64,000 bases of DNA from Arcobacter sp. CECT 8983 (GTDB taxonomy: Bacteria; Campylobacterota; Campylobacteria; Campylobacterales; Arcobacteraceae): assembly GCF_004118855.1 (NCBI RefSeq), contig NZ_PDKF01000008.1, positions 310,001-374,000 on the forward strand, written 5' to 3'. Made by a program: the position numbers and the translations under genes. The notes below the pieces were generated by a model. The model made no database searches and was not told the DNA's origin. It saw nothing but the letters and a program-made list of their open reading frames with translations. Positions 1 through 64,000 of the stretch are shown piece by piece (position 1 is the stretch's first letter; every line of letters begins with the position of its first letter).

Positions 1-276
1 TTCATCTAAATCATAATCTAATCCATGATCAGTTTTTAATTTCTTGATAATTGCTTTTTTAGTTTCAATGGTACCTTCAACAGCAGTGTATTTTGTGTGA
101 CCGTCTTTGATTGCTTGGATGGCTGCTTCTTTAATAACTTCAGGTGTATCAAAATCTGGTTCACCCGCACTAAAACTTAAAATGTCTTTACCTTGTGCCT
201 TTAACTCCCTTGCTAAAGCTGTAATTGCCATTGTAACTGATGGCGATAGGTTTTCCATTCTACTTGCAATTTTCAT
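1..276 (-). CDS. Class I pyridoxal-phosphate aminotransferase (aspartate aminotransferase-like), N-terminal part
   Basis: Only the first 92 codons lie in the window; the gene runs off the left edge. The minus strand reads MKIASRMENLSPSVTMAI, then FSAGEPDFDTP, then HTKYTAVEGT. This is the usual start of class I/II aminotransferases of the aspartate aminotransferase group, cytosolic PLP enzymes that move amino groups between aspartate and 2-oxoacids. The ATG at 276 has an AGGAC ribosome site about ten bases upstream. It is divergent from the YgjP-like gene. Substrate cannot be told from this fragment: AspC and prephenate or other aminotransferases share this N-terminus. Confidence 0.85.
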   Translation of the reverse strand, partial: MKIASRMENLSPSVTMAITALARELKAQGKDILSFSAGEPDFDTPEVIKEAAIQAIKDGHTKYTAVEGTIETKKAIIKKLKTDHGLDYDLDE

Positions 277-306
277 TTTATATTTGTCCTTTAATAAATT
301 TAAAGT

Positions 307-948
307 ATGATTATAACTACAGTTTACTTAGAAAGTTGTCAGTTTAAAGTGATAGAAAAATTTAAAGTTAAAATTAATTATGAAGTCTATGATGTCTTAT
401 GGAAAAAGAAAGTATCTAATAAACACGTTTATTTGAGACTTAAAGATAAAAATCTACTAGAAATATCATCAAATAAATATTTTTCAAAATTAGAAGCAGT
501 TGATTTAATCAATAGACAAAAAGATTGGATAGTAAATAGAAGAGATGTTTTTTTACGAAAAGAAAAAAATAAAGATAGTTATTTATTGTATGGAAAAAGA
601 TATCCTTTAGAAAATAAAGAACAAAAAGATTTAGATATCTTATATAAAGAAAAAGCAAAAGAGTTAATTCCGAAACTTGTTGATGAGTTTGCAAATAAAA
701 TGAGTCTTTACCCTACTTCAATAAAGTATAGAAAAAATAAAAGAACTTGGGGATCTTGCAATTATAAAAATGGATTAAACTTTAATATCTTACTTACTCA
801 GTTTCCCCTTGAAGTAATTGAATATGTAGTAATACATGAATTAGCTCACATAAAACATAAAAATCATTCAAAAGCTTTTTGGAACTTAGTTTATAAATAT
901 TGTAATGATTATAAGCAAAGAGAAAAACTTCTTAAGAGCTTTTTATAA
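307..948 (+). CDS. YgjP-like zinc metallopeptidase (DUF45 family)
   Basis: 213 residues. A HELAH zinc motif sits at residues 177-181, with a further His at 187 (HKNHSKAFW), the pattern of the YgjP/DUF45 family of small cytoplasmic metallopeptidase-like proteins. The family-typical segment RTWGSCNYKNGLNFN (about residues 147-160) precedes it. Length fits the family (about 220-240). The start is uncertain: the ATG at 307 has no clear Shine-Dalgarno sequence. The 3' end overlaps the convergent DUF721-like gene by 17 bases. The true substrate of the family is unknown, so the role is inferred from the motif only. Confidence 0.85.
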   Translation: MIITTVYLESCQFKVIEKFKVKINYEVYDVLWKKKVSNKHVYLRLKDKNLLEISSNKYFSKLEAVDLINRQKDWIVNRRDVFLRKEKNKDSYLLYGKRYPLENKEQKDLDILYKEKAKELIPKLVDEFANKMSLYPTSIKYRKNKRTWGSCNYKNGLNFNILLTQFPLEVIEYVVIHELAHIKHKNHSKAFWNLVYKYCNDYKQREKLLKSFL

Positions 949-1348
949 TAGCTCTTATTTCTTCTACTTTTGCACGAAGTTTTTCATTTGTAATGTGATT
1001 TGTAAAAATCCCATGAGAACGCTCTTTAAAAAAAGGTTTTTCTACATTTATGACCTCTTTTTTTTCTCTTTTATTAGTAACGAAAAATTTTAATTGACTT
1101 ACTTCAATTGCAGGATATTTTTTTAATAGTGTATTTATTAATTCTTTGTTATACTCAAACTCCATTTTATAAACAGGATGGGTTAATACAAAATACAAGA
1201 TATCAGCTTTTATATAAGCAAATTTGACGCCTTTTTTTAAACTTGGCGGTAATAAATCAATAAAATCTTGAATTGTTTTTTGTGTATTAATCTTTCTGAA
1301 TTCAGGACTTTTCTTAAGATGACTAAGTATTTCGTTAATTTTTTTCAT
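932..1348 (-). CDS. DUF721/DciA-like protein
   Basis: 138 residues, no signal peptide or membrane segment. The middle (PSLKKGVKFAYIKADILYFV, then NKELINTLLKKYP) resembles the DUF721/DciA layout of a small domain followed by helices; some DciA proteins bind the replicative helicase. The match is by general pattern only, so the role is tentative. The protein is lysine-rich (about pI basic), compatible with nucleic-acid contact. The gene is convergent with and overlaps the YgjP-like gene at its 3' end. Its first codons overlap, on the other strand, the start of the small lipoprotein gene at 1319. Confidence 0.55.
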   Translation of the reverse strand: MKKINEILSHLKKSPEFRKINTQKTIQDFIDLLPPSLKKGVKFAYIKADILYFVLTHPVYKMEFEYNKELINTLLKKYPAIEVSQLKFFVTNKREKKEVINVEKPFFKERSHGIFTNHITNEKLRAKVEEIRAIIKSS

Positions 1349-1447
1349 ATTGCTATTATAGCAGGAGTTTTATTATCTTTTAGTGGGTGTGGTTATAAAG
1401 CACCTCCAACTTATGTTGAAGACAATAAACAAGAAGTATCAAAGTAA
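1319..1447 (+). CDS. LptM-like small lipoprotein
   Basis: A 42-residue gene too short for normal ORF cut-offs. It begins MTKYFVNFFHIAIIAG, has a hydrophobic core, then a lipobox ending FSGC at about residue 22 followed directly by GYKAPPTYVED. The GCGxKxP..Y signature after the lipobox is that of LptM (YifL) lipoproteins, which assist LptD oxidative maturation at the outer membrane in Enterobacteria. The stop TAA shares its last base with the nadB start (TAATG), suggesting translational coupling. Its start overlaps the divergent DUF721-like gene by 30 bases. Function by analogy only; the lipoprotein call itself is firm. Confidence 0.7.
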   Translation: MTKYFVNFFHIAIIAGVLLSFSGCGYKAPPTYVEDNKQEVSK

Positions 1448-2895
1448 TGGTTTATGACTATATTATTATAGGAACAGGTGTTGCAGGATTAAATGCTGCA
1501 AGACTGATTCCCAAAGACAAAAAAGTTTTAGTACTTTGTAAAAAATCCCCTTGGAACTGCAATACCTTTTGGGCTCAAGGTGGAGTTGCTACGGCTGTCG
1601 ATAAAGATGATATAGAACTACATATAAAAGATACTCTTACAGCGGGTGTTAATCAAAATAGTAAAGAAGCTGTAAGGGTTTTAAGTGAAAACTCAAGGGC
1701 TTGTATTGATGATTTAATCAATGCAGGATTACAATTTGATTTAAACGACAACGGTGAATTAGCTTTTACAAAAGAAGCAGCTCACAGTAGAAATAGAATC
1801 TTACATGCTGATGGTGATGCAACAGGACGAATGGTTCATCTATTTTTACTTTCAACTTGTGACCATGAAATGAGAACAAATGTTGTAGTAAATGATTTAC
1901 TTATTCAAGATGATATTTGTTATGGAGTTCAATTTTTTACCAATGAAACAGAGCAAGAAGTAGTTTATGCTCACAATACTATCATAGCAAGTGGTGGTGT
2001 TGGTTCAATATATAAATACCATACAAACTCAACTGCAATAGCAGGAGAAATCCAAGGTTTATGTATTGAAAAGGGTCTTAAATTAAAAGACATGGAAATG
2101 ATGCAATTTCATCCAACTGTAGTAAAGGGAACGCACTTTGCTAGAAAACCACTTTTAAGTGAAGCATTAAGAGGTGAGGGCGCTCATATTGTAGATGATG
2201 AAAATAGAAGATTCTTATTTGATTATCATAAAGATGGTGAACTAGCTCCAAGAGATGTCGTAAGCAGGTCTATTTTTGATTATCATAAAAAAACAAACTC
2301 TTCTATATATTTATCATTTGATAAGTTTGAAAAAAACTTCTTTAAAAAAAGATTTCCAAATATTTATTCAAACCTAAAAGATTTAGGTTTTGAACTTCCT
2401 TTTGAGAAAGTTCCTATTTCTCCAGCTTTCCATTATTCAATGGGTGGAATAGAAACAGATATAAATGCAAAAGTTTTAGGAATGAAAAATTTATATGCAG
2501 TTGGTGAAGCAGCTTGTAATGGTATTCATGGAGCAAATAGACTTGCCTCAAACTCTTTACTTGAAGGAATTGTATTTTCTCAAATTGCAGTTGAAATAAG
2601 TTTAAAAGAAGAGTTTAAAATAAATAAAAAATCTTATATAAAAGAGATAAAAAAATATACTAGAAATAAAGAAATAGATAAGAGGATAAAAAACTCTTTA
2701 AGAAAGCTAATGTGGGAAAATGCTGCAATAGTAAGAGACAAAGAAGCATTGAAAATTACACTTGAAAAAATAGACAAATTTTTGGAAGAAAATGTAGGAA
2801 GACTGCTATATTTAAGACTACTTACGGCAAAATCTATTTTAAAAGCTGCAATTGAAAGACAAGTATCAATTGGAGCTCATTTCATTAAGGAGTAA
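1447..2895 (+). CDS. nadB: L-aspartate oxidase
   Basis: 482 residues. FAD-dependent enzyme that oxidises L-aspartate to iminoaspartate, the first step of de novo NAD synthesis. The N-terminal dinucleotide-binding motif GTGVAGLNAA (about residues 8-17) is followed by the flavin-site segment FWAQGGVATAV. FHYSMGGIETD and HGANRLASNSLLEG are hallmark NadB/fumarate-reductase family motifs. Length is slightly short for the family (about 530) because the C-terminal helical domain is trimmed. The start is coupled to the LptM-like stop (TAATG). nhaD follows after two bases. nadA and nadC are not in the window. Confidence 0.93.
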   Translation: MVYDYIIIGTGVAGLNAARLIPKDKKVLVLCKKSPWNCNTFWAQGGVATAVDKDDIELHIKDTLTAGVNQNSKEAVRVLSENSRACIDDLINAGLQFDLNDNGELAFTKEAAHSRNRILHADGDATGRMVHLFLLSTCDHEMRTNVVVNDLLIQDDICYGVQFFTNETEQEVVYAHNTIIASGGVGSIYKYHTNSTAIAGEIQGLCIEKGLKLKDMEMMQFHPTVVKGTHFARKPLLSEALRGEGAHIVDDENRRFLFDYHKDGELAPRDVVSRSIFDYHKKTNSSIYLSFDKFEKNFFKKRFPNIYSNLKDLGFELPFEKVPISPAFHYSMGGIETDINAKVLGMKNLYAVGEAACNGIHGANRLASNSLLEGIVFSQIAVEISLKEEFKINKKSYIKEIKKYTRNKEIDKRIKNSLRKLMWENAAIVRDKEALKITLEKIDKFLEENVGRLLYLRLLTAKSILKAAIERQVSIGAHFIKE

Positions 2896-2897
2896 CG

Positions 2898-4292
2898 ATG
2901 TTGAAACTGTTGATGGTTTTAGTTCTATCATCTATTACATTATTTGCTGCAAGTGGTCCTTCGGGAACAGGAGCAGTTGCACCTGATCTAACTATGACAT
3001 GGGTTGGATTTGCGTGTTTATTTATTTTTGTTGTTGGTTATTATTTTGTAGCAGCTGAAGAAAAGTATGAAATTGATAAGGCAAAACCTGCTTTATTTAT
3101 AGGTACTTTTATGTTTATATTAGTTGCTTTATATTATGCATTAAATGGATTAGACTTAGGTCTTGTACATATAGAAGCTCAACATTTAATCTTAGAAATC
3201 GCAGGAATTTTCTTCTTCTTATTTGTTGCAATGACTTATATTGAGTCATTAATTCATATGGGAGTTTTCGATAGACTAAAATATAATCTTGTTTCTAAAG
3301 GTTATAGCTATAAAAAAATGTTCTGGGTAACTGGTTTTATTGCATTTTTCTTATCTCCAATAGCAGATAACTTAACTACTGCACTAATTCTTTCTACAGT
3401 ATTAATTACAATTGAAAAAACAAGAAAAGACTTTTTAGTTCCAGGAGCAATTAATATTGTTGTTGCTGCAAATGCTGGTGGTGCTTGGTCGCCATTTGGT
3501 GATATTACTACACTTATGGCTTGGACTGCTGGAAAAGGTGCTTTCTCAGACTTCTTATTCTTATTCCCAGCTTCAGTAACTGGTTATTTAATCACTGCTT
3601 ATTTATTATCTAAATTTGTTCCTGATGACAAACCTCAATTTGATGCATCTAAAGAGACAAAACCAGAAATGGCAGAAGGTGCAAAAGTAGTAATGGGACT
3701 TGGAGTATTTACAATTTTTTGTGCTGTAATGTCTCACCAAGTATTACATTTACCTGCAATGTGGGGTATGATGTTTGGTCTTTCTTTACTTAAAGTTTAC
3801 TCTTATGGTTTAAAAAGAAAATATGGTACAGATCATTTCAACATTTTTCACTCAATGGCTAAAATTGAAAACAATACATTAATGTTTTTCTTTGGTATTT
3901 TAGCAGCAGTTGGTGCTTTATACTTTATTGGATGGTTAAGTTTAGCAGTTGTTGTTTACCAACCAGATGTATTAGGTCCAACTTGGTCAAATATCGGTGT
4001 AGGTTTCTTATCAGCTATCGTTGATAACGTACCAGTTATGTCAGCAGTATTAAAAGCTAACCCTGAAATGGGACTTGATCAATGGATGCTTGTAACTCTT
4101 ACAGCAGGTGTTGGTGGTTCTATGATTTCATTTGGTTCAGCAGCAGGTGTTGGTGTAATGGGTAAATTACATGGAATTTATACTTTCGGTTCACACATGA
4201 AATTAGCATGGACAATTGTAGTTGGATACTTTGTATCTGTTGCAGTTTGGTTCTTACAATACGAAATGCTAGGTTTCTATCACATCGGGTAA
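2898..4292 (+). CDS. nhaD: Na+/H+ antiporter NhaD
   Basis: 464 residues with about twelve hydrophobic segments; inner-membrane sodium/proton exchanger of the NhaD (ArsB/NhaD superfamily) type. Conserved stretches include SPIADNLTTALILST (about residues 153-167) and the paired SAIVDNVPVMSAVL near residue 375, the two pseudo-symmetric unwound-helix motifs with acidic residues expected to bind the ion. GGAWSPFGDITTLMAW is also typical. A strong AAGGAG site precedes the ATG, two bases after nadB stops, so the two are probably co-transcribed. Such antiporters are common in marine campylobacteria. Confidence 0.92.
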   Translation: MLKLLMVLVLSSITLFAASGPSGTGAVAPDLTMTWVGFACLFIFVVGYYFVAAEEKYEIDKAKPALFIGTFMFILVALYYALNGLDLGLVHIEAQHLILEIAGIFFFLFVAMTYIESLIHMGVFDRLKYNLVSKGYSYKKMFWVTGFIAFFLSPIADNLTTALILSTVLITIEKTRKDFLVPGAINIVVAANAGGAWSPFGDITTLMAWTAGKGAFSDFLFLFPASVTGYLITAYLLSKFVPDDKPQFDASKETKPEMAEGAKVVMGLGVFTIFCAVMSHQVLHLPAMWGMMFGLSLLKVYSYGLKRKYGTDHFNIFHSMAKIENNTLMFFFGILAAVGALYFIGWLSLAVVVYQPDVLGPTWSNIGVGFLSAIVDNVPVMSAVLKANPEMGLDQWMLVTLTAGVGGSMISFGSAAGVGVMGKLHGIYTFGSHMKLAWTIVVGYFVSVAVWFLQYEMLGFYHIG

Positions 4293-4310
4293 TTACCAAA
4301 TATTATTGTG

Positions 4311-4335
4311 TGAAGGTTTTTCCTTCATGCAGTAT
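4311..4335 (+). terminator. Possible terminator after nhaD
   Basis: TGAAGG (4311-4316), five-T loop, CCTTCA (4322-4327), then TGCAG and a T-rich stretch beginning near 4333. The stem is only six base pairs and the T-run is interrupted, so efficiency is doubtful. Confidence 0.4.
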
Positions 4336-4385
4336 TCTCTTTATTTTTTTCTCTTCTATTAATCAATTTTAAATCCCACTTCAGA

Positions 4386-4391
4386 TATAAT
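4386..4391 (+). promoter_or_regulatory. guaA promoter -10 box
   Basis: TATAAT at 4386-4391, 33 bases before the guaA start, preceded by an AT-rich tract and followed by CGCGCATAC where transcription would begin. An AAAGGA ribosome site lies between it and the ATG. No clear -35 is seen, as usual for campylobacterial sigma-70 promoters. Confidence 0.6.
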
Positions 4392-4424
4392 CGCGCATAC
4401 TTTAAAAACAAAGGAATCTGTTTA

Positions 4425-5960
4425 ATGAAACATGTACCAATAGTTGTATTAGATTTTGGTAGTCAATATACACAAATTATTGCAAGAAAACTTAGAGAAG
4501 CGGGTGTTTATTCTGAAATTGTACCTTTCAATGAAAGAATTGAAGATATTCTAGCAAGAACACCAAGAGGAATTATTCTTTCTGGTGGACCAGCTTCAGT
4601 TTATGCAACTGATGCATATCACCCAGATGAAGAGATTTTTAATTTAGGACTTCCTATTTTAGGAATTTGTTATGGTATGCAGCTTATTTCTCAATTCTTT
4701 GGTGGAAGTGTAATTCCAGCTGACCATCATGAATATGGAAAAGCAAAATTAACTTTTGAAAACCCAAGTGATATTTTTAAAGATACTACTGATGGACAAA
4801 CTGTATGGATGTCACACGGTGATAAAGTTGACCAATTACCTACTGGATTTGAAGTTATTGGTACAAGTGAAAACTCTCCATTTGCAGCAATTGCAAATAT
4901 GGAAGAAAGAGTTTATGCATTCCAATTCCACCCAGAAGTTTATCATTCACAAGAGGGTGCAAAAATCCTTAAAAACTTCGCAAAACATATTTGTGGTTGT
5001 GAATCAACTTGGAATATGGGTTCATTTGCAAAAGAGCAAATTAAAAAAATCCAAGATACTGTAGGAAATAAAAAAGTTCTTTGTGGTGTATCAGGAGGAG
5101 TTGATTCTTCTGTTGTTGCAACACTTTTAGCTGAAGCAATTGGTGACCAACTAGTTCCTGTATTTGTTGATAATGGATTATTAAGAGCAAATGAAAGAGA
5201 ACAAGTTGAAGCTATGTTTAAAGCAAGAGGAGTTGACTTAATTACTGTTGACGCTTCTGAAGAATTTCTTTCTAAACTAGCAGGTGTTACAGACCCTGAA
5301 ACAAAAAGAAAAGTTATCGGTGAAACTTTCATCAAAGTATTTGATGAAGAAGCTAAAAAACACGATGGAATTGAGTTCTTAGCACAAGGTACACTTTATA
5401 CAGATGTTATTGAGTCAGTATCTGTAAAAGGACCTTCAAAAACTATTAAGTCTCACCACAATGTAGGTGGATTACCTGATTGGATGACTTTTGAGTTAAT
5501 CGAACCATTAAGAGAAATCTTTAAAGACGAAGTAAGAGCTTTAGGATTAGAGCTTGGGTTACCAAAAGATATGATTGGAAGACATCCTTTCCCTGGACCA
5601 GGACTTGCTATTAGAGTTATGGGTGATGTAAATAAGCCTGATTTAGAATTACTACGAAAAGCTGATACTATAATGTTAGATGTATTACATGCAACTGGAT
5701 ATTATGATAGAACTTGGCAAGCATTTACAGTACTTTTAAATGTAAAATCTGTAGGTGTTATGGGTGATAATAGAACTTATGATAACACTGTATGTGTTAG
5801 AATTGTAGAAGCAACTGATGGTATGACTGCTACATTTGCACATATTCCACATGATATTTTAGAAACTATTTCTAGAAGAATTATCAATGAAGTTGATGGG
5901 ATTAATAGAGTTGTTTATGATATCTCTTCTAAACCACCTGCAACTATCGAGTGGGAATAA
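4425..5960 (+). CDS. guaA: GMP synthase (glutamine-hydrolysing)
   Basis: 511 residues, full length. Converts XMP to GMP with ATP and glutamine in purine synthesis, cytoplasm. The glutamine amidotransferase domain (residues 1-190) has the nucleophile in LGICYGMQL (Cys82) and its His in [10 protein letters not shown]. The ATP pyrophosphatase domain begins with the P-loop [13 protein letters not shown] near residue 224. The C-terminal dimerisation domain ends [10 protein letters not shown], the invariant GuaA end. It has its own promoter. The non-coding inverted-repeat element and the integron integrase lie immediately downstream. Confidence 0.97.
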
Positions 5961-6089
5961 AATAAAGCAGTATCTTTTAACTTGATACTGCATCATAAAA
6001 TAAAATTAGCATCGGTCATTTACTACTAGTAAACTCCCTCGCTAATTTTCTTCTCTTCTTTGTCTAAATCAAAAATCTACTGCTTTATT
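5961..6089. repeat. Nested inverted-repeat element between guaA and intI
   Basis: AATAAAGCAGTA at 5961-5972 is matched exactly in inverse by TACTGCTTTATT at 6078-6089. Inside, AAAATTAGC (6002-6010) pairs with GCTAATTTT (6041-6049), and within that TTTACT (6019-6024) pairs with AGTAAA (6028-6033). A competing stem, GCAGTATC (5967-5974) with GATACTGC (5984-5991), shares the left arm. No ORF of note fits. It could be a terminator array serving guaA and intI, a structured RNA, or a small inverted-repeat mobile element at the integron border. Arms and positions are read directly; function is unknown. Confidence 0.6.
5963..5991 (-). terminator. Terminator-like hairpin downstream of intI
   Basis: The eight-pair stem 5967-5974/5984-5991 has a nine-base loop. 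On the minus strand it is followed by TTTATTTTATT, a fair uridine tract, so it could end transcription coming from intI. On the plus strand no T-run follows. The alternative outer pairing with 6078-6089 would compete with it. Confidence 0.4.
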
Positions 6090-6133
6090 CGAGGTTAGAA
6101 CTATTTTATAACGAAAGCTTTTCCTAGTTTATT

Positions 6134-7096
6134 TTAAAAATCCAATGGACTTTTTATCTCATTTTTATTTAATTCTTTTACCACGTGTGTATATATCATC
6201 GTTGTTTCTATAGATTTGTGTCCTAGTAGTTCTTGAATACTTCGTATATCTGTACCATTTTGAAGTAAATGAGTAGCATAAGAGTGTCTAAAAATATGGG
6301 ACGTAACTCTTTTATCTATATTTGATTTTTCAACTGCATTTTTTATATTTCTACTTAAAGTTACATCTAAAATATGATGACGTCTTTGTTCTCCAGATCT
6401 AGGCTCTTTTGAGATTTTATTCATAGGAAAAATATATTGCCATTTGGTTTCATATTTAGCTTTGGGAAATTTTCGCTCTAGTGCATAAGGTATAAAAACA
6501 CTTCCAAAGCCATTTTCTAAATCTTTTGAATGTATCTCTCTTACTTTTTCTACTTGAATTTTAAGTTCATCCTTTATTTTTAATGGAAGTGGCAAGGTTC
6601 TATCTTTTAAGGATTTACTATCCCAAATATAAACTTTATTAAAACCAAAATCAATATCTTTTATGCGGATATTTTGTACTTCTTTCATCCTCAATCCACA
6701 ACCATACATAAGTTTAACAATAAGTTGATAAATACCTGTCATATTTAATATAATACTTCTTACTTCATCTATAGTTAAAACCACTGGAATATGTTTTCTC
6801 TCTTTTGCTCTTAAAGCTTGAATGTTTTGGTCTTTTAACGATATGTTTAAAACTTGTTCGTAAAGAAATACAATAGAGTAAAAAGCTTGGTTCTGTGTAG
6901 TAGGAGATACATTTAGATTTTTTGCTAGATAAGTTAAATACTCTTCAATTTCTTTTTTACCCATAGTATTAGGATGTCTTTTATTATGAAATAGAATATA
7001 TTTTTTTGCCCAGTAAATATATACATTTTCAGTTTTTAAACTATAATGTTTTACTCTAATTTTATCCCTCATTATATCAAGTAGTTTTTTACCCAT
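6134..7096 (-). CDS. intI: Integron integrase (IntI-type tyrosine recombinase)
   Basis: 320 residues, full length. Catalytic set: Arg136 ([10 protein letters not shown]), His267 and Arg270 ([10 protein letters not shown]), His293 ([10 protein letters not shown]) and the nucleophile Tyr302 (MIYTHV). The insert that separates IntI from XerC/D is present around residues 189-224 ([20 protein letters not shown], then KWQYIFP). N-terminal [15 protein letters not shown] and KRHP are also IntI-like. It should recombine attI with attC and attC with attC, catching and shuffling cassettes. It is divergent from the array, the standard integron geometry. No frameshift or missing catalytic residue is seen, so it may be active. 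Confidence 0.93.
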
Positions 7097-7373
7097 AATA
7101 TTTCCTAAACTATAAAATATTATTTAAAGTTAAATTTTTCACTTTTAACATACATTATGTATATTAAAGTTCTAAATATAAACATAAAATAAACATAAAA
7201 ATTATAACTTATAATAAAAATATATAGAAAAAATATTGCATTTTGTAATATTTATCTATAAAGATACATGAAATAAGCTTTTCTACTAAATATATAATAA
7301 AGTAGTGGATTTAAGTACTTTATTTATATAATGTATATTCAATAAATAGTTATACTAAAGTAGGAGATACAAA
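7097..7373 (+). promoter_or_regulatory. attI region and candidate cassette promoters (Pc)
   Basis: 277 bases of extremely AT-rich DNA between the integrase and the first cassette gene. The core GTTATAC at 7349-7355 is the point where cassette 1 was inserted, so attI ends there. Two TATAAT hexamers on the plus strand, at 7293-7298 and 7327-7332, are candidate -10 boxes for the cassette promoter; no convincing -35 box is seen. Many runs of A and T upstream could act as an UP-like tract. No direct repeats of the class 1 attI kind were recognised. Confidence 0.55.
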
Positions 7374-8108
7374 ATGAATGTATTAATTGTCTATTGCCAT
7401 CCTGAGCCAACTTCGTTTAATAGTACGTTAAAAGATACTGCAAAAGAAACTTTTGAAGCAGATGGACATTGTGTGGAGATATCTGATCTGTATGCTCAAG
7501 GGTTTGACCCTGTAGAAAAAGAAGAACATTATAGTCATAATAGAATTGAAAAAGATAGATTTGATTTATTATCAGAACAACGAAACGCATACATGACAGA
7601 TTCATTACCCAAAGAGATAAAAAAAGAAATACAAAAAATAGAATGGTGTGATTTACTTATATTTCAATTTCCTTTATGGTGGCATCAACAACCAGCTATA
7701 TTAAAAGGATGGTTTGATCGAGTATTTGTAAGTGGTGGTCTTTATACTAGTACTATGAGATATGATAAAGGCTACTTTAAAGGTAAAAAAGCGATTTGTT
7801 CCGTTACATCAGGAGCACCTGTTACTACATTTACAAAAAATGGTAGAGGTGGTGAAAGCATAGAAGTTTTATTGCGTTCTATGAACTTTTCACTGCATTA
7901 CATGGGTTTTACCGTGCTTCCACCTTATTTGTTTGGTGAGATTCAAAACAAAGATTATACCTATATGCAACCTGATGATTTTACATCACATTTAAAAGAG
8001 AGTATAAACAAATGGGAAGATTATTTGCAAAATATTCATCAAGTTGAACCTTTGTCTTTTTGCGGTTGGAATGATTGGGATAATAATGGTATGGAGAGAA
8101 AAGTATAA
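7374..8108 (+). CDS. Cassette 1: NAD(P)H-dependent flavodoxin-fold oxidoreductase (quinone reductase-like)
   Basis: 244 residues. N-terminal MNVLIVYCHPEPTSFN is the FMN/FAD phosphate-binding start of the flavodoxin_2 family (NQO1, MdaB, KefF relatives). WCDLLIFQFPLWWHQQPAILKGWFDRVF (about 91-118) is the family core, and SVTSGAP forms the second flavin loop. Expected to reduce quinones or other electrophiles by two electrons using NAD(P)H, in the cytoplasm. GGAGATAC precedes the ATG. The stop codon lies inside the attC core, the tight packing normal for cassettes. Substrate unknown; a detoxification role is inferred. Confidence 0.85.
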   Translation: MNVLIVYCHPEPTSFNSTLKDTAKETFEADGHCVEISDLYAQGFDPVEKEEHYSHNRIEKDRFDLLSEQRNAYMTDSLPKEIKKEIQKIEWCDLLIFQFPLWWHQQPAILKGWFDRVFVSGGLYTSTMRYDKGYFKGKKAICSVTSGAPVTTFTKNGRGGESIEVLLRSMNFSLHYMGFTVLPPYLFGEIQNKDYTYMQPDDFTSHLKESINKWEDYLQNIHQVEPLSFCGWNDWDNNGMERKV

Positions 8109-8238
8109 CAATACATTGGAAATAAAAACAAGGTTATACTGCGGCTAATTTAAGCTTTTATCTTGTAAGGTTATTCAAAAAGAAATTTTGAATAACCAAG
8201 TGGTAAAATCACCTTGTTTTTCAATTCAAACGTTAACT
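8103..8238 (+). other. attC1 recombination site
   Basis: 136 bases. Left core GTATAAC (8103-8109), right core GTTAACT (8232-8238), preceded by TCAATTCAAAC as in typical L boxes. Arms AAAAACAAGGT (8124-8134) and ACCTTGTTTTT (8211-8221) pair. A second perfect stem, GGTTATTCAAAA (8169-8180) with TTTTGAATAACC (8186-8197), forms a variable terminal structure. The left core is the exact complement of the cassette's own first core at 7349. It is about twice as long as the other two sites. Confidence 0.85.
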
Positions 8239-8249
8239 AAAGGAAATAT

Positions 8250-8681
8250 ATGTTCAAAACAAAGTCATACCATGGAACTTCACCACAAATTGTAAGTAAT
8301 ATTTTTTTACATGGTATTTCTGTGTCACTAGGAGGTGGTGAATTAGGGCAAGGTTTTTATACGGGTGAACATTTACATGAAGCCAAAGCATGGGCATACC
8401 AAAAAACAAAATCAAAAAAAGATAATGTAATTGAATTTGAACATAATGATGAAGATATATTAGATTTAAATATTGAAGAACTTAATCACTCACAAGCCAA
8501 TATCAAAAGATATGAATTAAAAAGAACTAATCAAACACGTACATATTTATTTAATGTTGATTTAGTTTGGTCTCCAATTGTTGGAACAGATAGAGTAAGT
8601 GGTATTCAATACAAATGGGAATCTACAATATCTGAAACATTATTAAATGATCCAGTTCAAACAACAAAGACAATTATATGA
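8250..8681 (+). CDS. Cassette 2, gene A: ADP-ribosyltransferase-like protein (DUF3990-like)
   Basis: 143 residues. YHGTSPQIVSNIFLHGI (from residue 7) followed by LGQGFYTGEHLHEAKAWA (32-49) is the layout of the DUF3990 group of ADP-ribosyltransferase-fold proteins: the His of YHGT (8), the Tyr of FYTG (37) and a late acidic residue, perhaps Glu124 in YKWES, would form an H-Y-E site. Such proteins are often toxins or NAD-using modifiers. It overlaps gene B by four bases (ATGA), so the two are translationally coupled in one cassette. AAAGGA lies before the ATG. Enzyme activity is inferred, and the acidic residue is not certain. Confidence 0.6.
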   Translation: MFKTKSYHGTSPQIVSNIFLHGISVSLGGGELGQGFYTGEHLHEAKAWAYQKTKSKKDNVIEFEHNDEDILDLNIEELNHSQANIKRYELKRTNQTRTYLFNVDLVWSPIVGTDRVSGIQYKWESTISETLLNDPVQTTKTII

Positions 8682-9076
8682 ATGAAAATATAATATATTT
8701 AACAAAATCACCCATTTTTAATAATAATGGTTTAGTATTTCCATCTGAAATTGAAGATGAAAATTATTATGGGATAGGTAATTTGTATATTCCTAATGAT
8801 AAATTAAATCCAATATATAATATTCAAGCAATTTATAATGAACAAATCATTACTATTGAATTGACTTTAAAAAAAGACAATATTTATACATGCAATTTTA
8901 AAAATGTTGGAAAGTTTAATTTTTTTGCAGAAAAGCTATATAAACCTTTGGAATATATAGGAAATATTCAAAGATATAAAAATAAAAGTTTACATTATAG
9001 ATTAAGACTGATGAACACCAATAAAGCAGAATATTGTGTTAGAGAACATGATTTTTACTTCATAGGAAATGAATAG
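8678..9076 (+). CDS. Cassette 2, gene B: uncharacterised partner protein
   Basis: 132 residues; I do not recognise the family. Soluble, no signal peptide or membrane segment, mixed beta-rich pattern with many Asn, Tyr and Ile residues, and a C-terminal CVREHDFYFIGNE. The start overlaps the stop of the ART-like gene (ATGA), so it is made from the same message. It lies within a single cassette with gene A, ended by attC2. By position it could be an antitoxin, immunity factor, second effector subunit or substrate. No helix-turn-helix is evident, which argues against a classical DNA-binding antitoxin. Confidence 0.7.
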   Translation: MNENIIYLTKSPIFNNNGLVFPSEIEDENYYGIGNLYIPNDKLNPIYNIQAIYNEQIITIELTLKKDNIYTCNFKNVGKFNFFAEKLYKPLEYIGNIQRYKNKSLHYRLRLMNTNKAEYCVREHDFYFIGNE

Positions 9077-9143
9077 TTAACAAAACATTGGAAAGAAATA
9101 TTTGACCCTGCGGCTCAAATATTTCTCAACTCAACCGTTATGA
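9075..9143 (+). other. attC2 recombination site
   Basis: 69 bases. Left core AGTTAAC (9075-9081), right core GTTATGA (9137-9143). AGAAATATTTGA (9094-9105) pairs perfectly over twelve bases with TCAAATATTTCT (9115-9126) around a nine-base loop. AACTCAACCG directly before the right core matches the classical L' box. The left core overlaps the stop of gene B and is the exact complement of the core at 8232 that begins this cassette. Confidence 0.92.
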
Positions 9144-9155
9144 TAAGGATACAAA

Positions 9156-9599
9156 ATGACAGATGAAGAATTAAGACATAAAAAGTTATCAAATAAAAGT
9201 TTTACTGAACATCAAATATGGTTGTATAGTGTATTAACAGCAGTATCTATGAGTTTTTTTCTAGCCTTAATTGGTTCAGGAAGTAATTTTCTAATTGGTA
9301 CTTTTTCTGTACAAGTATGTATTTTTCTATTTACTGTTAGTTTAATTTCTAATGCAACTAGTACTTTTATTATTGCTTCACATAAAGACACAACAAACGG
9401 TAGAGAATATATTAAATGGTTGAATGAATCAAAATATGGCAAACTTTTTGGTATTGCTATTTGGAGTTTTGTAGCTAGTATTCTAGTATTAATTTTTGTT
9501 TTTTCTATTTTATCTACTATACTTTTTATTGCAGGTATCTTTATTGCCGTTTATTATGTTGTATTCAAGTCATACAAAGAATATATAGATGGTATTTAA
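9156..9599 (+). CDS. Cassette 3: small integral membrane protein
   Basis: 147 residues, family not recognised. A short soluble N-terminus (MTDEELRHKKLSNKSFTEHQ) is followed by two hydrophobic segments (about 27-45 and 50-72), a polar loop with KDTTNGREYIKWLNESKYGK (77-96), and two more (about 98-118 and 119-137). AAGGA stands eight bases before the ATG. It is alone in a cassette flanked by attC2 and attC3. Membrane proteins of unknown role are common in integron arrays; some membrane-type cassette genes have been linked to phage defence, but nothing in the sequence shows that here. Confidence 0.75.
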   Translation: MTDEELRHKKLSNKSFTEHQIWLYSVLTAVSMSFFLALIGSGSNFLIGTFSVQVCIFLFTVSLISNATSTFIIASHKDTTNGREYIKWLNESKYGKLFGIAIWSFVASILVLIFVFSILSTILFIAGIFIAVYYVVFKSYKEYIDGI

Positions 9600-9607
9600 G
9601 AGTAATA

Positions 9608-9678
9608 TTATAACAAATCATTGGAGAGAAATAGTTTACCCTAGCGGGAAAAGCTATTTCTCAACTCAACCGCTACAC
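9608..9678 (+). other. attC3 recombination site, last of the array, with degenerate right core
   Basis: 71 bases. Left core TTATAAC (9608-9614); right core GCTACAC (9672-9678), which has C in place of the second base of the near-invariant GTT. GAGAAATAG (9626-9634) pairs with CTATTTCTC (9654-9662), and an inner CCC/GGG pair extends it. AACTCAACCG precedes the right core as in attC2. The left core fits the cassette's own start (GTTATGA) at six of seven bases. The changed right core may slow recombination at the array's end. Confidence 0.85.
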
Positions 9679-9707
9679 ATAAAAAACAATAAGGATATAT
9701 AATAGTT

Positions 9708-10133
9708 ATGAAAAAAGAAAATCTAGAAGAGATTGTGATTGAATATTTTAAAAAAGTAGATAGTGGTGACTCTAGTTATCTTAAGTTGTTTACAGATGAT
9801 GTGGATTTTTTCTTTCCTAAATTTGGACAAAAAAAAGGAAAAGAGGCATTAATTGAGTTTGGTAATAGAATTGGAAGTTCTTTAACAAGTATTTGGCATG
9901 ACATAGATGGCTTTCAAATAATATCTGTTGATAATAAGGTTGTTGTCGAAGGTCAAGAAGGTGGCGTAATGAGTGATGGAACTCCTTGGCCAGATAACAA
10001 TATATCTATAGGTCGTTTTTGTAGTGTATTTGAATTTACTGGAAAACTTATTAGTCGTATGTATGTATATGTAGATCCTGATTTTCCAAGCCGAGATTTA
10101 GAAAGAATTTCAGTATTGTCAGAGGGAAAGTAA
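9708..10133 (+). CDS. NTF2-like (SnoaL-type) protein
   Basis: 141 residues. The pattern IEYFKKVDSGD..YLKLFTDDVDFFFPKFG, then GKEALIEFGNRIG, then EGQEGGVMSDGTPWPDN and FCSVFEFTGKLISRMYVYVDPDF is that of the nuclear transport factor 2/SnoaL fold, a cone-shaped small-molecule pocket used by isomerases, hydrolases and many proteins of unknown role. Cytoplasmic. It follows attC3 but is not itself ended by a recognisable attC, so it is either the fixed flank of the integron or a cassette that lost its site. The AAGGA lies 12 bases upstream of the ATG, slightly far. Confidence 0.8.
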   Translation: MKKENLEEIVIEYFKKVDSGDSSYLKLFTDDVDFFFPKFGQKKGKEALIEFGNRIGSSLTSIWHDIDGFQIISVDNKVVVEGQEGGVMSDGTPWPDNNISIGRFCSVFEFTGKLISRMYVYVDPDFPSRDLERISVLSEGK

Positions 10134-10164
10134 CTTATAATAAGCTGTAAATATTATTATTTTG

Positions 10165-10194
10165 CCAATAATATGAGTCTCATATTATGGTTTT
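10165..10194 (+). terminator. Palindromic hairpin before the DJ-1-like gene
   Basis: ATAATATGAG (10168-10177) pairs perfectly with CTCATATTAT (10179-10188), flanked by CC and GG and followed by TTTT. This may terminate the NTF2-like gene. As a near-perfect 21-base palindrome just upstream of the next ribosome site it could also be an operator. The loop of the hairpin would be very small, so cruciform or protein binding is as likely as termination. Confidence 0.45.
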
Positions 10195-10211
10195 AAGCAA
10201 AAGGAGTAAAT

Positions 10212-10808
10212 ATGGAAATTGCTATACTGACCTTTGATGGATTTAATGAACTAGATTCATTTATAGCATTAGGTATTTTGAATCGAATGAAAGATTCTGG
10301 TTGGAATGTCCAAATAACAAGTCCTTCAAAATCAGTTACTTCTATGAATGGAGTTACTATTGAGTCTCAACAGCCTCTAGAATTTGCAAATAATGCAGAT
10401 GTTGTATTATTTGGTAGTGGGTTATTAACCCGTGATATTGCACAAGATAAAGAAATACTTTCAAGATTAAAACTTAATCCTAAAACACAGTTAATTGGTG
10501 GCCAATGTTCAGGAACATTACTTATGTCAGTACTTGGATTATTAAATAAAGTACCAGCTTGCACTGATTTAACAACTAAACCGTGGGTTATTGAGTCTGG
10601 GGTAACTGTTTTAGAACAAGCATTTTTTGCAGAAGGAAATATTGCTACTGCTGGTGGTTGTTTATCTTCAAAATACTTAGCAACATGGGTTATTAGTAAA
10701 TTATCAAGTATTGAAAATGCTGAATCGGCAATTCATTATGTTGCACCAGTGGGCGAAAAAGAAAGTACAGTGAAACACTGCATGTCTGTAGTTGGAAAAT
10801 ATCTTTAA
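10212..10808 (+). CDS. DJ-1/PfpI family protein
   Basis: 198 residues. MEIAILTFDGFNELDSFIALGILNRM is the start of the class I glutamine-amidotransferase-like DJ-1/PfpI fold. GGQCSGTLLMSVLGLL (about residues 96-111) is the nucleophile elbow with Cys in GQCSG, and DVVLFGSGLL precedes it. Members are glyoxalases, isonitrile hydratases or regulator domains; here no DNA-binding domain is present. AAAGGAG stands seven bases before the ATG. Activity is not decided by the sequence; the FNELDS start resembles the isonitrile-hydratase/AraC-linked branch more than the chaperone branch. Confidence 0.82.
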   Translation: MEIAILTFDGFNELDSFIALGILNRMKDSGWNVQITSPSKSVTSMNGVTIESQQPLEFANNADVVLFGSGLLTRDIAQDKEILSRLKLNPKTQLIGGQCSGTLLMSVLGLLNKVPACTDLTTKPWVIESGVTVLEQAFFAEGNIATAGGCLSSKYLATWVISKLSSIENAESAIHYVAPVGEKESTVKHCMSVVGKYL

Positions 10809-11002
10809 AGATGGAAAAGGATGATTTAATTCTATACATTTTCTTGCAAATCAAATATTAAGTAATTGAATCGTTTTTTTCTTAATTATATTGCTATCTG
10901 ACATATTTTTAAATATTTACAATAATTTATTATAAACTACTAATTAACTTTAATGATAAGTCATTTTAGATAAAATAATTTTAATAAAAATAGGAATAAT
11001 TT

Positions 11003-11854
11003 ATGTCAAATATATTAAAAGCATTAGTTAATATTGTTAATAATTATCAAGTTAATGTATCAAATGTAATAAATGGAAATAATAGAGCAAATAATATGGG
11101 AGAGGGACTTGAAACATATATCAAGGATGCTTTTTCAGGTACATTTTTAGAAGTAGATAAAAAAAAGAAAAAAGAAAAATTTAGAGATAACTTTTCTTAT
11201 GAAGGTTCTAAAACTAGGATTCCTGATTTAATTTTAAAAAATGGGGATGCAATAGAAATAAAGAAAACTGAAGTTTTAGGTGACTTGCAGTTAAATAGTT
11301 CTCATCCAAAAGCTATATTAAAATCTAATTACAATCTTTCTGCTGAATGTAAAAATTGTGAAGAACAGCCTTGGATACAAAAGGACATTATTTATGCAAT
11401 GGGGCATATCCCAAAAGACTCAAAAATACTAAAATCTCTATGGTTTGTATATGGTACTTGTTATGCTGCCAACGAAGAAGTATACAAAGAGGTAATTTCA
11501 GAAGTTAAAAATGCTTTAAAAAGTTCTGATAAATTGGATATTGACCTTGAGTGCAAAGAATTAGCAAAAGTAAAAAATATTGATTCTTTAAAAATTACAT
11601 ATCTCAGAGTTCGAGGTATGTGGGTTATAAAGCATCCTTCAAAAATTTATGACGATTTATATAAACAGACTAATGAAATATTTAGTTTAGTAGCTATTAT
11701 TCCTATAGATAAGTACAATAGTTTTCCAAAGGAAGATAGAAATATTATCGAAAATATAGATTCAGTAAGCATCACAGATGAAAAAATATCAGACCCAAAT
11801 AATGCAGCAAATACAATAGATATAAAACTAATTCTTTTTAAGGTTACACAATGA
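11003..11854 (+). CDS. Type II restriction endonuclease, NgoPII-like (GGCC)
   Basis: 283 residues. The start [14 protein letters not shown] and the segment [19 protein letters not shown] resemble the NgoPII restriction family. [19 protein letters not shown] (about 73-91) is a PD-(D/E)xK core: Asp76 with Glu88-x-Lys90. It overlaps the methyltransferase start by four bases (ATGA), the tight coupling of a restriction-modification pair. NgoPII cuts GGCC; that target is inferred from both partners. The endonuclease precedes the methylase, which is notable because methylation usually has to come first. The upstream 190 bases are AT-rich with no evident controller gene. Confidence 0.8.
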
Positions 11855-12942
11855 ATATAATATCTTTATTTTCAGGTGCTGGAGGATTAGACTTAGGTTT
11901 TGAAAAAGCAGGTTTTAAAACTATATGGGCAAATGAATATGATAAAGAAATATGGGAAACATTTGAAAAAAACTTCCCTGATACTACATTAGATAGAAGA
12001 AGTATTATTAATATTCCATCAAGTGATATTCCTGATGCAATTGGTCTTATAGGTGGACCACCATGTCAAAGTTGGAGTGAAGCAGGAAAATCAAAAGGTA
12101 TAAATGATCATAGAGGACAATTGTTTTTTGAATTTATTAGAGTTTTAAGAGATAAAAAACCTTTGTTTTTTTTAGCTGAAAATGTTTCAGGTATGTTAGC
12201 TAGTCGTCATAAAGAAGCCCTTGAAAATATTAAAAAGCATTTTACTGAAAGTGGTTATGATTTATCCTTTAAACTTTTAAATGCTCATGATTATAAAGTG
12301 CCACAAGATAGAAAAAGAGTGTTTTTTATTGGATTTAGAAAAGATTTAAATATAAATTTTAGATTTCCTTTGAAATTTCCTAAAAAAATATTTTTAAAAG
12401 ATGTGATTTGGGATTTAAAAGATAATGTTGTATCTGCAAAAGATAAAAACTATACAAATGATAATTGTTTAATAGATAATCATGAATATATGACTGGTAC
12501 ATTTTCCTCTATGTTTATGTCTAGAAATAGGGTTAGAAGTTGGGATGAACCTTCATTTACAATTCAAGCAGGTGGAAGACATGCTCCTATACATCCTCAG
12601 GCTCCAAAAATGGAACTTGTTGAGCAAAATAAAAGAATTTTTGTACCGGGTAGTGAACATTTATATAGAAGATTAAGTGTAAGAGAATGTGCTAGAATTC
12701 AAACATTTCCAGATAGTCATAAGTTTTATTATAAGAACATAAGTGCTGGTTACAAAATGGTAGGTAATGCAGTACCACCAAATTTAGCATACTTTTTAGC
12801 AAAAAAGATAATTGAAGATTTAAGTAGTATCTATCTTAATAAATCACAGGAATTGACAACTGTACCTATTTCAAAGAATTCAAGTAATTATAATACATAT
12901 ATTCCTGATAAAAAGATTGTTTCTTCTCAGATGCACTTGTAA
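11851..12942 (+). CDS. DNA (cytosine-5) methyltransferase, M.HaeIII/M.NgoPII-like
   Basis: 363 residues. Motif [18 protein letters not shown] (5-21), motif [14 protein letters not shown] with catalytic Cys72, motif VI ENV at 110-112, motif [21 protein letters not shown], and motif [20 protein letters not shown] at the C-terminus. The body, including ANEYDKEIW and [18 protein letters not shown], is close to the GGCC enzyme M.HaeIII. It adds a methyl group to C5 of cytosine and protects the host from the upstream endonuclease. A 30-residue tail after the conserved end is unusual. Probably acquired horizontally, being next to an integron. Confidence 0.92.
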
Positions 12943-12995
12943 TTTGACTTGATATATATAATATATTAATAAATCAAAACAATGTAAGGAAAAAC

Positions 12996-13364
12996 ATGAA
13001 AGTACATACCTCAAGAATACTGATTTTTATAACAATTGTAATACTTATTTTATCTGAATTATTTTCGCAAGTAGTTAATCTTTTTTCTATTTTGGGTGCT
13101 ATTCTTGTAATTGTTATATATGGATATTGTGCTAAAATGGCTAGAAAAAGTACAAAAGCTACTATTTGGTTTCTTGTACCAACTATTATTTTTACATTCA
13201 TTCCCTTAGTTATTAAGTTTTGGCCAGAAGAAAAACCTAATTCAATACTTGAATATACACTTTCATCGTTATTGAATAATATTCCATTGCTTGTAAGTTT
13301 TATTATTCCTATTATTTTACTTACAACAGTGTATTATGGTCTTAAAAAACATGAAGAGATTTAA
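12996..13364 (+). CDS. Small membrane protein of unknown function
   Basis: 122 residues, family not recognised. Four hydrophobic stretches: about 8-27, 28-46, 57-74 and 95-115, the first two separated by SQVVN. A short basic link (KMARKSTKAT) and the polar KFWPEEKPNSILEYT lie between. AAGGA precedes the ATG. It follows the methyltransferase by 53 bases on the same strand and could be co-transcribed. No catalytic motif is visible, and nothing ties it to restriction. Confidence 0.7.
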   Translation: MKVHTSRILIFITIVILILSELFSQVVNLFSILGAILVIVIYGYCAKMARKSTKATIWFLVPTIIFTFIPLVIKFWPEEKPNSILEYTLSSLLNNIPLLVSFIIPIILLTTVYYGLKKHEEI

Positions 13365-13530
13365 AAACTATTATTTATTTTAGTGAGTGGTTTAATAAAA
13401 GGTGACACATTAACTATTCAAAACTATGGTAATGCTATGAATTCTTTTACATTCTTTTCAGAATATAATAATAAATACTATCTCTAGTTAAGGTTAACAA
13501 ATAACATTAGTTTTTTTATGGAGGATTGAA

Positions 13531-14169
13531 ATGGATTTAAACAATATTCTTACTTTTGTTGCAGTTGCAACTTTGTTGGTTATTTCACCAGGCCCAAATG
13601 GGTTCCTTATTGCCAAAACAGTTCCTTTGTCTGGTCATAGAGCAGGTTTAGCAAATGTTGCTGGCTTTGTTGCTGCATTTTATGTTCATGGAACTTTGTC
13701 TATATTTGGTATTTCTATTCTTTTAGTACAATCAGCCCATGCTTTTTTTATATTTAAAATGCTAGGTGCTACTTATTTGATTTGGATTGGTTTAAAGGCA
13801 TTAAAAAATGCCATAAGTCAAAATTCAATGACAAAAAATAAACTTGCAGATAAACAGCAAAAATCAATATCAATAAAAGGTGCTTTTATTGAAGGCTTTT
13901 TGACTAACACTCTTAATCCAAAAGTCTCTATATTTTATCTTGCTGCTTTTCCTCTGTTTATACCTTTGGATGGGAGTGCCCTAAGTGCATATTCTCTTGT
14001 CACTGCTCATTCATTAGTGAATCTTGTATGGTTTTCAGCTATGGTATTTACTTTAAATAAAGTAAAAAGAGCTACCAACCACCCTAAATTTAAAATCTGG
14101 TTAAACTCAATAACAGGTATTGTATTTATTGGCTTTGGTACTAAATTAGCACTTACAAAAAATAGCTAA
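13531..14169 (+). CDS. LysE/RhtB-family amino-acid exporter
   Basis: 212 residues with six hydrophobic segments. The N-terminal SPGPNGFLIAKTVPLSGHRAGL (19-40) contains the family-defining PGP/G..AG pattern, and GATYLIWIGLKAL (about 77-89) is also typical. FLTNTLNPKVSIFYLAAFP (about 123-141) is the conserved NPK motif. Inner-membrane exporter of amino acids or homoserine lactone-like compounds, driven by proton force. A GGAG site lies before the ATG. The preceding 166 bases contain only short fragments. Substrate is not predicted. Confidence 0.9.
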   Translation: MDLNNILTFVAVATLLVISPGPNGFLIAKTVPLSGHRAGLANVAGFVAAFYVHGTLSIFGISILLVQSAHAFFIFKMLGATYLIWIGLKALKNAISQNSMTKNKLADKQQKSISIKGAFIEGFLTNTLNPKVSIFYLAAFPLFIPLDGSALSAYSLVTAHSLVNLVWFSAMVFTLNKVKRATNHPKFKIWLNSITGIVFIGFGTKLALTKNS

Positions 14170-14212
14170 TAAACAAATACATGAATAATTTTAAAACAAT
14201 AAGGAAATAACA

Positions 14213-14821
14213 ATTACAAAACAACAAAATCTAATAGAACAATCTCATTATCATTTCAAAATGTTTAAACCTTACGGTTGTGTAAGTCAATTTAGACCTA
14301 AACCAAGAAAAAACAAAAAGTTATTAGGTGACTTTTATAGTTTTCCAAAAGACACCATGGCAATAGGAAGACTAGATTTAGATTCAGAAGGTTTACTTTT
14401 ACTTACAACTGATGGAATGGCTAGCTTTAAAGTTAGAGATAAAAGCATAGAAAAAGAGTACTATGTTCAAGTAGATGGAATTATCACTGATGAAGCAATA
14501 CAAAAGTTACAAGCTGGTGTTGAGATTAGTATAAATGGAACTATTTATCAAACTCTTCCATGCAAAGCTTTTAAAATAGAAGGTGAACCATCTTTGCCTT
14601 CTCGTGGTCGAAATATTCGTAAATCAAAGCATGGACCAACTTCTTGGGTATCTATTACTGTTACTGAAGGAAAGTTTCGACAAGTACGAAAGATGACAGC
14701 CTCTACTGGTTTTCCTACTTTAAGATTAGTAAGAGTTCGTATTGGTAATATCCATATTGGAAACTTGCTTCCAGGTGATGTAATTGCCTTAGACAATCTA
14801 AATGAAGCACATACTTGCTAA
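14213..14821 (+). CDS. RsuA/RluB/RluE-type pseudouridine synthase, apparent ATT start
   Basis: About 202 residues if started at ATT (14213). The first ATG in frame (14261) would cut into the first beta strand, since the family motif YxFKxxKPYG..SQF begins before it, and it lacks a ribosome site. ATT lies seven bases after AAGGA. No ATG, GTG or TTG exists between. GRLDLDSEGLLLLTTDG carries the catalytic Asp of GRLD; KFRQVRKMTASTGFPTLRLVR is the conserved end. It isomerises a uridine in rRNA (RluE-like). No S4 domain, as in RluE. The ATG start remains possible if the protein is trimmed. Confidence 0.82.
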   Translation: MTKQQNLIEQSHYHFKMFKPYGCVSQFRPKPRKNKKLLGDFYSFPKDTMAIGRLDLDSEGLLLLTTDGMASFKVRDKSIEKEYYVQVDGIITDEAIQKLQAGVEISINGTIYQTLPCKAFKIEGEPSLPSRGRNIRKSKHGPTSWVSITVTEGKFRQVRKMTASTGFPTLRLVRVRIGNIHIGNLLPGDVIALDNLNEAHTC

Positions 14822-14853
14822 AATAAGATTTAAAATTTTTAAAGGAATAGTAT

Positions 14854-15312
14854 ATGCAAGAAAAGGAACTAAATACTTTCATAAAAGAAAATTCACACTT
14901 AATACATGAATATATAAATAGTGTGATATTAAAAGATATAGGTACTATGTCTTATAACTTTTTTCTAAGATTAGTTGATAAATATTTTAATAAAGAAAAT
15001 AAAAGAATTCCTTGTGATAACTTAACAGCTGATACTTTAGGGTACTTTCTTATTGCAGAAGTTTTGGGTGAAGCTAAACAAGCATTTCCATTTTTTAGAA
15101 AAGATACTCTTACTTTAGATTATATATTTAAAGATGCAAAGGTATATTTTAATCATGTAAAATTTACTATTGAAGGTAATACTTTCAATATCTATTTAAT
15201 ACAAACAAAAGCTGGGGTTAGCACATTAGATGAAGAGATAATAAAGTATTCAAAGCAATTTTCTATGAAAACCTCTGGTTTAGAAGAGTTTATAGCTAAA
15301 AAATCTAAGTAA
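14854..15312 (+). CDS. Uncharacterised protein
   Basis: 152 residues, family not recognised. Soluble, helical N-terminus (MQEKELNTFIKENSHLIHEYINSV), then a mixed region with YFLIAEVLGEAKQAFPFFRKD and a beta-rich DAKVYFNHVKFTIEGNTFNIYLIQT near residues 104-130. Cysteine occurs once. It lies 32 bases after the pseudouridine synthase and 32 before the rhodanese-like gene on the same strand, with AAAGGAA before its ATG. No motif suggests a role. Confidence 0.65.
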   Translation: MQEKELNTFIKENSHLIHEYINSVILKDIGTMSYNFFLRLVDKYFNKENKRIPCDNLTADTLGYFLIAEVLGEAKQAFPFFRKDTLTLDYIFKDAKVYFNHVKFTIEGNTFNIYLIQTKAGVSTLDEEIIKYSKQFSMKTSGLEEFIAKKSK

Positions 15313-15344
15313 AAAAAACATTATAAATATTATTAAGGATAATT

Positions 15345-15692
15345 TTGAACGAAAACATAATTTATGTATTTATTATATTAGTACTGTATGTTGCTTATAA
15401 AAAATATACTCAATACAAAGTATTAAAACTTGTTCCAACTTTACTTTTAAAAGGTGGACAAATTATTGATGTTAGAACTACAGAAGAGTTTAATACATCA
15501 AACAAAGAAGGAAGTATCAATATTCCAATCACTTATCTAGAAAGTAGAATGAAAGAATTAGATAAGACTAAACCTATAATTCTTTGTTGTGCTAGTGGAG
15601 GTAGAAGTGCTTTAGCAAAACGTACTTTAATATCAAATGGATTTGAAAATGTTTACAATGCAGGAACTTGGAAAACCCTTTTAAAGTTTTAA
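15345..15692 (+). CDS. Membrane-anchored rhodanese-like protein
   Basis: 115 residues, TTG start with AAGGA seven bases before. An N-terminal membrane segment (about 5-18, IYVFIILVLYVAYKK) is followed by one rhodanese domain: IIDVRTTEEFN (40-50) and the active-site loop CASGGRS with Cys82 as the sulfur carrier; a second Cys precedes it (Cys81). Single-domain membrane-tethered rhodaneses accept sulfane sulfur from thiosulfate or persulfides. It is followed by a DUF318-type permease 116 bases later, which may or may not be related. Topology is inferred: the domain is probably cytoplasmic because the following residues KKYTQYK are positive. Confidence 0.82.
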   Translation: MNENIIYVFIILVLYVAYKKYTQYKVLKLVPTLLLKGGQIIDVRTTEEFNTSNKEGSINIPITYLESRMKELDKTKPIILCCASGGRSALAKRTLISNGFENVYNAGTWKTLLKF

Positions 15693-15808
15693 TTTATTAA
15701 TACAAAATACAGCATATAAAATTAGTTAGATTTAAGTTACATCCAATACAATATTAGAAATAACCTATTTGTTTTTTTGGTTCTAAATTTGTCTTCTAGG
15801 AATTTATT

Positions 15809-17032
15809 ATGCAAAACTTTTTTCAACTTTGGAATGATTCAGTAATTACAAGTTTAGGCTTTTTTTGGATGGCTTTATGGGCTTTTATTTTAGGATATAT
15901 AATTAGCAGTTTAATTCAAGTCTTAGTAACAAGAACGCGTATGCAAAAAAGTATGGGAAAAGATGGTGCTAAAAGTATTTTTCTTGGAACATTTTTCGGA
16001 TTTCTGTCAAGCTCATGTAGCTTTTCAGCTCTTTCTACTACTCGTGCTATATTTAATAAAGGAGCAGGACTTGCACCTTCTGTAGCATTTTTATTAGCTT
16101 CAACAAATTTAGTTATTGAACTTGGGATGGTTATAGCTATATTTCTTGGATGGCAATTTGTTGTTGGTGAATATGTAGGTGGAATAATGCTTATTTTAAT
16201 CTCATGGTTAATAATACGTATTACAAGACCAAAACGTTTAGAAGCTCAAGCAAGAAAAAAACTAGATAGTGATGAGGACGAAGAAGAGGAACAACTTAGT
16301 TGGAAAAAGAAAATCTTTAGTTTTAAAAGTTGGCAAAAAATAGGGCAAACATATGTCATGGAGTGGCAAATGGTTTGGAAAGATGTGCTTATAGGTTTTA
16401 CAGTGGCAGGGATTATTTCTGCGATGGTACCAGATAGTTTTTTTCAAGCTTTATTTATAGGTTCAGGAAATGCTAATATGGCAAACCCTAGTTTTTATAC
16501 AGTACTTATGCAAACTTTAGTTGGACCTATTGCAGCATTTTTTACATTTATTGGTTCTATGGGAAATATCCCTTTAGCAGCTGTTTTATTTGGTCAAGGT
16601 GTAACTTTTGCAGGTGTTATGGCATTTATTTTTTCAGATCTTGTTGTTTTTCCTGTACTTAGAATAAATGCAAGTTATTATGGATGGAAGATGGCTCTTT
16701 ATCTTTTAGCAATTATGTTTGTTGGCATTATCATTTCAGCTTTATCTATGCACTATGCCTTAGTATATTTAGATTTACTTCCTGATTTTTCTAGCGTAAT
16801 AGCTCCAAACGAACGTGAATATTTTAAATTTAATTATCAAATGGTACTAAATATTATATTAATACTATTTAATCTTTTACTTATTTGGTTCTGGTCTAAA
16901 AGCAATGGACAACATCAACATCATCATCATTCTGATTCAAGTTCAACAATTACAGAAAAAATTCAATATATTATAGTTATTCTTGCAATTGTATGGTTAA
17001 TTGGTGGTTTGATAGTTTCTTTATTTATCTAG
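15809..17032 (+). CDS. DUF318/YraQ-type permease
   Basis: 407 residues, about nine hydrophobic segments. FFGFLSSSCSFSALSTTRAIFNKGAG (about 58-84) is the SCSCSA-like signature of the DUF318/YraQ (ArsP-related) permeases; the second half repeats it weakly as LVGPIAAFFTFIGSMGNIPLAAVLF. An acidic cytoplasmic loop (DSDEDEEEEQ, about 152-161) and a His-rich stretch GQHQHHHHSDSSS near the C-terminus may bind metal. Family members move organoarsenicals or are uncharacterised; the cargo here is unknown. The ATG follows an AGGA by eleven bases or so. Confidence 0.8.
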   Translation: MQNFFQLWNDSVITSLGFFWMALWAFILGYIISSLIQVLVTRTRMQKSMGKDGAKSIFLGTFFGFLSSSCSFSALSTTRAIFNKGAGLAPSVAFLLASTNLVIELGMVIAIFLGWQFVVGEYVGGIMLILISWLIIRITRPKRLEAQARKKLDSDEDEEEEQLSWKKKIFSFKSWQKIGQTYVMEWQMVWKDVLIGFTVAGIISAMVPDSFFQALFIGSGNANMANPSFYTVLMQTLVGPIAAFFTFIGSMGNIPLAAVLFGQGVTFAGVMAFIFSDLVVFPVLRINASYYGWKMALYLLAIMFVGIIISALSMHYALVYLDLLPDFSSVIAPNEREYFKFNYQMVLNIILILFNLLLIWFWSKSNGQHQHHHHSDSSSTITEKIQYIIVILAIVWLIGGLIVSLFI

Positions 17033-17060
17033 CTTGCTTTTAAGATATATACTATTGGTA

Positions 17061-17813
17061 TTATAAATAACTATAAAATAGTGTTTTTGTTTGAAAGTTA
17101 TTTAGTACTTTAAAGTTTTCACTTGTTTGATTGTTTGTATATACTTCATTAAAAACTTGACCTTGTGTATCCAACCAATCTTTTAATTCTTCAAGAGTTT
17201 TGTTTTCTGTATTATCTTGCTGTGTTTTTGAAACTTCAATAGATATGTTTTTGTAATCAACTTGATTTATCAAATTTAGTATATTTGATGTTTCAGTACT
17301 ATCATTTTGTTCATTAACTTTGTTATAACTTTGTGTGAAAGAGAATGAAATATCAACGTTATATTTTCCATTTTGTGTTGAGATATTAAATGAGTTTGAA
17401 AAACCAATTTCTGTTTTATAGGTATTTCTTTCTTTTACTAAGTCATTCTTATTAGAATCTAAAAACTCTTTTACTCTTTGGGTTTGTTCTCCTGAATTAA
17501 GATCTTTGGCAAGACTTTCTATCTTTTCTTTGGCTTTATCAATACTGCTGTTATCTTTATTATGGTTAAATTTCCAAAAATCGGAATCTTCTAATGATGA
17601 ACTTGAATAGGTATTTAAAATTTGTTCAAAAATCTTTTTTTCGATGAGCTTTTCTTCACTCATCTGTGATTCTTCAATATATTCTGTAGGAAGATTGCTT
17701 ATTTCAATATTATTATCACTTTTTGTAATTCCTTCAAGTTTTTGAACTTGTTTCATTTGTTGAGTCATATCATTAGTATATTGTTGTAATGAGTCTAATT
17801 GATTTATAAGCAT
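17061..17813 (-). CDS. Uncharacterised protein
   Basis: 250 residues, family not recognised. Highly polar, rich in Asn, Gln, Glu and Ser. The N-terminus MLINQLDSLQQYTNDMTQQMKQ is helical and may form a coiled coil. The centre, TEIGFSNSFNISTQNGKYNV and DISFSFTQSYNK, alternates as beta strands. No signal peptide, no cysteine, no membrane segment. It stands alone between two plus-strand genes, with AAAGGAAAG before its ATG. Nothing shows a function. Confidence 0.65.
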   Translation of the reverse strand: MLINQLDSLQQYTNDMTQQMKQVQKLEGITKSDNNIEISNLPTEYIEESQMSEEKLIEKKIFEQILNTYSSSSLEDSDFWKFNHNKDNSSIDKAKEKIESLAKDLNSGEQTQRVKEFLDSNKNDLVKERNTYKTEIGFSNSFNISTQNGKYNVDISFSFTQSYNKVNEQNDSTETSNILNLINQVDYKNISIEVSKTQQDNTENKTLEELKDWLDTQGQVFNEVYTNNQTSENFKVLNNFQTKTLFYSYL

Positions 17814-17984
17814 ATTCTTTCCTTTTAAACTATTATTAAGAATTGTACAATAGAATTTATAAAAAAAAACTTATAAGTTTATAAAATATATTATCTTTGT
17901 AAATTTAAAGAATGTAATTTTTATTAAAGATAATTATAGAATAAGTGGTTAGAATTATGTCCTTATAAATAGGAGATAAGATTA

Positions 17985-18440
17985 ATGAAATTAGATTTTA
18001 AATGGTCTCGACTGGAATCTTTAACTGCTTTGGAGTTATTTAATATAATAAAAGCACGTGAATCAGTTTTTGTAGTAGAACAACAATGCCCTTATCAAGA
18101 AACTGATGATATGGACCTTTATTCATGGCACCTTACTGTTTCATTACATGGAGAGTTAGCTGCTTATGTTAGAGTTGTTGATCCAGGAATTAAATATAAA
18201 CAACCATCTATTGGTCGAGTAATGACTTTAGAAAAGTTTAGAAATTTAAAAATTGGACGTCCTTTGATGAATGAAGCTATTCGTTTTACAGAAGAGCAGT
18301 TTCCTGAGATGGGCATTAAAATCGGTGCTCAAGTTTATTTACAAAAATTTTATGAGTCATTAGGTTTTAAAGTTGTAGATGAACCATATGATGAGGATGG
18401 AATTCCCCATGTAGATATGATTAAAAATAACAATTATTAA
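17985..18440 (+). CDS. ElaA-like GNAT acetyltransferase
   Basis: 151 residues. LTALELFNIIKARESVFVVEQQCPYQETDDMDLYSWHL is the typical ElaA N-terminus (about 12-49). YVRVVDPG..PSIGRVMTLEKFRNLKIGRPLM (about 60-93) gives the acetyl-CoA pyrophosphate loop (RNLKIGRPL), and GAQVYLQKFYESLGFKVVDEPYDEDGIPHVDM is the conserved C-terminus. Cytoplasmic N-acetyltransferase of unknown acceptor. AGGAG lies ten bases before the ATG. A stand-alone gene in the accessory stretch. Confidence 0.88.
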   Translation: MKLDFKWSRLESLTALELFNIIKARESVFVVEQQCPYQETDDMDLYSWHLTVSLHGELAAYVRVVDPGIKYKQPSIGRVMTLEKFRNLKIGRPLMNEAIRFTEEQFPEMGIKIGAQVYLQKFYESLGFKVVDEPYDEDGIPHVDMIKNNNY

Positions 18441-18454
18441 AAAAGTATTTATTG

Positions 18455-18943
18455 ATGTATTTGCTAAAATCTTTATTTGTATTTTTTGTTTTTAGTACTT
18501 TTCTTTTTGCCCAATGTGATGAATTAAATAATGCACGTTTTACTATTATTGAAAATAAAGTATTTGATAAGCAAACAAATTTAACTTGGATGCGTTGTAG
18601 CGTTGGTAGTAAATGGGAAAATAGTGTTGGATGTAATAAATATCCTCAAATTATGAGTTTTTATGAAGCAAATGATTTAGAAAAAAAACTAATAAATGGT
18701 TGGCGTATTCCTACTATAGAAGAGTTAAGAACGATTTTTGATGATAAGTGTGAAAAAAATGCTATTAATTCTCAATTGTTTCCTGATATAAAACTTTTAT
18801 CTAACTTTACACCTTATTGGAGTTCTACTTCAGTAGATAATTTACCTAATCTTATATATTATGTAGATTTTATTAATAAAACAATGGATGTGCATAGTAA
18901 AGGTTTTTCAATGTTTGTTCGTTTAGTAAAAAGTGAAAAATGA
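18455..18943 (+). CDS. Exported DUF1566 (Lcl C-terminal-type) protein
   Basis: About 162 residues. Signal peptide MYLLKSLFVFFVFSTFLFAQC with likely cleavage near Ala19-Gln20. The mature part shows NVFDKQTNLTWMRC-like, GWRIPTIEELRTIFDDKC, YWSSTSVD and FVRLVKS, the repeated pattern of DUF1566 domains, which have a C-type-lectin-like fold and are common in exported campylobacterial proteins. Four or more cysteines allow disulfides in the periplasm. A TTG three bases earlier (18452) is an alternative start. The next gene overlaps by four bases (ATGA). Confidence 0.8.
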   Translation: MYLLKSLFVFFVFSTFLFAQCDELNNARFTIIENKVFDKQTNLTWMRCSVGSKWENSVGCNKYPQIMSFYEANDLEKKLINGWRIPTIEELRTIFDDKCEKNAINSQLFPDIKLLSNFTPYWSSTSVDNLPNLIYYVDFINKTMDVHSKGFSMFVRLVKSEK

Positions 18944-19563
18944 AAAAAATTATTTGTATCTTTTTTTTATTCTTTAATACTACAATATATGCAAATAGTG
19001 AATTATATGAATCTGATTTATATTATTTAGAGAAAAACGAAGTATTATTATATAAAATTTTAAATTGGTGGAGCACTAAATCTCAAGAAAATAGTATTGA
19101 GTTTTGTTTTAATAACCTTAGAGTTAGAAGTAACAAGACTCTCAATTTAAATTATGATAAACAAACAAAAATATTAAAAATATATCTAAAAGAAAAGTTT
19201 GCTGATTTGATATCTGTTTTTGAAAATAAAAATACATATTTAAAAACTGATTATATAAATAGAAGCTATTTTAAAAATTTGAAATCAGAAAATATCAAAA
19301 GAATAGATATGATTAGTTTAAATAATATTAGTTTTAGTGAATATAAAAAGATAAAAAGTATGAAGAAAAGTATTGCTTTTGAACTTGAAGGAAAAGTTGC
19401 AGGATTATTAGCTTATACTGGAAAGCTTTCTTTTCATAAAGCTGGAGATTTTTTAAGAACTTGTCCTAATAACTCAAATGAAAAGTTTGATATTTCTTTT
19501 AAGCTTTTAAATATAAATACAAAAGAAATACTAATTAAGTATACAGAATCCTCTTCGTTTTGA
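18940..19563 (+). CDS. Exported protein of unknown function
   Basis: 207 residues. Signal peptide MKKIICIFFLFFNTTIYA, cleaved probably after Ala18. The mature part is lysine- and asparagine-rich, with two cysteines (EFCFNNLR and RTCPNNSN) that could pair in the periplasm; no family recognised. It overlaps the DUF1566 gene by four bases (ATGA), so the two are one transcription unit and may act together outside the inner membrane. The 3' end runs directly into a monooxygenase remnant in another frame, so the last residues (after about 190) may not be original. Confidence 0.68.
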   Translation: MKKIICIFFLFFNTTIYANSELYESDLYYLEKNEVLLYKILNWWSTKSQENSIEFCFNNLRVRSNKTLNLNYDKQTKILKIYLKEKFADLISVFENKNTYLKTDYINRSYFKNLKSENIKRIDMISLNNISFSEYKKIKSMKKSIAFELEGKVAGLLAYTGKLSFHKAGDFLRTCPNNSNEKFDISFKLLNINTKEILIKYTESSSF

Positions 19564-19681
19564 TGTTTATGAAAAGTTTGTTGATAAAGTTGCCTTTGAA
19601 AAACATCAAAAAAGAGTTAAAGCTTCTAAATGGGGTAATGTAACTGCAAATGTAACGCGTCATTATGAAATCATTGAATAA
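19548..19681 (+). pseudogene. Remnant of an antibiotic-biosynthesis-monooxygenase (ABM) domain protein
   Basis: About 40 codons in a frame different from the preceding gene read LRFDVYEKFVDKVAFEKHQ, then RVKASKWGNVTANVTRHYEIIE and a stop at 19679-19681. This is the C-terminal half of a small ABM/YgiN-type quinol monooxygenase (usual length about 95). The N-terminal half and a start are missing, and the fragment abuts the 207-residue exported gene and overlaps the end of the convergent UvrA-like gene by 11 bases. A deletion or recombination joined them. Confidence 0.7.
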
Positions 19682-21926
19682 ATAAAAACTCTTTTAAATA
19701 TTTAGAGGTAAATGAATTTTCATTATTTAAAAAGTTTTTTAAATATCCTTGAAATAGTAGTTTACCACCTAAACTCCCACCTTTTACTCCAAGATCTATA
19801 ATCCAATCAGCTTGAGCTATTATAGATAAATTATGCTCTAATACAATTAAAGTATGTCCTTGATTTATCAATTCTTTAAATAGTTTTATTAGCTTTTCAA
19901 TATCTGCTTCATGTAATCCTGTACTTGGTTCATCTAAGATTATAATCTCATCTGATTTTTCACATAACATTTTTGCTATTTTTAGTCTTTGTAACTCCCC
20001 ACCTGAAAAAGTATCAAGGGTTTGTCCTAATTTAACATAATTCAAATTTGCATTAATCATAGCTTCTAATTTGTTTTTGATTATTAAATTGTCAGAAAAC
20101 ATTTCATTTGCTTCTTGTACAGTTAAATCAAAAATCTCACTTATATTTTTACCTTTATAATAATATGAAAGTGCCACATCATTAAATCTTTTACCTTGGC
20201 ATTTTTCACAAATTTGAGTTGAGTTTCCCAAATAAGCCAAGTCAAGTTTGATAAAACCTTTACCTTTACAAATATTGCATGCACCTTCACCTGTAGCAGA
20301 AAATATACTTGAATTTACAGAGTTTTCTTTACTAAATAACTTTTTTATCTCATTATATATATTCAAATATGTAGTTATATTTGAACGACTACTTGCATGG
20401 GGTAAACTTTGATCTAAAAGTGTAGCTTGTTTGTATTTATTTTTAAAAAGATACCGAATCAATGTACTTTTACCAGAACCAGCAACTCCAGTTACTAAAG
20501 TCAATGCATTTTTAGGAATCTTTATTGAAATATTTTTAATATTATTTTTTGAAACATTGTCAAGGGTATAAAAAGATGAGAATTTTTTTTCTTTTTCATT
20601 AATAGTGTGCTTTTTTAAAAAAGCTTTTGCAGTTATTGTATTTGATTTTAGTAACTCTTCATATGTGCCATAAAAAGTGATATTTCCTCCATTTACTCCA
20701 GCTTTTTCTCCAAAATTTATTATTTTATCAGATATTGAAATAATATCTTTATCATGATCAACAAATAAGATTGAATTTCCTTTGTTTTTAATCTCTTTAA
20801 ATATATTACCAATACCTGTTATATCATATGGATGCAATCCTATAGTTGGTTCATCAAAAATATATAATACATCAGACAATGAGCTATTAAGATATTTTGT
20901 CATTTTAATACGTTGAGACTCACCTCCTGATAAAGTATTTGTACTTCGACTCAAACATAAATAATCTAAACCTACAGTTTGTAAACTTTTTAATTTCTTT
21001 TTTAACTCATTTAAAATAACACTTACTTCTTCATTTTTTATTTTATTTATAAAATCAAACAATTCATTTATAGACATATTTGAACAATCAGCAATTGATT
21101 TATCCATAATCTTTGCACTTAAAGCTCTTTTATTTAATCTTGTTCCTTTGCAACTAGAACATATATTTATAGTCAAAATATCATTTAACTCTTTTTTATA
21201 TTTGTTTGTTTCTGAATTAATAAATGCATTTTCTATTCTAGGTACTACACCAATATAAGTAGCGGTCTTATGCCAATTTATTGTAGGTTTTGTAGGTTTC
21301 ATCTCTTTTGAATATAAAAGTAAATCAAGCTCTTTTTTTGAATATTGTGATATTTTCTTATCATTGTTAAAAAATCCAGATTCAGTATATCTTGATAATC
21401 TCCAACCTTTCTTTTGAAAAGTTGGAAATAAAATTGCTCCTTGATTTAATGACTTTTCAAAATCAAACAATCTATTTATATCTATTTGTTTTACTTCCCC
21501 TAAGCCCTTACAAGAAGGACACATACCTTGTGTATTATTAAAAGAGTAATTCATAGAGTACCCAATAAATGGAATAGCAATTCTAGAAAAAAGTAGTCTT
21601 AGATTTGTATAAATATCAGTGATAGTTCCAACAGTAGATCTTGAATTACCTTCAATTCTTTTTTGATTTATTACCAAAGAAACAGGAAGATTAGAAATAG
21701 AATCAAAAGTAGGTTTTTTATATTTTGGTAATAAATCTTGAATATAACTTGAATATGTTTCATTTAATAAACGTTGGGATTCGCTTGCAATAGTATCAAA
21801 TACAAAAGAAGATTTGCCAGAACCAGATACTCCTGTAACTGCAATTATTTGATTTTTAGGAATATTTATAGATATATTTTTAAGATTGTTAGTTGTTGCA
21901 TTTTTAATAACTATATTTTTATTCAT
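19671..21926 (-). CDS. UvrA2-like ABC-type ATPase (excinuclease A paralogue)
   Basis: 751 residues, shorter than UvrA (about 940). Two ABC modules: Walker A GVSGSGKSSFVFD near residue 32 and GVAGSGKSTLIRYL near 480; signatures LSGGESQRIKM and FSGGELQRLKI; Walker B IFDEPTIGLHP and ILDEPSTGLHE. Zinc knuckles CPSCKGLGEV, CSSCKGTR, CNICKGKG and CEKCQGKR are intact. The UvrB-binding region is reduced, as in UvrA2/DrrC-like proteins linked to drug resistance or damage tolerance rather than standard repair. It overlaps the MarR gene by eight bases. Substrate unknown. Confidence 0.85.
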   Translation of the reverse strand: MNKNIVIKNATTNNLKNISINIPKNQIIAVTGVSGSGKSSFVFDTIASESQRLLNETYSSYIQDLLPKYKKPTFDSISNLPVSLVINQKRIEGNSRSTVGTITDIYTNLRLLFSRIAIPFIGYSMNYSFNNTQGMCPSCKGLGEVKQIDINRLFDFEKSLNQGAILFPTFQKKGWRLSRYTESGFFNNDKKISQYSKKELDLLLYSKEMKPTKPTINWHKTATYIGVVPRIENAFINSETNKYKKELNDILTINICSSCKGTRLNKRALSAKIMDKSIADCSNMSINELFDFINKIKNEEVSVILNELKKKLKSLQTVGLDYLCLSRSTNTLSGGESQRIKMTKYLNSSLSDVLYIFDEPTIGLHPYDITGIGNIFKEIKNKGNSILFVDHDKDIISISDKIINFGEKAGVNGGNITFYGTYEELLKSNTITAKAFLKKHTINEKEKKFSSFYTLDNVSKNNIKNISIKIPKNALTLVTGVAGSGKSTLIRYLFKNKYKQATLLDQSLPHASSRSNITTYLNIYNEIKKLFSKENSVNSSIFSATGEGACNICKGKGFIKLDLAYLGNSTQICEKCQGKRFNDVALSYYYKGKNISEIFDLTVQEANEMFSDNLIIKNKLEAMINANLNYVKLGQTLDTFSGGELQRLKIAKMLCEKSDEIIILDEPSTGLHEADIEKLIKLFKELINQGHTLIVLEHNLSIIAQADWIIDLGVKGGSLGGKLLFQGYLKNFLNNENSFTSKYLKEFLFIQ

Positions 21927-22350
21927 AGTTATTAACTCTTTTTTCTTTTAATGCTTTTGAAACTTTTAAAGCAAGTTCTTCAAATCTATCTTGTTCTTCT
22001 TTGCTTAAAGATTGAAGTGTAGTTTCATATAAGCAGTTATGTTCTTTTGATATATTGTCTAATAAATCTTTACCTTTTTTAGTAATAGAAGTATATAATT
22101 CTCTACCATCTAATTTATTTGGATATTGATAAATATAATCCAATATTTTTAGCTCTTTTAATGCTTTTGATAATTTAGTGCGTGATGTACCCATTGTAGT
22201 ACTTAAAGTAGAAGGCAGAATCTCTTTTTGTTTATTTAACTGATATAAAATATCATATTGTAACCAAGAAATATTATCAGGATTGACCATATTTCTTTGG
22301 GCGACCATTTCACATTGCAAATCTATTAAAGCTGTTTTTAGTTTTTTCAT
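21919..22350 (-). CDS. MarR-family transcriptional regulator
   Basis: 143 residues. Winged-helix DNA-binding domain: LYQLNKQKEILPSTLSTTMGTSRTKLSKALKELKILDYIYQYPNKLDGRELYTSITKKGKDLL (about 33-95) is the MarR pattern of helix-turn-helix and beta-wing, with D-R-E in the wing tip. Helical dimerisation ends on both sides. It overlaps the UvrA2-like gene and so probably controls both. A ligand-responsive repressor is the common mode in the family; the ligand cannot be told. The upstream 130 bases contain AT-rich possible operators but no clear palindrome. Confidence 0.87.
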   Translation of the reverse strand: MKKLKTALIDLQCEMVAQRNMVNPDNISWLQYDILYQLNKQKEILPSTLSTTMGTSRTKLSKALKELKILDYIYQYPNKLDGRELYTSITKKGKDLLDNISKEHNCLYETTLQSLSKEEQDRFEELALKVSKALKEKRVNNYE

Positions 22351-22487
22351 TTATTACTCTTAAATATAATTTCTATTTAGAAATTATATTATAATAAAAA
22401 TTATTTTAAGATTTAATATTTATAATGATTAAGAAAAAATATTAAAAACTTTGTTATACTTTTTTATTATATAAAAATAGGATATTA

Positions 22488-22805
22488 ATGAAAAAGTTCT
22501 ATATAGTCTTAGCTATACTGGGATTCATATTACCTTATACACAATTTATTTCATGGCTAAGCGTAAATGGATTAGATGTAGTATTATTATTCCAAGAAAT
22601 TATAGAATCAAAGATAACTCTATTTGCTTGGATTGATGTTATTATTTCAGCTATTGTGCTGATTGTTTTTATTCTAATAGAAGGAAAAAAACAAAAGATG
22701 AATAAACTTTGGTTACCTATATTTGGGACTTTATTAGTTGGAGTTTCTTTTGGTTTACCTTTATTTTTATTTATGAGAGAGATTCAAATTGATAAGAATA
22801 TATAA
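22488..22805 (+). CDS. DUF2834 membrane protein
   Basis: 105 residues with three hydrophobic segments (about 5-22, 47-65, 74-96). PYTQFISWLSVNG, then TLFAWIDVIISAIVLIVFILIEGKKQ and LWLPIFGTLLVGVSFGLPLFLFMRE fits the DUF2834 family of small membrane proteins of unknown role. AGGA precedes the ATG. It is followed 14 bases later by the hydroxyacid dehydrogenase. Confidence 0.75.
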   Translation: MKKFYIVLAILGFILPYTQFISWLSVNGLDVVLLFQEIIESKITLFAWIDVIISAIVLIVFILIEGKKQKMNKLWLPIFGTLLVGVSFGLPLFLFMREIQIDKNI

Positions 22806-22819
22806 TAAAAGATAAGAAA

Positions 22820-23764
22820 ATGAAAAAAATAATACCCTTTGTAAGTGGATGTGATGAAGATGCTACAAAACTTTGGTTAGAACATTTACAAGAACAAATA
22901 AGTGAATACCAAGTAATACTTTTTGAAAATTTGACTCAAGAAGAAAAACTATCTGCAAATATTGCAATTGTAGCAAATCCTAATCCAAAAGATATAGCGC
23001 AATTAAAAAATTTAAAATGGATACAAAGTCTATGGGCAGGGGTTGAAAAACTTTTACAAGAACTTCCCCAAGCTTGCTTTAAAATAGTACGCATGACTGA
23101 TCCTCAATTAGCCAAAACTATGGCAGAGTCAGTTTTAGCATGGAGTTTGTATATACATAAAGATATGCCACTATATTTGAAACAACAAAAGCAAAGATTA
23201 TGGAAACAACATGTAGAAGTTCTACCAGAAGAAAGAAATATATTAATTTTAGGTTTAGGTAAATTAGGAAAAAAGAGTGCTGAAAAATTAAAAGAAAATG
23301 GTTTTAATGTATCAGGTTGGGCAAGAAGTAAAAAAAGTATTGATAGGGTTAATACTTATTATGGCAATGAAGGTTTAAATGAAGCCTTAATAAAAGCAGA
23401 TATAGTAGTTTGTTTACTACCACTTACAAATGAAACAAGAAACTTACTTAACAAAGAAAAATTAGATTTACTACATAAAAAAGCTTCAATTATAAACTTT
23501 GCAAGAGGTGCAATTATAGATTATAAATGTTTGCTCGAAAAATTAGATAAAAAAGAACTTTCACATGCTGTTTTAGATGTATTTGATGTTGAACCACTTC
23601 CTTCTAACTCTTCTTTATGGGAAAATGAAAATATAACAATATTACCTCATATTTCGGCTCCTACAAATATGAAAAGTGCTTCAAAAATAGCTTCAAAAAA
23701 TATTTGTGAATATTTTGAAAAAGGTATCATTCCAGATTTTGTAGATACGAAAAAGGGTTATTAA
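22820..23764 (+). CDS. D-2-hydroxyacid dehydrogenase (glyoxylate/hydroxypyruvate reductase A-like)
   Basis: 314 residues. Rossmann motif ILGLGKLGKKSAEKL (about 144-158) and the substrate/catalytic set: Arg in FARGAIID, Glu in DVFDVEPLP and His in LPHISAPT. Segment LKWIQSLWAGVEKLL is typical of the GhrA branch. It reduces glyoxylate or hydroxypyruvate with NAD(P)H in the cytoplasm. 14 bases downstream of the DUF2834 gene and three bases upstream of a small DNA-binding protein, so probably in an operon. Confidence 0.88.
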   Translation: MKKIIPFVSGCDEDATKLWLEHLQEQISEYQVILFENLTQEEKLSANIAIVANPNPKDIAQLKNLKWIQSLWAGVEKLLQELPQACFKIVRMTDPQLAKTMAESVLAWSLYIHKDMPLYLKQQKQRLWKQHVEVLPEERNILILGLGKLGKKSAEKLKENGFNVSGWARSKKSIDRVNTYYGNEGLNEALIKADIVVCLLPLTNETRNLLNKEKLDLLHKKASIINFARGAIIDYKCLLEKLDKKELSHAVLDVFDVEPLPSNSSLWENENITILPHISAPTNMKSASKIASKNICEYFEKGIIPDFVDTKKGY

Positions 23765-23767
23765 GGT

Positions 23768-24115
23768 ATGAAAATTTCCTATCATCGTAGACGAAAGATG
23801 AAAACTAGACGAATAGCAATAAAAGAATTAATTTCTCAAGGTATAGAAGACCCAAAAGAGCTTGCAGCTAAGCTTAAAGTGACTGTTGCTACTATTAAAA
23901 GAGATTTAGAAGCTATGAAAAGCATGAGTGAAGAGGATTTTACTTTTCAAAAAAGACAAACTCCTCAAGAGATACTTGATAAAAAAGATGAAATTTTGCG
24001 AATGTTAGATGATGAAGATTATTATACAGAAAATGGGGATATAAATATAAGTAAAATTACTCAAGAACTTAAAACAAGCAGGGCTACAGTTATGTCTGTA
24101 TTAAATGGTGAATAA
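23768..24115 (+). CDS. Small helix-turn-helix protein
   Basis: 115 residues. The N-terminal half (KMKTRRIAIKELISQGIEDPKELAAKLKVTVATIKRDLEAM) contains a helix-turn-helix: ELAAKLKVTVATIKRDL. A second, weaker one lies at the C-terminus (NISKITQELKTSRATVMSVL). This suggests a DNA-binding regulator. Start ATG at 23768 overlaps no gene; the MKISYHRRRK start is very basic. Downstream of the hydroxyacid dehydrogenase by three bases. No named family recognised. Confidence 0.7.
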   Translation: MKISYHRRRKMKTRRIAIKELISQGIEDPKELAAKLKVTVATIKRDLEAMKSMSEEDFTFQKRQTPQEILDKKDEILRMLDDEDYYTENGDINISKITQELKTSRATVMSVLNGE

Positions 24116-24150
24116 TAAAATTACAATTTGAAAAAGATATAGGAGAAAAA

Positions 24151-24435
24151 TTGACTTTTTATAAGAAAGAAGATGAATTAGATTTAGAAATAGGGAATCG
24201 ATATATTATTATACAACGAAGATATGAATTTATTGGTGCTTTTAATGATTTACTTATTGCAATCTGGTTTTTAATTGGAAGTATTTTCTTTTTGAATGAT
24301 TCACTTATGGAAAGTGGTACATGGCTGTTTATAGTAGGGAGTGCACAGTTTTTAATAAAACCATTAATAAAAGTAGCAAGTTTAATTCATGTTTCTGGAA
24401 TATACAAAGAAGAACAAGAAAATCAAAAAAATTAA
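24151..24435 (+). CDS. YrhK-like membrane protein
   Basis: 94 residues, TTG start after AGGAGA by five bases. GNRYIIIQRRYEFIGAFNDLLIAIWFLIGSIFFLNDSLMESGTWLFIVGSAQFLIKPLIKVASLI matches the YrhK domain layout: an N-terminal soluble strand and two membrane segments (about 33-48 and 56-72). Function of YrhK is unknown. It lies 36 bases after the HTH gene and is convergent with the histidine kinase, whose end is 11 bases away. Confidence 0.72.
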   Translation: MTFYKKEDELDLEIGNRYIIIQRRYEFIGAFNDLLIAIWFLIGSIFFLNDSLMESGTWLFIVGSAQFLIKPLIKVASLIHVSGIYKEEQENQKN

Positions 24436-24445
24436 ATAGTAAACT

Positions 24446-25942
24446 TTATATTGGTAAAATTATAAAGAATTTTGCACCTACATAAGTTTTCTCATTGAAA
24501 GTTATATTTTCATTTTTTACAAGTATCTCTCCTGAAAAATGTTCTTTAATAATCTTTGCACTCATGTATAAACCTATTCCTGTACCTTGACTTTTGTGTT
24601 TCGTAGTAAAATATGGGTCAAATATTTTATCAATAATATCATCATTGATGCCACCTGCATTATCTTGTATAGTGATAATTATTTTGTCATCTTCTTTTAA
24701 GAATCTTACTTCTATTACTTTTTCTTCAATATTATTTTCATTTAAGATATCTTTTGAATTGTTAAAAATATTTATAAAAACTTGATTTAATTCATTTATT
24801 ACACCATCTACTATTAAGTCACTATCAGCTTTAATTATATTTAGTTCAATATGATTATTTTTTAAAGATGCCAAGACTATATCAAGAGCTTTATTTAGGG
24901 AAGTTTCAATACTAAAATATTCTCTTTTACTACTATCATCACTTATATAATCTCTAAAATCATCAATTGTATTACTTAAGTAGTTTGCATATTTCATTAC
25001 ACTATCTGAGGTTCTTTCTATCTCATTTTCTTCTATAAGATTTAACTCTTTTCTTAGTTTTAAACTACTCATTTGAACAGTAATAGCATTTAAAGGTTGT
25101 CTCCATTGGTGAGCAATATTATTAAGCATTTCTCCAATTATTGCCATTCTTGATTGATGTTTTAAAAGAATATCTTGTTCATGATTTTTTTCTATTTGAG
25201 ATTTTAATTTATCAAATAACTTCTTTTCTTTTTTATTTAGATGTTTTAAATCTATTATATTTTTTTCTATATTTTTTGCCATAAGATTAAAAGATTCTTG
25301 TAATTCGAAAGTTTCTTTACTATCTCCTAGATTTATTCTTTGAGAATAGTCTCCATGGGCAATTGCATCTGCACTTTGGGTAAGTTTGACTAAGTTTTTA
25401 ATAATCCATTTACTTACAGTTATAAGTAAAATTGCCGATAAGATTAGTTCTATTAATGCAATAATAATGCTTCTAGTAATCATCTCTTTTTTTGCTTGAA
25501 TATAAAATTTCGTGGAAAGACCTAAATAAACTTTACCTAAAGATTGAGAAAATAAGCTTATTGGAATATGTGTATCAAATCTTTCATCTTTTAGTGAATC
25601 TTCACTAAAAGGATTTATCTCTTTTTGTGGTAAATTTGAACAATCACTCCATCCTATAGTAGAGATACAATTATTTTGATTATCAACAACAACTAAATAA
25701 TCAATTGTTGAGATTTTTTTAGTCTCTTTTAGGATTGCATTAATTGTTGCATAATCCATTTGAACAAGAGGTGCTACTAAGGCACTTCTTAATAATATTT
25801 TTTGTTCATCTAATCTTATATTTGTTTGAGTGGATAGGTTATCTTCTAGTTGTTCTACATTTTTTATTACCATAAGTGTGAGCATTAAACTCTCAATTAA
25901 TAAACTAGCAATTACCCATTTCCAAGATAGAGATAATCTCAT
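24446..25942 (-). CDS. Sensor histidine kinase
   Basis: 498 residues. Two membrane segments (about 9-26 and 157-180) enclose a periplasmic domain. A HAMP linker follows (about 180-230), then HQSRMAIIGEMLNNIAHQWRQPLNAI with the phosphorylated His278, and an ATPase with N box FNNSKDILNENN, G1 DNAGGIND, F box IFDPYFTTK and G2 GTGIGLYM. A two-component system kinase with no response regulator adjacent. It begins directly after the PhnD-like gene (TAAATG), so the periplasmic protein probably presents the signal to it. Confidence 0.92.
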   Translation of the reverse strand: MRLSLSWKWVIASLLIESLMLTLMVIKNVEQLEDNLSTQTNIRLDEQKILLRSALVAPLVQMDYATINAILKETKKISTIDYLVVVDNQNNCISTIGWSDCSNLPQKEINPFSEDSLKDERFDTHIPISLFSQSLGKVYLGLSTKFYIQAKKEMITRSIIIALIELILSAILLITVSKWIIKNLVKLTQSADAIAHGDYSQRINLGDSKETFELQESFNLMAKNIEKNIIDLKHLNKKEKKLFDKLKSQIEKNHEQDILLKHQSRMAIIGEMLNNIAHQWRQPLNAITVQMSSLKLRKELNLIEENEIERTSDSVMKYANYLSNTIDDFRDYISDDSSKREYFSIETSLNKALDIVLASLKNNHIELNIIKADSDLIVDGVINELNQVFINIFNNSKDILNENNIEEKVIEVRFLKEDDKIIITIQDNAGGINDDIIDKIFDPYFTTKHKSQGTGIGLYMSAKIIKEHFSGEILVKNENITFNEKTYVGAKFFIILPI

Positions 25943-26776
25943 TTATTTATATAACCTTTTCATCGTTTCATCTACTATTGAGTCTAGATTATTTAGATCA
26001 TTTTCTTCTATTTTTTTAAACCCTTCTAGTTTTGTAATTTCTAAGTGCCTTTTACCTTCTTTAGATTTAGAAAATGCTTCTAATGCTACTTCCCATTCTT
26101 TTAAAGTGATATTATCTGTATCTTTTGCTAAATATATTCTACTTGGCTTTGGTTCACTTTGATATATTATATGTACTAAGTCTTTATTCTTTTTTACTAT
26201 AAGTTTTATGTAGTTTGGTAAAGACATAATTATCATATCTGCGTTGTTATTCAAAAGTATAGATATAGAACTATCTGTTGCACTTGTATAAGTATATTTT
26301 ATTTTCTCCCCTTCTTTAAAACCTTTTTTTGCTAGCCAATCTTGTGCATCTAATGTTGGGAAAGAGACGGGATCTAAGCCAATTACATGAAGTGGAAGTT
26401 TTTTACTTTTTAAAATATCTTTATTAGTTGCTAAAAGAATTGTAGAAAGACCTTTTTTATAAGTCATTAAAGGTGTATATCCAGCAAGTCTTTGAGCAAG
26501 AACTGCTAAATTTGGTGAAGTTAAAATTAAATCATAATAAGTTCCCTTATTTGAACGTTTTGTAAATTCACTAAAGTTTTTAGCAGTTAAAATATTAACA
26601 GGTCTTTTAAAATAGTTTTCTAAAAAAAGTTTTAGGTCTTGATGGGATTGTAAAATAACTCTAGTAGAAGAGTGTGGAGCAATACCAATTTTAATTGGAT
26701 TATCTTTTCCATAACAAAGGCTTAATATAAAAAAGGTTGATAAAAGTAATAGTTTTAGTTTCATATTATTCTTCAC
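25943..26776 (-). CDS. PhnD-like periplasmic phosphate/phosphonate-type binding protein
   Basis: 277 residues with a signal peptide of about 23 residues (KLLLLSTFFILSLCYG). NPIKIGIAPHSSTRVILQSHQDLKLFLENYFKRPVNILTAKNFSEF is the start of the PhnD group of substrate-binding proteins; FSLGYTPLMTYK-like and DSSISILLNNNADMIIMSLPNY follow the fold. Its partner is the histidine kinase, with stop and start adjacent. In several bacteria such binding proteins feed signal transduction rather than an ABC importer, and no permease or ATPase lies nearby. The true ligand is not known; a small oxyanion is a guess. Confidence 0.82.
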   Translation of the reverse strand: MKNNMKLKLLLLSTFFILSLCYGKDNPIKIGIAPHSSTRVILQSHQDLKLFLENYFKRPVNILTAKNFSEFTKRSNKGTYYDLILTSPNLAVLAQRLAGYTPLMTYKKGLSTILLATNKDILKSKKLPLHVIGLDPVSFPTLDAQDWLAKKGFKEGEKIKYTYTSATDSSISILLNNNADMIIMSLPNYIKLIVKKNKDLVHIIYQSEPKPSRIYLAKDTDNITLKEWEVALEAFSKSKEGKRHLEITKLEGFKKIEENDLNNLDSIVDETMKRLYK

Positions 26777-26924
26777 TTATAAAGTATAATGTTATTATAA
26801 CAAATAATATTAATATAATTTATTAAGCAACTATTTAAAAATGAAATATTTTATCAATGAAGTATATTGCAAAATAGTTTCTTTTAAAGTACAATACCAC
26901 AAAATATAACATTGGAGTTATTAA

Positions 26925-27773
26925 ATTAAAAAATACAAAAAACAAAATAGTCTTAAGTTAATTTTTCTATTTCTATTTTTATTATCTTTTCAAATTTTAA
27001 TATATTTTATTTATATAAAACCTATAATCATAAAATGGGGTTCATCTAATAAAGAGTTTTCTATGCAAATGCTTGGAGATAATAAATCTTTACCTATAAC
27101 ATCTACAAGAGCTATTACAATAAATGCCTCAAAAAATACTGTATGGCAATTACTCATGCAGTTAGGTGCAAAAAAACAAGGATTTTATAGTTATGACTTT
27201 TTAGAAGAGAATCTAAAAAGTAAAGAAAAAAATGCAGATTTAAAAATAGGTGATATTATTCATGGTTCATCAAAAGAAGATGGTAGATTAAGTTCTTATA
27301 ATTTTAAGGTTTTAGATATTGATCCTAAAGATGCAATTGTTTTAGAAAATTGGGGAACTTTTTTACTTAAAAGTAAAAATAAAGATCAAACACGTTTAAT
27401 TATTCGAACTCAAGAAATAAAAAGTACAAATCTATTGACAGCTTTTAAAAATGAATTGATTATACCTTTTCATTTTATCATGGAAAGAAGGATGATGTTA
27501 GGTATTAAAATGGAAGCAGAACAAAACAAAAGTCCAATCTTATCTTTTAACAAAGATTTACTTTGGTTAGCAGGTGTTGTACTTTCTTCTTTTCTTATTT
27601 TATTAATTTTTATTGTTTTAAATAGTACTTTTTATAAAATATTAATTAGTTCTGCTCTTGGTACTATATGGTTAGTTATTGTTTTTTTATTTAATCCTGT
27701 ACCTATGTATATTGTAGTTTTTTTATTAGCATGTTTCTATTTACTTATAAAAATTAATAGGATTAACTCATAG
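26925..27773 (+). CDS. Membrane-anchored SRPBCC-like protein, apparent ATT start
   Basis: About 282 residues from ATT at 26925. The first ATG (27063) would remove an obvious membrane anchor (KLIFLFLFLLSFQILIYFIYI) that is open in frame back to a TAA at 26922-26924. GGAG lies seven bases before the ATT; no ATG, GTG or TTG lies in between. The soluble middle (ITINASKNTVWQLLMQLG..GFYSYDFLEEN..IGDIIHGS..VLDIDPKDAIVLENWGTF) resembles the START/SRPBCC fold. Three C-terminal membrane segments end the protein. Eight bases before hrpB. Function unknown; lipid or hydrophobic-ligand binding is possible. Confidence 0.65.
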   Translation: MKKYKKQNSLKLIFLFLFLLSFQILIYFIYIKPIIIKWGSSNKEFSMQMLGDNKSLPITSTRAITINASKNTVWQLLMQLGAKKQGFYSYDFLEENLKSKEKNADLKIGDIIHGSSKEDGRLSSYNFKVLDIDPKDAIVLENWGTFLLKSKNKDQTRLIIRTQEIKSTNLLTAFKNELIIPFHFIMERRMMLGIKMEAEQNKSPILSFNKDLLWLAGVVLSSFLILLIFIVLNSTFYKILISSALGTIWLVIVFLFNPVPMYIVVFLLACFYLLIKINRINS

Positions 27774-27780
27774 CTTTATT

Positions 27781-30303
27781 ATGAAAGATTTACCAATATA
27801 TGATGTTTTAGATGACATCAAACAAACAATAAATCAAAACTCAACACTTATACTACAAGCACCTCCAGGAGCTGGGAAAAGTACAGTTATACCTATTTCT
27901 TTACTAAAGGAGGTTTGGCTTGAAGATAGAATGATAATCATTTTAGAACCAAGACGAGTAGCTGCAAGAATGGTAGCCCAACAAATGGCAAAGCTACTAG
28001 GGGAAGAAGTAGGGCAAACTGTTGGTTATCAAGTTAGGATGGATAGTTGCAAATCAAAGCAAACTAAACTTCTAGTTGTAACAGAAGCAATACTTGTGCG
28101 AAAACTACAAAGTGACCAAGCTTTAGAAGATGTAGGCTTAATCATCTTTGATGAGTTCCATGAAAGAAGTATTCATACTGATTTATCCCTTGCTTTATCC
28201 TTGCAAGTACAAGAGTTAATAAGAGAAGATTTAAAACTTCTTATCATGTCTGCAACTTTAAACTCAAAAGAACTAACTAAACTATTAGGTGAAGATATTC
28301 CTGTTGTAAGCTCAAAGGGTAAAACTTATGAAGTAGAAGAGGTGTTTTTAGATGCAAGTATCAAGCAACCTGATTTTAAAACCATAAATACTGTTTTATT
28401 AAATACTGTACAAAAAGCAGTAAATGAAGATGAAGGAGATATCTTAGTTTTTTTATCAGGAGCTAAAGAAATAAATAGTTTACAAGAGCTTTTAAATGAA
28501 AAACTAAAAGATAGAGAAATAGAAATATTACCTTTATATTCAAGTTTGAGTAAAGACAAACAAGATACAGCTATATTAAAATCAAAATCAAATAAAAGAA
28601 AAATCATCCTTTCAACAAATATAGCTCAAACCTCTTTAACAATAGAGGGTGTGAAAGTAGTAATAGATACAGGCTTAGAAAAACAATCCTTTTATAACTA
28701 TTCAAATGCAATGAACCATTTAGAACAAGTTTTTATCTCACAAGACTCAGCTACTCAAAGAGCAGGGCGAGCAGGAAGACTAAGTAATGGAAAGTGCTAT
28801 AAACTTTGGCATAAAAGTAAGATATTGCAAGATTCAAGTAAACCTGAGATACTAAGAACTGATTTGAGTTCATTTTTACTTGAAGTTGCTCTTTGGGGTG
28901 AAGATATAAGTGAGCTAAAACTATTAGATACTCCTTCAAAAGAAGTTTTAGATAGTACAAGAATAGTTTTACAAGAACTAAAGATGTTAGATGAGAAAAA
29001 TGAGATAACAACTATAGGTAAAAAAGCACTTGCTTTAGGAATCCATCCTAGGTTTGCATATATGATACTAAAAGCAAATAATTTAGGCTTTGCCTATGAA
29101 GCTTGCCTTTTAGCCTCACTTTTAGTTGAAAAAGATATTTTTAAAAGCAGTTTCCAAGATACAAATATATATTCAAGATTTGTACACTTGTATGAAAATG
29201 ATATAGATATCTCTTTTATAAATAAACATAGAGCAAAAAATATTTTAGCAGGGGCAAAATTTCTGTTTAGCAAGTTAAAAGTAGTACAGAGTATAGAAAA
29301 GCCAAATAAAAAAATAGATGAGCAGATTGTAGCTGTTTTAACTCTTTTTGCTTACCCAGATAGACTTGCCAAGCAAAGAGGCAAAAATGATAATAGATAC
29401 AAACTAAGTAATGGTAAGGGAGCTATTTTAAATATTGAAGATATACTATTTAATGAAAGCTTTTTAGTAACCCCAAGTCTAAATGCAAAGAACAAAGACT
29501 CATATATAAGTTTTGCATCAAGAATATCATTAGATACTATTTTAAAAGAGTTTGAAGATGATATAAATATAAAAAAAAGTATCACCTATAATAAAGAGAA
29601 TAAAAAGTTTGATATAAAAGAGCAATACTTCTTTTATGAGTTAGAACTCTTTTTTAAACCTATAAGTGATGAAAACCAAGACTTCTCAAGCTTACTTTGT
29701 GAACTTGTGCAAAAAGAAGGGTTAGAGCTTTTAACTTGGAGTAAGAAAGCAGAAGCCTTAAGACAAAGAGTAAATTTTATAAATGAAAATAGTGATTTAG
29801 AATTTCCAAGTTTCAAAGAAGAGGATTTAAAAGAAAATGTTTTTGATTGGTTAAAGCCTTATTTACATGATATCAAAACAGTAAAAGAGTTACAGACTTT
29901 AGATACATATTCAATATTACTTGGATACATTCCTTGGGATAAACAACAGCTTTTAGATACTCTTGCCCCAACTCATATAAAAGTGCCTAGTGGTTCAAAT
30001 ATTAAAATAGATTATAACAATAGTACAACACCAATTTTAGCAGTAAAAATACAAGAGATGTTTGGTATGCATGAAACACCAAAAATACTTAACAATAAAA
30101 TAGCTCTGCAAGTTCATCTTTTAAGTCCTGCATTAAGACCTATTCAAATAACTTATGATTTAAAAAGCTTTTGGGAAAATTCATATGCTGAGGTTAAAAA
30201 AGAGTTGTTTTCAAAATATAAAAAACACTATTGGCCTGATAATCCTTTTGAAGCAATTGCTACAAATAAAACTAAAAAGAATATGAAGGATAAACTATCT
30301 TAG
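27781..30303 (+). CDS. hrpB: ATP-dependent RNA helicase HrpB
   Basis: 840 residues. DEAH-box helicase of the HrpB branch: Walker A APPGAGKSTVIPIS (about 25-38), DEFHERS (about 123-129), SATLNS, and motif VI TQRAGRAGR near residue 323. The HrpB_C domain closes the protein (PHILSP-like, SPALRPIQITYDLKSFWE, KKHYWPDNP). Cytoplasmic, role in RNA metabolism not defined. ATG is eight bases after the SRPBCC-like stop. pnuC begins a few bases after its stop, so the genes are probably in one transcript. Confidence 0.92.
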   Translation: MKDLPIYDVLDDIKQTINQNSTLILQAPPGAGKSTVIPISLLKEVWLEDRMIIILEPRRVAARMVAQQMAKLLGEEVGQTVGYQVRMDSCKSKQTKLLVVTEAILVRKLQSDQALEDVGLIIFDEFHERSIHTDLSLALSLQVQELIREDLKLLIMSATLNSKELTKLLGEDIPVVSSKGKTYEVEEVFLDASIKQPDFKTINTVLLNTVQKAVNEDEGDILVFLSGAKEINSLQELLNEKLKDREIEILPLYSSLSKDKQDTAILKSKSNKRKIILSTNIAQTSLTIEGVKVVIDTGLEKQSFYNYSNAMNHLEQVFISQDSATQRAGRAGRLSNGKCYKLWHKSKILQDSSKPEILRTDLSSFLLEVALWGEDISELKLLDTPSKEVLDSTRIVLQELKMLDEKNEITTIGKKALALGIHPRFAYMILKANNLGFAYEACLLASLLVEKDIFKSSFQDTNIYSRFVHLYENDIDISFINKHRAKNILAGAKFLFSKLKVVQSIEKPNKKIDEQIVAVLTLFAYPDRLAKQRGKNDNRYKLSNGKGAILNIEDILFNESFLVTPSLNAKNKDSYISFASRISLDTILKEFEDDINIKKSITYNKENKKFDIKEQYFFYELELFFKPISDENQDFSSLLCELVQKEGLELLTWSKKAEALRQRVNFINENSDLEFPSFKEEDLKENVFDWLKPYLHDIKTVKELQTLDTYSILLGYIPWDKQQLLDTLAPTHIKVPSGSNIKIDYNNSTTPILAVKIQEMFGMHETPKILNNKIALQVHLLSPALRPIQITYDLKSFWENSYAEVKKELFSKYKKHYWPDNPFEAIATNKTKKNMKDKLS

Positions 30304-30308
30304 AATTT

Positions 30309-30917
30309 TTGCAAACAATTATTGAGTCACTAAATGTGATGAGTACTTATGAAGCTATAGCCATGCTTTTAGCAATAGCTTATATACTACTTGCTGTAAG
30401 ACAAAGCCTTTGGTGTTGGACTGCTGCATTTATATCAACACTTATTTATACAATATTATTTTTTGATGTCTCTTTACTTATGGATTCAGCTTTAAATGCA
30501 TATTATCTTATCATGGCAGTTTATGGTTGGTACTCGTGGAAATATGGTGGAAAACTACAAGAGCAAGAGCTTGAAGTAACTAGTTTTAGTTTAATAAAAA
30601 ATATAAAAATCATATTTGTATTAACTTTGATATCATTAGCTTTTGGTTATGTGATGGCAAATTATACAAATGCAGATTTTGCATATATTGACTCTTTTAC
30701 AACTGTATTTGCAATATTTACAACATACATGCTTGCAAAGAAAATATTAGAAAACTGGATTTATTGGATAGTAATTGATGTAGTTTCTATTTATATCTAT
30801 ATTCAAAAAGGACTTAATCTTACGGCTATTTTATTTGTGATTTATACAATTCTAGCCTTTGTGGCTTTTAAAAAGTGGAAAGAAGAGTATGACAAAAAAG
30901 CAACTAAAACAATATAA
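30309..30917 (+). CDS. pnuC: PnuC-family vitamin transporter
   Basis: 202 residues from TTG (30309), with seven to eight hydrophobic segments. LAVRQSLWCWTAAFISTLIYTILFFDVSLLMDSALNAYYLIMAVYGWYSWKYGG is the signature of PnuC (Trp-rich motifs). These facilitators take up nicotinamide riboside, thiamine (PnuT) or riboflavin. Start choice is weak: TTG has AAGGA 18 bases upstream; an ATC at 30297 would be six bases from the same AAGGA, and ATG at 30339 would be safe but short. Overlaps nothing; the kinase gene starts within its last codons. Confidence 0.87.
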   Translation: MQTIIESLNVMSTYEAIAMLLAIAYILLAVRQSLWCWTAAFISTLIYTILFFDVSLLMDSALNAYYLIMAVYGWYSWKYGGKLQEQELEVTSFSLIKNIKIIFVLTLISLAFGYVMANYTNADFAYIDSFTTVFAIFTTYMLAKKILENWIYWIVIDVVSIYIYIQKGLNLTAILFVIYTILAFVAFKKWKEEYDKKATKTI

Positions 30918-31656
30918 TATATTTAAAAATGAAAAGCTTTTAAGCCTTAAACTACTTAAAACTCAAGGTTTTTGTAATATAAACTATCTATTAAAAACTT
31001 CAAAGAAGAAATACTTAGTAAGAGTCTTTAAAAATGATGATACTGTAAATATTAGTAGAGAGTTTGAGTTTAAAGTTCAAAAAAAAGCTTTTAATAAAGG
31101 TATTGCCGCAAAGCCAATATTTTTGGATAGCAATAAAACCTTTATGGTATGTGAGTATTTAAAAGGAAAACATAAAAAAAGTATCAATATCCAAGAAATA
31201 AAACGTCTAGCAAAGATGATTAAAAAAATACACAGAATAAAAAGCAATATAAATTCATATGATTTAAAAAAAACATTAAATCATTACAAAAAAAATCTTA
31301 ACACTAAAGAAGCACGAAAAAGTATAAGTATTTGTAAAAAAGAACTAAAGAACTTGAAAAAGTATAAAAAGACATTAGTGACTACTCATCATGATTTAAA
31401 TCCTAGAAATATACTTTTTCATAAAAATAGTATTAAATTTATTGATTGGGAATATGCAGGAGTTAATGACAGTTTTTTTGATTTGGCAACTTTATGTTTT
31501 GAGTACAAACTAAATAAAAAAGAACAAAATATCTTATTAAAGAGTTATCAAAAAACTGCAAATAAAATTGATATACAAAAACTTCATTCTTATATAAAAA
31601 TATATAAACATATTTGCAAGTTATGGTTTATAAATTTAAAAAAAGCTAATAAATAG
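30889..31656 (+). CDS. Choline/thiamine kinase-type (APH-fold) small-molecule kinase
   Basis: About 255 residues from ATG at 30889; an earlier ATG at 30859 would overlap pnuC more and lacks a ribosome site. YLVRVFKNDDTVNISREFEFKVQ gives the ATP lysine. VTTHHDLNPRNILF and FIDWEYAG..DSFFDLA (about 169-205) are the Brenner-type HxDxxxxN and D-W-E motifs of choline/ethanolamine and thiamine kinases. Overlaps the end of pnuC by 29 bases. Transport next to phosphorylation would trap the incoming vitamin. The substrate (thiamine, choline or a nucleoside) is not decided; PnuC makes thiamine or nicotinamide riboside most likely. Confidence 0.75.
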   Translation: MTKKQLKQYNIFKNEKLLSLKLLKTQGFCNINYLLKTSKKKYLVRVFKNDDTVNISREFEFKVQKKAFNKGIAAKPIFLDSNKTFMVCEYLKGKHKKSINIQEIKRLAKMIKKIHRIKSNINSYDLKKTLNHYKKNLNTKEARKSISICKKELKNLKKYKKTLVTTHHDLNPRNILFHKNSIKFIDWEYAGVNDSFFDLATLCFEYKLNKKEQNILLKSYQKTANKIDIQKLHSYIKIYKHICKLWFINLKKANK

Positions 31657-31792
31657 TTAATCTAACTTTATTTAATAACTAAATATGACATAAAAATCTT
31701 ATTTAAGAATAAATATGTGACAATAAAAAGGGAGATAAGTTAGGTGTTAGAACAATCAAAAGAAACTATGTGGTCATAAGAAAGGATAAGTA

Positions 31793-32074
31793 ATGATACA
31801 TGAATCTAAAGAAAACAGCAAAAGTCTAAGTAAAAGGTTAAAAAGAAGAGAGTTTTTTAAAAGTATAGCTTTTCTTGGTTTAGTAACTTTTTCAACAACT
31901 AAACTTCATGCAAAAGGTTCTAAGTCTCAGTTTAAGTATCAAGATACTCCAAAAAATGGTCAAGCCTGTAAAGATTGTATACATTTTGAAGCTGAAACAA
32001 ATACCTGTAAAGTTGTAAAAGGCTCAATTGATGCTAATGGTTGGTGTACTTTATATACAAACCCTAAAAAATAA
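31793..32074 (+). CDS. High-potential iron-sulfur protein (HiPIP), exported by Tat
   Basis: 93 residues. A Tat signal with RREFFKSIAFLGLVTF (twin Arg at 18-19) leads to the mature domain. Cys59, Cys62, Cys72 and Cys85 in CKDCIHFEAETNTCKVV and NGWCTLY have the HiPIP spacing for one 4Fe-4S cluster; Trp84 next to the last ligand is typical. It carries single electrons in the periplasm, probably between respiratory complexes. AAAGGA stands six bases before the ATG. The HiPIP family is less common in campylobacteria than cytochromes. Confidence 0.88.
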   Translation: MIHESKENSKSLSKRLKRREFFKSIAFLGLVTFSTTKLHAKGSKSQFKYQDTPKNGQACKDCIHFEAETNTCKVVKGSIDANGWCTLYTNPKK

Positions 32075-32089
32075 TTTTTAAACTAAAAA

Positions 32090-32122
32090 AAAGATATAGA
32101 CTAAATATCTATATCTTTTTGC
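32090..32122 (+). terminator. Rho-independent terminator of the HiPIP gene
   Basis: AAAGATATAGA (32090-32100), loop CTAAATA, TCTATATCTTT (32108-32118), with a T-run ending at 32120. Eleven perfect pairs with a T-tract that merges into the stem. It sits 16 bases after the stop codon. Confidence 0.75.
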
Positions 32123-32191
32123 TTACTAATTAAATATATTTAAAATCTTTTTTATATATTTTCTATACAATTGCGTTCATAAAGGAATTTA

Positions 32192-33058
32192 ATGTCAAAT
32201 GAACGTAACTCTTTATCTATAGACAAGGGTGCTTTATTTATGCTTCTAAGCTCGTTTTTTGGAGCACTTAATGGAGCAGTAGCAAAGATACTTTCAGATT
32301 CTATGGATCCTATAGAAGTGGTTTTTTATAGAAATTTACTTGGTGGATTAATAGTTTTATATAGTTTACAAAGAGTAAAAGTATCTTTTTCTCTTTCAAA
32401 AATTCATCTACTTTTTTTAAGAGGATTATTTGGTGGAACTGCAATGGTACTATTTTTTTATACTATTGCTACAATTCCTTTAGGTGAGGCAGTTGTTTTA
32501 AACAAAACTTCTCCTTTTTTTGTAACTATCCTTGCATATTATCTTATGAAAGAAAAAGTGAATCTTCCTACCTTTATTGCTCTTATTTTAGGTTTTATAG
32601 GAGTGGTTTTTATAATAAAACCTTTTGGTATAGAAATATCAATAGACCATATATTTGGTGTATTAAGTGGATTTTTTTCAGCAGCTGCATATGCAACTAT
32701 TAAAAAAATTAAAGATATATATGATGCAAGAATAATTATGCTTTCATTTATGACAGTTGGAATGCTTATTCCTTTGGGATTATTTTTATTTACTCCTTAT
32801 GTACAATTTAAAATACATACAGATCCTTTTATTTGGGCATTAATTGGATTTATGGCAATTATATCTACAGGTTCACAATGGTTTTTAACTAAAGCTTATA
32901 GTTTGAGCAAAGCTAGTATTATTGGCGTTGTTAGTTATACGAATATTCCCTTTGCATTAGGGTTTGGTATTATGTTAGGAGATAAATTTCCTGACTCTTT
33001 TACTTTTGTAGGTATTGTTTTGATTGTTGTTGGAGGGGTTTTAGTAAGTAAGAAGTAG
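32192..33058 (+). CDS. EamA-family (DMT superfamily) transporter
   Basis: 288 residues with ten hydrophobic segments in two EamA repeats. SSFFGALNGAVAKILSDSMDPIEVVFYRNLLGGLIVL is the first repeat's start, and FFSAAAYATIKKIKD the second's. LGEAVVLNKTSPFFVTILAYYLMKEKV resembles the RhaT/EamA proteins. Inner-membrane drug/metabolite exporter or importer of unknown cargo. AAAGGAA lies nine bases or so before the ATG. It is convergent with the cold-shock gene with a shared hairpin in between. Confidence 0.88.
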   Translation: MSNERNSLSIDKGALFMLLSSFFGALNGAVAKILSDSMDPIEVVFYRNLLGGLIVLYSLQRVKVSFSLSKIHLLFLRGLFGGTAMVLFFYTIATIPLGEAVVLNKTSPFFVTILAYYLMKEKVNLPTFIALILGFIGVVFIIKPFGIEISIDHIFGVLSGFFSAAAYATIKKIKDIYDARIIMLSFMTVGMLIPLGLFLFTPYVQFKIHTDPFIWALIGFMAIISTGSQWFLTKAYSLSKASIIGVVSYTNIPFALGFGIMLGDKFPDSFTFVGIVLIVVGGVLVSKK

Positions 33059-33061
33059 TTT

Positions 33062-33089
33062 CTATAAAGTAGCAAAAGCTACTTTATAG
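33062..33089. terminator. Bidirectional terminator hairpin between EamA gene and csp
   Basis: CTATAAAGTAGC (33062-33073), AAAA loop, GCTACTTTATAG (33078-33089): twelve perfect pairs in the 38-base gap between two convergent genes. T-tracts are weak on both sides. Confidence 0.7.
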
Positions 33090-33096
33090 TATGGTA

Positions 33097-33315
33097 TTAT
33101 AAAACAGTAACGTTTTCTGCTTGAAGACCTTTATCAGATTCTCCAATTTCAAAAGATACTTCTTGACCTTCTTCTAAAGAAACTCTTCCATATCCTGGGT
33201 TATTGATTTGTCTATAGTGTACAAATACGTCTTTTCCACCATCTTTTTGTTCGATAAAACCGAAACCTTTTTCACTGTTGAACCATTTTACTGTTCCATT
33301 TACTAATGTTGCCAT
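33097..33315 (-). CDS. CspA-family cold-shock protein
   Basis: 72 residues, full length. RNA-binding motifs RNP1 KGFGFIEQ (residues 16-23) and RNP2 VFVHYRQI (about 30-37), with [15 protein letters not shown] the family start. Single-stranded nucleic-acid chaperone in the cytoplasm. The ATG follows AAGGAATTAC. A TATAAT at 33466-33471 on the minus strand would give a leader of about 140 bases, long and thermosensitive-like, as for other csp genes. Confidence 0.95.
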
Positions 33316-33471
33316 TGTAATTCCTTAATTGTTAAATTTTGCCAAAAATTGGCCTTTAAAAGTATAATATGAGACTCTCTATAGGTGGATTGTACTGTAT
33401 AACGAAGGGCTATCAATAAAACGCATACTAAAGATGTAACTCGAACCATCTTTTTAATTATAAGCATTATA
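33316..33471 (-). promoter_or_regulatory. Long csp leader with candidate promoter
   Basis: Minus-strand TATAAT at 33466-33471 predicts transcription from about 33459, a leader of about 140 bases before the csp start. It contains small inverted repeats such as GCCAA-AAA-TTGGC (about 33341-33353). Temperature-dependent leaders of this length occur in cspA messages; here it is inferred from position only. Confidence 0.4.
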
Positions 33472-33552
33472 CTCTATTTTTCTCTTATTTAATCTTAAAA
33501 TAAAATTTATTTTCAATATAATGATGATAGAATTTAAATTAAAAAGAAAAAA

Positions 33553-34119
33553 ATGTTTAAAACTGACGATTATTGGGAAGAAGAGTTTAATGAATATAAA
33601 TCAAAAAAGATATATAAAATCTATTTTGATAATTGTATATTTACAAAATGTGACTTTTCTAAAGCACTTATTCATTCTTGTAAGTTTACTGAATGTACTT
33701 TTATAAATTGTGATTTATCTTTAGTTACTTTAAAATCATCTACTTTTAATGATGTGAAATTTGAAAACTCAAAACTTATAGGTATTTCATGGAGTTCTTG
33801 TGATGAACCTTTTGATGTTAGCTTTGATTCTTGTAATATATCTCAAAACTCTTTTCATCTTTTAGATTTAAGAAAAATATTGTTTAAAGATTCTATTATA
33901 AAGGATACAGGCTTTGAAGAGTGTAATTTAGAAAATTCTATTTTCGATAATTGTGATTTAGAGCTTTCTTCTTTTATAAGTAATAGTTTAGTAAAAGCAA
34001 ATTTTGAGACATCAAGAAACTACTTTATAGATCCTAAATCAAATGATTTAAAAGATGCAAGTTTTACTTTACCTGAGGCACTTAGCTTTTTGTCTTTACT
34101 TCCAATTAAAATTAAATAA
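33553..34119 (+). CDS. Pentapeptide-repeat protein
   Basis: 188 residues of repeated A(D/N)(L/F)XX-type units: NCIFTKCDFSKALIHSCKFTECTFINCDLSLVTL and onwards, giving a quadrilateral beta-helix of about eight coils. The C-terminus IDPKSNDLKDASFTLPEALSFLSLLPI is like that of Qnr-group pentapeptide proteins, which mimic DNA and guard gyrase. Qnr proteins are about 218 long; this one is shorter. Cytoplasmic. The ATG has no strong ribosome site but an AAAAAGAAAA precedes it. Gyrase protection is a possibility, not shown. Confidence 0.85.
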   Translation: MFKTDDYWEEEFNEYKSKKIYKIYFDNCIFTKCDFSKALIHSCKFTECTFINCDLSLVTLKSSTFNDVKFENSKLIGISWSSCDEPFDVSFDSCNISQNSFHLLDLRKILFKDSIIKDTGFEECNLENSIFDNCDLELSSFISNSLVKANFETSRNYFIDPKSNDLKDASFTLPEALSFLSLLPIKIK

Positions 34120-34160
34120 ATTTAGATAAAATAATCTAAATAAAAACAAAGGCTAAAGTT

Positions 34161-34616
34161 ATGAAAAAAGCTATTAAAATATCTGAAAACAAAAACTATA
34201 GTGCAGTTGATTTAGGGAATTTAAACAAACTTATGGAGTATTCTTTAATTCATCCTATAAACAAACAAGAAATTGAAGGAAAAGTATTTTTAAAGGATTC
34301 TACAAAATCAAGTGGTACTGAGATATCTTTTAATTCTTTGCCTGCAAATACAGCTCAGCCGTATTTTCATATTCATAATAAAAATGAAGAGACATATATT
34401 ATTTTAAAAGGACATGGTTTTTTTCAAGTAGATGATGACTGTTTTGAAATAAAAGAGGGGAGTACAATTAGAGTTGCACCTAAAGGTGTAAGAGGTATAA
34501 AAAATTCTTCTGATGATATTATGATTTATTTAGTAGTTCAATCAAAAGAAAACTCTTTGGAAGAACATACTACAGCTGATGGAACAAGAGTTCCTTACGA
34601 AGCAAAATGGAACTAA
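34161..34616 (+). CDS. Cupin-domain protein
   Basis: 151 residues. The cupin motif 1 PYFHIHNKNEETYIILKGHGFFQVDDDCFEIKEG (about 75-108) carries the H-x-H..E pattern for a metal; motif 2 is RVAPKGVRGIKNSSDD, without a clear histidine. Cytoplasmic small beta-barrel. An AAGGC-type site precedes the ATG. It sits between the pentapeptide protein and the convergent AraC gene. Cupins are functionally diverse, so no substrate is given. Confidence 0.82.
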   Translation: MKKAIKISENKNYSAVDLGNLNKLMEYSLIHPINKQEIEGKVFLKDSTKSSGTEISFNSLPANTAQPYFHIHNKNEETYIILKGHGFFQVDDDCFEIKEGSTIRVAPKGVRGIKNSSDDIMIYLVVQSKENSLEEHTTADGTRVPYEAKWN

Positions 34617-34642
34617 GTAAAAATTATTTAGTACTTTAGAAC

Positions 34643-35647
34643 TTAATATTTTATACAGTCATTTGAACTTCTTTCAATTTCTCTTTTGTATTGATTAGGT
34701 GTTTGATTAAACCATTTCTTAAAACTTCTAAAAAAAGAGTTTGTTTCTTTATAACATAAGTAAATAGAAATTGTAGTTGTATCAAGTCCCTTTTTTAAAT
34801 AGTATAAGCAAAGTTTCTTTCTAATATCTTCAACTATATAAGAGTAGCTTATGTTCTCTTTTTTTAATCTCTTTTGTAAAACTCTTGGGTGTAAATCAAG
34901 TTTCTTAGAAATATTTTCTAAAGATATATCAAGTTCCATAATATAAGAAAAAACAAGTGCAGAGACTTTTGTTTCATAGCTTTCTTTGCTTAGATTTAAA
35001 TCTAGTAGTCGTTCTACTTCTTTTTTATAGTATTCAAATTCATTTTTATTTGATGAAATTAGATTAATATTTTCAATATCTTTATCAAAATATATTGCAT
35101 TTTCATCTTGTGAAAAGTTGACTTTTATATTTGAAATATACTTTGTATTAAATAGTTTATTTTGCATTAGGTTTATATATATTGGAACTATCTCTTTAGA
35201 ACTTAAGTTATTAAGTAAGTGTAAAAAAGCAAACAGATGAATAAATGTTTTGTTGTGTTCAATATTTAAAATACCTTCTTCTTTTGAGTTTGAATAAATA
35301 CTTAACTTATAGTATTCATTAGTTTCCAAAAGTGTAGGTTTTATACTATTTCCTATTAGACAATAGTACGTGCTAAGAAGTTTTAAACTATGAGCTATAG
35401 ATGATGAGTTTAATACTAAGTATCCTAAAACTCCTAAATCTTTTGGTTTTGCCTGTTTTGATAGTTCTATCAAAATTTCATAACTTTTATATTCTTGAAT
35501 ACAAAAATCTAATAAATCATTAACCTCTTTGATATCTATTTTATTTAGATTATTTTCTTTTATATATTTATCTTTATCAAAATTGTATTTTGATTCTAAC
35601 AAATTTGATGTTAGGTTAAAAAGCATTAAAGGAAAGTTTGCATTCAA
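34643..35647 (-). CDS. AraC-family transcriptional regulator
   Basis: 334 residues. A poorly conserved N-terminal half of about 230 residues, helical, resembles the arabinose-binding-type or OruR/ArgR sensory domain. The C-terminal AraC DNA-binding domain has two helix-turn-helices: ISLENISKKLDLHPRVLQKRLKKENISY and DTTTISIYLCYKETNSFFRSFKKWFNQTPNQYK. The latter YKETNSFFRSFKKW is the family's second-helix signature. The gene diverges from the HemJ-like gene, which it may regulate. Inducer unknown. Confidence 0.87.
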   Translation of the reverse strand: MNANFPLMLFNLTSNLLESKYNFDKDKYIKENNLNKIDIKEVNDLLDFCIQEYKSYEILIELSKQAKPKDLGVLGYLVLNSSSIAHSLKLLSTYYCLIGNSIKPTLLETNEYYKLSIYSNSKEEGILNIEHNKTFIHLFAFLHLLNNLSSKEIVPIYINLMQNKLFNTKYISNIKVNFSQDENAIYFDKDIENINLISSNKNEFEYYKKEVERLLDLNLSKESYETKVSALVFSYIMELDISLENISKKLDLHPRVLQKRLKKENISYSYIVEDIRKKLCLYYLKKGLDTTTISIYLCYKETNSFFRSFKKWFNQTPNQYKREIERSSNDCIKY

Positions 35648-35729
35648 AAAGTGCCTTTGTTCGTGAAATGATATAAACTATATTTAGTTTTGATTGTACA
35701 ATAAAAAAATTAAACAAAAAGGATTTAAA

Positions 35730-36158
35730 ATGCATTATTATGAGTTTATAAAGGCATTTCATTTAATCAGTATTATCATTTGGTTTTCAAGTAGTATTTA
35801 CCTACTAAAAACTCTTTTTTTTCATAAGAGCCTACTTGAGATAAAAGACTTGCACCTAATAAAAAAGTTAGAACAAAAAGAGATTTTTATTTATAGATAT
35901 ATTTCATCTTTGTCTTTTATTTTTGCTGTAATATTTGGGATTGTATTGATTGTTCAAAATAGTGCTTTATTGCAAAGTGGATATTGGATATATACAAAAT
36001 TCTTTTTTATCTCTTTACTTGCGATAGCTCACCACTATATTCGTGTTTTTATGGATAAGCTATTTTTTACAAAGTTAAAGGCTTTTGAGTATTTGATTCT
36101 TTTTATTGTACTAATTTTATCGATAGTGATATTTCTAACTATTACTAAGCTTTTTTAA
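35730..36158 (+). CDS. HemJ/CopD-like membrane protein
   Basis: 142 residues from ATG at 35730 (AAAGGA six bases before); a TTG at 35694 is the earlier, unsupported option. Four membrane segments. MHYYEFIKAFHLISIIIWFSSSIYLLK has the HxxxxxxWF pattern, and YWIYTKFFFISLLAIAHHYIRVF matches the second His-bearing helix of the HemJ/CopD family. HemJ oxidises protoporphyrinogen with heme as cofactor in many proteobacteria; length agrees (about 142). Assignment to HemJ over a CopD-like protein is probable, not certain. Confidence 0.68.
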   Translation: MHYYEFIKAFHLISIIIWFSSSIYLLKTLFFHKSLLEIKDLHLIKKLEQKEIFIYRYISSLSFIFAVIFGIVLIVQNSALLQSGYWIYTKFFFISLLAIAHHYIRVFMDKLFFTKLKAFEYLILFIVLILSIVIFLTITKLF

Positions 36159-36537
36159 AAATCATTTTATAGTTTTTATAGAAGTTTACATTTTCCATTA
36201 AAAGTAGGGCAATTATACCCATAATCCAGTATAAAAGCCAAAGGGAAATCATACCTTCAAAACTACCTTCACTAAAGTAATCAACTACTTGAAAGATAAG
36301 AAAAAACATAACAATAGATTTAAAAGATAGATTAGAGTTTTTATTAAAATCTACTAATTCATAGTTTTTTAGTTTTATTTTAAAAAATATAAAAATAGCA
36401 GCTAGAGGAATAATAGCAAGAAGATATAAATACTCTTTTTTTATTAGTTCTAATGTTTTTTCTTCACCAAATACAAAAAAATATGTGCAAAGAATTCCTA
36501 TAAGTGCAAGGGGAAAAAGTATTTTTGGGTTATTCAA
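36145..36537 (-). CDS. Membrane protein of unknown function
   Basis: 130 residues with four hydrophobic segments (about 5-24, 35-51, 72-90, 94-114). The start MNNPKILFPLALIGILCTYFFVFGEE is a membrane segment rather than a cleaved signal. Overlaps the convergent HemJ-like gene by 14 bases. No family recognised and no catalytic motif is visible. Confidence 0.65.
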   Translation of the reverse strand: MNNPKILFPLALIGILCTYFFVFGEEKTLELIKKEYLYLLAIIPLAAIFIFFKIKLKNYELVDFNKNSNLSFKSIVMFFLIFQVVDYFSEGSFEGMISLWLLYWIMGIIALLLMENVNFYKNYKMIFKKA

Positions 36538-36651
36538 TTTTAGTGTCCTATTTTTTATTTGGAATTTTATCTAAAACTAGATAAATAATTTTATGTCATA
36601 AAAACCTTATTATGCTAAGATATCTTTTTTATTTATGAAGGAAAATATTAT

Positions 36652-37344
36652 ATGAAAGAAAAGATATATTTAATTCCTGGTCTTATGACAGATGTTAGAT
36701 TATGGAGTAAGTTAAAACCTTATTTAGATAAAAAATATGAATTAATACACCTACCAATACCATATAGTGAAGACTTTGATGAAATTAATAAGATATTAGA
36801 TAAACAAATTGAAGATGAAAAAATCAACTTATTAGGTTTTTCTTTAGGTGGTTATATAGCTTCATATTATGCAGTTAGTTTCCCAAAAAAAGTAAAAAGG
36901 CTATTTTTATTAAGTTCAACTCCTAGTGCAACAGAACAAAAAGATGTTCCACGAAGAGAAAAAAAACTAGAAGAAGCAAGAGTTGGTAAATTTACTTCTT
37001 TAGATGAAAAAAAAGCAATTGATCTTTTAGAAATAAAAGATGATGAAGAGTTGGTTGATATTGTATGCAATATGTTTAACGAGCTTGGAAATGAAGCTTT
37101 TGCTCCTCAACTAGCCTTGACATTAAAAAGAGAAGAGTTATTTGAAAAGTTAAATAAACTTGATATTCCAACATATCTTTTCTATAGTTCAGAAGATAGG
37201 TTATTAAACCATACCTCTATAAAAGCATTAAAAGAAATGGAACATGATTTTTATATAAATAATAGAGTAGGTACAAGCCATAATATCTCTTTGGAAGTTC
37301 CAGAAGAGTTAATCATTCATATAGAAAAGTGGATGAAAATTTAA
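36652..37344 (+). CDS. Alpha/beta hydrolase
   Basis: 230 residues. The nucleophile elbow GFSLGGYIASYYA (about 62-74, Ser64) and the final His in TSHNISLEVPEEL (about 212) complete a catalytic set, with Asp in SSEDRLL near 182. The start KIYLIPGLMTDVRLW is the first strand with the oxyanion-hole segment. Cytoplasmic esterase or acyl hydrolase, substrate unknown. Followed by the DEAD-box gene after 14 bases, on the same transcript. Confidence 0.87.
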   Translation: MKEKIYLIPGLMTDVRLWSKLKPYLDKKYELIHLPIPYSEDFDEINKILDKQIEDEKINLLGFSLGGYIASYYAVSFPKKVKRLFLLSSTPSATEQKDVPRREKKLEEARVGKFTSLDEKKAIDLLEIKDDEELVDIVCNMFNELGNEAFAPQLALTLKREELFEKLNKLDIPTYLFYSSEDRLLNHTSIKALKEMEHDFYINNRVGTSHNISLEVPEELIIHIEKWMKI

Positions 37345-37358
37345 AAAGGAAATAATAG

Positions 37359-38597
37359 ATGACATTCTATGATTTTGGTTTAAAAGAACCAATAAACAAA
37401 GCTCTTGAAAATATGGGTTTAAAAAAGCCAACACAAATACAAGAAAAAGTAATACCTTTAGTTTTAGAAAAACTTGATGTTATGGCTAAAGCACAAACAG
37501 GAAGTGGAAAAACAGCAAGTTTTGTTCTTCCTATTTTAGAAAACTTTTTAAATAATCAATATGAAGGTAAAGCTAAAGTAAGAACTTTAGTTCTTGCACC
37601 TACTAGAGAACTAGCACTTCAAGTATCAAAAACTTTTGAAGATTTAAGTAAATATATTAAAAAAAGACCTAAGGTTGTAACACTTATTGGTGGAGATGAT
37701 ATTTCTCAACAACTTTTAGATGTACAGCAAGGAAGAGATATCGTTGTAGCAACTCCTGGAAGATTACTTGATATTATTTCTAAAAAGCAGATTAACTTGT
37801 CTTTTGTAGAGTATTTAGTTCTTGATGAAGCAGATAAGATGCTTGATTTAGGTTTTCAAGAAGAGTTAGATTTACTATTAGAACAAATTCCTACACAAAG
37901 ACAAAACTTACTTTTTTCTGCAACTTACCCTGAAAAAGTATTAGAAATCGCTTCAAAGATTACAAAAGAAGCAAAAGAGGTTTTCTTAGAAGAGAAAGAG
38001 ACTGTTGAACTTATAAATCAACGAGCAATAAAAGTAAATAGTGAAAATAGGTCAGCTCTTTTAAGACACTTACTTAAAAAAGAGAAGTTTGAAAAAGTAT
38101 TAGTTTTTATGGCTACAAATAGAGCAGCAGATAATTTAGCAGCAAAATTTAGAAAATATGGCTTTAATGCAGAGTCTTTTCATGGACATTTAGACCAAGA
38201 AGAGAGAAATTATACTTTAGAGGATTTTAAAAACAAGCAGATTGATATCCTTTTTTCTTCTGATATAGCAGCAAGAGGATTACATATTGATGATATTTCT
38301 TGTGTTGTAAACTATGATTTACCTAGATCTCCTGCTGATTATGTTCATAGAATAGGAAGAACTGCAAGAGCTGGTAAAACTGGAACTGCAATATCTTTTT
38401 TGACTTTAGAAAACTATGAGCATTTTAAACTTATAGAAAAGCGTTCAAATATCAATCTTGAAAAAGAAGAGATTGAAGGTTTTGAACTAAAAGGTACTCC
38501 TTTAAACAAAAAAAAGGGTGAAGCACCTGTAAAGGGAAAAAGAAAAAGTAAAAAAGATAAATTAAGAGAAGCTAGAGCTAAGAAAGAGAATTTTTAA
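37359..38597 (+). CDS. DEAD-box RNA helicase (RhlE-like)
   Basis: 412 residues. Q motif FYDFGLKEPINKALENMGLKKPTQIQ, Walker A AQTGSGKTAS (about 46-55), Ia PTRELALQVSK, II LVLDEADKML, III FSATYPEKV, V SDIAARGL, VI HRIGRTARAG. The basic tail GKRKSKKDKLREARAKKENF is an RNA-binding tail. Unwinds short RNA duplexes in ribosome assembly or mRNA turnover, often in the cold. GGAAATA lies before its ATG, in tandem with the hydrolase. Confidence 0.94.
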   Translation: MTFYDFGLKEPINKALENMGLKKPTQIQEKVIPLVLEKLDVMAKAQTGSGKTASFVLPILENFLNNQYEGKAKVRTLVLAPTRELALQVSKTFEDLSKYIKKRPKVVTLIGGDDISQQLLDVQQGRDIVVATPGRLLDIISKKQINLSFVEYLVLDEADKMLDLGFQEELDLLLEQIPTQRQNLLFSATYPEKVLEIASKITKEAKEVFLEEKETVELINQRAIKVNSENRSALLRHLLKKEKFEKVLVFMATNRAADNLAAKFRKYGFNAESFHGHLDQEERNYTLEDFKNKQIDILFSSDIAARGLHIDDISCVVNYDLPRSPADYVHRIGRTARAGKTGTAISFLTLENYEHFKLIEKRSNINLEKEEIEGFELKGTPLNKKKGEAPVKGKRKSKKDKLREARAKKENF

Positions 38598-38606
38598 TCT
38601 TCTCTC

Positions 38607-38894
38607 TTAGTTTCTAGCAAGTACTTCTATTAAGTGATATCCAAACTCTGTTTTAATAGGACCTACCACTTTATTTAGTGGAGTTTTTTTAGTGAAAACT
38701 ACTTCATCAAACTCTTTTACCATATCACCTTTAAAGAAACTTCCTAAAAAACCTTTTCTTTTTCCTGTTGGGCATTTAGAGTACTTTTTTGCAGCTTTTT
38801 CAAATATAATATCACCTTCTATTAGTTCTTCTTTTATTTTTTGTGCAAGTTTTTTGTTTCTAACTAATATATGCCTAGCTGTTGCAGATGCCAT
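38607..38894 (-). CDS. Parvulin-type peptidyl-prolyl isomerase
   Basis: 95 residues, a single cytoplasmic parvulin domain: ASATARHILVRNKKLAQKIKEEL, then FEKAAKKYSKCPTGKRKGFLGSFFKGDMVKEFDEVVF and GPIKTEFGYHLIEVLARN. The pattern H..H..C of the PpiC family is present (ARHIL, KYSKCP, FGYHLI). No signal sequence, so it acts in the cytosol. It is convergent with the helicase and is probably not part of the nor operon although it follows it closely. Confidence 0.9.
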   Translation of the reverse strand: MASATARHILVRNKKLAQKIKEELIEGDIIFEKAAKKYSKCPTGKRKGFLGSFFKGDMVKEFDEVVFTKKTPLNKVVGPIKTEFGYHLIEVLARN

Positions 38895-38941
38895 ATAAGT
38901 ACTCCTTTGTTTTATGGAATTTTAACATAAAGAGCTTATGT

Positions 38942-39730
38942 CTAATCCTTTTTTATAAAGTGCAAAGATATTAATCGTTCTAAAACATCAATAACTTCTT
39001 TATCATCACTTAATGATTCAACAATACAATGAATACAAGCTTGGTATTCATCAAAGCCTTTTTTTATAAGTTTAGCTGCATATACTAAAAGTCTTGTGGA
39101 TACTGCTTCTTGTATATCTGTATCAGTTAACTCTCTTATCTCATTTGCAATATTTACAAGTTTTGTAGCTGTTTTCTCATCAATACTACTCTCTTTTATA
39201 ATAATTTGTTTCTCTTCTTCTTTTTTAGGATAATCAAAACTTAAAGAGATAAATCTTTGTTTTGTACTTGGTTTCATTCCTTTTAGGATGTTTTGATAAC
39301 CAGGATTATAAGAGACAACTAACATAAAATCAGGATGCGCTTCTATTGTTTCACCTGTTCTATCTAAAGGAAGTACTCTTCTGTAATCTGCAAGAGAGTG
39401 TAAGATAACAGTTGTATCTTTTCTTGCTTCAATTATCTCATCAAGGTAACAAATTCCTCCATATCTAACTGCTTTTGTAAGAGGTCCATCTTGCCAATAT
39501 GTACCATTTTCAGAGATTAGATGTCTTCCTAATAAATCAGAAGAAGTTAAATCATCGTGGCAAACAACAGTATAAACTTCTCTATTTAGTTTTTCTCCCA
39601 TTGCTTCAATAAATCTTGTTTTTCCACAACCCGTTGGACCTTTAATTAGTACGGGTAAGCTCATCTTTTCAGCAGCTAAAAAAAGTTGTGTTTCATTGTT
39701 TTGTTCTAAATAGTAAATATCCTTAGACAT
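38942..39730 (-). CDS. norQ: NorQ-type MoxR AAA+ ATPase
   Basis: 262 residues. Walker A KGPTGCGKTRFIEA (about 30-43) and Walker B ICYLDEIIEARKD (about 93-105) of the NorQ/CbbQ group; SYNPGYQNILKGMKPSTKQRF and RELTDTDIQEAVSTRLLVYAAKLI are group-typical. It works with NorD as a chaperone that inserts the non-heme iron of NorB. Last gene of norC-norB-norD-norQ; two bases separate it from norD. The order fits the classic nor operon. Confidence 0.88.
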   Translation of the reverse strand: MSKDIYYLEQNNETQLFLAAEKMSLPVLIKGPTGCGKTRFIEAMGEKLNREVYTVVCHDDLTSSDLLGRHLISENGTYWQDGPLTKAVRYGGICYLDEIIEARKDTTVILHSLADYRRVLPLDRTGETIEAHPDFMLVVSYNPGYQNILKGMKPSTKQRFISLSFDYPKKEEEKQIIIKESSIDEKTATKLVNIANEIRELTDTDIQEAVSTRLLVYAAKLIKKGFDEYQACIHCIVESLSDDKEVIDVLERLISLHFIKKD

Positions 39731-39731
39731 T

Positions 39732-41510
39732 TTAATCCTTTGTTAAATTCATATATATTTCTGGCAAAATTTTTGGAAGTTTTTTTACATTTCTAATTAC
39801 GGTAAAACCAGTTCTTCCAAAAAGGTAAGTAAGGTAGCTTTTTGCTTCTAAATCAATAGTTATGCAAAATGGTACAATTCCCTTTGCTTTTACTTCATTG
39901 ATGGCTTTTTTAGTATCTTCTATGCCATATCTTCCATCATATTTATCCACATCATTTGGTTTACCATCACTTATTATTAGAAGTAATCTATTCTTTGTTT
40001 TTTGAGTTTCTAGTATTTTTGTAGATTGTCTTATTGCTGCCCCTAATCTTGTGTAGTATCCAGGTTTTATGTAATTAATTCTTCCTCTTATAGTATCGCT
40101 ATACTTTTCTTGGAAGTTTTTGATTAAATGAAATTTTACATCTTTGTTTTTCAATGATGAGAAGGCATATATGCTAAAGTTATCTTGCAGTCTTTCTAAT
40201 GCTTCAGCAAATACAATAAGTCCATCTTTTATCATATCTATTACTCTAAGTTCTGAACTAATACCAGCTTCTGTTGATAATGAAGTATCAGCAAGAATCA
40301 GGGTACTCATATCTCTTGTATTTTTTTGAAAGCTTTCAAAAAAGTTTTGCTTATCTACGCTTTTATCTTTTGAACTTTTGTAATCAATCCATGTATTTAG
40401 ATTTATTTCATCACCATTATCAAGATTAGTTCTTTTTATCTTATCTAATTGCATTAAATCTAGTTCATGCTGAACTTGATTTGTTATCTTTTTCAGTCTT
40501 GTAGGAAGTTTTATAGCTTTTATATTTTTTGTAAATATTGGATTTATATTAACAAAATTGTCTAAATATTTTTGTTTTTTATAATCCCATTCATCTAATG
40601 AAAAGTTGGATTTTATAGGATACTCTTCAATTGCATCGTTTTCAATATCTAAATCCATTTTTATTCTTGCATTTAGATTTGCTTTTTTTCTTCCGATTGT
40701 TATTTCATCTAAATCCTGTGCATTGAATAGGGCATTTTCATCAAAACTATCATCTTCACTTCTATCAACATTTACTCTTTCTAAAATACTCATTAGTCCT
40801 TCAGGTAAAAATACCAAAAGTCCATCAGTTTTTGATTTATCATCAATTTTCTCAACCTTTTTTTTCATAAGTAAGGTTTCGGTTTTATCTTTTTGTTCTT
40901 TATTTCTATAAGGTTCATCTTCTTCAAATTTTTCAATAGTTTTTTTCATTTTTAAAGAAGGGTAAACCCACATGTAAAATGGTTGTATTTCTAAAATATT
41001 TTTAGAACTATTTTCATCTAACTTTTTTATAAATTCTAGTTCTTTGTATTGTTCAAAGATTTCATTTGAACAGTTGTTATAAAAATCTTGAAAACCTTCA
41101 TATTTAGATAATAGATATTTTGTTGTTTTAATATTACAAGAGATGATGTTTTTTTTATTTACATCTATATTACTCATCATTGCAATAAGCCAAAAATATA
41201 GAAGTTGATTTGATTTTTCATCTTTAAAGTATGAAATAGAAGGAGGGAGGTAAAGAGCCTCTTCATCTTGCCATGGAAGATAAAACTCTTTTCCTACTCC
41301 AGAAATCTTTTCGCTTAGATTTCTTCTTTTTTTTAAAATGGAACGTTTATCAGTTATATAAAGTTCTTTTGTTTTATCACCTCCTAAAAGGTGATAAAAA
41401 ATTCTTAATGCTTTTTTATTGTCTTCAAAGAAAACCGTTTGTTCTTCAAAGTTTTTTCTTGCTTTTTTAGTAATATATTTATCCCAAACTTTTCCGATAT
41501 ACTCTTCCAT
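39732..41510 (-). CDS. norD: NorD, von Willebrand A-domain nitric oxide reductase activation protein
   Basis: 592 residues. C-terminal VWA domain with the MIDAS start LILADTSLSTEAG (DxSxS, about residues 407-419) and the strand LLLIISDGKPND. The N-terminal two-thirds are helical and charged, including a long acidic stretch (about 190-330). Cytoplasmic; interacts with NorQ to activate NorBC. It is encoded between norB and norQ, in the same direction, ten bases after norB. Length is that of the family. Confidence 0.87.
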   Translation of the reverse strand: MEEYIGKVWDKYITKKARKNFEEQTVFFEDNKKALRIFYHLLGGDKTKELYITDKRSILKKRRNLSEKISGVGKEFYLPWQDEEALYLPPSISYFKDEKSNQLLYFWLIAMMSNIDVNKKNIISCNIKTTKYLLSKYEGFQDFYNNCSNEIFEQYKELEFIKKLDENSSKNILEIQPFYMWVYPSLKMKKTIEKFEEDEPYRNKEQKDKTETLLMKKKVEKIDDKSKTDGLLVFLPEGLMSILERVNVDRSEDDSFDENALFNAQDLDEITIGRKKANLNARIKMDLDIENDAIEEYPIKSNFSLDEWDYKKQKYLDNFVNINPIFTKNIKAIKLPTRLKKITNQVQHELDLMQLDKIKRTNLDNGDEINLNTWIDYKSSKDKSVDKQNFFESFQKNTRDMSTLILADTSLSTEAGISSELRVIDMIKDGLIVFAEALERLQDNFSIYAFSSLKNKDVKFHLIKNFQEKYSDTIRGRINYIKPGYYTRLGAAIRQSTKILETQKTKNRLLLIISDGKPNDVDKYDGRYGIEDTKKAINEVKAKGIVPFCITIDLEAKSYLTYLFGRTGFTVIRNVKKLPKILPEIYMNLTKD

Positions 41511-41520
41511 TTTTCTTCTT

Positions 41521-43358
<1,838 letters not shown>

Positions 43359-43377
43359 TCTAACTCCTTTTTAAATT

Positions 43378-43446
43378 CTACCTTGAGGTAGTATTTTGGA
43401 ATATTATCATTGAATATTTAAATTCTACCTTAAAGTAGAATTTAAA
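43378..43446. promoter_or_regulatory. Two palindromic operators between norC and the Rrf2-type regulator
   Basis: Site 1: CTACCT-TG-AGGTAG at 43378-43391. Site 2: TTTAAATTCTAC at 43417-43428 and GTAGAATTTAAA at 43435-43446, twelve-base perfect arms with a six-base spacer. The two share TTCTACCTT, and their centres are 47 bases apart, about four and a half turns. They lie in the shared 148-base gap between norC and the divergent regulator, the right place for repression of both. Binding is inferred from symmetry. Confidence 0.65.
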
Positions 43447-43506
43447 TTATTTTTAATTAATGGTTTAATGTAAAATCATGTAAAATGATAAAAGTAAAGG
43501 GAATAA

Positions 43507-43920
43507 ATGCAATTACACAACACAACAAAATATGCCATACGAATATTATGCTATATAGCTGATAATGGAAATGAAAAACTATATAATGCAAAAGAGTTAT
43601 CAGAGATATTAGGTATTCCTTATAAATTTTTAACAAAAATAATGATTGAGTTAGTAAATGCAAAATTTGTTAATTCTATAAAAGGTAGAGAAGGGGGATA
43701 TGAACTAATAGCAGATCCTTCAAAAACTAGTATAAAAGATATTTTGGAAACATTTAAAGACTTAGAAGAAGATACTACATGTATTTTAGGTATAGGTCAA
43801 TGTGACTGTAACAATAAGTGTGCATTACATGATAAATGGGTTGAACCAAGAGCTTTAATTAGAAAAATGTATGAAAATACTACCTTAGAAGATATTAAAG
43901 ATAAAGATTTTAAGTTATAA
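43507..43920 (+). CDS. Rrf2-family Fe-S regulator, NsrR-like
   Basis: 137 residues. Winged-helix start TKYAIRILCYIADNG..YNAKELSEILGIPYKFLTKIMIELVNAKFVNSIKGREGGYEL (7-66) is the Rrf2 DNA-binding domain, including the KGREGG wing. Cys92, Cys99, Cys101 and Cys105 (CILGIGQCDCNNKC) probably hold an Fe-S cluster that senses NO or iron. Divergent from the nor operon, so it should control norCBDQ and itself. An NsrR-type role is inferred from location; the cysteine spacing is not identical to that of enterobacterial NsrR. Confidence 0.85.
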   Translation: MQLHNTTKYAIRILCYIADNGNEKLYNAKELSEILGIPYKFLTKIMIELVNAKFVNSIKGREGGYELIADPSKTSIKDILETFKDLEEDTTCILGIGQCDCNNKCALHDKWVEPRALIRKMYENTTLEDIKDKDFKL

Positions 43921-43953
43921 TATAAAGTATTATTAATCAAATAGGAGTTTATT

Positions 43954-45045
43954 ATGAAAAAACTTTTTATTTTTGCAACTCTTTTATTAGCAACTATCCT
44001 ATTTTCTAAGACTAATACTTTTAGCTATAAGTTAGATGAGATAGCTTCTAATCTTGGAAAAGTATGGGGAATGACTTTTTTAAATGAAAAAGAAATTTTG
44101 TTTACTGAACTAAATGGTAAAATAGGAATATTAAATTTAGAAAAGAAAACTATTAGATATCTACTTAATACCCCAACTGTTTATCATAGAGGACAAGGTG
44201 GTCTTTTAGATGTAAAAAAAAGTCCAAACTATGAGAAAGATAAAACTTTATATTTTACATATGTTAAAGAGATAAAGAATAAAGGGGTTACTACTTTAGC
44301 AAAAGTAAAATTTGTAGATAAAAAATTTCAACAATGGAAAGATTTACTTATAACAAAATCATCAAGTGATACCTCAAGGCATTTTGGTAGTAGAATAACT
44401 TTTGATGAAGATGGACATTTATATTTTAGTATAGGAGATAGAGGTGTAAGACCTAATGGGCAAGATTTAACAACCCATGCAGGAACAATTATAAGATTAA
44501 ATCTTGATGGAACTATCCCTAAAGATAATCCTTTTGTAGAAAATCCAAATGCTTTAGATGAAATATATTCCTATGGTCATAGAAATATTCAAGGCTTATT
44601 TTATGATAAAAAGACAAAAAGGTTATGGGCGATTGAGCATGGACCAAGAGGTGGAGATGAAATAAACTTAATAGAAAAAGGTAAGAACTATGGTTGGCCT
44701 ATTATTTCTTATGGTAAAGAGTATTGGGCTCCGCTTTCTGTAGGGGAAGGAACTCATAAAGCAGGTATGGAACAACCTAGAAAATATTATATTCCTTCTA
44801 TTGCACCAAGTTCTTTAATTGTCTATTCTGGAAAAAAATTTAAAGACTTAGAAGGAAAATTATTATCTGGAGCACTTAAACTTACACATCTAAATATAAT
44901 AACTATGAATGATAATGCAGAGTTTGTAGAAGAGAATAGACTCTTTGAAAACTTACATCAAAGAATAAGAAATATTATTGAAGGACCAAAGGGAGAAATT
45001 GTACTATCTTCTGATAGTGGAAAGATCTTTCTTTTAAGGAATTAG
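43954..45045 (+). CDS. PQQ-dependent aldose sugar dehydrogenase-like (YliI/GdhB)
   Basis: 363 residues. Signal peptide MKKLFIFATLLLATILFS, then LGKVWGMTFLNEKEILFTELNGKIGIL, the first blade of the beta-propeller. GQGGLLDVKKSPNYEKD, RHFGSRITFDEDGHLYFSIGDRG, GHRNIQGLFY and EHGPRGGDEINLIEKGKNYGWPIISYG are YliI/soluble glucose dehydrogenase family motifs with the His and PQQ-binding segments. Periplasmic oxidation of aldoses or similar. AGGAGTTTAT precedes the ATG. No PQQ synthesis genes are in the window. Confidence 0.9.
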   Translation: MKKLFIFATLLLATILFSKTNTFSYKLDEIASNLGKVWGMTFLNEKEILFTELNGKIGILNLEKKTIRYLLNTPTVYHRGQGGLLDVKKSPNYEKDKTLYFTYVKEIKNKGVTTLAKVKFVDKKFQQWKDLLITKSSSDTSRHFGSRITFDEDGHLYFSIGDRGVRPNGQDLTTHAGTIIRLNLDGTIPKDNPFVENPNALDEIYSYGHRNIQGLFYDKKTKRLWAIEHGPRGGDEINLIEKGKNYGWPIISYGKEYWAPLSVGEGTHKAGMEQPRKYYIPSIAPSSLIVYSGKKFKDLEGKLLSGALKLTHLNIITMNDNAEFVEENRLFENLHQRIRNIIEGPKGEIVLSSDSGKIFLLRN

Positions 45046-45064
45046 TTTCATAGAGTGAAACTAA
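45042..45064 (+). terminator. Weak hairpin after the sugar dehydrogenase
   Basis: TTAGTTTCA (45042-45050), loop TAGAG, TGAAACTAA (45056-45064): nine pairs overlapping the stop codon. No T-run follows, so termination is uncertain. Confidence 0.35.
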
Positions 45065-45142
45065 GTAAAATTAATATATTTTACATATATGTTATTAACT
45101 CAAGTTGTATTAGTATTTTTTAACTTAATTAAGGAGTGAACA

Positions 45143-45703
45143 ATGTCAAAAAAAATTTTAGTTTTAGCCGGTGATTTTGTAGAAGATTATGAGTTAATGG
45201 TCCCTTTTCAAGCACTGTTAATGTTAGGTCACACTGTAGATGTAGTTTGTCCAGATAAAAAAGAAGGAGAGCAGATTAAAACTGCAATTCATGATTTTGA
45301 AGGTGATCAAACATATACAGAAAAGCCAGGACATAATTTTACATTAAATGCAACATTTGATGAGATTGATGAAACTACATATGATGCACTTGTAGTTCCA
45401 GGTGGAAGAGCTCCTGAATATATTAGACTTAACCAAAGAGTACTAGATATTGTAAAAGATTTTAGTAATAAAAATAAACCAATTGCTTCTGTTTGCCATG
45501 GTATTCAAGTTTTAGTAGCTGCTGATGTAGTTAAAGATAAAACTTGTTCTTGTTATCCAGCTTGCGCACCTGATTTAGAAATGAAAGGTGGAACTTGGAT
45601 AGATATTGGCTTTGAAGATGCTCATGTAGATGGAAACTTTGTTACAGCTGCTGCTTGGCCTGCACATCCAGCTTGGCTTGCAAAATTTAATGAACTTTTA
45701 TAA
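45143..45703 (+). CDS. DJ-1/PfpI-family protein (protein deglycase-like)
   Basis: 186 residues. [37 protein letters not shown] is the start; [14 protein letters not shown] holds the Glu/Arg region and [15 protein letters not shown] the nucleophile elbow with Cys. [20 protein letters not shown] is the characteristic PfpI end. Related to YhbO/YajL-like deglycases or chaperones, cytoplasmic. AGGAG is eight bases before the ATG. The next gene is an IclR regulator, separated by a hairpin. Confidence 0.9.
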
Positions 45704-45709
45704 AACTTG

Positions 45710-45735
45710 TGCAAAACTATTAACTTAGTTTTGCA
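45710..45735 (+). terminator. Hairpin between the DJ-1-like and IclR genes
   Basis: TGCAAAACTA (45710-45719), loop TTAACT, TAGTTTTGCA (45726-45735): ten perfect pairs just after the DJ-1 stop and just before the AAGGA of the IclR gene. It may terminate or tune read-through. No T-run follows. Confidence 0.5.
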
Positions 45736-45746
45736 TAAGGACTTAA

Positions 45747-46481
45747 ATGTCAACTCAATTACAATCTTTAACAAAAGGTTTACAAGTTTATAAAGAGATA
45801 ATAAACTATGGAAAACCTATTTTAGCTTCAACTCTTTGTGAAAGATTAGATATAAATAAAAGTACTATGTCTAGAATTTTACAAACATTAAAAGATGAAA
45901 ACTATATTTCTTATTTAGAATATTCAAATGAGATTATTCCAAAATCTTTAGAAAATAAAACTACTCAAAAAACAAAAATACAAATTTTAGTAGAAAAAAC
46001 GAAACCTATTCTAGAAAATATTTATGAACTTACAAAAGAGTGTGCTTATTTTGGAGTTTTTGATGATTATAAAGTTTTATATGTAAATCAAATCGATAAA
46101 TCAAATAGAAAAGTAAAAACAAGAAATAATATAGGTCTTCAAGCTCCACTACATACTAATGCTTTAGGTAAATCAATACTTGCTTTTGGAAATTATGACT
46201 TAGAGCTTATAAAGCTTAATCAATATACGCATAATACAATTACTGATATTAGCTTTTTAGAACAAGTAATCGAAGAAGTAAAAGAAAATGGTTACTCAAT
46301 TGATAATAGTGAATATCAAGATAATATGTCTTGTGTAGCAGTTCCTTTGTTCAATCATGAAAATATATTAATTGGTGCAGTGGGTATTTCTGGTACTAAA
46401 GAGAGATTATCTATAGAAAAACTTAACTCTTTAGGAAAAGAAATATCAAACCTAGTAGAAAATTATAAAATTATTTGTTAA
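45747..46481 (+). CDS. IclR-family transcriptional regulator
   Basis: 244 residues. The N-terminal HTH: LQSLTKGLQVYKEIINYGKPILASTLCERLDINKSTMSRILQTLKDENYISY (5-57), the winged-helix of IclR. The C-terminal effector domain has the ligand loop NNIGLQAPLHTNALGKSILA and GYSIDNSEYQDNMSCVAVPLFN. Such factors usually sense small organic acids. It could act on the DJ-1-like gene or on distant genes. An AAGGA precedes the ATG. Confidence 0.9.
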   Translation: MSTQLQSLTKGLQVYKEIINYGKPILASTLCERLDINKSTMSRILQTLKDENYISYLEYSNEIIPKSLENKTTQKTKIQILVEKTKPILENIYELTKECAYFGVFDDYKVLYVNQIDKSNRKVKTRNNIGLQAPLHTNALGKSILAFGNYDLELIKLNQYTHNTITDISFLEQVIEEVKENGYSIDNSEYQDNMSCVAVPLFNHENILIGAVGISGTKERLSIEKLNSLGKEISNLVENYKIIC

Positions 46482-46515
46482 AAAACAATTTCTTTTTTTG
46501 ATACTTAACTAATTA

Positions 46516-47394
46516 TTACCTAGGTCTAAATTTAAGTAAATCATCTAAATAGTTTTCATAATTGTATTTATAAGTAGTTAGTTTTATTCTTATTGTTAAA
46601 TCTTCTCTTGTGTCAAAACTTACATCAATAGTGTATGAAGGTTTTAGAAATGGTGTAGTGTTATATTTTGATCTTAAAGATAATACTGTTTCTCTTAATG
46701 TCTTAAAATCTACATCTTCAATGGTATTAATATATTCAACAAGTTCTTCTTTTGTTTTTTCTACATATTTTTCTACATCATAGTCACTACTTACTGTATA
46801 TTTAAATTCAACATAGTCTAAATCTGTAATTACTTTATGAATAATCTCTTTTTCATTTAAAACTTTATTTTCTAAAGATAGAAGTTGACCTGTCATCTCA
46901 TTTTTATAAATAGTTTTAAATAGATTTACCTTTGATATTTTACAAACTTCATTTGGTTTTTCTTTAAAATAAAACTCCATTCCTTCATAAATAGTTGTTA
47001 AAATAGAAGACTTATATGCTAATCCTAAAAAGATATTATTTAATTGCTCTTTTATTGAAAATAGAAGAATTAATATAAGTGCAGATAAAACAGGAATTAC
47101 AACTGCAAGGTTGTTATTAGAGATAATTAAAAAGGAAATAAGCAAATATATAGCTATGTACAGTTTTGAAAGGTTTTGTCTTTTTAGATTTAGATTTGCT
47201 TCAAGGTTTATTCTTTTTAATTCTATTTGTGTTTTATTTATTTTACTCTTGTGATATCTATTTAAAGCAATAATATTTACAATATAAACAATTAACATTG
47301 TAATTGTTAATAAAATAAGTCTGCTGTAATCAAAGTCATTTAATAAGTTAAGTAGGTTTTCTAAATCAGTAAACAGGTTTTTTAGCACATTCAT
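46516..47394 (-). CDS. MscS-like membrane protein (tentative)
   Basis: 292 residues. N-terminal membrane segments (about 22-43, 76-92, 95-115) lead to SIKEQLNNIFLGLAYKSSILTTIYEGMEFYFKEKP, reminiscent of the pore helix and beta domain of the MscS fold (N.F.G....I......V......G.V..I), then VCKISKVNLFKTIYKNEMTGQLLSLENKVLNEKEIIH. The C-terminal domain is beta-rich. Mechanosensitive-type channel is inferred; it lacks the usual glycine-rich pore helix, so it may be a divergent relative. AAATG start with no strong ribosome site. Confidence 0.5.
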   Translation of the reverse strand: MNVLKNLFTDLENLLNLLNDFDYSRLILLTITMLIVYIVNIIALNRYHKSKINKTQIELKRINLEANLNLKRQNLSKLYIAIYLLISFLIISNNNLAVVIPVLSALILILLFSIKEQLNNIFLGLAYKSSILTTIYEGMEFYFKEKPNEVCKISKVNLFKTIYKNEMTGQLLSLENKVLNEKEIIHKVITDLDYVEFKYTVSSDYDVEKYVEKTKEELVEYINTIEDVDFKTLRETVLSLRSKYNTTPFLKPSYTIDVSFDTREDLTIRIKLTTYKYNYENYLDDLLKFRPR

Positions 47395-47481
47395 TAATAC
47401 ATTTCCATATAAAATATTTTAAAAACGTATTATACAGTACTTTTTTTAATAAATGAAAAATATTAGAGATAAAAGAATAAA

Positions 47482-47511
47482 ATTAAAAGCAGATTTAAAT
47501 CTGCTTTTAAT
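47482..47511. terminator. Terminator palindrome at the end of the DUF2892 gene
   Basis: ATTAAAAGCAGATTT (47482-47496) with its exact complement AAATCTGCTTTTAAT (47497-47511): a 30-base perfect palindrome covering the stop codon of the minus-strand gene. Minus-strand sequence after it is T-rich (TTTTATTCTTTT). Good candidate for a terminator. Confidence 0.65.
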
Positions 47512-47707
47512 GGCTTTGTATGTTTTTAGGTGTACATTTTTTTGTAACAATGCATAAAGGACAAAAATCAACAAGCCCTGCAATTAAAGGAATAATTCCT
47601 AAGTAAAACCATGCAATACTTGTATAAAACCCAATACCTATCAGCACTATACCAATTAAAATTCTGAATTTTCTACAAAAATTTCTAAACTTATCAAATT
47701 TGTTCAT
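47507..47707 (-). CDS. DUF2892 (YgaP-type) small membrane protein
   Basis: 66 residues. RILIGIVLIGIGFYTSIAWFYLGIIPLIAGLVDFCPLCIV is the DUF2892 domain with two membrane segments and the C-x2-C motif (CPLC) at the end. Related to the membrane part of YgaP; function unknown. AAGGAACTT lies before its ATG. A strong hairpin ends it. Confidence 0.8.
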   Translation of the reverse strand: MNKFDKFRNFCRKFRILIGIVLIGIGFYTSIAWFYLGIIPLIAGLVDFCPLCIVTKKCTPKNIQSH

Positions 47708-47855
47708 TATAAGTTCCTTTTATATTTTTTTATAATTCTAACTTATTAAACTTAAATAAATTTTACTTATACTAACTAAATTACTTAAGATTATTTATTT
47801 TTTATTGCTATGTTTTATTGTTATAATATTTTAAATAATTTAAAAGAGGATGTTT

Positions 47856-48143
47856 ATGAAGAATGAACAGATAAAAAAAGAGTTTGCGCAAGTTATTAGA
47901 AATGCAAAAATAGTAGCTGCGATTTTTTTCATATTATTAACTCCAAGTATAGTTATGATAGTAAAAGATGTTAATCAAGTATTTGGACAAGGACAAGATT
48001 TCTGGTTCCGTGCAGGTATTGCTGGTTTTGTAATATATATGGGATTTACTATATTTTTATGGAAATGTCCAAAGTGTAAAAAGTTTCCAGGTCGTGGGTG
48101 GTTTAGAAAAGAGTGTCAAAGTTGTGGGGCTGAACTTTCATAA
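47856..48143 (+). CDS. Membrane protein with C-terminal zinc ribbon
   Basis: About 95 residues from ATG at 47856; an earlier ATG at 47850 overlaps the ribosome site AGAGGA (47845-47850), so the second is preferred. Two membrane segments (about 18-35 and 49-66) and a C-terminal CPKCKKFPGRGWFRKECQSCG, four Cys spaced as a zinc ribbon. The cytoplasmic domain may bind nucleic acid or protein. Family not recognised. Ended by a strong terminator. Confidence 0.72.
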   Translation: MKNEQIKKEFAQVIRNAKIVAAIFFILLTPSIVMIVKDVNQVFGQGQDFWFRAGIAGFVIYMGFTIFLWKCPKCKKFPGRGWFRKECQSCGAELS

Positions 48144-48167
48144 AGGCATAATGCCTTTATGTTTTTA
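48139..48167 (+). terminator. Terminator of the zinc-ribbon gene
   Basis: CATAAAGGCA (48139-48148), loop TAA, TGCCTTTATG (48152-48161), then TTTTT (48162-48166). Ten perfect pairs with a T-run; it begins at the stop codon. Classic Rho-independent form. Confidence 0.9.
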
Positions 48168-48869
48168 GTTCTTAATTCCTTTATTTACACCCTTGATAGT
48201 TATTTCTTTAAAATTAATATCTGATTGATAAACTAAAACTTCAACTCCATTTGAAGTTACTTCTTGAAAAATCTCATTATATTTTTTATCTATGTCTTTT
48301 GCAATTGTAAAAGGTAAGTTGTCTGTTCTTTGAATAACATAAAGCATAACTGCTCTATGACCTTCTTTTACCATATCTCTTAGCTCTTCTAAATGCTTTT
48401 GTCCTCTTGTTGTTTTTGCATCAGGAAAAGCAAGAGTCTCTCCTAAATTTAGACTTACACTTTTGATTTCAACAAAACATTTTTTATCGCTATCATTATT
48501 CCAAAGTAAAATATCAATTCTACTATTTTGATTTCCATACTTTTGTTCAGGTTTTAGATTATCATAACCTTGTAACTCTTTTATAGTTCCATTCTCAATA
48601 GCTTCTATGGCAATTTTATTTGCAACACCTGTATTTGTACAAATTAGATTTTCACCCATTTTTGTTAGTTCTAAAGTGTATTTCAATTTTCTTTTTGGAT
48701 TATCATGGTGCGTAACCCAAACATCACAGTTTTCTTCAATACAAGAAGTCATGGCTCCACTATTTGGTACGTGAGCAGTTATTTCTTCCCCATTGTCTAA
48801 AATAATATCTGCTAAAAATCTTTTATATCTTTTTATAAGTTTTCCATGAATTAGTTCTTCAAATTTCAC
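48165..48869 (-). CDS. sfsA: SfsA (sugar fermentation stimulation protein)
   Basis: 234 residues. LIHGKLIKRYKRFLADIIL..GEEITAHVPNSGAMTSC is the OB-like N-terminal domain; RIDILLWNNDSDKKCFVEIKSVSLN is the PD-(D/E)xK core (Asp, Glu-x-Lys) and FPDAKTTRGQKHLEELRDMVKEGHRAVMLYVIQR the conserved rest. Family members bind or cut nucleic acid; the named sugar role is historical. Convergent with the zinc-ribbon gene. Confidence 0.93.
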   Translation of the reverse strand: MKFEELIHGKLIKRYKRFLADIILDNGEEITAHVPNSGAMTSCIEENCDVWVTHHDNPKRKLKYTLELTKMGENLICTNTGVANKIAIEAIENGTIKELQGYDNLKPEQKYGNQNSRIDILLWNNDSDKKCFVEIKSVSLNLGETLAFPDAKTTRGQKHLEELRDMVKEGHRAVMLYVIQRTDNLPFTIAKDIDKKYNEIFQEVTSNGVEVLVYQSDINFKEITIKGVNKGIKN

Positions 48870-48946
48870 AAAAGACCTTTTTGTTTTTTGTATTTTATAG
48901 AACTTGGCTTATTTTTATATAAAATCTTTAATATATAAAAAGTAGC

Positions 48947-48952
48947 TATAAT
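48947..48952 (+). promoter_or_regulatory. -10 box giving a probable leaderless transcript
   Basis: TATAAT at 48947-48952, only five bases before the ATG of the RNase H-like gene at 48958. The expected transcription start falls on or within one base of the ATG. No Shine-Dalgarno sequence is present. This suggests leaderless translation. Confidence 0.5.
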
Positions 48953-48957
48953 CTAAT

Positions 48958-49437
48958 ATGGAAAAAATAAAAAAAGTTTTTGTAGATGGTAGTGTTAATC
49001 CTCAAAGTAAAGTAGGTATTGGTGCATTTTATATTTGTGATGAGATAGAAAATTTTGATGAAAATAAAATCAAGATAAAAAAATTTGAAAATACTTCTTC
49101 TACTATATTAGAATTAGAGTGTTTACTTTGGGCTTTGAAAACTATTGATAGTAAAGATAAACTTCTTATTTATACTGATTGTCAAAATATCTTTTCTCTT
49201 TTGAATAGAGAGGAAAAACTTAAAAAAAGTAATTATTATACTTCAACAAATAAAATAATCAAAAATCATTTACTTTATGAAGAGTTTTTTACTTTAAATA
49301 AAAAATATGATTTAGAATTTATAAAAATTAAAGGTCATAAAAAAAGTTCATTAAAAGATGAGATTGATTTAATCTTCTCAAAAGTAGATAAAAAAGCCAG
49401 AAAAGAGCTTAGAAATATAACTTTAGATACAATTTAA
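48958..49437 (+). CDS. RNase H-like protein
   Basis: 159 residues. KKVFVDGSVNPQSKVGIGAFYI (5-26, first acidic VDGS), ELECLLWALKTI (about 52-63, Glu), LLIYTDCQNIFSLL (about 69-82, Asp) and KIKGHKKSSLKDEIDLIFSKVDKKAR at the end match the four catalytic parts of an RNase HI-type fold. Length fits a stand-alone enzyme. It would remove RNA from RNA-DNA hybrids. The next two genes follow with 2-base and overlapping spacing, so the three are one operon. It is divergent from sfsA. Confidence 0.78.
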   Translation: MEKIKKVFVDGSVNPQSKVGIGAFYICDEIENFDENKIKIKKFENTSSTILELECLLWALKTIDSKDKLLIYTDCQNIFSLLNREEKLKKSNYYTSTNKIIKNHLLYEEFFTLNKKYDLEFIKIKGHKKSSLKDEIDLIFSKVDKKARKELRNITLDTI

Positions 49438-49439
49438 AA

Positions 49440-49919
49440 ATGAAAGAATTAATAACAGAACATGGGTATCAGAAGTTTGTAAAAGAGTTTAATAATCTTT
49501 TAAAAGTAGAAAAACCTTATTGGGTGAAAGAGAAAGAAATAGCAGCTCAATTTGGTGATAGAAGTGAAAATGCAGAATATATTTCTGCAAAAGAGATGAT
49601 TAGAAATATCGATAAAAGACTTAGATTTTTAGATAAGATTATTAATAATTCTACTGTAGTTGATACCACAAAAATCCCCCACAATAAAGTAAACTTTGGT
49701 TCACAAGTAAGTATTTTAGATTTGAATACTGATTCTATAAAAGAGTTTATTATTGTAGGAACTTTTGAAACTAATCCAAATGAAAATAAAATATCAAATA
49801 AGTCTCCACTTGGTAGAGTACTTCTTGGAAAACATTTAAATGAAGAGTTTGAGTTTACAATAAATAATGAAACCTATGAATATGAAGTAATAGAGATAAA
49901 AAAATATGAATATAAATGA
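49440..49919 (+). CDS. GreB-like transcription elongation factor
   Basis: 159 residues. LITEHGYQKFVKEFNNLLKVEKPYWVKEKEIAAQFGDRSENAEYISAKEMIRNIDKRLRFLDKIINNS (3-70) is the coiled-coil N-terminus of GreA/GreB, with the tip acidic residues in GDRSENAEY. GSQVSILDLNTDSIKEFIIVGTFE and SNKSPLGRVLLGKHLNEEFEF are the C-terminal FKBP-like domain. It binds RNA polymerase and rescues backtracked complexes. Two bases after the RNase H-like gene and overlapping the methyltransferase by 14 bases. Confidence 0.88.
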   Translation: MKELITEHGYQKFVKEFNNLLKVEKPYWVKEKEIAAQFGDRSENAEYISAKEMIRNIDKRLRFLDKIINNSTVVDTTKIPHNKVNFGSQVSILDLNTDSIKEFIIVGTFETNPNENKISNKSPLGRVLLGKHLNEEFEFTINNETYEYEVIEIKKYEYK

Positions 49920-50814
49920 TTTAGAAAATATTATAAAAGAGAATTTAAAAGAAAAAACAAAAGAGTTTAAACGAGTTTTTCATGGAAGGGGAAACTTTTA
50001 TGATAAGTTTTCTTTTCTTACACTAGATAGTATAGATAAAATATTGTTTGCTACTTTCTTTGAAAAAGTTGAAAAAGAAGTGGAAGAAGAGCTTTTAAAA
50101 CTTTTAGGTTCTATTTATGAAGAATATGATTTTGAGTGTTTAGTTTTACAAAGAAGATATTTAAATGGTGGAGAAAATGAGGTTTTAAAAGGTATTTTGC
50201 CAAAAGAAACACAAGCTATTGAACATGGTTTAAAATATCAACTAAACTTTTCAAATAAAAATATAGGTTACTTTGCAGATATGAAAAAAGGAAGGGAATT
50301 TATCTCTTCAATTTGTGAAAGTAAAAATGTCTTAAATCTATTTTCATATACTTGTGCTTTTTCTGTAGCTTCTATAAATGCAGGTGCAAAGCAAGTAGTA
50401 AATGTAGATATGGCTAAAAATGCTTTAAATACTGGACGTGAGAATCATTTGATAAATGGTTTAGATTTAAAAAAAGTAAAATTTTTACCTTTTAATATTT
50501 TAAAGTCATGGAGTAAAATAAGGAAATTTGCACCCTATGATATTATAATTATAGATCCACCATCTTTTCAAAAAGGAAGTTTTGCAGCAACAAAAGATTA
50601 TAGAAAAATAATAAGAAAACTTGATGAGTTAGCAAAGGAAAACTGTATTGTTTTATCTTGTTTAAATGCACCAGAATTGGATTCTGATTTTATAAAAGAT
50701 TTATTTAAAGAAGAAGCTCCAAGTTTTAGATTTGTAAGGAAGATTGATAATTTGAGTACCTTTCCTACCAACAAGGAAGAAAGAAGTTTAAAAAACTTAA
50801 TTTTCAGTAAGTAA
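49906..50814 (+). CDS. Class I SAM-dependent rRNA methyltransferase (RlmI/RlmK-like)
   Basis: 302 residues. VFHGRGNFYDKFSFLTLDSI, GLKYQLNFSNKNIGYFADMKKGREFI, NVLNLFSYTCAFSVASINAGAKQVVNVDMAKNALNTGRENHLING (SAM-binding GxxxG-like F-S-Y and D) and YDIIIIDPPSFQKGSF (about 207-222, motif IV DPPSF). These fit the RlmI-type m5C or m2G rRNA methylases. Overlap with greB-like gene gives coupled expression. A stand-alone N-terminal PUA is missing, so the exact site is not assigned. Confidence 0.82.
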   Translation: MNINDLENIIKENLKEKTKEFKRVFHGRGNFYDKFSFLTLDSIDKILFATFFEKVEKEVEEELLKLLGSIYEEYDFECLVLQRRYLNGGENEVLKGILPKETQAIEHGLKYQLNFSNKNIGYFADMKKGREFISSICESKNVLNLFSYTCAFSVASINAGAKQVVNVDMAKNALNTGRENHLINGLDLKKVKFLPFNILKSWSKIRKFAPYDIIIIDPPSFQKGSFAATKDYRKIIRKLDELAKENCIVLSCLNAPELDSDFIKDLFKEEAPSFRFVRKIDNLSTFPTNKEERSLKNLIFSK

Positions 50815-50891
50815 ATTGTATAAAATGATAATAAATAATTAAGTTTTCAAAAGTTAGAATAAAATATTATATATTGTAGTAAGGATTCATT

Positions 50892-51827
50892 TTGTCGAAC
50901 TTAAAAATATTATTTTTAATTGGACTTATAAGTGTTAACTCATTGTTTGCTAACTCTAAACCAAAAGAATTAGAAAGTCAGCTACTTTATGGAGCAATAG
51001 CAACAAATACATATGATGGAAGAAGTTATCTAGATGATATTTTCGTGTATGGAGTTGGTACAAAATCTGATGATAATGCTTATTATGGTTTTGGCTTAAA
51101 ATATGATTTGAATGATTATTACTATAATGTAGAAAACCATATTGATTTTAAAAAAGCTGCTTTTATTCATAAAATAGATTTTAATGATAAGTTTTATAAT
51201 AAATTTGGATTTAGTTATTTAGATAAAAAAGTATCTATTTTAGATAATTATGAATTTGTAAAACAAATGACAAGCGGAGTATCTTTAGGATTTGGTGATA
51301 CTAACACTTATAATTTTGAAGTTGGTTATATAATAAATAAATTAAATGATGCCTTTCATGCAAATACCACTACAAATACAACTTTTGCTGAAATTACTTT
51401 TAAAGAAGATTACTCTTTTGGAGCAATTGATACAACATTTTCTTTGCAAACATCAAAAGCTTATGATAAAAGAGAAAAAGACTATAGTGGAACTTTAGGT
51501 TATTATCCTATTGATGATATTAAAACTTCAATAAAATATAATAGTGTTGAATATTCTGAAGATGAATATAATTTTATAGCTGGTTTAAATTATAGATTCA
51601 AAAATTTTAGTAATTTTTATGAAGGAACTTTAAATCCTTTACTAAATGCAACTTTGAATAATACTAACAATATTCAAACTATATTTGATTATAAATATGA
51701 CATTGCAAACAGAAGCTTAAAAATAAAAGATAAATTTAAACAATTAATCTCAACTGCAAAAATATTTGCAAAAAAAATCAATCCAAGTGAATTTTTAAGA
51801 AAAACTTCTGAAGATAAAGAGGATTAA
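50892..51827 (+). CDS. Outer-membrane beta-barrel-like protein
   Basis: 311 residues, TTG start with AAGGA seven bases before. Signal peptide MSNLKILFLIGLISVNSLFA, then many alternating aromatic and polar strands (AYYGFGLKYDLNDYYYNVENHIDFKKAAF and similar), which indicate an eight- to twelve-strand outer-membrane barrel. No specific family recognised. The extreme C-terminus is a charged tail (FLRKTSEDKED), without the usual aromatic last residue of a barrel, so it may be periplasmic-exposed. Confidence 0.65.
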   Translation: MSNLKILFLIGLISVNSLFANSKPKELESQLLYGAIATNTYDGRSYLDDIFVYGVGTKSDDNAYYGFGLKYDLNDYYYNVENHIDFKKAAFIHKIDFNDKFYNKFGFSYLDKKVSILDNYEFVKQMTSGVSLGFGDTNTYNFEVGYIINKLNDAFHANTTTNTTFAEITFKEDYSFGAIDTTFSLQTSKAYDKREKDYSGTLGYYPIDDIKTSIKYNSVEYSEDEYNFIAGLNYRFKNFSNFYEGTLNPLLNATLNNTNNIQTIFDYKYDIANRSLKIKDKFKQLISTAKIFAKKINPSEFLRKTSEDKED

Positions 51828-51949
51828 TCTTTTTTAATAACTTTTTTGAATGTAATTTTAATGTGACAATTATGCAATTTTAATATAATCTAAACTAAAA
51901 CATTTCTTTGTTAAAATTTAACTTTTAAAATTAAATTTTAGGATTATAT

Positions 51950-53143
51950 ATGTTTAAAGTATTAGTCAACAAATTTGTAAATGGAAACTTGGTTTTACAA
52001 ATTTTTATAGGTATTGTTTTGGGTGTTGTTGTTGCAACAGTTTCTAAAGATTTCGCACTTTCTTTTTCTATTTTAGGAGAGTTGTTTGTAAAATCTTTAA
52101 AAGCTATAGCCCCTATTTTAGTTTTTGTCCTTGTATCAACTGCAATTGCTACAAAAGAGGTTGGTGTTCAAACTAAAATGAAACCAATTATTACATTATA
52201 TATAATGGGAACTTTTTTATCTGCTGTAATTGCAGTATTAATTAGTTTTGCATTTCCTATAGATTTAGTGTTTCTTGAAGAAACACAACAATCTTTAACT
52301 CCCCCAGATAGTATTGTTGCAGTTTTAAAAGGAGTTTTATTTAATATGGTGGATAACCCTATTAATGCGCTATTAGAAGGCAATTTTATAGGAGTATTGG
52401 TTTGGGCTATAGCACTTGGCTTTGCAATGCATAGTAGCTCTGTGGAAACTAAAAAAGTTTTTTTTGATGTTTCTGATGGTGTAACTAAAATTGTAAAATT
52501 TATTATAAGATTAGCACCTTTTGGTATTTTTGGTTTAGTTGCAAATACAGTTGCGGAAACTGGTTTTGATACTTTGTTAACTTATTCTAAATTAATAATT
52601 ATTCTTGTTGGCACTATGTTATTTATTGCATTAGTTCTAAATCCTCTTATTGTTTTTTTAAAAACTAAAAAAAATCCTTATCCATTAGTTTTAATAGCAT
52701 TAAAAGAGAGTGGAATCACGGCATTCTTTACTAGAAGTAGTGCTGCAAATATACCTGTAAATTTAAATCTTTGTAAAAAACTTGGTTTAGATGAAGATAC
52801 ATATTCTATTTCTATCCCTTTAGGTGCTACTACAAATATGGCAGGTGCTGCTGTAACTATTACTGTTTTAACTTTAGCTACTGTTAATACCTTAGGAATA
52901 AATGTAGATTTTGGTACGGCATTACTTTTATGTATTATTTCAAGTTTGGCTGCTTGTGGAACTTCTGGTGTAGCAGGGGGATCAATTCTTTTAATTCCAC
53001 TTGCTTGTTCATTATTTGGAATTTCTAATGATATAGCAATGCAAGTAGTGGCAACTGGATTTATTATTGGAGTAATTCAAGATTCAATGGAAACTGCTTT
53101 AAATTCTTCTACTGATGTTGTTTTTACAGCTGCTTGTCACTAA
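51950..53143 (+). CDS. sstT: Na+/serine-threonine symporter
   Basis: 397 residues, about ten membrane segments. [21 protein letters not shown] at the start, [70 protein letters not shown] (the DAACS signature) and [27 protein letters not shown] are SstT motifs. It takes up serine and threonine with sodium. A TTTAGGA site precedes the ATG. Ended by a large palindrome. Confidence 0.93.
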
Positions 53144-53178
53144 TAGAAACTAAGCTTAAGCTTAGTTTCTATTTGATC
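53142..53178 (+). terminator. Large palindromic terminator after sstT
   Basis: AATAGAAACTAAGCTT (53142-53157) followed by its exact complement AAGCTTAGTTTCTATT (53158-53173), a 32-base perfect palindrome that begins at the stop codon, followed by TTGATC. The RNA hairpin would have at least thirteen pairs. It could act on both strands. Confidence 0.75.
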
Positions 53179-53243
53179 AACTTTTTAACTTCTTTAATAA
53201 AAATAAAGATAAAATCATCTTCATTTTAGTTTAAGGAAATAGA

Positions 53244-54485
53244 ATGGTTGAAAAAAATCGTTGGCTAATGGCTTTAGCAGCAGTTGGTGTTCATATTTGT
53301 ATTGGGTCTGTATATGCATGGAGTGTGTATGTAAACCCAATTCAAACACAAATGAACTGGACTTTAACAGATGTAACAATAGCATTTTCTATTGCTATTT
53401 TCTTTTTAGGTTTAAGTGCAGCACTTATGGGTAAATTTGTTGAAAAAAATGGACCTAGAGTTTCTGCAATAATTTCTGCATCTTTATTTGCATTAGGAAC
53501 AGCTGGTTCTGGTTTAGCAATTTTAATGGAATCAAAAGCTTTATTATATTTCTTCTATGGAGTATTAGGTGGTTGTGGCTTAGGAATAGGTTATATTGCT
53601 CCTGTTTCAACACTTGTAAAATGGTTCCCTGATAAAAGAGGTATGGCAACTGGGCTTGCAATTATGGGCTTTGGTTTTGCTTCAGCTATTTGGGGTCCAA
53701 CAATTGAAATTTTGATTGCAAAAGTAGGAATTGCTTCAACATTTTTTATTTTAGGTGCAGCATACTTTGTTGTTATGTTTTCATCAGCATTATATTTAGA
53801 AAAACCAGAAGAAGATTATTTACCTACAAAGTTTAAAAACAAGCTAAAAGAGGGTAAAAAGAAATTAAAGAAAGATTTACAAACTTTAGGACTAAGTGAA
53901 GCTATTAAAACACCAAGGTTTTATGGACTTTGGGTGATGTTATTTATTAATGTAACTTGTGGAATTGCAATTATTGGTGTTGCTTCACCTTTATTACAAG
54001 AAGTAGTAGGTATCTCTGCAATAGCAGCAGCGGCAGCAGTTGGATTAATGGGAATCTTTAATGGTGCTGGAAGAATTTTTTGGGCTTCTTTAAGTGATTA
54101 TTTAACTAGACCTGTTGTATATATTATTTTCTTTTTAACACAAGCAATTGCATTTTATGTATTACCATCAATTACAGAAATTGTGATTTTCCAAGTTGTT
54201 TTATACTTTATTATGACTTGTTATGGTGGTGGTTTTGCCTCTATTCCAGCATATATTGGTGATATCTTTGGAACAAAAGAGCTTGGAGCTATTCATGGTT
54301 ATATCTTAACAGCATGGGCAGTAGCAGGTTTAGTTGGTCCACTTATTATATCTATTGTAAAAGATATTACAGGAAGTTATTCTCAAACACTTTATGTATT
54401 TGCAGGCTTCTTTATTATTGCACTATTTGTATCAATTGCAATGTTAATAAATATTAAATCAATTCAAAAAAAACAAAAGCATTAA
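53244..54485 (+). CDS. OFA-family major facilitator transporter
   Basis: 413 residues, twelve membrane segments. WLMALAAVGVHICIGSVYAWSVYVNPI (about 6-32) is the OFA (oxalate/formate antiporter family) start; GGCGLGIGYIAPVSTLVKWFPDKRGMATGLAIMGFGFASAIWGP (about 113-155) carries the MFS loop (FPDKRG). YGGGFASIPAYIGDIFGTKELGAIHG is likewise OFA. The family includes monocarboxylate and formate exchangers, cargo unknown here. Followed by a ZIP-like gene after 60 bases. Confidence 0.92.
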   Translation: MVEKNRWLMALAAVGVHICIGSVYAWSVYVNPIQTQMNWTLTDVTIAFSIAIFFLGLSAALMGKFVEKNGPRVSAIISASLFALGTAGSGLAILMESKALLYFFYGVLGGCGLGIGYIAPVSTLVKWFPDKRGMATGLAIMGFGFASAIWGPTIEILIAKVGIASTFFILGAAYFVVMFSSALYLEKPEEDYLPTKFKNKLKEGKKKLKKDLQTLGLSEAIKTPRFYGLWVMLFINVTCGIAIIGVASPLLQEVVGISAIAAAAAVGLMGIFNGAGRIFWASLSDYLTRPVVYIIFFLTQAIAFYVLPSITEIVIFQVVLYFIMTCYGGGFASIPAYIGDIFGTKELGAIHGYILTAWAVAGLVGPLIISIVKDITGSYSQTLYVFAGFFIIALFVSIAMLINIKSIQKKQKH

Positions 54486-54501
54486 TCTAAATAGGTTATA
54501 A

Positions 54502-54545
54502 AAAGACTCTATGATATAATCTTTTTTTATATTTATGGAGTCTTT
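54502..54545 (+). promoter_or_regulatory. Promoter within an inverted repeat that covers the ribosome site of the ZIP-like gene
   Basis: AAAGACTC (54502-54509) pairs with GAGTCTTT (54538-54545), which includes the GGAG ribosome site directly before the ATG (54546). TATAAT at 54515-54520 lies between the arms and would start transcription near 54527, after the left arm. So only read-through RNA from the upstream gene can hide the ribosome site. This is a possible switch, by inference. Confidence 0.45.
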
Positions 54546-55253
54546 ATGCCTTACAAAATAATTATATTTGCCTTTCTAGCAGGTTCTACTGTATTTATTG
54601 GTGGATTATTATCTTACTTTTTTGAAAAAACTGTTTTAAATAGAAAAACAAAAATTGAAATAATTCATTTTTTAACAGCTTTTGCAACAGGAATAATGCT
54701 TGCAGCTGTTTCTTTTGTATTAGTTCCCAAAGGAATGCATAATTTAACTGTTAGTTTTAGTATTTTTATATTCTTACTTGGTGCTATTGTTTTTTATTTT
54801 TTAGATGATTATATACATAAAAACTCTGCTTCTATACCACAGTTTCTTTCAATGCTTTTAGATTTTATTCCTGAATCTATTGCATTAGGTGCTGTGTTTA
54901 TGTATGACTATCATACAGGTGTTTTATTAGCTATTTTTATTGCATGCCAAAACCTACCTGAAGCTTTTACTTCATATATTGAATTAAGGTCTTCTGCTTT
55001 TTCAATCGCAAAAGCTTTAACTATGCTGTTTTTTCTTAGTTTTATTGGTGTAATATTTTCTTTGATAGGTTTTTATCTTTTAAAGGATAATACAGAACTT
55101 ACTTCTTCTTTAATGCTTTTTGCAGCAGGTGGAATTTTATACCTTATTTTTGAAGATATAGCACCATCTATGAAGTTAAAAAATAGTAGATTTATTGCGT
55201 TTGGAGTGAATTTAGGGTTTATTGTAGGTATGTTAGGTGAAGCACTTGTTTAA
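54546..55253 (+). CDS. ZIP-like metal transporter with altered metal site
   Basis: 235 residues with eight membrane segments. LLDFIPESIALGAVFMYDYHTG (about 104-125) is the ZIP helix IV motif but reads DFIPES where ZIPs have HxxPEG; helix V reads IACQNLPEAFTSYIEL, QNLPEA for HxxPEA-like. FAAGGILYLIFEDIAPSMK matches the last helix. Loss of the central histidines implies a changed substrate or none. An SD GGAG overlaps the inverted repeat. A bidirectional hairpin separates it from the convergent GGDEF/EAL gene. Confidence 0.75.
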   Translation: MPYKIIIFAFLAGSTVFIGGLLSYFFEKTVLNRKTKIEIIHFLTAFATGIMLAAVSFVLVPKGMHNLTVSFSIFIFLLGAIVFYFLDDYIHKNSASIPQFLSMLLDFIPESIALGAVFMYDYHTGVLLAIFIACQNLPEAFTSYIELRSSAFSIAKALTMLFFLSFIGVIFSLIGFYLLKDNTELTSSLMLFAAGGILYLIFEDIAPSMKLKNSRFIAFGVNLGFIVGMLGEALV

Positions 55254-55261
55254 AGTGCTTC
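55239..55261. terminator. Bidirectional terminator between the ZIP-like and GGDEF/EAL genes
   Basis: GAAGCACTT (55239-55247), loop GTTTA, AAGTGCTTC (55253-55261), then ATTTTATTT on the plus strand. Nine perfect pairs across the stop codon of the ZIP-like gene and just before the stop of the convergent gene. Confidence 0.75.
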
Positions 55262-55264
55262 ATT

Positions 55265-57826
55265 TTATTTAAGAGAAATAAACTCTTCAGAAGGTTTTCC
55301 TATGTGGTAACCTTGACAATAGTCTATATCTAGTTCATCTAAAGTTTCAACAATCTCTTGATTTTCTACAAACTCAGCAATTGTTTGTACGTTTAATTCT
55401 TTTGCTAAAGTAACAATAGAATTAACAAAAGCTTTATCTTTTTCATCTTTGTTAATATTTATAATAAAATCACCATCAATTTTTAAATAATCAATAGGGA
55501 ATTTCTTAATATAGTGGAATGATGAGAAACCAGAACCAAAGTCATCAATAGCAAATTTATAACCTTCTTGTTTTAAGTTATGTACAAACTTTTCAAGTAA
55601 AGAGAAGTTTTTAACTGTCTCTCTTTCTGTTATTTCAAATACTATTTTTTCTTTATCAATATTATATTTATTTACTAAAATATTAATTTGATTTATAAAA
55701 TCATTTACAATTAGAGATTTAGGAGAAAGATTTATAAATAAAAGTCCTTCATAGTTTGTAGATTGTATTTTTTCAAAGGCTTTTTCAATAACCATTAAAT
55801 CCATCTTATTGATTAAACCTCTAGCTTCTGCAATTTCTATAAACTCAAAGGCAGAGAATACTTTGTCACTATGTTTGATTCTCATAAGAAGTTCATGAAT
55901 TACAAGATCATTATTATTACTTAATCCTGGTCTAATAGGTTGGAAATATGGGAATATTTCATTATTTTCAATTGCAGAAATAAGTAGTGCAGATTTTTCT
56001 TGGTTTACTTTTAAAATCTCCGATACATTATCTTTTGTTGGAAGTTTGATCGAGTTTTTACCTTCATCTTTTGCTTCATACATCATGTGATCTGCAATTA
56101 TAAACATCTCTTTTTGTGAAGTTGTATGTTCAGGATAAACAGAAATACCAATAGAAATAGTAATACCAACATAAGTGTTATCTGGAGCTAAAAGTTTTTC
56201 ATTCTCAATTTTTTGCGAAATTCTTTTTGCAACAGTTTGAGCACCATTTGCATCGCATTCTGGTAAGATAATAGTAAATTCATCGCCACCATATCTAGCA
56301 ACAATATCTTCATCTCTTTTTTCTTCTTCTAGAATATCTGCAATTGTTTGTAAGAATTTATCTCCAAAAGCATGTCCAAAATTATCGTTTATAGGTTTGA
56401 AGTTATCACAATCAATAATCATTAAAGCAAAAGAATAATCATGTTTTTTTGCTCTTTTGATTTCATAAATCATCATATCATTAAAAACTCTTTGATTAAA
56501 TAGATCAGTTAATGGATCTCTTGCTGCATAATATTCTAAATCTTGTGTATATTTATTAATAGCTTTTACTGAACCAACAAGATTTGCCATAGTTGTTAAA
56601 ATAGAGTCAACAACAATATATCTAATTGGGTCAGTTGATAAAACAGATTGTAGTCCAATTCCTACAATACCACCGATTTTTGGTGCATCTAAGAATAGAG
56701 ATTTAGATCTATATTCTATATCTTCTCTTTTTAGATTGTCAAGCTTTTTATTTCTATTTGCAATTATATGTTTGATATTAAAATCTGTCATACCTTTAAA
56801 GTATTCAGAATTCTTAATCATATTATTTGTATATTCTTCAAATACAATTTTTACTTCTTCTTTAGGAACTCCTAGCCAAAAAATATCAACTTCAAATTGG
56901 TCATCATCTACTCTAAACATAGTCATTAAAGTATATGTTTCCATAATTTTGTTGATTTCTAAAAGTAAATCACTAATGTATTCTCTCCAGTCTTTTACTA
57001 CATCTGAAGTAATAATAAATTTGTCAAGAAGTTTAATCTCAAACTCTAATAACTCTTTATCTACAGCTACATTTTTAAGCTTTTCAGCCATATTATCTAC
57101 ATTTTTAATAATCTCATTGAACTCTTTAAAATAAAGGTCAATATTTTTAGAGTCAAATTGTTTAAAATCATCTACTGAGTTTATTCCTTCTACTTTTTCT
57201 TTAAAAAGGTCAAGGTTTTTAGTTATTTTTTTGCTTGTATATCTTGATGAAATAAATGCAGAAATAAAGAATATAGGTATGATAATTAAAAAGAAAATGG
57301 TAAATTGAAATTTTGATTCAGCAAAGATTGTATTTAAATCTTGTTTTACTTCAACTGCTCCTAAAACATCTCCTACTTTTGCATTTGCATGACACATTAA
57401 ACACTCATTAGAAGCTTTTAAAGGAATTATATTTCTAGTAACATTATCTTCAAAAGATTTGTACTCTTTAATATCTCCTTTTAAGATATTAACTAAAGTA
57501 TTATCTTTTGGTTTTTCTTTAATATCTCCAAAAAGCTCTTTAACAATATCAGCTCTATAAATATTAATTTCATAATTAGTACCTTCAAAGTTTTTTTCTA
57601 ATGATTCTGTAAACATCTTTAAATCTTCTCTACTCCAACCTTTTCTCATAATTTGATACATAGATGAAAAGATTTGATTAGATATTGTAGTAGAATGCTC
57701 GATTGACTCTTTTTTTGTTAATGAGGTATGCAAATATGTACTAAAAAAGAAGCATATTAGAAAAATGATTGATACTAAAATAATTTTACTAGAGAAAATA
57801 TAATTTTTAAATGTTTTTGTGTTCAT
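55265..57826 (-). CDS. Membrane sensor with c-heme motif, GGDEF and EAL domains
   Basis: 853 residues. Membrane segments (about 13-32 and 175-195) flank a periplasmic domain with CLMCH (142-146), a c-type heme motif as in DUF3365/Tll0287-like sensors. A cytoplasmic helical and GAF-like part follows. GGDEF: ARYGGDEFTIILPE near residue 514; EAL domain with HELLMR, IDDFGSGFSSFHYIKKF, and LKIDGDFI; the EAL box is ELL. It could make or break cyclic di-GMP in response to redox, NO or oxygen via heme. Which activity dominates is undecided: both catalytic motifs look kept. Confidence 0.88.
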   Translation of the reverse strand: MNTKTFKNYIFSSKIILVSIIFLICFFFSTYLHTSLTKKESIEHSTTISNQIFSSMYQIMRKGWSREDLKMFTESLEKNFEGTNYEINIYRADIVKELFGDIKEKPKDNTLVNILKGDIKEYKSFEDNVTRNIIPLKASNECLMCHANAKVGDVLGAVEVKQDLNTIFAESKFQFTIFFLIIIPIFFISAFISSRYTSKKITKNLDLFKEKVEGINSVDDFKQFDSKNIDLYFKEFNEIIKNVDNMAEKLKNVAVDKELLEFEIKLLDKFIITSDVVKDWREYISDLLLEINKIMETYTLMTMFRVDDDQFEVDIFWLGVPKEEVKIVFEEYTNNMIKNSEYFKGMTDFNIKHIIANRNKKLDNLKREDIEYRSKSLFLDAPKIGGIVGIGLQSVLSTDPIRYIVVDSILTTMANLVGSVKAINKYTQDLEYYAARDPLTDLFNQRVFNDMMIYEIKRAKKHDYSFALMIIDCDNFKPINDNFGHAFGDKFLQTIADILEEEKRDEDIVARYGGDEFTIILPECDANGAQTVAKRISQKIENEKLLAPDNTYVGITISIGISVYPEHTTSQKEMFIIADHMMYEAKDEGKNSIKLPTKDNVSEILKVNQEKSALLISAIENNEIFPYFQPIRPGLSNNNDLVIHELLMRIKHSDKVFSAFEFIEIAEARGLINKMDLMVIEKAFEKIQSTNYEGLLFINLSPKSLIVNDFINQINILVNKYNIDKEKIVFEITERETVKNFSLLEKFVHNLKQEGYKFAIDDFGSGFSSFHYIKKFPIDYLKIDGDFIININKDEKDKAFVNSIVTLAKELNVQTIAEFVENQEIVETLDELDIDYCQGYHIGKPSEEFISLK

Positions 57827-57936
57827 AAAGAGCCTTATAAATGGATTTAATAATATTTTTTAAAATTATAAAATACCGAAATCCCCATTATATAAAGCTT
57901 AGCTCTAGTTGAAATTAATTATATACTTAGACTACT

Positions 57937-58626
57937 TTATATGTTTCTTACATCAATAAAACTACCACTTTCAAACTCATTTTTCGTTTTTAAAACTTCA
58001 AATAATCTTTTTGCTGCAGCTTCAGGCTTTTGAATTTCTCCATTTTTTAGTTTTTTTGCTGAAGTAAATATTTCATCATCAATATCGAATCTAATATAAT
58101 CAGTCATTGGTGTTTCAATAACTCCAGGAGCTATAGCAAGTAGTTTTGTATCTAACATCTCTTTGGCATAAAGATTTAATAACATATTTAAAGATGATTT
58201 TGATAAAGAGTATGAACCCCAACCTTTAGAACCATTTTTAGAAGCACCTGATGAAATACCAACTACAGTATTTGTTTTTAATGTTGCTAAAATATCAAGT
58301 AACTCTTTATTTGCAAAAACATTTAAGTTTAGTACTTCTTGTATCTCTTTTGTTTCAAGCTTTGTTATCTCTTTGATTTCTCCTAGCATTCCTGCATTCA
58401 AAAAAACAGTATCTATTTCTTTTATATTTGTTATAAATGTACTTAATTCAATTTTGATAGATTCTATTTTTGATAAGTCAAACTCTTTAAAAAAAAAGTT
58501 TTTATGTTCTATTTTAGGTTTTCTTCTACTTATCCCAAATACTTTATATCCTTTTTCTAAGTATAGTTTTGTAAGTGCTAAACCAAGTCCCGAACTACAA
58601 CCAGTTATTAAGATGTTTTTGTTCAT
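57937..58626 (-). CDS. Short-chain dehydrogenase/reductase
   Basis: 229 residues from ATG at 58626, whose A is the last base of the preceding gene's stop (TAATG). Rossmann start NILITGCSSGLGLALTKLY (about 4-22), NAG in VFLNAGMLGE (about 79-88), VGISSGASKNGSKGWGSYSLSKSSLNML with catalytic Ser, Tyr and Lys (YSLSK, about 134-161). NAD(P)-dependent oxidoreductase; substrate unknown. GGAG lies eight bases upstream. An alternative ATG is at 58641. Confidence 0.88.
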   Translation of the reverse strand: MNKNILITGCSSGLGLALTKLYLEKGYKVFGISRRKPKIEHKNFFFKEFDLSKIESIKIELSTFITNIKEIDTVFLNAGMLGEIKEITKLETKEIQEVLNLNVFANKELLDILATLKTNTVVGISSGASKNGSKGWGSYSLSKSSLNMLLNLYAKEMLDTKLLAIAPGVIETPMTDYIRFDIDDEIFTSAKKLKNGEIQKPEAAAKRLFEVLKTKNEFESGSFIDVRNI

Positions 58627-59135
58627 TATTTTAACTCCCATTTATATTGTTTATCATTTTTTACTTTTGAAAAATATAGTTTTCCAGCATTTCTCCAAGC
58701 ATCTAAAACAATACTATTTCTAAAAGAGATATCTTTTCTTGTAAGGATTAATGCTGTGTGTTCAAAATAGTTATTCCGATTTGAAACAATTTTTTTAAAT
58801 TTAAAACTTTTAAAGTCTTTATAGTTTATATATTTTAATAAATCATTTGCATAATGATAACACAAACCCTTTTCCTTTAGGTTAAGATTTATTAATGTGT
58901 TATGAATTAATGGATGTGTATTTACTCCATAACTTTCTGCAAGAAAAGAAGAGTAAAGAATAATACTTTTAGAAAACTCTTCAGCCTCTTGTTTGTCAAT
59001 ATATGAAGATGAATTAACTATAAGATTTGTTAGTTTTTTTGAGTTATCTTTAATTTCATTTTTTATTAAAGCATTTTTGTTTGAACAAGCTGCAAAAAAT
59101 AAAACAATAGATAAATAAAATATAAAATTTTTCAT
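58626..59135 (-). CDS. Lipoprotein with possible Cys-His-Asp site
   Basis: 169 residues. Lipoprotein signal MKNFIFYLSIVLFFAAC with acylated Cys17. The mature domain has KEKGLCYHYANDLLKYI (Cys92), FEHTALILTRKD (His126) and SIVLDAWRNAGKLYF (Asp145), a Cys-His-Asp order as in transglutaminase- or papain-like proteins. No family is recognised and activity is a hypothesis. Translationally coupled to the SDR gene. It faces the periplasm. Confidence 0.7.
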   Translation of the reverse strand: MKNFIFYLSIVLFFAACSNKNALIKNEIKDNSKKLTNLIVNSSSYIDKQEAEEFSKSIILYSSFLAESYGVNTHPLIHNTLINLNLKEKGLCYHYANDLLKYINYKDFKSFKFKKIVSNRNNYFEHTALILTRKDISFRNSIVLDAWRNAGKLYFSKVKNDKQYKWELK

Positions 59136-59191
59136 TTGCTTATTATAATTTTATTATATTAAACCGACTTTACAAATGGTGTTTCTTTGGC

Positions 59192-59197
59192 TATAAT
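59192..59197 (+). promoter_or_regulatory. -10 box upstream of 59218 gene
   Basis: TATAAT at 59192-59197, 20 bases before the ATG. The message would have a leader of about 14 bases without any Shine-Dalgarno sequence (AAAACTAATAAAAT). A second near-leaderless candidate in the window. Confidence 0.5.
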
Positions 59198-59217
59198 CGT
59201 CCCAAAACTAATAAAAT

Positions 59218-60375
59218 ATGGAGAAAGAGGATAAAATCTTCTTATACAGAGTGCGTCATTTAAAAATAAGTCAAGATATAAAAAATTTAAATTTTTCAAA
59301 AATCGAAGAAAATCTATTCTATTATAAATATGATCTAAGAAATATAAAGCCACTTTTAAAATCAAATGAACAAGATGTTTCAATCGAAAATTTGGCAACC
59401 TTTAATAGTTTTAAAGGTGAGGTATATGAAAATATTATTTATGAGCTACTTTTAGAGTATGCTTCTAATAATAAGTTTATTAAACAGTTTATTTTAAAAG
59501 GTCCACATCAAAATAGAATTGATGGTGAGTATAAAACAGGACTTATGATTGATAGAAGTCTTCAGATTGTTTATAAATCAAACTATAAAGATATTTCAGA
59601 GTTTGATGCACTATTTTTCACAGATGATGCTTTATATTTTGTTGAAATGAGTACTTCCAAAAAGACTGTAAGTTTAAATAAAAGACTTGATAAAAAATAT
59701 GCATTATTAAAATTGCTTTTTCCAAATCTACATATTAGAGCTTTAATTATTCTAACAGAAGGAACGGTAGGTTTAAAAAGATTTCCTGCTTATTGTACTA
59801 TTTGGATTACTAAAGATTTAGAAGATATTGATTTTCTTAAAAAGATAGTATTCAATAGAAAGAAAAAAGGCTTTAAGACTAAATTTACAGATGAAAAATT
59901 TATAGAAGCTTATACAATTAGACACAAAAGGTTTATATATTTCCAAACATTAGAGTGGATATTAAAAAAATCAAGACAAAATAGTGAATGTTTAGTTGAT
60001 TTAAACTTTTTAAAATCCAAAAGACTTATAAACTTTTTTGATATATATACAAAACTTTATGTAGGGTTTTTAAATATAGATGATTTTAAAAAATTAGTTC
60101 CAAGTTATGATGGTGAGATTTTAAATATCTTTGTGACAATTGAAAAAATAAACAGTAGTGATTTTGATATCGTTTATTATGTAAAAAATAAAAATGGTAA
60201 ATTAAGGCGTGTTAGAGTTACAAAAAAAGAACCATCTATAAAAGAGAAAGAATTAGATGGTTTCACAAATGCAGAAGTTAGGTTCATGAAATATCTTATT
60301 GAAGATAAATATTATTTAAGTTTTGATGATATAAAAACTCTAAGACCCCAACTAAAAACTGGACTCAAACAGTAG
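59218..60375 (+). CDS. Uncharacterised protein with PD-(D/E)XK-like motif
   Basis: 385 residues, family not recognised. FKGEVYENIIYELLLEYA (Glu68, helix) followed by EFDALFFTDDALYFVEMSTSKK (Asp130, Glu143, Lys148) is in the order of a PD-(D/E)XK nuclease core, though E-x-K is stretched. The C-terminal half is helical and basic, with KNGKLRRVRVTKKEPS. Soluble, no signal peptide. It overlaps the convergent L,D-transpeptidase gene by 24 bases. Nuclease function is a hypothesis. Confidence 0.6.
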   Translation: MEKEDKIFLYRVRHLKISQDIKNLNFSKIEENLFYYKYDLRNIKPLLKSNEQDVSIENLATFNSFKGEVYENIIYELLLEYASNNKFIKQFILKGPHQNRIDGEYKTGLMIDRSLQIVYKSNYKDISEFDALFFTDDALYFVEMSTSKKTVSLNKRLDKKYALLKLLFPNLHIRALIILTEGTVGLKRFPAYCTIWITKDLEDIDFLKKIVFNRKKKGFKTKFTDEKFIEAYTIRHKRFIYFQTLEWILKKSRQNSECLVDLNFLKSKRLINFFDIYTKLYVGFLNIDDFKKLVPSYDGEILNIFVTIEKINSSDFDIVYYVKNKNGKLRRVRVTKKEPSIKEKELDGFTNAEVRFMKYLIEDKYYLSFDDIKTLRPQLKTGLKQ

Positions 60376-61980
60376 TTTTGATTGTATTTTGTCATAGTTA
60401 TATATATCATCTCTAAATTGTAATTTATTGTTTTCTACCCATGCAGTTAAGTAAACTATATGAATAGGAATTTTTTTGTTTAACTTATAATCACTCTCTT
60501 CAAATTTTTTGATAACTTCTATATTCTCTTTATTTAATGTAATAATATTTTCAAATAGTTCAAAGGGTTTTTCCAACCTTATACAACCATGTGAGAAAGC
60601 TTTTTTATTCATTCTAAAATATTGTTTTTCAGGTGTATCATGAAGATAAACAGAATATTGGTTTGGAAATAAAAACTTAACCTTTCCAAGAGGATTTGAT
60701 CCACCTGGAGTTTGTATAAATCTCATTGGAGCTTCTTTGGGAGTACCTATTAAATCATTATTTAAATACATACTCCAGTCTACATTACTAACATCAAACT
60801 CTAAAGACTTAACATCCCAGTTTTCAAAAACTTTTATACTCTCTTTTGAAAGATAATCAGCATCCTTTGCAAGTTTAGGAATAATCTCTTTTTTTACAAT
60901 AGTTTGAGGAATTTTCCAATAAGGGTTAAGTATGATTTCTGACATTTTATGACTAAAAATAGGTGTTGGAAACTTTTTCTTACCTACTATAACATTCATT
61001 TTCAAGTTAAGCTTTTCTTGTTCAAAATATTTTAATTTATAAGCTGGAATATTTATTAAAATATATTTTTCTCCAAGATTTCGTGGAAGCCATCTCATTC
61101 TTTCTAGATTTACTCTTAATTGTTTTACTTTTTCTTTAATAGGTGTATTTAGTTTATCTATAGTATTTTTTCCTATTATTCCATCTGTTATAAGTCCATA
61201 TCTTTTTTGGAAATTTATTACTGCTTTAAAAAGCTTATCATCAAAATAGTATTGACAATTTTTAACTATTTTAGAACATTCTTTAGAGTCTATATCTTTA
61301 CTTTGATATAGTCTTTTTCGTATATAATCAATATGAGGATAGAAGTTTCCTTTTTTTAAAGGTCTTGTAATTTGAGGAATCTTTGTATATCCACCATTAT
61401 TTTCAATTTTTTCTAATCTAATTATCTCTTTTTCAAGATCTTGAGCATATGGGAAAGTATAGTTTACTTGATGTATTGCATAATTTATATCATTTTTTTC
61501 CATTGAGTCTTTGAGCAATTTAATATGGTTTTTTCTCACTTCATATTTTGACCATTTTGCTTTTATTTCATTTTCTTCTTCAAGTTTTTGCAGTTCTTCT
61601 ACAAATTTTTTCCAATTTATAAATCCTTTTGCTAAATAGTTCATATATTGTTCATATGTTTTTGTTAGAAGAATATCAAGTTGAATTCTTGTCTCTTGAT
61701 TTAGATAGTCTCTATGTTCTAATAAGTTTTCGATTTTCTTTAAATTAAATAATTTATCTAGAAATGGTTTAAGTATTTTGTCTTTTTTAATCTCTTTTAT
61801 TAAATTAAAAGCAATATCTTTAACTTGATTATTCTGATCAATCCAGATAGTTTCTTTATTAAAAGCATAATAGTATTTTCTGATTTTTTCATCAGTGCTT
61901 TGAATTGTTAATTCATCTGAAAAAATAGAAGAGTTAAATATAAAAGTATTAATAATAAAAGCGAATAAGTAAAATCTCAT
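60352..61980 (-). CDS. L,D-transpeptidase (YcbB-like)
   Basis: 542 residues. Signal peptide RFYLFAFIINTFIFNSSIFS. A helical N-terminal region (about 30-230), a peptidoglycan-binding domain (DDKLFKAVINFQKRYGLITDGIIGKNTIDKLN, about 247-278), then the YkuD domain ending in MNKKAFSHGCIRLEKPFELF with the catalytic Cys in HGCIRL. It makes 3-3 crosslinks in peptidoglycan in the periplasm. Length matches YcbB (about 615) loosely. Overlaps the convergent gene. Confidence 0.9.
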   Translation of the reverse strand: MRFYLFAFIINTFIFNSSIFSDELTIQSTDEKIRKYYYAFNKETIWIDQNNQVKDIAFNLIKEIKKDKILKPFLDKLFNLKKIENLLEHRDYLNQETRIQLDILLTKTYEQYMNYLAKGFINWKKFVEELQKLEEENEIKAKWSKYEVRKNHIKLLKDSMEKNDINYAIHQVNYTFPYAQDLEKEIIRLEKIENNGGYTKIPQITRPLKKGNFYPHIDYIRKRLYQSKDIDSKECSKIVKNCQYYFDDKLFKAVINFQKRYGLITDGIIGKNTIDKLNTPIKEKVKQLRVNLERMRWLPRNLGEKYILINIPAYKLKYFEQEKLNLKMNVIVGKKKFPTPIFSHKMSEIILNPYWKIPQTIVKKEIIPKLAKDADYLSKESIKVFENWDVKSLEFDVSNVDWSMYLNNDLIGTPKEAPMRFIQTPGGSNPLGKVKFLFPNQYSVYLHDTPEKQYFRMNKKAFSHGCIRLEKPFELFENIITLNKENIEVIKKFEESDYKLNKKIPIHIVYLTAWVENNKLQFRDDIYNYDKIQSKLLFESSF

Positions 61981-62146
61981 ATTTAATAACCAATTTAGTT
62001 TTTTTCATTATAGGTTATTTTAACTAAATATATTAATAAAAGTAAAAAAATAAAAATTAGTATAAAAACTTAATGATACATTCTGTTATATTTAAACTAA
62101 TTTTAAGAAATGGAATAATACAATTTAATATTATAAGGAGCTTATT

Positions 62147-62806
62147 ATGGAAGCTGTAGATTTAAAAACTAAAGCATTAGATACTTATTCTAATAATTTT
62201 TCTAATCAGAAACAAGGTGGAAAAAGTCTTAGCAATGCTAATCCTTCAGAAGAACAAAAAAATAGTTCTATACATAATTCAGCTGTAAATGTTTCAATTT
62301 CAATGGAGAGTATGAAAGTATTTTTAAATATCAAAAGTGTTGAGCTTTCTCAAGCTAATACAAATGCACAAAATGCATTAATGAATATAATAAATAATAC
62401 TGAAATCTATGACTTTCTTTCTGGAAAAGAAATAGATGGAGGTTTTAGTCTTGCTTCAATTGGTTATGAGGGTAAACCTATTACTGAATTATCACCAGAT
62501 GAAGCAAAAGAATTAGTTGCTGATGAAGGTTTTTTTGGAATAAATAAAACTTCTCAAAGAGTTAGTTCTTTTGTAATTGATCTTGCTGGAAATGATGTAG
62601 AAGCATTAAAAGAAGCTAGAAAAGGTATTGTTCAAGGTTTTGAAGAGGCGGAAAAAATGTGGGGAGGAAAACTTCCTGATATCTCTTATGAAACACAAGA
62701 AAAAACATTAGATATGATTGATAAGAAAATAGAAGAACTTCTTAAAACTGATACTCAAAAAGAGTTAGAAGAGGGTGATACTTCTAAAAAAGAAGAAGAT
62801 CAATAG
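62147..62806 (+). CDS. Uncharacterised cytoplasmic protein
   Basis: 219 residues. N-terminal third is polar and disordered-like (SNNFSNQKQGGKSLSNANPSEEQKNSS); the middle (ISMESMKVFLNIKSVELSQANTNAQNALMNIINN) and C-terminal half are helical, ending in a charged KELEEGDTSKKEEDQ. GSIGYEGKPITELSPDEAKELVADEGFFGINKTSQRVSSFV is the best conserved-looking part and may belong to the DUF5610-like group, not confirmed. AAGGAG stands seven bases before the ATG. Converges with the DTW gene, overlapping by seven bases. Confidence 0.65.
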   Translation: MEAVDLKTKALDTYSNNFSNQKQGGKSLSNANPSEEQKNSSIHNSAVNVSISMESMKVFLNIKSVELSQANTNAQNALMNIINNTEIYDFLSGKEIDGGFSLASIGYEGKPITELSPDEAKELVADEGFFGINKTSQRVSSFVIDLAGNDVEALKEARKGIVQGFEEAEKMWGGKLPDISYETQEKTLDMIDKKIEELLKTDTQKELEEGDTSKKEEDQ

Positions 62807-63453
62807 GTTTTGTACCTAGGATCTTTTCTTCTTTCTGCCCATTGTATTTGATACTCAACCATCTTATTAAAAGGTTTAGTCATATTTTCTAAATCTTTGT
62901 AAGATATATTTTCTAAACCATATTTATTTAATAAATTTATAATATATTGAGTAGATTCAATAGTAGATAAACAATATTCACTTGGTTGTTTTTTTATTTT
63001 AAACTCTGATATCTTTTTTACATCAAAACTTAACATTTTTAGATTTTGTAAGTTTTTACTCTCTTTAATCATTTTTTTAGAACAAGCCCACGTTGAATCA
63101 ATTATAAAAATAACTATATTCTTGTTTGAAGTGATTTTTTCTTTACTTAGATTTAGGCTTTTTTTACTAGGATATAATAAGTAGCAGTCATTATTTTTAT
63201 TTTCAAGTATTTTATTTATTTTTGTATGATTTGTAAAATCAATACCAATAAATAACTCTGAATTACATAAAGAATTTTTTGTAAATTGACCTGTTCCATT
63301 TTTTGTTTTTCTAAACTCTTTCGGATGCATAAGAATTATAAACTTAGTTTTTGTTTGTAATTTATTTATATATTTACACATGCAAGAACTTTTGGGTCTG
63401 TAGCAAGAATAACAAAATTCTCTTTGCTTAATAATTGTTTTTGCTTTATTCAT
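62800..63453 (-). CDS. DTW-domain tRNA-uridine aminocarboxypropyltransferase (TapT/TuaA-like)
   Basis: 217 residues. N-terminal FCYSCYRPKSSCMC (Cys14, 17, 24, 26) is the zinc-binding part of DTW proteins. IIDSTWACSKKM is the DTW motif (D-x-T-W), and LSTIESTQYIINLLNKYG completes the fold. It adds the aminocarboxypropyl group of SAM to uridine at position 47 of tRNAs (acp3U). Cytoplasmic. The segment FIIDSTWACSKKMIKESKNL is the catalytic loop. Confidence 0.87.
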   Translation of the reverse strand: MNKAKTIIKQREFCYSCYRPKSSCMCKYINKLQTKTKFIILMHPKEFRKTKNGTGQFTKNSLCNSELFIGIDFTNHTKINKILENKNNDCYLLYPSKKSLNLSKEKITSNKNIVIFIIDSTWACSKKMIKESKNLQNLKMLSFDVKKISEFKIKKQPSEYCLSTIESTQYIINLLNKYGLENISYKDLENMTKPFNKMVEYQIQWAERRKDPRYKTY

Positions 63454-63643
63454 TTTGTAATTTTACATAAATTTTACTAAGTTTAGAGTTTTGAATTATT
63501 AAAACTTAGATAAAAATATTAAAAACTTGATTTATTAAGTAAAGATTTAATAGTAATGAAATCACTTATTTCTAGGATGTTTTACATCTATTAATTTCTT
63601 TTTAAATAAAATAATTTATAATTCGTTAAAAAAAGGATATTTA

Positions 63644-63982
63644 TTGGCTTTACTTGATAATTCTAAAGATGTTTTACCTTTAAGTAGTATTGCTGAGTTA
63701 TTAACTGCAAAAGTTAGAACACTTAAAATGTATGAAGATAAAGGTTTATTACCTGTTAAAAAAACTCAAAAAAAATTATATTCAATTAGTGATATAAAAA
63801 TTATTGCATTTGTTCATTATTTAGCAAGTGTTAAAAAAATAAATGCAAATGGTATTAAATATATTACTGAAATGTTGGAAAATAACATGGATGAGAAAAA
63901 TAGATCTGATTTCTTAGAATTAATAGAGCAAAGGTTAGAAAAACTTTCAGGAGTTGATATAACAGATGTAGAAGTTATATAA
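63644..63982 (+). CDS. MerR-family regulator (HspR-like)
   Basis: 112 residues, TTG start after AAAGGA. DVLPLSSIAELLTAKVRTLKMYEDKGLLPVKKTQKKLYSISDIKIIAFVHYLASVKKINANGIKYITEML (9-81) is the MerR winged-helix: the H-T-H with RTLKMYEDKGLL and the wing KLYSISDI. The C-terminal helix is the dimer coil. Short length without effector domain suits HspR-type repressors of heat-shock genes. No dnaK or cbpA is in the window. Complete, 18 bases before the window end. Confidence 0.87.
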   Translation: MALLDNSKDVLPLSSIAELLTAKVRTLKMYEDKGLLPVKKTQKKLYSISDIKIIAFVHYLASVKKINANGIKYITEMLENNMDEKNRSDFLELIEQRLEKLSGVDITDVEVI

Positions 63983-64000
63983 CTTCTACTTTTGATGACC

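Follow-up and report, generated by a model that had tools for sequence, protein, structure and literature searches.

The norC-rrf2 intergenic region and its palindromes

In the window, by which we mean the whole 64,000-nucleotide stretch of Arcobacter sp. CECT 8983 DNA that was analysed, a 148 bp intergenic gap separates the divergently oriented norC (start at 43358, minus strand) and rrf2 (start at 43507, plus strand) genes. The features of this locus are as follows:

38942-39730, minus strand: norQ-like AAA ATPase (CbbQ/NirQ/NorQ C-terminal domain)
39732-41510, minus strand: norD-like von Willebrand A-domain protein
41521-42906, minus strand: norB, NO reductase catalytic subunit (heme-copper oxidase family), 461 aa; matches COX1 with 242 bits
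42912-43358, minus strand: norC, NO reductase cytochrome c subunit, 148 aa; named from its operon context
43364-43368, minus strand: Shine-Dalgarno AGGAG of norC, recognised from sequence
43374-43395, no strand: predicted proximal operator palindrome AATTCTACCTTGAGGTAGTATT, over the predicted norC transcription start; kept in 49 distinct pairs
43401-43409, minus strand: predicted extended -10 element TGATAATAT of the norC promoter, from sequence and from the same geometry across relatives; the start point is deduced
43421-43442, no strand: predicted distal operator palindrome AATTCTACCTTAAAGTAGAATT, over the norC -35 region; kept in 49 distinct pairs
43507-43920, plus strand: Rrf2-family regulator, 137 aa, with C92-x6-C99-x5-C105-x2-H108; proposed repressor acting at both palindromes

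A glucose/sorbosone dehydrogenase-like gene (43954-45045) lies directly 3' of rrf2; the nearest relative, L006, has retained it, and it was not found in the 1.5 kb flanks of the other relatives' loci that were compared.

The gap contains CTACCT-TG-AGGTAG at 43378-43391 and TTTAAATTCTAC-N6-GTAGAATTTAAA at 43417-43446, both within the 43378-43446 that the first-pass annotation had given. The two palindromes are copies of one 27 nt element that are identical at 24 of 27 positions and offset by 47 nt, and the second copy enlarges to a 32 nt palindrome with one mismatched pair (43416-43447). Dinucleotide shuffling of the 148 bp gap produced a palindrome equalling the better of the two in 71 of 5000 shuffles, and both palindromes together in none of the 5000; the paired palindromes to which the first-pass annotation had called attention in this divergent gap are thus real. 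Only these two places in the 64 kb window match the pattern with three or fewer mismatches, where 0.08 matches are expected. A motif search of the genome had also been proposed there, and when the whole genome (2.74 Mb in 24 contigs) was searched with the 22 nt pattern the only exact matches were these same two sites, the next best places having three mismatches.

Predicted organisation of the norC promoter

The -10-like hexamer in the window is TAATAT (43401-43406, minus strand), and the extended -10 element of which it is part lies 18 nt past the distal core and 9 nt ahead of the proximal core. The same order of elements (distal palindrome, TAnnAT-type -10, proximal palindrome, Shine-Dalgarno sequence, start codon) is present in 49 distinct Campylobacterota pairs, the number left when pairs less than 80 nt from a locus end were excluded from an initial 50. 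A simple score that favours TAnnAT plus a ribosome site was used to choose the strand and the -10 for each pair, and the geometry is biased in that direction: the distance from the distal core to the -10 hexamer is 16-19 nt (17 or 18 in 42 of the 49), that from the hexamer to the proximal core is 7-13 nt (8-10 in 46 of the 49), and that from the proximal core to the start codon is 20-22 nt in 35 of the 49. The core letters of the 49-pair matrix are fixed by the search pattern, and the independent information is in the flanks, the inner T and A and the promoter geometry; T is found at -8.5 in 49/49 distal palindromes and A at +8.5 in 48/49.

From this arrangement, norC transcription would begin about 7 nt downstream of the -10, where the proximal palindrome has its edge, and the -35 region would lie under the distal one. 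A start point at one palindrome with the other over the -35 suggests the layout of a repressor. The offset between the two palindromes is 45 bp in 22 pairs, 46 in 10, 47 in 10, 48 in 2 and 49 in 5; since it varies by lineage in this way, helical phasing of, or looping between, the two sites was rejected as a requirement, and because offsets of 45-49 bp are out of helical phase, cooperativity is not implied.

Distribution of the palindrome pair

A homologue of the Rrf2 protein (E ≤ 1e-20) is present in 27 of 104 genomes of the window's family. A relaxed form of the pair was found in 18 of the 104, each of which also has the homologue (Fisher 7e-14, not corrected for shared ancestry); the corresponding backwards control pattern matched in 4 of the 104. 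The strict pair is present in 15 of 398 genomes of the order and its backwards control in 0 of 398. Four genomes that have the homologue and lack the relaxed pair (G046, G047, G050 and G072) carry a degenerate pair before norC, recognised by eye only, and G043 has a weaker degenerate pair than these; G100 has a pair with one mismatched core ahead of a single-chain NO reductase gene, and G039 and G073 have a single site ahead of nrdD. One genome, G090, counts against the association: its Rrf2 protein is 62% identical and has no site beside it, and norC, a norB relative (E ≤ 1e-60) and a single-chain NO reductase were not found in that genome. Single palindromes, with one mismatch allowed, are no commoner than the backwards control in the 104 family genomes, so only the pair is informative.

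We also searched one genome from each of 84,980 prokaryote species, using no gene information, for two CTAC-GTAG palindromes whose cores are 30-36 nt apart. This yielded 73 loci, 36 in Campylobacterota and 37 in other organisms. The 36 are from records named Arcobacter, Halarcobacter, Sulfurovum, Sulfurimonas, Sulfuricurvum, Sulfurospirillum, Campylobacteraceae and Campylobacterales, and they take in L101 (an Epsilonproteobacteria bin) and L131 (a bin counted in the window's family). An Rrf2 homologue is encoded in the fetched locus in 36/36 of these, and an Rrf2 relative was found in none of the 37 other fetched loci. An NO reductase gene follows the pair in 34 of the 36 loci: norC in 32 and, in L064 and L087, a gene whose product is a single-chain NO reductase (738-742 aa, including a NorB cytochrome c-like domain). 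In L069 the pair and a short unlisted ORF separate rrf2 from nrdD, and in L075 it is upstream of a gene for a small secreted protein with no Pfam match. In L101 (6262-6625) the rrf2 matches fall in two frames, probably from a frameshift in the metagenome assembly.

The 37 loci from outside the Campylobacterota were considered as members of the same system and were taken to be unrelated: most are arrays of 22 bp palindromes with a 44 bp offset in Bacteroides/Mediterranea. These tandem arrays (L063, L089, L071 and other Bacteroides/Mediterranea loci) have a unit of ~22 bp built on the palindrome ACTACCTATAGGTAGTT and look intergenic; one Mediterranea massiliensis genome (SUYA records) has ACTACCTATAGGTAGTT arrays at many loci, with no Rrf2 relative in the fetched loci.

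The site travels with the target gene: in Sulfuricurvum L108 and L134 and in G055, rrf2 is at the far end of the nor operon and the pair is still before norC. As in L064 and L087, the site in L025 and L027 is before a single-chain NO reductase gene. Other genes are also preceded by it: in L023 (G087) a pair with three sites lies before a multicopper, nitrite-reductase-like gene (Cu_nitrite_red 171 bits, below the cut-off of 296), and in L142 (G393) a second pair, at 2597-2657, lies before a hemerythrin gene that is divergent from rrf2. G035 and G059 count against a link with NO reductase, as their first pair is before rrf2 with no adjoining NO reductase, their second is followed by the gene for a small secreted protein that fits no known family, and a norCB-like cluster elsewhere in each genome has no site. 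Related Rrf2 genes are found beside nrdD (anaerobic ribonucleotide reductase), with one or two palindrome copies before nrdD (L069:6390-6451, L028:1403 and L200:3491), which suggests that these nrdD-linked relatives form a sister regulon; with nrdD as the partner of a related group, the signal may extend beyond NO. L201, L202 and L203 contain a different norCB-type cluster, whose norB is ~40% identical to the window's, with a Crp/Fnr-like regulator gene upstream in L201 and L202; the palindrome pair was not found in these three loci.

Relationships of the Rrf2 protein

The 137-aa protein scores above cut-off with the Rrf2 superfamily profiles PF02082 (95 bits, cut-off 30) and TIGR00738 (107.4 bits, cut-off 73.3). 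Its AlphaFold2 model (pLDDT 88.6) has a winged-helix fold with a long C-terminal helix, as in the Rrf2 superfamily, and Foldseek matched it to CymR (E 8.9e-9), RsrR (5.9e-8), IscR and DNA-bound NsrR, with E values of up to 2.4e-6 and NsrR ranking behind the other three. C92, C99 and C105 are invariant in 33/33 aligned rows, including E. coli NsrR and IscR, and these three cysteines plus H108 are invariant in the 29 rows of alignment A2. In the 33-row alignment position 8 is Lys, Gln or Glu in the Campylobacterota rows and Asp only in E. coli NsrR. In the tree of these 33 rows the single-chain NO reductase and nrdD groups lack firm resolution and the branches of both E. coli rows are very long, so that no conclusion on origin is drawn from it.

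Several features are shared with NsrR of E. coli, Neisseria and Streptomyces: the Rrf2 fold, three invariant cysteines, palindromic sites over the promoter and targets in NO metabolism. The targets that PMC1274295 gives for NsrR include norB and nirK in some species. The first-pass annotation had proposed the operator of an NsrR-like factor, and what holds of this is a very probable operator that goes with the adjacent Rrf2 protein and has NO reductase genes as targets (34 of 36 loci). Membership of the NsrR subfamily itself was ruled out: with the NsrR equivalog model NF008240 the protein scores 49.6 bits, far below both the cut-off of 182 and the 292.8 bits of E. coli NsrR, it has an IscR-type Cys3-His pattern, and it lacks Asp8, which is the fourth cluster ligand of S. 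coelicolor NsrR as described in PMC5411485. The predicted operator differs as well, as the annotation had correctly said of enterobacterial NsrR sites: here it is AWTACTACYTWWARGTAGWAWT, with the core CTACYTWWARGTAG, which does not fit the NsrR consensus gATGyAT-N5-ATrCATc as given in PMC1274295.

The Cys-Cys-Cys-His pattern, whose C-x6-C-x5-C-x2-H spacing is close to that of IscR (the Fe-S assembly regulator), and the profile and fold similarity are likenesses to IscR, but isc or suf genes were not seen beside the gene in the window or in the loci with ORFs listed, and the protein is below cut-off with both IscR equivalog models of NCBIfam (60.2 bits against 207.55 and 43.5 against 275). It is likewise below cut-off with the NCBIfam SUF regulator model (65.5 bits against 110.65) and with the CymR model (46.4 against 195); RsrR and CymR, also of the Rrf2 family, resemble it in fold and differ in gene context.

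The Nss regulators of Wolinella and Campylobacter are Crp-Fnr-type proteins and so belong to a different family from the Rrf2 protein described here; in 2016 Kern and Simon reportedly described their response, in the same phylum, to nitrate, NO or N2O. To our knowledge, the known NO regulators of Campylobacterota are of this Crp-Fnr type. We found no report of an Rrf2/NsrR-type regulator of NO reductase in Campylobacterota in the open literature, most subscription papers and all bioRxiv preprints being outside the scope of that search.

A candidate NO-responsive repressor

The palindrome pair is very probably an operator and is associated with the neighbouring Rrf2 regulator, a prediction on which phylogenetic footprinting, co-occurrence and promoter geometry agree; a pair that accompanies relatives of the same regulator in many related bacteria is likely to be that regulator's on/off switch. 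The sites, their fixed promoter geometry and their co-occurrence with the regulator and mostly with NO reductase genes extend across several Campylobacterota families. Our preferred reading, to which we assign a probability of roughly 0.78, is that the adjacent Rrf2 protein is an NO-responsive Fe-S repressor that acts at both palindromes and silences norCB(DQ) until NO is present; of its parts, we infer DNA binding, the Fe-S cluster, NO as the signal and repression. With its Fe-S cluster intact, an Rrf2 dimer would occupy each palindrome, the distal one covering the -35 region and the proximal one the start point, with the norC promoter between them, and norCB(DQ) would be silent. NO would then damage the cluster, the protein would leave the DNA, and NO reductase would be made. 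The distal site could also allow rrf2 to regulate itself, but the comparison lends this no particular support: in L108 and L134 rrf2 lies at the opposite end of the operon and the pair has stayed ahead of norC.

A different signal for the same operator and protein is unlikely, but it accounts for several of the observations above. The Rrf2 protein might respond, like IscR or RsrR, to oxygen, redox state or Fe-S supply, with NO reductase as one target of a redox regulon: its cysteine-histidine pattern is of the IscR type and Asp8 is absent, the IscR and SUF regulator models (60.2 and 65.5 bits) outscore the NsrR model, the folds of CymR, RsrR and IscR are nearer than that of NsrR, and relatives adjoin anaerobic ribonucleotide reductase genes. 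Against this, the targets are overwhelmingly NO reductases of two architectures, with nitrite-reductase-like and hemerythrin genes in addition, and an Fe-S assembly gene beside a site was not seen in the loci with ORFs listed.

It is a good deal less probable that the Rrf2 protein is an activator, in which case the distal site, at about -36, would stand in for a weak -35 and a nitrosylated cluster would lead to recruitment of RNA polymerase. There is no clear -35 hexamer, and the spacing of 17-19 nt between the end of the distal core and the -10 in 48 of 49 pairs (the remaining one has 16) puts that site in an activator-like position, but the proximal site is conserved just as well and falls on the predicted start point, where a repressor would be expected, and many copies have an extended -10 (TGnTAnnAT), an element that can function without a -35. 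That the sites belong to another DNA-binding protein, with rrf2 adjacent by conserved synteny only, is very improbable: nor genes and rrf2 do usually adjoin and the genome does encode two further Rrf2 proteins, but both of those genes are away from the palindromes, G066 and G068 (same genus, without the homologue) keep two other Rrf2 genes each and have no pair, and the pair goes with Rrf2 also where its target is not norC (L064, L087, L025, L027 and L023).

A wider picture may be drawn tentatively, at somewhat less than even odds: a separate Campylobacterota branch of the Rrf2 family with an IscR-type Cys3-His site, in place of the Asp ligand of NsrR, might have taken up the job of NsrR independently and with its own operator code (paired CTAC-N6-GTAG astride the promoter), and might control two-subunit and single-chain NO reductases, a nitrite-reductase-like gene, a hemerythrin gene and, in a sister group, anaerobic ribonucleotide reductase. 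The regulator and its operator code are candidates for the control of NO reductase in sulfur-oxidising and denitrifying Campylobacterota (Arcobacter, Sulfurimonas, Sulfurovum and Sulfurospirillum), and the system allows a test of whether an IscR-type cluster site can serve as a dedicated NO sensor. The paired-operator pattern is usable for regulon mapping and bears on the N2O output of the Campylobacterota concerned.

In L075 (6073-6134) and L022 (2269-2331) the gene that the pair precedes, beside rrf2, encodes a small secreted protein (106-112 aa) without a Pfam match, which could possibly be a new NO-related protein.
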